Virus record (IMG/VR): IMGVR_UViG_3300044825_000783
Location: 1 to 23,107 of that record
Strand: one strand, 5' to 3'
Source: a virus
Length of the DNA: 23,107 bases
Shown: piece after piece, positions 1 to 23,107 of the stretch
How the letters are laid out: the number at the start of each line of letters is the position of its first letter
Position numbering within the stretch: position 1 is the stretch's first letter
Notes under the pieces: generated by a model
Told to the model about the DNA's origin: nothing
What the model saw: only the letters and a program-made list of their open reading frames with translations
Database searches by the model: none
Translations under genes and position numbers: made by a program

Positions 1-2
1 CC

Positions 3-479
3 TCACATGGCTAGGATGTCTGCACAGCGGCGGGTCCAGCCCCGTCCGAAGGTGGCGAAGGTATTGAGTGCGCAGAGAAACTGCAGGCGTTGCGCGATGA
101 TACGCGCCCGAAGCACCTCCGGGTTGGCCTGATTGGCAGCGGCCAAGGTCCGGGGGCCCAGAACCCCGTCATCAGCCACGCCGAGCGCCCTCTGGAGCCA
201 CAGGATGGACTGTCGCACCCCGGAGTTCACCGCAGCGTCGAAGACGGCGTAGCGCACGGCAGGGGGTAGCTCCTCAGCCCGTACCGGCTTCCAGTACTCT
301 TCAAGGTAGATGCGCTTGGCGAGATCGACAGGGAGATCTTGCATCGCACCTTTGTAGCCCACCCGGCGTGCTACCGCCTCGGTAACGCCCATGTTGGTGG
401 CTTTGCCCGGATCGAGAGCATGGTTAATGTACCCCCCTTCATGCTTGAGGAGTTCCTTGAAAGCGTTATCGAAGTTCAT
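3..479 (-). CDS. Endolysin, GH108-type N-acetylmuramidase with C-terminal peptidoglycan-binding region
   Basis: This predicted 158-residue lysozyme would cleave the glycan strands of peptidoglycan at the end of infection. The N-terminus has the GH108 signature: HEGGY at residues 13-17, with E14 the expected catalytic acid, followed by a DPG-ATNMGVT stretch. Many family members have a second Gly where this protein has Lys. A GVADDGVLGPRT stretch in the second half fits the PG_binding_3 domain usually fused to GH108. No signal peptide is visible, so it should need a holin for export. I chose the ATG at 479 rather than an upstream in-frame start because it overlaps the TGA of the preceding gene (ATGA) and opens directly into the GH108 domain. 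The gene is complete and its stop lies at the window edge. Confidence 0.9.
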   Translation of the reverse strand: MNFDNAFKELLKHEGGYINHALDPGKATNMGVTEAVARRVGYKGAMQDLPVDLAKRIYLEEYWKPVRAEELPPAVRYAVFDAAVNSGVRQSILWLQRALGVADDGVLGPRTLAAANQANPEVLRARIIAQRLQFLCALNTFATFGRGWTRRCADILAM

Positions 480-745
480 GTCGCGTTCTCCGCCGCGCGG
501 GCTTCGATTTCCATTGGATGGTTGGTGTATCCGTGGCGCAGCAGGCCCCACAGGTACGTGACGTAGTATCGCATCGTGCCCATCCTCTGCCACTGCGCCC
601 AGTGCTGCTGTTCATGCCGGATCAGGCGCTGGCTGTGCAGGTGCTCGGCCAGTATGAAGATCCCCCACGGCGCGAGGCAGATGCCGGCGTAGCCGGTGGT
701 GCGGAGGAACCAGCGGACGAGGTGGGGGGCGGGGCGGGGGGTCAT
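476..745 (-). CDS. Putative zinc metallopeptidase-like protein (HEXXH) of the lysis region
   Basis: The predicted protein has 89 residues. HEQQH at residues 44-48 is a perfect HEXXH zinc-peptidase core, and an NHPMEIEA stretch near residues 75-82 could supply a downstream glutamate ligand as in gluzincins. Residues 18-34 are hydrophobic and could form a membrane anchor or buried helix. I recall similar small HEXXH proteins beside phage lysozymes, but the activity is not established to my knowledge. It lies 2 bases after the tailspike stop and overlaps the endolysin start by 4 bases, so co-translation with the endolysin is likely. The ATG at 745 fits this coupling better than the longer frame, which would run into the tailspike gene. 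It has no strong Shine-Dalgarno. Alternatives are a spanin-like accessory or a non-catalytic lysis helper. Confidence 0.7.
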   Translation of the reverse strand: MTPRPAPHLVRWFLRTTGYAGICLAPWGIFILAEHLHSQRLIRHEQQHWAQWQRMGTMRYYVTYLWGLLRHGYTNHPMEIEARAAENAT

Positions 746-747
746 GG

Positions 748-2934
748 TCACGGCGCCAAATTGGCCATTGCTTTCCAAGTGCCGGGCGTCCCAGCAGTCG
801 TGCAGACCCATCCAGGAGTGCCGCCAGCAGATGGCGTGTTGTTCCACACAATGTCACCCCGCGCCCATTCCCCAGCAGCAGGCGTGGAGGCCGCATAGGT
901 CTGCACGTTCTGAGGGAAGCTGGGCATTGTGACGCTGGGAAGACTCTTGCCGATCCACAGTTCAAGTTGGTACAGCAGCCATGCTGTAGTAGCAGACCCG
1001 GTGAATCTCACACCCATCGTCGTTGGGTTGACTGTCTGAGCAGTGACAGGAAGCACCAGAACAAAGTCAGTGCCTGAGTCTGCCGGAAGCCAACTCCTAC
1101 CGCCTCCGATATTGGTACCGTTAAACAGGAATGTAATTTCCAAAAGCGACGAAATAGTTGGCAACGTGCCGCGCACGACCACAAACATCTGTCCGCCCTG
1201 CGGGAAACTTCCGCGCAGACGACCTTGAATAAACGCATTAATTGACCCCGCGCTTGGGGCAATACTCAAACTACGTCCAAACGCGGCGTTGACCGATGGA
1301 ACAAAAGTAGTGCCCCCGAAGCCTTGAACTAACACCTTTCCGGGGTCAGGGTATCCGCCGTCAAATGCCCAAAGCAACTCAGATTGCTGGTTATTGTGGC
1401 TGGTTGCGCGGAAGGGCTCATTGCCTACACCCCCAGCCGGAGAGTTTGAGCAGTTGTCGAACGTAAATCTTGGATCGTTAATTGCGGTTCCAGGATTACG
1501 GTAGTTGCAGTTGGTCAGCTTTACTTGGCATGAATACGTGTTCAAGAAAAAGTAACTTTGAAGCGGATCGCTAGTTCCAGAAAAAGTCGCATCTCTGAGT
1601 TCGGTTGCGCCATCTTCATTAATTCTAAACGGAGACGCTATTCCATTATTGAATTGCGGGGCAATAAACAATGTTCTTCCGCGCTCTTGGTATACGGAAT
1701 ATGCAAGGCCAGAACCAGTAACTTCAATCCAAAATCCACGGAATGTTGCGTTCGGGAAACGACTCCAGTCTGGGTCGTAATCGTTTCTCAAAAACAAGGC
1801 AATCCAGCCAGATGATGGCGTGCTTGGCTCAATGAGAAAATTGGTGGCTTGAATCTGTCGGATTCCACCAAGATTGCAGATGATCTTTTCGCTATTGGCG
1901 GGAATAGATCCTTCAACATCACAATTCTCGATCGACATGAAGGTACCGATCAGAGTGCCAACAGTAGAGTGAAAGCTACCAGAGTTTGTGAAGCGCACGT
2001 TGGTGTAGCTGCTCAACTGAAAGTAAGTTCCAGTCAGATACACAAACGGACGCTCAACAGCAGAGAAGTGGACGTTCTCAAAAATATGCCGCACCGAAGA
2101 GGCCGATTGGACAAAAAACTTGCGGTCCAAAACATATTGAGCACATGCAAACTGCATGCCTCTAACTTCGAGATTGTTTCCTGCGCTTTGACGATAAAAA
2201 AAGCTGTTTGGATCGGTGCTGTCAAGAATTACGCATGACCCATCGGCAGTTGCTGCACTGCTGGCGTAGTAATCGAGTCCTTCCCCAAACATGGCGACAC
2301 TGTTGTTTGTCGAGTTGGTGTATCCAGAGGTGACGCGATACTTTCCTGCCGGGAAGTACACCGCGCCATTGCGAGACAGCACAGCGTTGATGGCCGCCTG
2401 AATCGCCACCGTATCATCCGCAACCCCATCCCCCACCGCCCCAAAGTCCTTCACACTCACCACATCCCGCATCTTGCTCTGCGCAGTGCGGACGACGGCT
2501 CCGGTGCCGGCTTGGAGGAACGGAATAGCCGTATCAGCCACACCCGTAGTAACTACGTTGGCCCCATCGCAACGCAGCACAAGCGTATATCCGTTTGGAA
2601 CCGAAATACCTGTGCCAGACGATGTCTTGAGCGTTTGCGCAAAGCCGCCTGCGGTGTTGTTTGTAACGATGTAAACCTTGCTTACCGCAGGGCAAATGAC
2701 GTTCCGCGCCGCTCCAGGGGTGCCCGTCAAGTTCAACACCATCGCCCGGGCTTCATCAGTCGCCCCGTTGGCTGTGGACAGCGTGTAGTCCGCTGTCGTC
2801 ATGGTGATCGTAGCGGTCCCGGCAATAGAAGTGTCGATCAACTCGAAGGTGCCGTTGTTGACCGTGGTGCCCCAGCCCGTGTCATTGAGCCCAGGCTTGG
2901 TCAGGCGGAGAAGAGGGGTGAAGGTAGACGGCAT
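748..2934 (-). CDS. Tailspike with pectate-lyase-type beta-helix
   Basis: The 728-residue protein is a probable receptor-binding tailspike, possibly degrading a host surface polysaccharide. Residues 1 to about 145 look like a virion-attachment region (LTKPGLNDTGWG at 11-22, then beta-rich sequence). Residues 158-200 carry the Pectate_lyase_3 signature: VSVKDFGAVGDG, a DDT..IQAAI helix and VYFPAGKYR. A long right-handed beta-helix should follow to about residue 520, then a beta-rich domain. The last 45 residues (GEWARGDIVWN...GTPGWVC) form a Trp/Gly-rich module that recurs at phage fibre C-termini. Codons for the middle of the protein look AT-richer than the flanks, which suggests an exchanged receptor-binding domain. 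Catalytic residues cannot be assigned by eye. It follows the repeat protein by 12 bases and leads into the lysis genes. Confidence 0.87.
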   Translation of the reverse strand: MPSTFTPLLRLTKPGLNDTGWGTTVNNGTFELIDTSIAGTATITMTTADYTLSTANGATDEARAMVLNLTGTPGAARNVICPAVSKVYIVTNNTAGGFAQTLKTSSGTGISVPNGYTLVLRCDGANVVTTGVADTAIPFLQAGTGAVVRTAQSKMRDVVSVKDFGAVGDGVADDTVAIQAAINAVLSRNGAVYFPAGKYRVTSGYTNSTNNSVAMFGEGLDYYASSAATADGSCVILDSTDPNSFFYRQSAGNNLEVRGMQFACAQYVLDRKFFVQSASSVRHIFENVHFSAVERPFVYLTGTYFQLSSYTNVRFTNSGSFHSTVGTLIGTFMSIENCDVEGSIPANSEKIICNLGGIRQIQATNFLIEPSTPSSGWIALFLRNDYDPDWSRFPNATFRGFWIEVTGSGLAYSVYQERGRTLFIAPQFNNGIASPFRINEDGATELRDATFSGTSDPLQSYFFLNTYSCQVKLTNCNYRNPGTAINDPRFTFDNCSNSPAGGVGNEPFRATSHNNQQSELLWAFDGGYPDPGKVLVQGFGGTTFVPSVNAAFGRSLSIAPSAGSINAFIQGRLRGSFPQGGQMFVVVRGTLPTISSLLEITFLFNGTNIGGGRSWLPADSGTDFVLVLPVTAQTVNPTTMGVRFTGSATTAWLLYQLELWIGKSLPSVTMPSFPQNVQTYAASTPAAGEWARGDIVWNNTPSAGGTPGWVCTTAGTPGTWKAMANLAP

Positions 2935-2946
2935 GATGGAGACCTT

Positions 2947-4689
2947 TCAGGCAGAAGTAGTTTGCCAGTTTGGGTTTTGGGCGTCAACCGCGGGCGTCCA
3001 GCCCGGGCCTTGTGTTGCGGGGACAGCTTGCCAGTTTTGATTCTGGGAATCCGCAACCGAAGCCCACCCCGGCACTTGCGTTGCGGGGACGGCTTGCCAG
3101 TTTGCGTTTTGGGTGTCGATAACAGAGTTCCAGAGATAGTTAGCGATTAACGCATCAATAACTGCCACACCCTCCAAGACAGACGCTAAATTCTGCACTT
3201 GAGTGCCGATGTTGTCGATTGCCAGCGAAGACTCCGTAATTAGACCCGGGAGGGACCTAACGGAGCTTGGAGTATCGAAAATTTGAACGCTGTCGGCAAC
3301 ATTGGATAATACCAACGCCAGCGAAGAGACCGTATCTAGGGCAACAGCGGTATCGGTCACAGATGCCGGGAAAGTGGCCGCTGTAGCTACTAAATCTGAG
3401 ACACGGGCTGTATCCACGAAAGACACAGGAAACGATGCGGAGGAGCTTATCGAGTCAGTTGCCGTTGCAGTATCAGAGACCGAAGACAGCATTGTGGCCG
3501 AAGACGCCCCTGAATCCGCAGCACGCGCTGTGTCAGATACCGCTGACAGAACATTTATTACCGAACTAGCCGTATCCGTAGCCTGTGCGGAGTCTGTCGT
3601 GACGGTCACAAAAACAGCAGCGGACGACGCCGAGTCGGACAAAAAGCCCGTGTCAGAAAAAGAAACCGCAAAGGATGCGGACGCGGCCAGCGTGTCTGCT
3701 ACCTTGACGGTGTCTGAAAAAGAAGCAACAAAAGATGCCGCAGAGCTTAGAGCATCCAACGCTAGGACGGTTTCCGCAACAAAACTGCTGAACGACGCTT
3801 GAGCGTTTACAGCGTCTAGGCTGTTGGCTGTATCAGACACCGGAGCAAGGACGTTTATGGCGGCACTGGCAGCATCCGCCGAAACCGCCGTCTCAGGGAT
3901 CGATCCCCTAAAAGACGCGGATGCTGACAAAAAATCGACGGCGTTTACAGTCTCTGAAAGCGAAACAGCAAAAGACGCGGATGCGCTCAATGAATCTTGC
4001 AGCCTTACTGTTTCTGGTACGGCACCGTTGAACGAGGCTGCTGCGCTTAGGGCTTCTGAAGCCTGCGCCGCATCCGAAACAGACGTCAGTACGTTTACCA
4101 AAGACCCGACGGAGTCAGATCCGTTGACAGTTTCGGACAACGATCCCCTGAAGGTAACCGTTGTTGCCGCTGTGTCGGACAGCCGAGTAGTATCGGAGAA
4201 AGATGCTAGGAAAGACGCAGAAGCTGCAACAGCATCTAGCGCCCTCACGGTGTCTGAAAAAGCAGAGATAAACGACACCGAAGCACTCAAGGCATCTGCC
4301 GCCCTTACGGTGTCTGAGACGGAAGCCAGCAAGGTAACGATAGCGGTATCAGAATCCGCCGCTAGAACTGTATCTGATACCAAAGAAGCAAATGTTGCGG
4401 AAGCGGTAAATGCATCTAGGGCCGAGACCGTGTCAGCAGTTGAACATGCAAATATGACCTGTGCAACTACTGCTTGTTCCGATCCCCAGCCACCCTGGCC
4501 CCAACCGTTGCTTCCCCATCCGTTCTGGTCGTCCAGAAAACGAGCGCTGTCTGAGAAAGAGGAGGGAAAGGTTACACGAGACGCGGGAGAATCGGCAAGA
4601 ACGGCTGTTTCAGAAACAGCGCGTTCATAGACCGAAAACCCCCACCCCCCTTGTCCCCATCCTGCTCCGCCCCATCCGCCTTCAGACAT
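2947..4689 (-). CDS. Elongated 20-residue-repeat virion protein, probable fibre
   Basis: The 580-residue protein is dominated by about 22 tandem repeats of 20 residues (about residues 84-524), with consensus roughly [VF]SDTV.A.DalSasasF.aS. Ser, Ala, Asp, Thr and Val prevail, Cys and Pro are scarce, and hydrophobics alternate with small polar residues as in a beta solenoid. Two GWG..GWGQGGWG segments (residues 5-17 and 57-69) sit at the N-terminus. Three 22-residue repeats with NWQAVPATQ.PGW end the protein. I recognise no named family. A position between adaptor/virion genes and the tailspike favours a tail fibre or adhesin shaft. The ATG overlaps the stop of the preceding gene by 8 bases. 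Repeat copies differ enough that the frame is intact throughout. Confidence 0.75.
   Translation of the reverse strand: MSEGGWGGAGWGQGGWGFSVYERAVSETAVLADSPASRVTFPSSFSDSARFLDDQNGWGSNGWGQGGWGSEQAVVAQVIFACSTADTVSALDAFTASATFASLVSDTVLAADSDTAIVTLLASVSDTVRAADALSASVSFISAFSDTVRALDAVAASASFLASFSDTTRLSDTAATTVTFRGSLSETVNGSDSVGSLVNVLTSVSDAAQASEALSAAASFNGAVPETVRLQDSLSASASFAVSLSETVNAVDFLSASASFRGSIPETAVSADAASAAINVLAPVSDTANSLDAVNAQASFSSFVAETVLALDALSSAASFVASFSDTVKVADTLAASASFAVSFSDTGFLSDSASSAAVFVTVTTDSAQATDTASSVINVLSAVSDTARAADSGASSATMLSSVSDTATATDSISSSASFPVSFVDTARVSDLVATAATFPASVTDTAVALDTVSSLALVLSNVADSVQIFDTPSSVRSLPGLITESSLAIDNIGTQVQNLASVLEGVAVIDALIANYLWNSVIDTQNANWQAVPATQVPGWASVADSQNQNWQAVPATQGPGWTPAVDAQNPNWQTTSA
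2950..3117 (-). repeat. C-terminal 66-bp (22-codon) repeats, two full copies and a partial one
   Basis: The last 56 codons of the repeat protein encode D-[TS]-QN-.-NWQAVPATQ-.-PGW twice, then a truncated third copy with DAQNPNWQ. The nucleotide copies are much closer to each other than the 60-bp repeats are, so this expansion is younger. Confidence 0.8.
3118..4443 (-). repeat. Array of about 22 degenerate 60-bp (20-codon) repeats
   Basis: Inside the 580-residue protein the coding sequence repeats every 60 bases. Each copy begins with a [VF]-S-[DE]-T segment and contains an invariant-like Asp about six residues later. Copies are diverged at nucleotide level, suggesting an old expansion under protein-level selection. 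Confidence 0.8.
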
Positions 4690-4861
4690 CTACCAACTCG
4701 TCTTCGCGGAACCAGCGGCTGATGGTGTTTCCGTCGAGGTCCTGCCACTCGATCAGACACCAGACAGTACCGTCTTCGTCCATGCGAAGCTTTTCCACCG
4801 GCCCCTTGGGGACTACGGCGCGAACTTGGACGACATCACCCTTCTTGAACTTGGTGGCCAT
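4682..4861 (-). CDS. Small SH3-like (YodC/DUF2158-like) protein
   Basis: This 59-residue protein begins KFKKGDVVQVR and ends with a WFREDELV stretch. The pattern of a GDVV turn, a hydrophobic middle strand (WCLIEW) and a terminal W-F-x-x-D-x-L matches the small SH3-like barrel seen in YodC-type proteins; this is from memory. The ATG at 4861 is preceded by AAGGAG at good spacing. Its stop overlaps the start of the repeat-protein gene by 8 bases, so the two are translationally coupled. Its role is unknown; an accessory for fibre assembly is only a contextual guess. Confidence 0.75.
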   Translation of the reverse strand: MATKFKKGDVVQVRAVVPKGPVEKLRMDEDGTVWCLIEWQDLDGNTISRWFREDELVDV

Positions 4862-4871
4862 GTTCTACTCC

Positions 4872-5450
4872 TTACTGAGCGTCGAGGCTGAAGGTGTACG
4901 TCACGACTAGGGTGTCGCCCGACACCACGGAGCGGTCGCCCGGGGAGGCAAAGTCTGCCGCCGAGAACAAGATCCCGGTCGTGCCGCCCTTGGTGCTGTT
5001 GCTGATCAGGAACGCTCCGCCGACGGTCGTGGTGCCGTTGATGCTGAACGACGCCGGGGAGGCGCTGTTGCTAATCACCGAGGGGTCCGCCGTCGTGGAC
5101 GTACCGAACGTGGCCGCCGGGCGAGCGGCTTGGCTGTACGCGGTCACCTCGGTCCAGCCCGCGTGCGAAGCTGCGGTATCGCCCGCTGCGGGGTTGTTGG
5201 AAGACCCCGCACCATAAAGGCCAACGAACCACGTTGCCGTGTAAGCACTCCCCGTGAAGTACTTCTCGTTCATGTCCTTGAGGCCGACGTTGACCACGAG
5301 GTTGTGGGATTCGGCATCCCACTTTAATACCCCGTCCTTGTCGAGGCATTGGATCTTGAACACGCCGCCAGCGCGAATGCCTTCGCTTTGGCCGGAGCAA
5401 GACAGCACGGCAGAGACGGCGCTGTCGGAGGCTTTGGATTGGATCAGCAT
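4872..5450 (-). CDS. Virion structural protein, beta-rich
   Basis: The 192-residue protein is rich in Ser, Thr, Ala and Gly. LKWDAESHNLVVNVGLKDMN lies near residues 42-61, followed by YFTGSAYTATWFVGLYG. The C-terminal half is beta-rich and low in charge, typical of phage virion surface proteins. I recall similar sequences next to adaptor genes in uncultured phages, but no defined function. The ATG at 5450 has an AAGGA-type ribosome site. It lies 9 bases after the preceding virion gene and 10 bases before the SH3-like gene, within the tail block. A baseplate, nozzle or fibre-attachment role is possible. Confidence 0.7.
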   Translation of the reverse strand: MLIQSKASDSAVSAVLSCSGQSEGIRAGGVFKIQCLDKDGVLKWDAESHNLVVNVGLKDMNEKYFTGSAYTATWFVGLYGAGSSNNPAAGDTAASHAGWTEVTAYSQAARPAATFGTSTTADPSVISNSASPASFSINGTTTVGGAFLISNSTKGGTTGILFSAADFASPGDRSVVSGDTLVVTYTFSLDAQ

Positions 5451-5459
5451 GGTGTTTCC

Positions 5460-5879
5460 TTACGATGAAAAGCGCAACAGCGCGGACGCGGCAGTGGCCG
5501 CTGGGAGTTGTACCGTGAACGTGCCCGACGCTGTCTTGTCCGCGCCAAAGTCCAGCACTGCGATGGCGCGGTTGGCCTTGCTGGCGTTGTAGATCAGCCC
5601 GCCCCGACAGACGAAGGAAGCGTTGGTCCACACCGGGTTGTTGAACGTCAGATACGCCGTGGTGCCAGAGAGCAAAACTTGAGCCCCGGTGATGGCCTCA
5701 CCGCCAGCGATGTACCCTGCGCCGACGACTTCATCAGTGGTCGTGTAAACCGTCGTGGCTTGGCTCAGGTTCGCATTGGCCATGTAAAGGGCCATCTTCA
5801 AGGTGTCGGTGTCAAGGTCGTGGATACCCAGCCAGGACTCCTGTTTGAAGGAGGAACACATTCCTTGCAGGATCGGCAT
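5460..5879 (-). CDS. Virion structural protein, beta-rich
   Basis: This 139-residue protein has a DTDTLKMALY start region, a YTTTDEVVGAGY stretch, a CRGGLIYNASKANRA loop and an AVLDFGADKT strand before a beta-rich end. The pattern resembles a recurrent small virion protein of podoviruses and siphoviruses whose function I cannot name. The ATG at 5879 follows a GAGGT ribosome site. It sits 3 bases after the adaptor gene and 9 before the next virion gene, which suggests a role near the head-tail junction or tail tip. Confidence 0.7.
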   Translation of the reverse strand: MPILQGMCSSFKQESWLGIHDLDTDTLKMALYMANANLSQATTVYTTTDEVVGAGYIAGGEAITGAQVLLSGTTAYLTFNNPVWTNASFVCRGGLIYNASKANRAIAVLDFGADKTASGTFTVQLPAATAASALLRFSS

Positions 5880-5882
5880 AGC

Positions 5883-6536
5883 TTACCTCACAGGGTTCCG
5901 TACCTGACCGCTGCGGTATGCATCCTGTCTATTTTTCCCATCACCAAGGTTCTTCAGCAGCACGAACGACTCGTTGAACTGGTTCTGGTACATCGCCATC
6001 AGATCCTGCTCGGTCTTCATAAACCTACCGGCTTCAACCATGACGGCGTTAAACAGAACGCTGTCAAAGTTGTCACTCAACCACGAAGTGTTGGCCGTGA
6101 CGATGCTTTCCGGGTAGTAGAAGTAGTGCAGTTCTGCCGTGAACCCTGCGGCGGGCGTGGGGCCGAGAATAAAGGTCAGTTCCGTTGGCAGGTTGTACAC
6201 CGGGCCAAACAGCGCGTAGTACTTCGGCGTACCCGTGACCGTTGGATTTGGGAAAGCCTCGCGGATGAAGTTGACATCCTTGTCGATCAGGAATGTGTAC
6301 TCGCCACCGCCCGTGGGAAACACAGCCAGAGAGTAGACCGACAAAAAGTCATTCGGCGCAGCAAGGTATTGATTCCCGGCACTGATGGTGCCGGTCATAT
6401 TCTTGCGTAGAGCCGGAAGTTGAACGCTGTTGTAGATCTTCTGCTCTGCCAGCTTTGTGAGCAGCGCAAAGTCAGTAGCCGAGAACGTGTTCTCGGTCGT
6501 ATCTTCAACAGCGGTCTTCAGTTCTGCGTAGTTCAC
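5883..6536 (-). CDS. Head-tail adaptor, SU10-adaptor-like
   Basis: The 217-residue protein would bind below the portal ring and connect it to the tail. It begins MNYAELKTAVEDTTENTF; LAEQKIYNSVQLPALRKN, an ILGPTP stretch, an ELHYFYYPESI stretch and SDNFDSVLFNAVMVEAGRF follow in order. From memory this order fits the phage SU10-type adaptor family of podoviruses. The start is GTG at 6536, overlapping the upstream stop by 4 bases (GTGA), which explains the absence of a spaced gene start. Its family is the strongest clue in the window that the particle is short-tailed. The family name is recalled, not searched. Confidence 0.75.
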   Translation of the reverse strand: MNYAELKTAVEDTTENTFSATDFALLTKLAEQKIYNSVQLPALRKNMTGTISAGNQYLAAPNDFLSVYSLAVFPTGGGEYTFLIDKDVNFIREAFPNPTVTGTPKYYALFGPVYNLPTELTFILGPTPAAGFTAELHYFYYPESIVTANTSWLSDNFDSVLFNAVMVEAGRFMKTEQDLMAMYQNQFNESFVLLKNLGDGKNRQDAYRSGQVRNPVR

Positions 6537-6709
6537 GCCATCGGTCCCCGGGCCATCTTGCCCTTGGTCTGCGCCTTACCGCCACGCATCTTGATGCCGG
6601 AGGTCTTGGCGGGCGGGCACGGGGCGGTTGACTCAGCGCCCACGACAAGGCGCGGGGGAGTGCGCTCAGAGACGCCCGCTGTGGGCGTAGGGACGCGTTT
6701 GGCCTTCAT
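6533..6709 (-). CDS. Small basic protein with C-terminal RGG...RGPMA tail
   Basis: The 58-residue protein has a Pro/Thr-rich N-terminal part (MKAKRVPTPTAG) and a basic tail, IKMRGGKAQTKGKMARGPMA. That tail resembles a motif I recall at the C-termini of small virion-locus proteins in environmental phages. The frame is open further upstream, but the ATG at 6709 starts just after the preceding gene's stop and avoids a long overlap. Its stop overlaps the adaptor's GTG by 4 bases. No catalytic motif is visible. The position beside the adaptor suggests a minor virion component. Confidence 0.65.
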   Translation of the reverse strand: MKAKRVPTPTAGVSERTPPRLVVGAESTAPCPPAKTSGIKMRGGKAQTKGKMARGPMA

Positions 6710-6716
6710 GATGGTC

Positions 6717-6893
6717 TCATCCCTTGGTTTTGCGCCCGACTGGGCCTTGGTTGGCGACGCGGGCCATGTTGCGCCCCATCTGCTGCATGGCTTGGGTGGT
6801 AACACCACCCTTGGCGAGCTTGGCACCGGGGCCGTGGGCTACGCCCGCAGGCTTCTTGGCGTGGGCCCGGAGGGCTTTCATGGCGTCTTTCAT
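6717..6893 (-). CDS. Small basic protein with KGG motif
   Basis: The predicted 58-residue product is Ala/Lys/Gly-rich. Its middle and end read AKLAKGGVTTQAMQQMGRN followed by MARVANQ, and it finishes with a basic GRKTKG tail. I recall the GRNMAR.ANQ pattern from small proteins of other phages. The ATG at 6893 is chosen over the TTG at 6899 because AGGAG lies six bases upstream of the ATG. It belongs to the run of small basic genes around the connector. Its role is unknown. Confidence 0.65.
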   Translation of the reverse strand: MKDAMKALRAHAKKPAGVAHGPGAKLAKGGVTTQAMQQMGRNMARVANQGPVGRKTKG

Positions 6894-6908
6894 CTTCAAC
6901 TCCTTCGG

Positions 6909-7334
6909 TCACACGACCGTTACTGTACCAACTTCTCCCCGCCCGACCAAGAGGTTTGGCGTGAGCGGGTCCGTGAAATCTCTCGCACCGCCGATGGGGT
7001 TCCAGCCCCATTGGGTGATCAGCATACCCTCGCCCGGGAAGCCGTCTTGATCCGGCCCAGTGCCTGAGGTGTTGGTAAGTTGCAGCCCCGTGGTGCCTGA
7101 TTGGAACCAAGTGTTCGTGTCTGGGCGTGGGTCGCGGATGGCCTGGGGATCTGAAACGGGGTACATGCCGAGTTGCAACTGCGGCTGATCCGGCGTCCAG
7201 CACTGCGGGCAGGCTTTGATTTGTGTTTGTTTGGTCTTGACGACTAGGTTCTTGAGCTTCTTCAGGTCAAAACGAAAGCCACAAACGTCACAGAAGCCGA
7301 ATGACTTCCTTCCGTTAGCGAAGCGGTTAGCCAT
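6909..7334 (-). CDS. Virion-locus protein with N-terminal Cys4 zinc ribbon
   Basis: The 141-residue protein has CDVC at residues 15-18 and CPQC at 42-45, a Cys4 zinc-ribbon arrangement within a basic first 45 residues. The rest is Pro/Gly/Thr-rich, with a GWNPIGGARDFTDPLTPNLL stretch near residues 109-128 and a beta-like end. It starts 2 bases after the connector gene's stop without a clear ribosome site, so it is probably translated by coupling. In this position a structural role at the connector is plausible, with the zinc ribbon giving stability or nucleic-acid contact. I cannot name the family. Confidence 0.75.
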   Translation of the reverse strand: MANRFANGRKSFGFCDVCGFRFDLKKLKNLVVKTKQTQIKACPQCWTPDQPQLQLGMYPVSDPQAIRDPRPDTNTWFQSGTTGLQLTNTSGTGPDQDGFPGEGMLITQWGWNPIGGARDFTDPLTPNLLVGRGEVGTVTVV

Positions 7335-7336
7335 GA

Positions 7337-8032
7337 TCAGCTAATGAATTGCTGCCGAGGTACGAACCGTACTGCGGCTTTCTCTCTATCTTCCTCCGAG
7401 GCGATTCGCCAATCCTCGTCATATTGTGCTTTAAGCACCTGAAGGCGGTCCATCGCACCTGGGATCTTCAGCGCCAGATAGTACGCCAGACCGGAAACCA
7501 AGCACGGAAGGAAGCGGAAGGGGATGTCTTGGGTGTAGGTGCCGCCTGCACCAGCGTCCTGAATGCGCCGGAGATACCAGTAGACGAACTGATAAACACC
7601 TGTTTGATCGGGCGTAGGCCACACGACGATCTGAGGCGTCGGGGCTTGGCGGTTCACCCACACCTGAATCGGGCGTGCCTGCTGCAGCTTGTTGGGGATC
7701 GAAGAGTAGGTGCTGACGCTGATGCGCGTGATGGTCAGATCGACCTGGGTCGAGACGTTGCCTGCCCCCGTGCGGATGACATGCTCCAAGAGGTCTACGG
7801 TGTTCTGCGGGAGGTTGTAGGTGTTGGTGCCCTGCGTCAGGTTGATGGTGTCTTGTGCCACCGTCCAGAGGTTCACGCCCCGGTTGGCCCAGTCCGCGAA
7901 GAGCAGGTTCAGAGACCGCCGCGCCGTGCGCAGGTCATAGCCCGTGCGAAGCTCAGCACCACAGCGCTCGAAGGCTTCCTCAACCGCCTCGTTGAGGTCG
8001 AGGTTGAAAGCGGTGGTACCACTGGTAGTCAC
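7337..8032 (-). CDS. Head-tail connector or tail accessory factor candidate
   Basis: The 231-residue protein has, in order, a helical N-terminus (AVEEAFERCGAELRTGYDL), a LNLLFADWANRGVNLW segment, an RISVSTYSSIPNK stretch, a VVWPTPDQTG strand, a YWYLRRIQDAG strand, FRFLPCLVSGLAYYLALK and a basic RFVPRQQF end. This matches a widespread gp4/gp7-type connector family of phages with short or long tails. The start is GTG at 8032 and its first bases overlap the preceding stop (GTGA). Together with the SU10-like adaptor it would seal the portal and nucleate the tail. The family is assigned by pattern memory only. Confidence 0.72.
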   Translation of the reverse strand: MTTSGTTAFNLDLNEAVEEAFERCGAELRTGYDLRTARRSLNLLFADWANRGVNLWTVAQDTINLTQGTNTYNLPQNTVDLLEHVIRTGAGNVSTQVDLTITRISVSTYSSIPNKLQQARPIQVWVNRQAPTPQIVVWPTPDQTGVYQFVYWYLRRIQDAGAGGTYTQDIPFRFLPCLVSGLAYYLALKIPGAMDRLQVLKAQYDEDWRIASEEDREKAAVRFVPRQQFIS

Positions 8033-8208
8033 TTTTTGAGTCCCTTAAGGGTTTGCGCCAACCGCGCCTGACGACCCGTCGTCCCAGGCTTCTTAGCCGC
8101 TGCAGCGAGCTTTTTCGCCGGGATAGGCTCCCCTTCCTTGGCACCGAGCTTCTTGCGCAGTGCGCCGGGGTGTTTGATCGCCTTCTGGATCCACTTCTCC
8201 GCCATCAT
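8029..8208 (-). CDS. Small basic protein with HPGALRKK motif
   Basis: This 59-residue protein begins MMAEKWIQKAIKHPGALRKK, continues with a Lys/Ala-rich middle, and ends GRQARLAQTLKGLKK. A W-I-x-x-A-I-K-H-P-G-A-L start and an R-L-A-x-T-L-K end are features I recall from small phage proteins of unknown function. It overlaps the preceding gene by 4 bases (ATGA) and the connector by 4 bases (GTGA), so it is embedded in a strict coupling chain. The charge suggests contact with DNA or with acidic virion proteins. Confidence 0.72.
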   Translation of the reverse strand: MMAEKWIQKAIKHPGALRKKLGAKEGEPIPAKKLAAAAKKPGTTGRQARLAQTLKGLKK

Positions 8209-8441
8209 GCACTCCGTTTCTTCCCCGAAGGACTCACCGGCCAGGATTGCCTAGCAGGGCCTGTTTTGCGCTGCGCCATCGCCGTGCGTTGCGCGGAGGT
8301 GAGCTTTTTGGCAGCTTTGGCGGGGCGGCACGCGGGATAGGCGCGGGAGGACTTCTCCTCCCCCGAGCGGCCACACGCCTTCCCGGTCTTCACATCGACC
8401 CACTTCTCGCCAAACCACTTGCCGAGCCCACCTTTAGCCAC
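8205..8441 (-). CDS. Small basic Cys-containing phage protein (WVDVKTGKxCGR / YPACRP)
   Basis: The 78-residue protein opens MAKGGLGKWFGEKW and contains VDVKTGKACGRSG followed by AYPACRPAKAA, then a Lys/Arg-rich tail. The two Cys-bearing motifs are conserved in a small protein family I recall from phages and some bacteria, possibly catalogued as DUF5872; I could not verify this. Translation starts at GTG 8441, overlapping the preceding stop by 8 bases. The function is unknown; the CGRS and PACRP motifs could bind metal or a virion partner. Confidence 0.72.
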   Translation of the reverse strand: MAKGGLGKWFGEKWVDVKTGKACGRSGEEKSSRAYPACRPAKAAKKLTSAQRTAMAQRKTGPARQSWPVSPSGKKRSA

Positions 8442-8682
8442 GCTTCACCCGATTGTCAGCACCGCCCCAAGACCCGCCGCGCTTCTTGTACTCCTTCGCT
8501 GCCCATGCATTGGCGTAAGCGCTCGGGTACACATCGAACTTGCTCTTGGCTTCAGACTTGACCTGAGACCACAAAGCGGCGTTCTTGGGGGTCGACTTCG
8601 TCTCACCGCCCTTGGCGAAGGCTTTTGCCTTGGGCTTCATCAGTTCGGGGCGAATGATCCCCATACCGCGAGACGGGCGCAC
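8434..8682 (-). CDS. Small basic phage protein with PSAYANAWAAKEYKKRGG motif
   Basis: The 82-residue protein has an AFAKGGETKSTPKNAALW stretch, a central VKSEAKSKFDVYPSAYANAW helix and an AKEYKKRGGSW segment. I recall this second half from many small phage proteins of unknown role. The start is a GTG at 8682, supported by AGGAG six bases upstream; an in-frame ATG lies six codons later. It overlaps the next gene by 8 bases. It belongs to the small basic cluster next to the connector. Confidence 0.72.
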   Translation of the reverse strand: MRPSRGMGIIRPELMKPKAKAFAKGGETKSTPKNAALWSQVKSEAKSKFDVYPSAYANAWAAKEYKKRGGSWGGADNRVKRG

Positions 8683-8691
8683 TTTGGTCTC

Positions 8692-9450
8692 CTAGACGAA
8701 GCGGGTCTTCTTGTGCCGAGTCTCACACCCTGCACCCCGGACACTGCCGCCCTTGGCGTAGGTCTTCACCTTGCCGCCGCGACGGAACTCGACATCCTCA
8801 TCCACATCCCGGGTGCGAGCACGGGGGCTGGTCTTGGCCTTGTCGCCCTGCATCGCAGGGGCCTTCCGCTCCGCCGCACTCAGTGCCCGGGCACGCTCCA
8901 TCTGCGGCTCGCGGGCCATCTCGATCCGGGCCTGCTTCATCGCCTCGTCAACGCCCTCGCCCGAGCGGCGCATAGCCGGGGATACCCGGGCGGCAATCCT
9001 CTCAGCGTCAGCAGCCCGCTTTGCGGCTTGAACGGCCTCAGCAGCCTTGGCGGCGTTTGAGAACGCCTTGGCCGAACCTGCACCCATGAGAAACGCTGGC
9101 GCATCGCCACGCCCGAAGGGCACCCGCTCCACACCTTCCTTCATCCCACGCAACACCAGCCCGGGAATGTCCGACGCCGTCATGCGGGGCTTGGGGGTTT
9201 CAGCCGGTGCCTTGGCACCGCCGCCCGAAGGAATCTCAGCACGCCCGTAGAGCGTCTCTGCATCCTTGGCCGTCATGCCAGCGGATTCACCGCGCTTCCC
9301 GCCTTTGGCGGTCTTGGCGATCTCCCGACGCTGCTCTTCAGCAGTCTTGGTGCTGTATCTCCTGCCACTACCAGGAGGGAACTCAAAGTCTGGCTCTTTG
9401 GCGTCTTTGGCTTCCCGAAAGGCGCGTTGAAACGGGGTCATGGTTGCCAT
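8692..9450 (-). CDS. Ala/Lys/Arg-rich protein with KGG...RGAGC C-terminal tail
   Basis: The 252-residue protein starts MATMTPFQRAFREAKDAK, has a Thr/Lys/Glu-rich first third, and a central MTASDIPGLVLRGMKEGVER segment. A long Ala/Lys/Glu/Arg-rich region, probably helical, follows. The end reads FRRGGKVKTYAKGGSVRGAG, then a Cys and a basic tail ending TRFV. I recognise no enzyme domain. I chose ATG 9450, one base after the preceding stop; the longer frame would overlap that gene by about 100 bases. The composition would suit an internal or ejected virion protein, but that is inference. Confidence 0.7.
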   Translation of the reverse strand: MATMTPFQRAFREAKDAKEPDFEFPPGSGRRYSTKTAEEQRREIAKTAKGGKRGESAGMTAKDAETLYGRAEIPSGGGAKAPAETPKPRMTASDIPGLVLRGMKEGVERVPFGRGDAPAFLMGAGSAKAFSNAAKAAEAVQAAKRAADAERIAARVSPAMRRSGEGVDEAMKQARIEMAREPQMERARALSAAERKAPAMQGDKAKTSPRARTRDVDEDVEFRRGGKVKTYAKGGSVRGAGCETRHKKTRFV

Positions 9451-9451
9451 C

Positions 9452-9742
9452 TCACACCATCCTGCCACGCGTGTGGCCTTTGACTGCGCAGCCATCTGCG
9501 CGGGTGACTCCGCCCTTGCGATAGCCTGCTTGGTTGTACGCTGCACCTTCCCGGGCGCGGGGATCTACCGACTCCCGCATCCGCCTTGCCATGCGCTGAT
9601 CATCTCGGGCAGATTTCGCCATCGTGGGCAGAATCTTGGATAGGAAGTCCTTCTCGCCTTCGATGCCTTTGCGCATCATCTTGCGGGACTTCTCCAGCTT
9701 GGCAGATTCTTCTGCCGTGGGAGTGCGGTAGGTTCCGGGCAT
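9452..9742 (-). CDS. Small basic protein with KGGVTRADGC tail
   Basis: The 96-residue product has a charged helical region (residues about 8-60, rich in Lys, Arg, Glu and Met) and ends YRKGGVTRADGCAVKGHTRG followed by RMV. The tail resembles that of the next gene's product (KGG, then R, G, C, then basic residues) although the bodies of the proteins differ. The ATG at 9742 is preceded by GAGGAG at five bases. It lies between two other small basic genes with gaps of 9 bases and 1 base. Its function is unknown. Confidence 0.7.
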   Translation of the reverse strand: MPGTYRTPTAEESAKLEKSRKMMRKGIEGEKDFLSKILPTMAKSARDDQRMARRMRESVDPRAREGAAYNQAGYRKGGVTRADGCAVKGHTRGRMV

Positions 9743-9751
9743 GATTGCTCC

Positions 9752-10024
9752 TCAGCAGGCTTTGCCGCCGTAGGCCATCTTCTTGGGCTTGGCTTTGGCG
9801 TCTTTCTTCATGAAGGGCGGGAGTTCCTTCTTGCCCTTCGCCTTGGCGGGGGTCATGGGCATCTTGGGGGGCATGGGCTTCTTCACGGGGGACTCCTTGA
9901 CGGCACCGCCGTCGTTATGGGCCTTCGGCCCGACGAACTTCTTCGCTACGCTCGCCGGGACATCGGTCTTGCCTGCAAGAGAAGCATACATGAACCGGCG
10001 CTGTGCGTCAGACTTAATCGGCAC
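9752..10024 (-). CDS. Small Lys/Pro-rich protein with SDAQRRFM motif
   Basis: The 90-residue protein begins MPIKSDAQRRFMYASLAGK, like small phage and bacterial proteins with an S-K-A-Q-x-R-F-M start (DUF3008-like by memory). The middle is very rich in Lys, Pro and Met (PPKMPMTPAKAKGKK), and it ends KKMAYGGKAC, a shorter KGG/GGK-Cys tail. The start is GTG at 10024 with AAGGAG seven bases upstream. It overlaps the membrane-protein gene by 11 bases. The unusual composition points to a disordered, nucleic-acid- or virion-binding protein. Confidence 0.7.
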   Translation of the reverse strand: MPIKSDAQRRFMYASLAGKTDVPASVAKKFVGPKAHNDGGAVKESPVKKPMPPKMPMTPAKAKGKKELPPFMKKDAKAKPKKMAYGGKAC

Positions 10025-10217
10025 TTTCGGGCTCCTTGGGTTTCCCCCGCCCGGTGAGATTGCGCACCGTCTCCGTCTCCCAAATGCGCAGCGCAGTCCA
10101 GATGATGGTGAACAGGGCGGCGATGGAGGGTAATGCCTGCGCCAGAGTGCCTAAGACGGTAACCACCGACAGAACGTCGATGAGATTCTTCGTGGGCTCT
10201 GTCAGTTCTGTTTTCAT
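10014..10217 (-). CDS. Small membrane protein, holin candidate
   Basis: The predicted 67-residue protein has a hydrophobic stretch from about residue 12 to 46, long enough for two short membrane helices with a turn at ALPS. Polar ends flank it: MKTELTEPTK and a basic/acidic C-terminus GRGKPKEPESAD. Size, topology and charge fit a small holin, the protein that would release the signal-less endolysin into the periplasm. It is about 9.5 kb from the endolysin gene, so the role is not proved by position. The ATG overlaps the HNH gene stop (ATGA). Confidence 0.65.
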   Translation of the reverse strand: MKTELTEPTKNLIDVLSVVTVLGTLAQALPSIAALFTIIWTALRIWETETVRNLTGRGKPKEPESAD

Positions 10218-10729
10218 GCCGGCTCCGCCTCGCCTACAACTTTGTACTTGCCGACGATCTCACCAGACGCCCGCATGGCTTTGACTTTAGCTTGCGCAGC
10301 AGCCTGCATAGCATCATATCTGGCTTTGTCGGCAATACACGGATGAAGCAGTCCGTGCTCACGCGCAGACAAAATACGTAGGTTCGTCCAATGATTATTT
10401 TGGTGATCACCGTCTATGTGGTCTACATGACAGCCTTCAAACAGTTCACCAACAAACGCTTGTGCAACTAACCGGTGCACAAGAAACGCTTTGCAGCGAA
10501 CATCCCGAGGAGAGCCGTCACGCAAACGGACCTCTACATAAGGAAGTTGCCTACCGTCAGCGGAACGCTTTTTTGGCGTAAGCGCCATGATTTTTTCTGG
10601 CATCGGCACAAGGCACCCAGATTTGCCGCGACGAAAGCGCTGTACAGATTTCATGCGACCGCAGTCACTGACTTCGTACATGCCTTCATAGCCCCTTACC
10701 GGGGCCCACCGCTCAATCAGCAGTTCCAT
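10214..10729 (-). CDS. HNH homing endonuclease with NUMOD4 domain
   Basis: The 171-residue protein has an N-terminal NUMOD4 motif (W-x-P-V-x-G-Y-E-G-M-Y-E-V-S-D at about 8-22, then GRMKS). An HNH core follows: LVHRLVAQAF at 83-92, HVDHIDGDHQNN at 101-112 and a WTNLR motif at 114-118. It would nick or cut a cognate allele lacking the gene and promote its own spread by recombination. It appears to be free-standing. It overlaps the gene before it by 13 bases and the one after it by 4, which is unusually tight for a mobile gene. The last 40 residues are Ala/Lys/Glu-rich and may be an added tail. Confidence 0.87.
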   Translation of the reverse strand: MELLIERWAPVRGYEGMYEVSDCGRMKSVQRFRRGKSGCLVPMPEKIMALTPKKRSADGRQLPYVEVRLRDGSPRDVRCKAFLVHRLVAQAFVGELFEGCHVDHIDGDHQNNHWTNLRILSAREHGLLHPCIADKARYDAMQAAAQAKVKAMRASGEIVGKYKVVGEAEPA

Positions 10730-10980
10730 GCTTTCCTCGCCTTGCGTAAACGGCTGTTTGGGTCTTTTGCGGCTTCTGGGAACATCTTAGCCTGTCCCGC
10801 AGATCTTGCGCAGAATGACTTCCGCCTTGCCGCATCTTTCTCTGTTTTGGGGTTCGGAGCCGGCGGCTTCAGCCCCGGCTTTCCGGGGTTGGCAGCGTTG
10901 TAGCTGGCACGGCCCTTGGCGTTGAGACCGCCTTTAGGGTTCTTGCCTTCTTTCCGGGTCCAAGCGGGGGATTTGGGCAC
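10717..10980 (-). CDS. Small basic protein (KNPKGGLNAKGRASY motif)
   Basis: The 87-residue protein begins PKSPAWTRKEGKNPKGGLNA and then KGRASYNAAN, a motif I recall from a small phage protein family possibly named DUF6321. A Pro/Lys-rich linker leads to RRKSFCARSAGQ and a C-terminal SRLRKARKAWNC, ending in Cys. The start is a GTG at 10980 with an AGGA site upstream. It lies 9 bases after the beta-propeller gene and overlaps the HNH gene. Its function is unknown; the basic composition resembles the other small proteins of this locus. Confidence 0.72.
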   Translation of the reverse strand: MPKSPAWTRKEGKNPKGGLNAKGRASYNAANPGKPGLKPPAPNPKTEKDAARRKSFCARSAGQAKMFPEAAKDPNSRLRKARKAWNC

Positions 10981-10989
10981 GGCTCAATC

Positions 10990-11838
10990 CTAGACGATGT
11001 TGTATTGAAGAACGGAGTCGAGCGTTGAGTCAATGATAAAAAAGCTAAGTCCGTCTGGTTTGAAATAGATGCCTTGGTTCGATGTGGCACCTTGAGCGCT
11101 AAAACTGAAGGTTGCCACAGTAAACGTTGCCGTGGAAATATCCCAAGGCGTTGACAGGCTGTATTCGTTTACGTCGTTTCCGCCTGAACCATTGACGTAC
11201 ATTTTTGTGCCGTCTGGCTTGAAGGCCGCGCCGCGAGGTTGCGTTTCTTGAGATGAGACATTAAAACTCCGCACATAAGATGCGGTGCTTATGTTCCATG
11301 CAGAACTAAGGCCGTACTCGTAAACGCTTGCTGGAGTGTTTGTGGCTGTAACATACATTTTTGTTCCATCCGGCTTGAACGATATGCCAAATGGAAGTGC
11401 TGTCTGTGATACAACGCTAAAATTCTGTAAATACGAAGCAGTGCTTATATCCCATGGGGTTCCAAGGTCGTATTCATTAACGTCATCACCAGTACTTCCG
11501 AGAACGTACATCTTTGTACCGTCTGGCTTGAAAAACAAATCTGACGGTGCAGATTCTTGGGCTGAAACACTGAAGTTTCGCAAGTAAGACGCCGTGCTTA
11601 CATCCCATGGTGTACCAAGATTGTATTCGTTAATATCAACCCCGATAATTCCAATAACGTACATTTTCGCGCCGTCTGGCTTAAAAAATACGCCAGTTGG
11701 CGCAGTCTCCTGCGCCGCCACCGAAAACGATTTATTCGCGTAAACGGTATACGCCACATTCCAAGCGTTACTGGGCGGCGGCGGCGCTGACGCTGCCCGC
11801 CTCATGCGTGGGAAGCCGAAACCAAACCCGAACGACAT
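10990..11838 (-). CDS. Beta-propeller-like repeat virion protein (five FKPDGTKMYV repeats)
   Basis: The predicted protein has 282 residues. After an N-terminal FGFGFGF/Pro-rich segment there are five repeats of about 47 residues, each containing FKPDG, usually followed by TKMYV, then a VNEY strand and a TPWDISTASY turn. The unit matches YVTN/lactonase-type propeller blades, and five to seven blades could close one ring. The position among virion genes and the AT-richer composition suggest a surface-exposed adhesin or receptor-binding protein rather than an enzyme; no catalytic residue is apparent. I chose ATG 11838, which overlaps the preceding TGA by one base (TGATG), over an upstream in-frame start lying within the previous gene. 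Confidence 0.8.
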   Translation of the reverse strand: MSFGFGFGFPRMRRAASAPPPPSNAWNVAYTVYANKSFSVAAQETAPTGVFFKPDGAKMYVIGIIGVDINEYNLGTPWDVSTASYLRNFSVSAQESAPSDLFFKPDGTKMYVLGSTGDDVNEYDLGTPWDISTASYLQNFSVVSQTALPFGISFKPDGTKMYVTATNTPASVYEYGLSSAWNISTASYVRSFNVSSQETQPRGAAFKPDGTKMYVNGSGGNDVNEYSLSTPWDISTATFTVATFSFSAQGATSNQGIYFKPDGLSFFIIDSTLDSVLQYNIV

Positions 11839-12104
11839 CAGAAAATCGCCAGTAGGTTCGTATTGGGCGTTGTTACCGTAGTGCCGGTACTCCACACCCG
11901 ACGCACCTGCACAGGGATGACCTGTCCAGCCTGAAGCCCGACAAACGTCACATCAGTGCCTTGGGCAGTAGTGACTTTCACGTTCCCCGCTGCGCCAACA
12001 TAGATGATGCTGGGTTGGGCAAGGTTTACCGTATCACTGACTGTGATTGCACCCGCATCCCCCGGGAACATCGGGAACGTCGGGCTGAAATTGGTCTTTG
12101 CCAT
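11838..12104 (-). CDS. Small virion protein, spike-base-like
   Basis: The 88-residue protein contains ITVSDTVNLAQPSIIYVGAA, a VKVTTAQGTDVTFVGLQAG strand pair and VIPVQVRRVWSTGTT near the end. The order resembles the small spike-base family known from the Rhodobacter gene transfer agent and related phages, by memory only. That family forms a base for head spikes, which would suit its place directly before a propeller-like surface protein. A GGGAG ribosome site lies six bases before the ATG. The ATG abuts the TAG of a 16-codon micro-ORF whose first five codons encode the same residues (MAKTN). Confidence 0.72.
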   Translation of the reverse strand: MAKTNFSPTFPMFPGDAGAITVSDTVNLAQPSIIYVGAAGNVKVTTAQGTDVTFVGLQAGQVIPVQVRRVWSTGTTVTTPNTNLLAIF

Positions 12105-12155
12105 CTAGCACTCCCGGGCCACGCGAAGCGTGGCGGTGTAGTTGGTCTTTGCCAT
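12105..12155 (-). CDS. 16-residue micro-ORF duplicating the next gene's start (leader peptide or gene remnant)
   Basis: The ORF encodes MAKTNYTATLRVAREC and stops with TAG immediately before the ATG of the 88-residue gene. Its first 14 bases (ATGGCAAAGACCAA) are identical to the start of that gene. It has its own AGGAG six bases upstream, and a 7-bp hairpin (GCCACGC / GCGTGGC) lies inside it. It may be a translated leader that delivers ribosomes to the downstream start, or the debris of a partial tandem duplication. Expression is not shown. Confidence 0.45.
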   Translation of the reverse strand: MAKTNYTATLRVAREC

Positions 12156-12157
12156 GC

Positions 12158-12191
12158 GGGGCTCCTGCCCCGCCCCGTCAAGAGGCGGGGC
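12158..12191 (-). promoter_or_regulatory. Two mutually exclusive hairpins around the micro-ORF ribosome site
   Basis: In the transcript, GCCCCGCC (12184-12191) can pair with GGCGGGGC (12167-12174), an 8-bp stem. Alternatively GGGGC (12167-12171) can pair with GCCCC (12158-12162), leaving AGGA of the ribosome site in the tetraloop. The two stems share bases 12167-12171, so only one can form. No U-tract follows, so a translational switch or mRNA processing site fits better than a terminator. Confidence 0.5.
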
Positions 12192-12199
12192 TTATGGAC

Positions 12200-12673
12200 T
12201 TAGTTCTCGAACGTGGTGGGATTCTGAGCACCATTCGGAGCACGCTGGACGTAGCTCACCGTGATGACGGCTCGCCCCACACCCGCTGCGGTGCCCACCG
12301 CGTAGCGCACGAAGACCGGCGTGTCCGCCGTGGTCGAGGTCTGCCAAGCAAGCTGCGTCGCAGCCGTGGCCGCGCCCCGGAACCGGCCACCAGCCGTGGT
12401 GGCAATCGCCGCCATCAGCTCCGTACCGCCCGAAGTGCTGCCCACCGACACCGTAGAGGTCGAAGTGCCGCCCGGGACCACCACCTGATCGACCGTGATG
12501 TCCACGATCTGCGAGCCCTGCGGAAGGATGCCCAGCGGCGTATCGACATTGCCCACACCCGCCGTGACGACGCCCGTGTCAAGCGACTGGGTCAGGACAA
12601 CAAGGCCCGTGTTGCGGCCAGCGCCGTAACGCTGGGTGCCCGAGCGGATCGGGCCGGAGAAGGTCGAGAACAT
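12200..12673 (-). CDS. Virion structural protein, beta-rich
   Basis: The 157-residue protein starts MFSTFSGPIRSGTQRYGAG and NTGLVVLTQS, has an LPQGSQIVDITVDQVVVP stretch near 50-67, then Gly/Thr/Ser-rich beta sequence ending TVSYVQRAPNG. Its pattern is typical of small head-decoration or surface proteins encoded near capsid genes. The ribosome site GAGGTG is formed by the last codons and stop of the homing endonuclease gene, four bases before it. Without that insertion the gene would follow the capsid terminators directly. The function is inferred only from composition and position. Confidence 0.68.
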   Translation of the reverse strand: MFSTFSGPIRSGTQRYGAGRNTGLVVLTQSLDTGVVTAGVGNVDTPLGILPQGSQIVDITVDQVVVPGGTSTSTVSVGSTSGGTELMAAIATTAGGRFRGAATAATQLAWQTSTTADTPVFVRYAVGTAAGVGRAVITVSYVQRAPNGAQNPTTFEN

Positions 12674-12677
12674 ATGG

Positions 12678-13415
12678 TCACCTCAGTTTGTAGCGTCTAG
12701 CCAGAACACTGACGCTGTTTGCGGAACATCCTAGCTCTCTGGCGAGCGTCTTAAAAGTCTTGTCCGGGTTGGACCGGATGAACTCAACCTTGTCCGAGAC
12801 GCCCCGGTCGTAGCTTAAACGCCGGGGCGGTGGCGTTTTACCATAAGCAGCGGCGTGCTGCAAGTACAGTTTGCGAACAGAAGAAGGCTGGAGCCCGACA
12901 ACTCTTGCCCGTTCGGCGTAAGACAGGTGGTCATTGTTGACCACATATTCGATTTTGGCCCGGTGTGCGGGGTCTTTGAGGCGTCTGTCAGTTTGCGCTT
13001 GCGCTAGATGCTTCGCTTCGTTTGGCGTTAGCGCTTTGGCTTGTGCCCGCTTGGTCTCTGAAATTTTTTGCTTTGTGTAGTCACTATGCAATCGCCCCAT
13101 CATGGGGAATGCATCTAAGGCAATGTTGTAACCGGGGGCTTCTTCAAACGTAAGCTCACCTTTAAGTACCAGCAGTTCTATCTCTCTAGCGTCTTGCTCT
13201 TCCGTGCAAGATGCCTCTTCAATCCACTCAAATACATCTTCTCCGTAGACGTTAAAGGCGGTTTGAAGACGTTCGTTTGGATGTTCCCCCCTGCGAAGAA
13301 GACGGAAATGCTCCGCTCGGCGCTTAAACAAATTGCGGGACGAACCAACATAACACAGTCGCTCCGCATGGTTGACTATGCGGTATACACCAGTATGCTG
13401 TGTTGCGTAGGGCAT
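12678..13415 (-). CDS. GIY-YIG homing endonuclease
   Basis: The 245-residue protein has the GIY-YIG nuclease core near its start: GVYRIVNH at 9-16, LCYVGSS at 20-26, then NLFKRRAEHF with the catalytic Arg region and a downstream Glu-rich helix. A NUMOD3-like segment (YTKQKISETKRAQ) and two C-terminal helix-turn-helix-like regions (YAERARVVGLQPSSVRKL; FKTLARELGCSANSVS) should bind DNA. It resembles free-standing Seg-like or intron-encoded homing enzymes. No split gene is visible next to it, so it is probably free-standing. I chose ATG 13415; a TTG at 13424 is an alternative because AGGAG lies only 3 bases before it and 12 before the ATG. Confidence 0.88.
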   Translation of the reverse strand: MPYATQHTGVYRIVNHAERLCYVGSSRNLFKRRAEHFRLLRRGEHPNERLQTAFNVYGEDVFEWIEEASCTEEQDAREIELLVLKGELTFEEAPGYNIALDAFPMMGRLHSDYTKQKISETKRAQAKALTPNEAKHLAQAQTDRRLKDPAHRAKIEYVVNNDHLSYAERARVVGLQPSSVRKLYLQHAAAYGKTPPPRRLSYDRGVSDKVEFIRSNPDKTFKTLARELGCSANSVSVLARRYKLR

Positions 13416-13439
13416 AAGGGCCAAAATCTCCTGAACGCC

Positions 13440-13468
13440 ATACTAGCCTAAAAACAAAACCCCGTCAA
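13440..13468 (-). promoter_or_regulatory. Possible sigma70-type promoter overlapping the second capsid terminator
   Basis: On the minus strand TTGACG (13463-13468) is followed after 17 bases by TAGTAT (13440-13445), matching the -35 at 5/6 and the -10 at 4/6 positions. The -35 is exactly the loop of the terminator hairpin. Transcription would start near 13433, about 18 bases before the endonuclease ATG, and supply the downstream genes after termination. Confidence 0.45.
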
Positions 13469-13477
13469 GGGTTTTGT
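13449..13477 (-). terminator. Second intrinsic terminator after the capsid gene
   Basis: ACAAAACCC (13469-13477) pairs perfectly with GGGTTTTGT (13454-13462), a 9-bp stem with a 6-base loop, followed in the transcript by UUUUA. The stem is AT-rich at its base, so it may be weaker than the upstream terminator. Confidence 0.65.
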
Positions 13478-13535
13478 CAGCCTGCGCCGTCTTGAGGAGA
13501 AGTCCGCCGAGTCGGTCGGTGCAGGGGGTTGATTT

Positions 13536-13551
13536 CTCGGGCTAGCCCGAG
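13536..13551. promoter_or_regulatory. Perfect 16-bp palindrome between the terminators
   Basis: CTCGGGCT-AGCCCGAG is a perfect palindrome, and a third copy of CTCGGGC lies at 13561-13567. There is no U-tract on either side. It may be a protein-binding dyad or an additional RNA stem that protects the 3' end of the capsid transcript. Confidence 0.45.
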
Positions 13552-13567
13552 CCTAGCATACTCGGGC

Positions 13568-13596
13568 CAAAAAGAAAAGGCCCCCGAAGGAGCCTT
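13568..13596 (-). terminator. Main intrinsic terminator of the capsid gene
   Basis: In the transcript AAGGCUCC pairs with GGGGCCUU (eight pairs, one G-U) around a UUCG tetraloop, followed by UUCUUUUUG. The stem occupies 13577-13584 and 13589-13596. It lies about 50 bases after the capsid stop codon and is a textbook rho-independent terminator. Confidence 0.88.
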
Positions 13597-13600
13597 GAGG

Positions 13601-13639
13601 AACCCCGCTGGTGCGCATCGTTGAGAGGCGTGCGGGGTT
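13601..13639 (-). promoter_or_regulatory. Long-range stem immediately after the capsid stop codon
   Basis: AACCCCGC (13601-13608) and GCGGGGTT (13632-13639) form a perfect 8-bp stem with a 23-base loop. It starts 9 bases after the capsid stop and is stacked on the main terminator. It could stabilise the 3' end of this abundant message. Confidence 0.5.
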
Positions 13640-13648
13640 TGTTCTGGT

Positions 13649-14560
13649 TCAGCTTGCGCCGGGGGAGCCGAACATCCCCAAGGGATCAGACCATCCGAAC
13701 GAGTAACGCTCACGCGCCTTGTAGCGGTTGTTCCCCGTGTCGAAGTCGGCGTCCATCGAAGTCGCCAGGGGCACGCGCACGAAGTGCTTCAGGCCGTTCG
13801 GAACGTCGGTCTTGAGGAACCAAGCGTTCGTGTCGGTCAGGAAGTGGTTCACGGCATACCCTTCTGGGATGCTGCCGTTGTTCTTCAGCGCGTTGATGTC
13901 GTTGTCAGTCGTACCCACCCGGAGATTGGTCTCCAGCAGGCGCGTTGCAACGAACATCAGGGCCGGAGGAACGATCAGCTTCCGGGGCTTGGCAGCGATC
14001 AGCAAGCCCTTTTCGTCCGTCCACGCAGCAATCTGAATCACCGCGGCCTCCAAAGAGGTCTCGTTCAGATCCGAGGCCACCGTGGGGCGGTTGCTGTTGG
14101 TGCCACCAGAGGTCAGCGGGTGCGCCGTCGAGAACAGGCTGACCCCATCACCACCCGGGAAGGCAGCGTTGAAGCCATTGTTCAGGATGTTCGCGGCCTT
14201 GACCTGCTTGGAGTAGGACATTGCCCGGGCCAGAGCCTTGGTGTAGCGGGTGCTCAGACTGTCGTACAGATTGTCTTCCATCGCCTCCTCGGTGATGGAG
14301 AAACCCATAGCGATGGTCTCGTGGTTGTACCGCGCCGTCCACGCCTCTTGGGCATTGTCGTAGCGGATCGCCTGACCTTCGTTCTTCACCGGGGCAGCGG
14401 AGAAACCAGCGAGCTTGGTCTCCTCCTCGAAGGAACGGTCGGAGGTCTCCGTTTCGTAGATCTCCTTGTGCTCTTCGCCGTAGCGCTTGTACTCCAGACC
14501 GAACAGGGCGTTCAGACCAGGGAGCAGTTCCTTCAGTAGTTGTGCACGAGAAATTGCCAT
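13649..14560 (-). CDS. Major capsid protein
   Basis: The 303-residue protein forms the icosahedral head shell. The N-terminal helix (QLLKELLPGLNALFGLEYKR) is followed by a YETETSDRSFEEETKLAGF strand, FSITEEAMEDNLYDSLSTRY near 97-116, STAHPLTSGG near 143-152, a KPRKLIVPPALMFVATRLLE segment and a C-terminal ARERYSFGWSDPLGMF. This order fits HK97-fold capsid proteins of the Mu gpT-related type. It is preceded by AAGGAG and by the decoration candidate 12 bases upstream, and followed by strong terminators, as expected for the most abundant late product. There is no N-terminal delta domain; a separate scaffold candidate lies three genes upstream. Confidence 0.87.
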   Translation of the reverse strand: MAISRAQLLKELLPGLNALFGLEYKRYGEEHKEIYETETSDRSFEEETKLAGFSAAPVKNEGQAIRYDNAQEAWTARYNHETIAMGFSITEEAMEDNLYDSLSTRYTKALARAMSYSKQVKAANILNNGFNAAFPGGDGVSLFSTAHPLTSGGTNSNRPTVASDLNETSLEAAVIQIAAWTDEKGLLIAAKPRKLIVPPALMFVATRLLETNLRVGTTDNDINALKNNGSIPEGYAVNHFLTDTNAWFLKTDVPNGLKHFVRVPLATSMDADFDTGNNRYKARERYSFGWSDPLGMFGSPGAS

Positions 14561-14572
14561 GATGGATGCTCC

Positions 14573-15499
14573 TTAGACGCCAGCGGCGAGCAGGTACGAG
14601 TGATAGCCGAAGTTCCAGCCGACGATGACTTCGGGGTAGCCGACGAAGCTGACCGAAACACCGCTGGTGGCCGTGACGTTGGCGCTGACAGTGATAGTCG
14701 AGGTCGAAGTGACCACGCCCGTGACCGTCAAGTTGCTGCCCGGGGAACCCGCCGTGGTGCCGCTGATGCCAGCGATGACGCACTGCATACCCGGCTGGAT
14801 GCCTACGGTCGAGGAAACCGTGAAGGTCGTAGCGCCCGCAGGGGACGAGGACAGCGCCGTCTGCACCGTGACAGCCGTGTCAGGGACAAGCTGAATCACG
14901 CGCAGGCAGGGCGAGGTGGCCGAGCCCGTGCCAACCGTCTGGCGGATGTTGCCAGCCACCGACGAGGACACCGTGGGGTTTGCGCCCGACACAGCCATTG
15001 TCGAGTTGCCCGTCGTGGTGCTGCCCGCGTTTCCTGCAACGAGGAAGGCGTTGGACCCGACGAACGACGGCGACATGTAGCCGACGGTCGTCCCGGTGTT
15101 GGCCTGGGTGTTGGCCGAGCCTTGAGCCTGGGTGACCACCACAGCCTTGAACAGGGCATTGGGGTCGTCCACGACGTAGGCCACCGCATCCGGGGCGTTG
15201 GTCCCGGCAGGCCACTGCTCGTTGCGCAGCTTGCCGAAGATCGGGCCACCAGCCGGGGTGTACTCGCAACCGAGGAACACTCCGATGATGTCACCCGCCG
15301 TGGCAGCGGTGCGCGTGTTGGCGTTGTACGGGGTGATGATGGTGTTGCCAGCGGACAGGCCGACCACATCGCCCGTGAAGAGCCCAGTGTTGTAGCCTTG
15401 ACCGATGGAGATCATCCGAGTAGACCCGGCGAACGGAATACCGCCGCGCAGGTTGACCGGCTGTAGGCCGTAGGGCCCGTCAATGATGGGATAAGCCAT
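14573..15499 (-). CDS. Head decoration or accessory capsid protein candidate with beta-domain insertion
   Basis: The 308-residue protein starts MAYPIIDGPYGLQPVNLRGG, continues with a GLFTGDVVGLSAG strand and an AYVVDDPNALFKAVVV stretch near 107-122, and ends with PEVIVGWNFGYHSYL. Between about residues 207 and 287 lies a Thr/Ser/Val-rich segment (AGATTFTVSSTVGIQPGMQC and following) that looks like an inserted Ig-like beta domain. Its position directly before the capsid gene and 15-base spacing to the ATG of that cluster suggest head decoration or stabilisation. AGGAG lies just before the ATG. The family is not named with certainty. Confidence 0.72.
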   Translation of the reverse strand: MAYPIIDGPYGLQPVNLRGGIPFAGSTRMISIGQGYNTGLFTGDVVGLSAGNTIITPYNANTRTAATAGDIIGVFLGCEYTPAGGPIFGKLRNEQWPAGTNAPDAVAYVVDDPNALFKAVVVTQAQGSANTQANTGTTVGYMSPSFVGSNAFLVAGNAGSTTTGNSTMAVSGANPTVSSSVAGNIRQTVGTGSATSPCLRVIQLVPDTAVTVQTALSSSPAGATTFTVSSTVGIQPGMQCVIAGISGTTAGSPGSNLTVTGVVTSTSTITVSANVTATSGVSVSFVGYPEVIVGWNFGYHSYLLAAGV

Positions 15500-15510
15500 G
15501 TTTGCTCCTA

Positions 15511-15954
15511 TCAGGAACCGTTACCGAAAGACCCACGCGACGTGCTGCTCTTCTGTTCGGAGAACAACGGCATGCGAGGATCACTTTGACTGGTGAACTT
15601 GCTGTTCACCGAACTTGCTTGGCTGTTGGTCATATTGGCGTAGAACGCGGTGCGCTCATCCAACATTTCTTGCGGCATCTTGCATAGCATCAAACCACCG
15701 ACTTCGATGTTCCCCGTCTTGGCGTTAGCTTCATAAGCCAACTCAGGGTGATCTTCTGCCTTGACGGGCTCGTAACCCTCACGCAGTCGTTGCGACACAT
15801 TTGTTGGCTGAGACTCCCCAACCAGATGTGTCATCACCCACCGATAGCCCATACCGGGCTCCGGGGTCGGCTCGGGCAAGACAGAAGCTGGACGCCAACG
15901 ACGCTGCGTCTTCTCGCGGGTAGCGAGTTCTCGGGGCGTGCGGGTCTCAGCCAT
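15511..15954 (-). CDS. Small head-module protein of unknown function
   Basis: The 147-residue protein begins MAETRTPRELATREKTQRRW, has a PEPTPEPGMGYRWVMTHLVG stretch, then ELAYEANAKTGNIEVGGLML near 74-93 and LCKMPQEMLDERTAFY. The tail is Ser/Asn/Gly-rich. I know such proteins from scaffold-capsid gaps of environmental phages but cannot give a function. I chose ATG 15954, whose ATGGCTGA overlaps the scaffold stop by 8 bases, rather than the ATG at 15987, which would lie inside the scaffold gene. Confidence 0.7.
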   Translation of the reverse strand: MAETRTPRELATREKTQRRWRPASVLPEPTPEPGMGYRWVMTHLVGESQPTNVSQRLREGYEPVKAEDHPELAYEANAKTGNIEVGGLMLCKMPQEMLDERTAFYANMTNSQASSVNSKFTSQSDPRMPLFSEQKSSTSRGSFGNGS

Positions 15955-16897
15955 TCTGTTGCTCCAGTTTTGCCACGTTGCGGGCATACTCTTCCAAGGG
16001 GACGCCGAGGCGTCGGGCGATTGCTACTTGCGATTGCGTCAGCTTGATCTTCTTGGCTGACGTAGCTCTTTGCGTCGGTGCTACGACGGTTGCGGGCCGT
16101 TTGGCCGCTTCAGGCTTGGGAGCCTCAAACTTGTCCGGGAAGACCTGCCGGAGCCTGGAGTCGATGGTATCGAAGTACTCTTTCGACCCCGGGGTGTACC
16201 CGGATCTGACGAGTCGGTTATGCACGCCCGTCGCAAGACTCGTCATCTCATCGTCTTGCCCGAACCACGGGTTCCGTTGCTTCCAAGCCTCAGTGGCTGG
16301 GTCGATCTGCGGAACCGGCGCTTGCTGCGAGGGCTGTTGAGGCGCAACGGTATCACGTTGTTCTTCAGTTTGCAAGGGGGTAGGCTTCAACGCCTTGACC
16401 CGCTGCTGTGCAAACACCGCTTCGTTCAGCTTGGTCTGTGCTTCGACAAACGCCTCAGTGTCACCGGCCTCATGTGCAGCCTTCAGCGCTGCTTTGGCCT
16501 TCTCGACTTCGACATCTGCCAGACGCTGAGCCTGCGAGACAAAAGCCGTCGTACCAGTGCTGACCTGAGTCTTCAGCTTCTTGTTCTCTTCAAACAGCGT
16601 CTGCGCAGCGCGGACAGCTTCCTGATGCTGCCGCTCCAGTGCCTCTTTGGCACGCCGCTCGTCGTGGCGGGCGTGCGTCAATTCCTTGATCCGGTTACGA
16701 ACTTTCTCGCCATACTGCGCCAGTTCGTCGTCCGTGGGCTCCTCTACAGGCTTCTCCAAGGGCTTGCGGCCCTTGTCTTGCTCGGGGGTGTCGTCAACGA
16801 TCTCGATCTGAGTCTCGTCTTCAACCTCGAAATCCACCTTGTCGGTGGTTTTGTCGTCCTTGGGCTCGACCTCGTCAGGGAACTTAAATTCGCTCAT
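15947..16897 (-). CDS. Probable scaffolding protein
   Basis: The 316-residue protein is highly charged. Residues 1-60 are acidic (FEVEDETQIEIVDDTPEQ), and residues about 65-165 form a long Ala/Glu/Lys/Gln-rich helix predicted to coil. A Pro/Gln-rich linker follows (QQPSQQAPVPQ), then a more ordered region with NPWFGQDDEM near 212-221, and a basic C-terminal end (KKIKLTQSQVAIARRLGVPL). Acidic start, coiled-coil middle and basic capsid-binding end are typical of procapsid scaffolds. It lies in the canonical portal-scaffold-capsid order. The start overlaps the previous gene by 14 bases. Confidence 0.75.
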   Translation of the reverse strand: MSEFKFPDEVEPKDDKTTDKVDFEVEDETQIEIVDDTPEQDKGRKPLEKPVEEPTDDELAQYGEKVRNRIKELTHARHDERRAKEALERQHQEAVRAAQTLFEENKKLKTQVSTGTTAFVSQAQRLADVEVEKAKAALKAAHEAGDTEAFVEAQTKLNEAVFAQQRVKALKPTPLQTEEQRDTVAPQQPSQQAPVPQIDPATEAWKQRNPWFGQDDEMTSLATGVHNRLVRSGYTPGSKEYFDTIDSRLRQVFPDKFEAPKPEAAKRPATVVAPTQRATSAKKIKLTQSQVAIARRLGVPLEEYARNVAKLEQQNG

Positions 16898-17120
16898 CTT
16901 TGCTCCTCAGCAGTTCAACTTCTGCCTTCAGTTCACGTTTTTGGGTTTCCAAATAATGGAGATACGTGTTCTGTTCGTAAGAACGAGCCTTCAGTACGCG
17001 CTCCATGTTCTCGAAGCGGTTTGCCAACTTGCGAAGCTGCTCCGACATCTGCGTTAATTCGTACCAGAAGAAATCATCTGTTACGCCCAGGAACTCATTT
17101 TCTTCAATTGGGGGCTTCAT
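16884..17120 (-). CDS. Small coiled-coil protein
   Basis: The 78-residue product has an N-terminal ENEFLGVTDDFFWYELTQ stretch and then a continuous charged helix (heptad-like leucines in QLRKLANRFENMERVLKA and LHYLETQKRELKAEVELL). It probably oligomerises. The ATG overlaps the co-chaperonin stop by 4 bases and its end overlaps the scaffold start by 14, so it is coupled to head assembly genes. An assembly-chaperone or minor scaffold role is only a contextual guess. Confidence 0.65.
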   Translation of the reverse strand: MKPPIEENEFLGVTDDFFWYELTQMSEQLRKLANRFENMERVLKARSYEQNTYLHYLETQKRELKAEVELLRSKDERI

Positions 17121-17488
17121 GCTCGCGTGATCCCACGAGGGTCTTGCACCACAGCCTCCACCTGATCGTCGTTGATCAGACGGAACTCACGACCGTGAAT
17201 CTTGAAGCGCGTGCCCGCGTAGGCGCGGGTGATGACGAAATCGCCTTCTTTGCACCAGGGACCACTGGGGAACTTGTCCACGTCGCCATAGGCTTGGGGG
17301 CCCGCCTTGAGCACGAACAGCACCACGGTGCTGTGCTCCTCGACACGAACGGTCGTGTCCGCCTTCAGGATGCCGCTCTCGTATTTGTCCTCCACCTCCG
17401 GGAGGGCACACAGGAGCTTGTAGCCCGAGGGTTCAGGCAGTTGGCGAGCCTTTTCGGCGTCGAAGGTGTCATTGACTTCATCAATCAT
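17117..17488 (-). CDS. GroES-like co-chaperonin (Cpn10)
   Basis: The 123-residue protein should cap the host chaperonin GroEL during folding of a phage protein, as T4 gp31 does for its capsid protein. Residues 22-30 (GYKLLCALP) correspond to the first GroES strand. EVEDKYESGILKADT at 31-45 matches the GroES mobile loop, with I40-L41 as the hydrophobic GroEL-binding residues. GDFVITRAYAGTRFKIHGRE at 82-101 and FRLINDDQVEAVV to 114 match the C-terminal barrel. A YGDVDKFPSGPW insertion is longer than in bacterial GroES. ATG 17488 gives this length; the longer frame adds 16 residues with no homology. The site between portal and scaffold points to a role in head assembly. Confidence 0.87.
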   Translation of the reverse strand: MIDEVNDTFDAEKARQLPEPSGYKLLCALPEVEDKYESGILKADTTVRVEEHSTVVLFVLKAGPQAYGDVDKFPSGPWCKEGDFVITRAYAGTRFKIHGREFRLINDDQVEAVVQDPRGITRA

Positions 17489-17546
17489 GGTTCTCTCTTG
17501 CGGGCAGGTTGGCACCGTGGCTTGCCCGAGCACCACGGCGTGTGGT

Positions 17547-17563
17547 CCGGGTCGAAGACCCGG
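17547..17563 (-). promoter_or_regulatory. 7-bp hairpin ahead of the co-chaperonin gene
   Basis: CCGGGTC and GACCCGG form a perfect 7-bp stem with a 3-base TTC loop, in the 84-base gap between the 64-residue protein and the co-chaperonin. A second weak stem (ACCAC/GTGGT) is adjacent. There is no U-tract, so it may be an mRNA-processing or translation-control element. Confidence 0.4.
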
Positions 17564-17572
17564 GGTTGGGGG

Positions 17573-17767
17573 TTAATCGTCGTTGCGTTTGGCGACCTCA
17601 ATGAGGTCGAGGAGTTCGCGCTCGGCAAGTGTTAAGCCGTGGATGACGCCACAAGCGTAGCGGTACTCACCAAAGTCTTTGGCGGAGCCTCCGGCGATGT
17701 TGTCGGCCATGTTGTTGAGTTGCTCGCGGATCTTGGTGCGCAGCACCATCAGGATCTTCTCGTCCAT
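17573..17767 (-). CDS. Small conserved phage protein downstream of portal
   Basis: The 64-residue protein is helical and amphipathic: VLRTKIREQLNNMADNIAGG, then FGEYRYACGVIHGLTLAERE and LLDLIEVAKRNDD. The Y-R-Y-A-C-G-V-I-x-G-L-x-L-A-E-R-E motif recurs, as I recall, in small proteins behind phage portal genes. No catalytic motif is visible. The ATG lies 3 bases after the portal stop, so translation is probably coupled. Confidence 0.68.
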   Translation of the reverse strand: MDEKILMVLRTKIREQLNNMADNIAGGSAKDFGEYRYACGVIHGLTLAERELLDLIEVAKRNDD

Positions 17768-17770
17768 GTT

Positions 17771-20227
17771 TTAGCTCCCAGGGTTGCCGTTGCGGTTAGG
17801 TACAGGGCGTGGGCGTGAGGCAGTGAACACTTTGACGGCGCGATCCGCATCCTTGTTTTGTTTGTCAACGACAGTCTTGATGGTGGCCTTCTGGTTCTCC
17901 GACATGAGGCGTTCGCGGTCGAGCCTCAGGCGCTCCATCGCCACTTGGTAGTCCATCTGGTCGTTCTGAGCCTTCCGCTGACTGTCGCGCTCCTTGAGTT
18001 GTAGCTCTGCCTGGGCAATCTGAAGCTCAGGGTTCTGAGCCTGCTGTTGAGCGGCTTGCTGCGCCGCCTGGGCTTGGTTCATCACCAGCGTGCGTTGCGC
18101 GGCAGCGGCCAGCAGCGGGGCAAGGGCCTTCTCGTCCTCGGGCGAGATTGGCGCGGTCTCATCCTCGTCCAGCGCGGGCAGCGGCACCCCCAGCGACATC
18201 TCCACCTGTGCCCGGTACGAGAACCCAGCGTGCTCCGCGATGTGGGCCATGAGCGCAGCCATCATCTGCTGCGCCATCGGGTTCTGACCGATAGCCATCA
18301 TGACCTTCGGATCTTGCATGAACGCCTGATGCGCGGCGAGGTGCGCCTCGTGGTCTTGGTACGCGAACGCCTTGACGGGCTTGCCACGCAGCACGGCCAT
18401 GTTCTCGGTGATGGGGTCTTCCGGGCGTTTGTCCTCGGGTAGCTCCACGATCTTGTCCGCGTTCTTGATCCCCAGCACCTCCAACATCTGGCGGTGGAGT
18501 CGTGGCAGGTTGTAGATCTGCGGAGCCTGGGTCGAAAGCTGCAGCGCAGCTTGGTACTGCACCACCCGCTGGCTCATCGTGGCGGCGTTCGGATCACTGA
18601 CCGGGATCACCTCTACCAGGGAGTAGTCGCTGCGCCGCGCACGCGGCACCGCCGTGTCGGGCTCGTAGTCGTAGCTCTCCGGGGCGAAGTCCGCGATGAT
18701 CGCCTTCAGGAGCTTCAGCTCCTGCTTCATCGAGAAGTGCAGCCGCGCCTGCACCGCCGACATGATCTTGAGTTGGCGCTCCAGCAGCGCCAGGGTGGTG
18801 CCCACCGGGGCCTGGGCCGACATGTCGCTGACCTTCATGTCCGCCGTGGCGGCGAACCGTCGAGCCTCCTCCACGATGCCATTCAGCAGCCCCAGGAGCG
18901 TCTGAGACGGCTCCTTGTAGGGCAGGGGCATGATGTTGTCCCGCACCGTGCCTGAAGGCACGTCCACGTCCCTGAACTCCCCCGGCGCGATGGGAGTGTC
19001 GTCGCCTTTGATTCTCAACCCCCGGGCCTTCAGCCCTCCCGGGAGGTTACTCAGAGTCCCCGCATCGACAAGCTGGCGAGTCAGGCTCGTGGCGCTCTTG
19101 GCCGCGCCCCCGATGAGATGGATCAGCCCGAACCCGTAGGCCCCGAAGCCTGGGATGTACTGGTAGTGCACGAAGTGCTGACGCGGCTGGTAGGTGGTGT
19201 CATCCTCAAGCCAGTTCCGCCGAATGGCAAGCACCGCACCCGTGTCCTTGATCACGGTGACGACGTAGGGCCGCTCGATGGCGGTGGGGTTACCGTCCTT
19301 GTCCTTGTGCTCATCGCCCGGGATGCTCAACTCGACATGCATTTCCAGCAGTAGGAACCGATCATCATGGGTAGCGGCGAATCCCGTCTCCTCATCCTTG
19401 CGCTTTTGAATCTCATCAACGTTCTTGTTGGGCTCACCGATGTCGATGTCGCGGTAGAACCCAGCGTGTTGGAGGCGCAGGATGTCGTTCTTGGTCTTCC
19501 TCATCCGGTGCGTGATGCGCGGGCACGAGGCTAGCTCCGAGGTGCCGTATGGCAGGACAACGTCCTCGGCGGGGATAAAGGTCGAGATCTGACGGTCAAG
19601 GTTGGGGTCGAAGTAGACCTTTTTGAAGGCAGAACCGGAGATTGGCAGGTTCCAGAGCATCTTCTCATGCTCAGGGCGGTACTCCACCATGACTTCCGTC
19701 AACTGGTAGTTCATATCCGCCTGCACCCGCGCTGCAGCGTCTTCTTTCTGTCGAGTATGCTTTCCAATGATGTTGGTCTTCACCGGGCCTTGCGCCGGGA
19801 ACGACTCCATGATGGCCTCGCTCTGGAAGCGCACCACCGCTTCAGTGAGGATGGGCGAGAAGACGCCACAGGCACCAGACCACGGCTCAGTGCGCTCTTC
19901 ATACTTCAGCCCCAGGAGCTTCAGCCCATCAGCGTAGGTCTCTTCCCAGTCCTTCCGACTGCTAATGTCGTTGTCGTAGTCGCCCAACAAGTTGCCTGAA
20001 ATCTCCTCAAGCGTACCCTCGTCAAGGGTGTCGGCAAGGTTAGCCTCGAACCCTTCGTCAAGATCATCATCGCCCGGGGTGAGAGTGATCTCAAGGCCAT
20101 CGGCACCGACAGTGACACTGTCGGGATTCTCGATCTCGATCTCAATGTCGGGCACCTCTGGTGCCTCCAGCCCCGGTACAGGCGGCAGGCCCGTCGAGTA
20201 CAACGCTTTGTCGATATTTGTCGCCAT
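17771..20227 (-). CDS. Portal protein
   Basis: The 818-residue protein forms the dodecameric ring at the packaging vertex. Features in order are an acidic Asp/Glu-rich N-terminus (residues 20-100), a DWEETYADGLKLLGLKYEER segment near 113-132, WSGACGVFSPILTEAVVRFQ, ISGSAFKKVYFDPNL near 196-210 and a long central region with GAYGFGLIHLIGGAAKSATS (residues about 365-384). A Gln/Ala-rich C-terminal helix (QAQAAQQAAQQQAQ) may form the portal barrel. At over 800 residues it is large, as in SU10-like and other podovirus portals. It lies downstream of the terminase and a small protein and upstream of head genes. No clip or crown boundaries can be fixed by eye. Confidence 0.85.
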   Translation of the reverse strand: MATNIDKALYSTGLPPVPGLEAPEVPDIEIEIENPDSVTVGADGLEITLTPGDDDLDEGFEANLADTLDEGTLEEISGNLLGDYDNDISSRKDWEETYADGLKLLGLKYEERTEPWSGACGVFSPILTEAVVRFQSEAIMESFPAQGPVKTNIIGKHTRQKEDAAARVQADMNYQLTEVMVEYRPEHEKMLWNLPISGSAFKKVYFDPNLDRQISTFIPAEDVVLPYGTSELASCPRITHRMRKTKNDILRLQHAGFYRDIDIGEPNKNVDEIQKRKDEETGFAATHDDRFLLLEMHVELSIPGDEHKDKDGNPTAIERPYVVTVIKDTGAVLAIRRNWLEDDTTYQPRQHFVHYQYIPGFGAYGFGLIHLIGGAAKSATSLTRQLVDAGTLSNLPGGLKARGLRIKGDDTPIAPGEFRDVDVPSGTVRDNIMPLPYKEPSQTLLGLLNGIVEEARRFAATADMKVSDMSAQAPVGTTLALLERQLKIMSAVQARLHFSMKQELKLLKAIIADFAPESYDYEPDTAVPRARRSDYSLVEVIPVSDPNAATMSQRVVQYQAALQLSTQAPQIYNLPRLHRQMLEVLGIKNADKIVELPEDKRPEDPITENMAVLRGKPVKAFAYQDHEAHLAAHQAFMQDPKVMMAIGQNPMAQQMMAALMAHIAEHAGFSYRAQVEMSLGVPLPALDEDETAPISPEDEKALAPLLAAAAQRTLVMNQAQAAQQAAQQQAQNPELQIAQAELQLKERDSQRKAQNDQMDYQVAMERLRLDRERLMSENQKATIKTVVDKQNKDADRAVKVFTASRPRPVPNRNGNPGS

Positions 20228-20251
20228 GATGGGCTCCGGGGGTGTTAGGGG

Positions 20252-20530
20252 TCAGCGACGTTTCGTCGCACGGTTGGTCTTGGGGTTGTACACGAATTTG
20301 CCGCCAGGACTGGCCTTCTTGGCACGGTCGATGGCACGCTCTTCTGCGGTCATGTTGTCACGCGCACGGCCTGCGGCGGTCAGGTTGCCCTTCTCGTCCA
20401 TGTGCCCACGCTTCTGAAGGATGTTCACCGCCGCTTCGCGGGCATCACCCTGCATCCCACTGGCGCTGAGCTGAGCGGCGAGCCGGTCAACTAGCTGGTT
20501 CTTCCCCATGAATTTGGTGGTGATAGGCAT
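20252..20530 (-). CDS. Small basic protein between terminase and portal
   Basis: The 92-residue protein contains MGKNQLVDRLAAQL near the start, LQKRGHMDEKGNLTAAGRAR in the middle, a DNMTAEERAIDRAKK helix and YNPKTNRATKRR at the end. The motif order L-T-x-x-G-x-x-R-x-x-M-T-A-E-E-R-A is one I recall from proteins in this exact position of other phages. The basic end may touch DNA or the portal. It begins 9 bases after the large-terminase stop. Its function is unknown. Confidence 0.7.
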   Translation of the reverse strand: MPITTKFMGKNQLVDRLAAQLSASGMQGDAREAAVNILQKRGHMDEKGNLTAAGRARDNMTAEERAIDRAKKASPGGKFVYNPKTNRATKRR

Positions 20531-20539
20531 GGTGTTGGC

Positions 20540-22066
20540 TCAGTAGTACGCCACACGGCGTGGGCGGTTGAAAATGTCAGGGTCTCGCAGGTCGGAGGAC
20601 AGGCTGATAAAGCCCCCTTGACGGAAGCGTGCAAGAGCCATCGAGGTACAGTCAACCATGTCGTCGTGGGAGCCGAACGGGAACGCTACGCACTGCTCAA
20701 TCACCTCTTCAGCCCACCGTCGCCCCTCGGGGTACCATACCATGCCGCTGCGGATGATGTCAGCTACGGCGCTCAGGCGAGCAACCTTGTCCCCGGTGCC
20801 ACGGTGAGGCGTGAATTCTTGCACGGGGATGCCCATGCGGCGCAACTCTTGGTACAGGGGCGTGCCACTGGACTTCTTCTCAACGATGAACGCTTCCGGC
20901 TCCCACTCGTGATACTCGCGGATGGCGAGGTCTTTCAACTCGGGAAACTCGACGCGCACGTTGATAGCGTTCATGAGGATGATGTGCGGCTCACCATTGG
21001 TGAGATTGTCATCGCTGAAAATGCCCCAAGTCAAGAGCGACGTGAAGTCAGCACGGGTGCTTTTCTCTGCCGCTGCGTCCAGCGTCATGATGATGAAGTC
21101 GCACTGCGGTGGGTTCTCTTGCTTCCAAGGCTTCCACCAGTCCCGTTGAATGATTGCACCCTGCTCCCCTGTCGGGTTCTGCATATATTGCGCGTTCCAC
21201 TGGAACAGCGGCATAGACGCTTTGGTGCGCTCCAGGGCGTCAAGATCAAACTTTTCCGGCCAGAGGGCTTTTGGCCCTGAATTGGTGTCAAGAATGGCGG
21301 GGAATTCAAAAACTTCGTACTGATCTGCCTTGGGATTGTTGGCACCGTCCTTGATTAAGTGTCCGATGAGGTCATCCTGGTGCCAGCGGGTGTGGACAAC
21401 GGCGATTCTGCCCCCTGACATGAGGCGAGTTCTTGCGCCAAAAGCGAACCATTGATAGGTCTTCTCTAATTCCTCAAAATTTCCCGCCAAAAGGTCTTGT
21501 TCTGAGTGCGGATCATCGACTAAAAGCAGGTCAGCACCGCGACCAGCGAGGGCGGCACCGACACCAGTGGCAAAATACTCACCACCAGCGTTAGTTGACC
21601 ACCTTCCAGCACTTTTTGAGTCTTGTGCAAGGGTAATGGCGGGGAAAACGGACTTATAGCGGGGGTCTGCAATGATATTTCGCACTTTTCGACCAAAATC
21701 GACGGCGAGATCGCCGGTGTGCGAGACCATCAGCACCTTCTTATCAGGGAATTTGCCCAAAAACCACGCTGGAAACAACGTGCTGATGAGATGGGACTTA
21801 CCGTGTCGAGGGGGAATTGACACCGCGATGCGGTCTTTAAGGCCATAGGCTATGTTTGTCAACAACTCCGCTAGTCTTTTATGATGAGCCGCGACGATAT
21901 ACGTCGGGTCCATGTGCTGACAGAAGGTCAGCAGGTCGTCTTGGCACCGTTTTGCGTACTTTCGCCGCTCCAACTCTTCTAGCACCGCCAATAACCGTTC
22001 CTGCTCAGTGGTTGTCAGCTTGTTGATGTTCGCCAAGGCGAACTGGAGTTCGGCGTCGGTCAACAT
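20540..22066 (-). CDS. terL: Terminase large subunit
   Basis: The 508-residue packaging motor has both expected domains. The ATPase part has Walker A PPRHGKS at 85-91, Walker B LLLVDDPHSE at about 180-189, and a TRWHQDDL coupling-type motif near 226-233. The nuclease part has D330 in IIMTLDAA, D340, E396 in EAFIVEKKSSG and D468-D469 in GSHDDMVD, consistent with the RNase H-like fold of headful and related terminases. It hydrolyses ATP to translocate DNA and cuts concatemers. The gene is full length, lies after the small-subunit candidate and before the portal. A GTGG-rich site precedes its ATG. Confidence 0.95.
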   Translation of the reverse strand: MLTDAELQFALANINKLTTTEQERLLAVLEELERRKYAKRCQDDLLTFCQHMDPTYIVAAHHKRLAELLTNIAYGLKDRIAVSIPPRHGKSHLISTLFPAWFLGKFPDKKVLMVSHTGDLAVDFGRKVRNIIADPRYKSVFPAITLAQDSKSAGRWSTNAGGEYFATGVGAALAGRGADLLLVDDPHSEQDLLAGNFEELEKTYQWFAFGARTRLMSGGRIAVVHTRWHQDDLIGHLIKDGANNPKADQYEVFEFPAILDTNSGPKALWPEKFDLDALERTKASMPLFQWNAQYMQNPTGEQGAIIQRDWWKPWKQENPPQCDFIIMTLDAAAEKSTRADFTSLLTWGIFSDDNLTNGEPHIILMNAINVRVEFPELKDLAIREYHEWEPEAFIVEKKSSGTPLYQELRRMGIPVQEFTPHRGTGDKVARLSAVADIIRSGMVWYPEGRRWAEEVIEQCVAFPFGSHDDMVDCTSMALARFRQGGFISLSSDLRDPDIFNRPRRVAYY

Positions 22067-22151
22067 GCCACCGCCCCAGCGGTGTCACACCACTGCGCCG
22101 CTGCGCCGCTACGCTTGATTTGGCACGGGGTTTGGTCTGGGGGCATGGGTC

Positions 22152-22169
22152 GGGTTGGGGGGTCAACCC
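22152..22169 (-). promoter_or_regulatory. Hairpin across the stop codon of the small-terminase candidate
   Basis: GGGTTG (22164-22169) and CAACCC (22152-22157) form a 6-bp stem with a 6-base loop in the transcript, across the TGA. No U-tract follows. It could limit read-through to the large terminase or be chance. The rest of the 96-base gap holds a GC-rich GCGCCGCT duplication and no convincing gene. Confidence 0.3.
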
Positions 22170-22774
22170 AAAACGGCGTTCACATCAATGGGCGTCACAA
22201 GGTCGATGGGCGGAGCCAGCACGACCGCCTCCTCGGCGTCCCCAGTACCCATGAGCCTGCGCAACTTGTCGCGCAGGGAGTTCTCAAGATCGACTGTCGA
22301 GCGGTTGTTGACGGTGATCTCGGTGCGCTCGGTGAACAGACCCACGTCGCTGACCTTCCCGAGCAACTCAAGGGCCTTCATCCTGATGCGGGGGTCTGGG
22401 TTCTCAGTCTCCAAGACCAGCCTATTGGTCACGTAGTGGCGCAGGCGCTTGGCATCGCGCACCACATCCATGTCGTACTGGGTCAGGATCGCATTGACGT
22501 GATAGGCACCCTCCGGGGTCTCCAGCGCGGCGCTGGCTTCCTTCGGCACGGGATCAGTCCTGTTGGCTGCACGCAGCGTGTTCCGAGCGGCTTTGCGCAC
22601 CTCGTCCGGGTCAGGCGGCTCGTCTTCGTACCCTTCGGCAATCAAGATCCCAGCGGTGTTGCACGCTGCTTGAGCACGGGCCCTCAGTTCGTTGTACGAC
22701 AGGTTCCGGGAACCTCCGCCTGTAGGCAATGGGACGAAGTCTTCGACTTCAGCTTCGATCATGGTGGCTTCCAT
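22163..22774 (-). CDS. Terminase small subunit candidate
   Basis: The 203-residue protein should recognise phage DNA for the large subunit. The N-terminal part is acidic and Pro-rich; PDPDEVRKAARNTLRAANRT lies near 54-73. The clearest conserved stretch is in the second half: KRLRHYVTNRLVLETE, DPRIRMKALELLGKVSDVGL, then FTERTEITVNNRS and a helix that could oligomerise. I recall this pattern from small terminases of environmental phages. The position immediately before the large subunit supports it. ATG 22774 follows AGGTG at six bases; a GTG at 22783 is possible. It is the first gene after the promoter at 22798-22827. Confidence 0.72.
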   Translation of the reverse strand: MEATMIEAEVEDFVPLPTGGGSRNLSYNELRARAQAACNTAGILIAEGYEDEPPDPDEVRKAARNTLRAANRTDPVPKEASAALETPEGAYHVNAILTQYDMDVVRDAKRLRHYVTNRLVLETENPDPRIRMKALELLGKVSDVGLFTERTEITVNNRSTVDLENSLRDKLRRLMGTGDAEEAVVLAPPIDLVTPIDVNAVLG

Positions 22775-22797
22775 GCGCCGCACCTGGGCGTAAAACT

Positions 22798-22827
22798 ACT
22801 GTACCGCACGGGCGGTCTTCGTGTCAA
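22798..22827 (-). promoter_or_regulatory. Sigma70-like late promoter upstream of the terminase genes
   Basis: On the minus strand TTGACA (22822-22827, perfect -35) is separated by 18 bases from TACAGT (22798-22803, 4/6 to TATAAT). Transcription would start near 22791, giving a leader of about 17 bases to the ATG at 22774. It is the only consensus -35 I found ahead of the late block. Confidence 0.65.
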
Positions 22828-22830
22828 CCT

Positions 22831-22898
22831 GCCGCTTCGCTACCCATTTTGGTTCCATAGCACAGGCCGCTTCGCTGTCCATTTTGGTTCCATAGCAC
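22831..22898. repeat. Two 33-bp direct repeats (period 35) upstream of the promoter
   Basis: The units at 22831-22863 and 22866-22898 differ at two positions; each contains CATTTTGGTTCCATAGCAC. They begin 4 bases upstream of the -35 hexamer. Their placement would suit binding sites for an activator of late transcription, but this is inference. Confidence 0.75.
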
Positions 22899-23013
22899 GG
22901 CGGGTACTTTAGGTACCATCGACGGGGGGTGTTTCCTATAGCGGACTTCGTCTGGGCACTGGGGATTTAGTGCCCCCCGGGGGTACTTTTATTGTGTCGC
23001 CGTTGTGTCGTTC
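22899..23013. other. Intergenic stretch with dyads and GTACTTTA motifs, no gene seen
   Basis: This part of the 324-base region before the terminase genes holds a 7-bp hairpin (GGGCACT / AGTGCCC at 22954-22975), an adjacent CCCCC/GGGGG palindrome (22974-22983), and GTACTTTA-type motifs at 22904 and 22983. The same motif appears inverted (TTAAAGTAC) at 23014 and 23062. I see no credible coding frame on either strand. Confidence 0.6.
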
Positions 23014-23107
23014 TTAAAGTACGTCGCCGTTTTTAGCGTGGTCATCGCCGTTATGTAACTTTTAAAGTACGTCGCCGTTTTTAGCGTGGTCATCGCCGTT
23101 ATGTAAC
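23014..23107. repeat. Two identical 46-bp direct repeats (period 48) at the window edge
   Basis: The 46-base units at 23014-23059 and 23062-23107 start TTAAAGTACGTCGCCG and end CGCCGTTATGTAAC, with no mismatch. The second ends at the last base of the window, so more copies may follow. A TCGCCGTT core also recurs inside and just before the units, giving an iteron-like look. Confidence 0.85.

Follow-up and report, generated by a model that had tools for sequence, protein, structure and literature searches.

Described systems with related features

Several described systems share one trait or another with the repeat protein encoded in the window, the whole stretch of 23,107 nucleotides of virus record IMGVR_UViG_3300044825_000783 that was analysed. 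The parallel beta-helix tailspikes of phages HK620 and P22 are alike in tail gene context, and a predicted model of the repeat protein aligns with them over ~280–300 residues (Z 17–19). Unlike them, the repeat protein is built of units of exactly 20 residues, of low complexity, with neither a sequence match to these tailspikes nor a recognizable enzyme domain, and the pLDDT of its model is only ~70. Tailspike and pectate-lyase profiles from Pfam and the tail PHROGs do not match the repeat protein, whereas they do match the product of the gene downstream (748–2934).

In the nozzle of phage SU10, one loop of a beta-propeller with three tryptophans (W839, W847 and W857) docks one trimeric fibre (PMC9509320). 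Several closely spaced tryptophans in one fibre-associated chain, together with SU10-type adaptors in the same genome, recall this dock. The spacings differ, however, being 8 and 10 residues in SU10, versus aromatic triplets 5 apart and tryptophans 11 apart in the window, and no propeller family match is found in the repeat protein. Curlin repeats comprise ~23 residues with two strands each (PMC10192328). The CsgA solenoid is similar in its tandem units of ~20 residues, its two strands per unit and the conservation of alternate positions, but the window units are acidic (E/D, not N/Q), have 20 rather than 23 residues and belong to a phage late gene. The Pfam curlin repeat matches neither the window protein nor 36 relatives; conservation in the family's units falls on E/D, A, G, D and V. 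Two further repeat types do not fit: the RTX calcium beta-roll (GGxGxDxUx nonapeptide), given the period of 20 and no match to the Pfam hemolysin-type calcium-binding repeat, and the adenovirus-type triple beta-spiral (~15-residue repeat with a conserved turn Gly/Pro), given the same period and no conserved Pro.

Two hypothetical proteins, gp68 of phage HTVC027P and WJZ48131 of Phage DSL-LC04, share with the window protein the aromatic cassettes and the slot directly before fibre/spike genes; WJZ48131 also has the Trp chain. Their units are of TGVxAxGxVG type, unlike the S-E/D-T type of the window. Judged by sequence, the repeat protein is not assignable to any tested known family.

The repeat gene and its protein

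A first-pass annotation had reported a 580-residue ORF made of about 22 repeats with a period of exactly 20 residues. Its coordinates and length are exact, and the coding strand is the minus strand (Table 1); on the plus strand, stops interrupt the corresponding frame. Two long antisense ORFs (3302–3802 and 3824–4630, plus strand) share the 20-residue period and resemble shadows of the repeats on the minus strand. The self-identity of the protein is 0.29 (0.293) at lag 20 and 0.27 at both lag 40 and lag 60, with ~0.08 at odd lags, and the maximum over lags 5–60 in 2000 shuffles of the protein was 0.167. The period is thus far above chance and stands as claimed; the count increases to ~24 by a position matrix, which finds 22 contiguous units (residues 79–518) and two more near the N-terminus (residues 20–59). 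At the DNA level, identity at lag 60 is 0.415, so the units have diverged in DNA as well as in protein.

The composition is of low complexity (Ser/Ala/Asp), with a net charge of ~−43. Tryptophans are confined to both end regions of the protein and to a single cassette close to the N-terminus. The GWG-rich segments noticed earlier at one end lie N-terminally and are two in number, and the NWQAVPATQ repeats noticed at the opposite end are the C-terminal Trp chain (W520, W531, W542, W553, W564 and W575), of exact period 11. An exact phase between the second GWG cassette and the 20-residue units was considered and rejected: the unit-to-unit spacing across this segment (residues ~58–68) is 39, not 40.

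Table 1. Coordinates of the repeat gene, the parts of its product and the neighbouring genes in the window
Feature	Coordinates	Strand	Basis or remark
Tailspike, pectate-lyase-like, downstream	748..2934	minus	Family-profile match
Repeat-protein gene, 580 aa	2947..4689	minus	ORF, periodicity and syntenic family
C-terminal Trp chain, six Trp, residues 519–580	2950..3135	minus	
22 contiguous units, residues 79–518	3136..4455	minus	Approximately [ST]FxAS[FV]S[DE]TvxAxDxVSAxA
Second aromatic cassette WGSNGWGQGGWG, residues 58–69	4483..4518	minus	W58, W63, W68
First two 20-residue units, residues 20–59	4513..4632	minus	Last two residues shared with second cassette
N-terminal aromatic cassette WGGAGWGQGGWG, residues 5–17	4639..4677	minus	W6, W11, W16
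Small ORF, 59 aa, just upstream of repeat gene	4682..4861	minus	Weak phrog_3261 match
Upstream neighbour, phrog_8123	4872..5450	minus	Related to KPP25-type phage structural protein (PDB 26la, 44nx)
phrog_644 family protein (unknown function)	5460..5879	minus	Syntenic in cultured relatives
SU10-adaptor family protein	5883..6536	minus	Family match
Second SU10-adaptor family protein	7337..8032	minus	Family match

A family found through its neighbours

The window protein has no sequence match in Pfam, NCBIfam, PHROG or PDB and none by tblastn against phages, and no publication describing its repeat came up in the literature. For no family member was a virion proteome or a structure found. A direct search with it for relatives in viral and genome contigs returned nothing, probably in part because of low-complexity masking. 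Repeats in an Arthrobacter phage minor tail protein (E 0.2) proved on inspection to be of another kind and were rejected. Profile libraries and searches with the window sequence thus miss this repeat family, and its discovery came via neighbour genes. The upstream phrog_8123 neighbour (4872–5450) served as first bait and led to 80 loci; the major capsid protein, as second bait, led to 80 more. In many of these loci, a gene downstream of the phrog_8123 neighbour specifies a protein built in the same way and 169–791 aa long, and this architecture recurs in the same slot across dozens of IMG/VR contigs, amid late tail genes. The window protein has every trait of the family: an aromatic cassette, 20-residue units, a Trp chain of spacing 11 and a place among late tail genes, ahead of fibre genes. 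Almost certainly, it represents a real, conserved and uncharacterized late-gene family. The family is previously unnamed and widespread in aquatic phages; three relatives weakly match phrog_12240 (unknown function).

Relatives by capsid protein are Planktothrix phage Pag-Yong1 (73%), Pelagibacter phages HTVC023P (65%) and HTVC027P (63%), and Roseobacter phages CRP-901/902 (55%). The acidic-unit profile had no match in any of the ten annotated phage records tested, HTVC023P and further cultured relatives among them, so the repeat protein is not universal. Another locus (L059) encodes an open-ended protein (start ~1909, at least 1847 aa) that begins MADRYWVGGTANWDGTAGTKWAAT and has such 20-residue units at its end; the unit therefore also occurs fused to other domains.

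Modular architecture

The aromatic cassettes have the form Ar-x4-Ar-x4-Ar; aromatic residues occupy their positions 1, 6 and 11 (F2-F7-F12 in most relatives, W6-W11-W16 in the window). They are N-terminal in nearly all members examined and internal in several, and range from one to four per protein, with four copies in Phage DSL-LC04. Between the ends, 590 distinct 20-residue units were collected across the family, with a spacing of 20 in 796 intervals; the chance level of unit detection is about three hits per shuffled set. Conserved unit positions are the even ones (F/Y/L2, V/I6, E/D8, A10, G/A12, D14, V/I16 and A/S18), the odd ones being more variable, an alternation as in beta-strands. Positions 8 (E/D) and 14 (D) are near-invariant. 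Both are acidic in 514 of 549 units, a count partly favoured by unit selection, and the joint loss of the two acids is not significant (Fisher p 0.37).

The C-terminal Trp chain keeps a spacing of 11 in 129 of 130 intervals across the family. Chains with four Trp are found in 19 proteins, with two in 14, with six in 11 and with three in two. This near-exclusively even number suggests a coil of 22 residues with two Trp each.

A sister class has the same ends, but LTGVxAxGxVGTV units of 20–22 residues. It includes the Phage DSL-LC04 protein, a gene of MW202675 and gp68 of the cultured Pelagibacter phage HTVC027P, which is more diverged, the last two being assigned by inspection and having no clear Trp chain. 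The MW202675 product (L170:1-639, MW202675.1; TGV class) ends in a WNGSAWV-type Trp motif instead of Trp spaced by 11.

Copy number and selection

Repeat number changes quickly among close relatives. Loci L012 and L014 have 26 and 8 units, respectively, despite flanks that are 91–94% identical. Loci L055 and L056 (flanks 96–98% identical) are exactly one 20-residue unit apart, and L083 and L082 (flanks 94–99% identical) are 111 residues apart, with an internal cassette within that stretch. Among the pairs of equal length that were compared, synonymous differences always outnumber non-synonymous ones (e.g. 55 versus 37 and 88 versus 76) though most sites are non-synonymous, indicating purifying selection on the minus-strand repeat frame. 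As relatives keep the pattern and near relatives differ more by synonymous changes, the repeat ORF encodes a real protein and is not a shadow frame.

Predicted structure

AlphaFold2, run on the full window protein with 36 relatives, gave a mean pLDDT of 49.8, with ~65–73 over most of residues 200–410 and low values outside residues ~180–420. The full-length model is a regular parallel beta-helix over ~280 residues, of modest confidence (pLDDT about 70 there), in which each unit contributes two strands of ~7 residues (unit positions ~4–10 and 14–20). Six units alone (gapless, 78 rows) gave strands exactly at 4–10 and 14–20, at pLDDT 46. In a VIA alignment of the model, the top rows are right-handed parallel beta-helices with Z 17–19 (up to 19.2); Foldseek with the predicted models against PDB and BFVD returned nothing at E ≤ 0.001. 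Mean-field coupling analysis gives its strongest signal for identical positions in neighbouring units (+20, mean z 1.5). The +40 control comes close to it (1.1), which gives in-register stacking weak support rather than proof. AlphaFold2 over-predicts beta-solenoids for repeats, implausible stacked acids included (PMC11795689), and the parallel beta-helix is therefore a lead, not proof. The bias was demonstrated for near-perfect repeats (PMC11795689), versus only ~29% identity between neighbouring units of the window protein.

The first-pass annotation, which knew no named fold for the pattern, had proposed a novel beta-solenoid fibre shaft. The lack of any Pfam, NCBIfam, PHROG or PDB sequence match agrees with the former. 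The shaft gains from the gene order and from the match of the model to parallel beta-helices, and is weakened by the medium confidence of the model and by the solenoid bias; what is new is not so much the fold as the modular architecture of variable length and its wide distribution. A beta-solenoid rises ~4.8 angstroms per coil. If each unit forms one coil, the window rod would be ~12 nm long.

Many phage fibres are obligate trimers, and the repeats could trimerize into a fibre of a different beta type, a beta-prism or intertwined hairpins, for which the monomer prediction is misleading. The low confidence of the monomer model, the known solenoid bias with its stacked-acid artefact and a coupling analysis that leaves room for hairpins are in favour of such a fibre. 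Nevertheless, the full-length model settles into a regular parallel beta-helix and the couplings are strongest at the same position of the next unit, and we consider the trimeric fibre unlikely, though to be taken seriously.

Position in the late operon and proposed role

The gene order in the late operon is terminase, portal, capsid, two SU10-type adaptors, phrog_644, phrog_8123, small ORF, repeat gene and spike. A single operon here encodes two separate SU10-adaptor family proteins (5883–6536 and 7337–8032). The phrog_8123 neighbour matches a 171-aa ‘Structural protein’ in PDB (E 4e-17), in entries that contain ORF005 of Pseudomonas phage KPP25 as well. Between this neighbour and the repeat gene, some loci have an inserted fibre-type gene and some have other genes. 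The 59-aa ORF, with similar ORFs at 63 loci (window counted once), overlaps the start of the repeat gene by 8 bases, possibly for translational coupling. On the other side, the tailspike gene begins ~13 bases past the repeat-gene stop, and the N-terminus of its product resembles fibre proteins next to the repeat gene in relatives. Most loci have a fibre- or spike-type gene 4–22 bases (mostly 13) 3′ of the repeat gene; some of these match tail PHROGs. On inspection, neither the Trp count nor the cassette count obviously agreed with how many fibre genes lie downstream.

Late tail gene order and the close downstream fibre/spike genes make a fibre-shaft role plausible. The best explanation as a whole, to which we give a probability of about one half, is a length-evolvable tail rod or fibre component that spaces or docks an adhesin, where we infer virion location, rod shape, fold, oligomer and partners. 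An aquatic phage of the short-tailed type would make the repeat protein as a late structural component, forming a stiff, beta-rich rod on the tail. By analogy with the SU10 dock loop, the conserved N-terminal cassette with its three aromatics may attach the rod to the tail hub. Stacked 20-residue units would serve as a spacer, its length shifting largely in whole units via recombination between repeats. At the far end, the Trp chain may cap the rod and/or, again by analogy with SU10, dock the trimeric fibre or spike encoded directly downstream. If stacked coil on coil, the acids at unit positions 8 and 14 could conceivably line up as an acidic ladder that would require counter-ions, e.g. calcium.

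The fold carries no information on location, and the protein could be a decoration fibre of the capsid or neck, outside the receptor-binding apparatus; the repeat gene, however, lies beside adaptor and spike genes, not beside the capsid gene, and has fibre/spike genes close behind, which makes such a fibre improbable. Similarly improbable is an extended, largely disordered acidic polypeptide, e.g. a secreted decoy or matrix-binding factor. Low complexity, strong negative charge and low pLDDT outside the central residues are what such a polypeptide predicts, but the strict 20-residue spacing, fixed aromatics, purifying selection and even/odd alternation over 590 units are not. A functional-amyloid, curli-like two-sheet solenoid polymerizing head to tail, suggested by units with two strands and two short arcs each, alternate conserved positions, a 22-residue double period of the Trp chain and the ~23 residues in two strands of curlin repeats (PMC10192328), is highly improbable given the missing N/Q signature, the lack of a Pfam match and the late phage operon context.

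The tail-rod reading may be extended, very tentatively and with more doubt than belief, to a modular class of phage tail rods built of interchangeable coil cassettes (aromatic-triplet, acidic 20-residue, TGV 20–22-residue and Trp 11/22-residue). Reach would be tuned by rapid gain or loss of whole units, trimeric adhesins would dock on aromatic triplets or the Trp chain, and divalent cations would stabilize the acidic ladder. If the rod reading is true, these phages are a natural example of tail rods that evolve in length by discrete steps, which ties adhesin reach to host range.

Elsewhere in the window (10990–11895, minus strand), a 301-aa protein with FKPDGTKMYV...NEYDLGTPWDISTASY-type repeats matches the SMP-30/gluconolactonase beta-propeller family.
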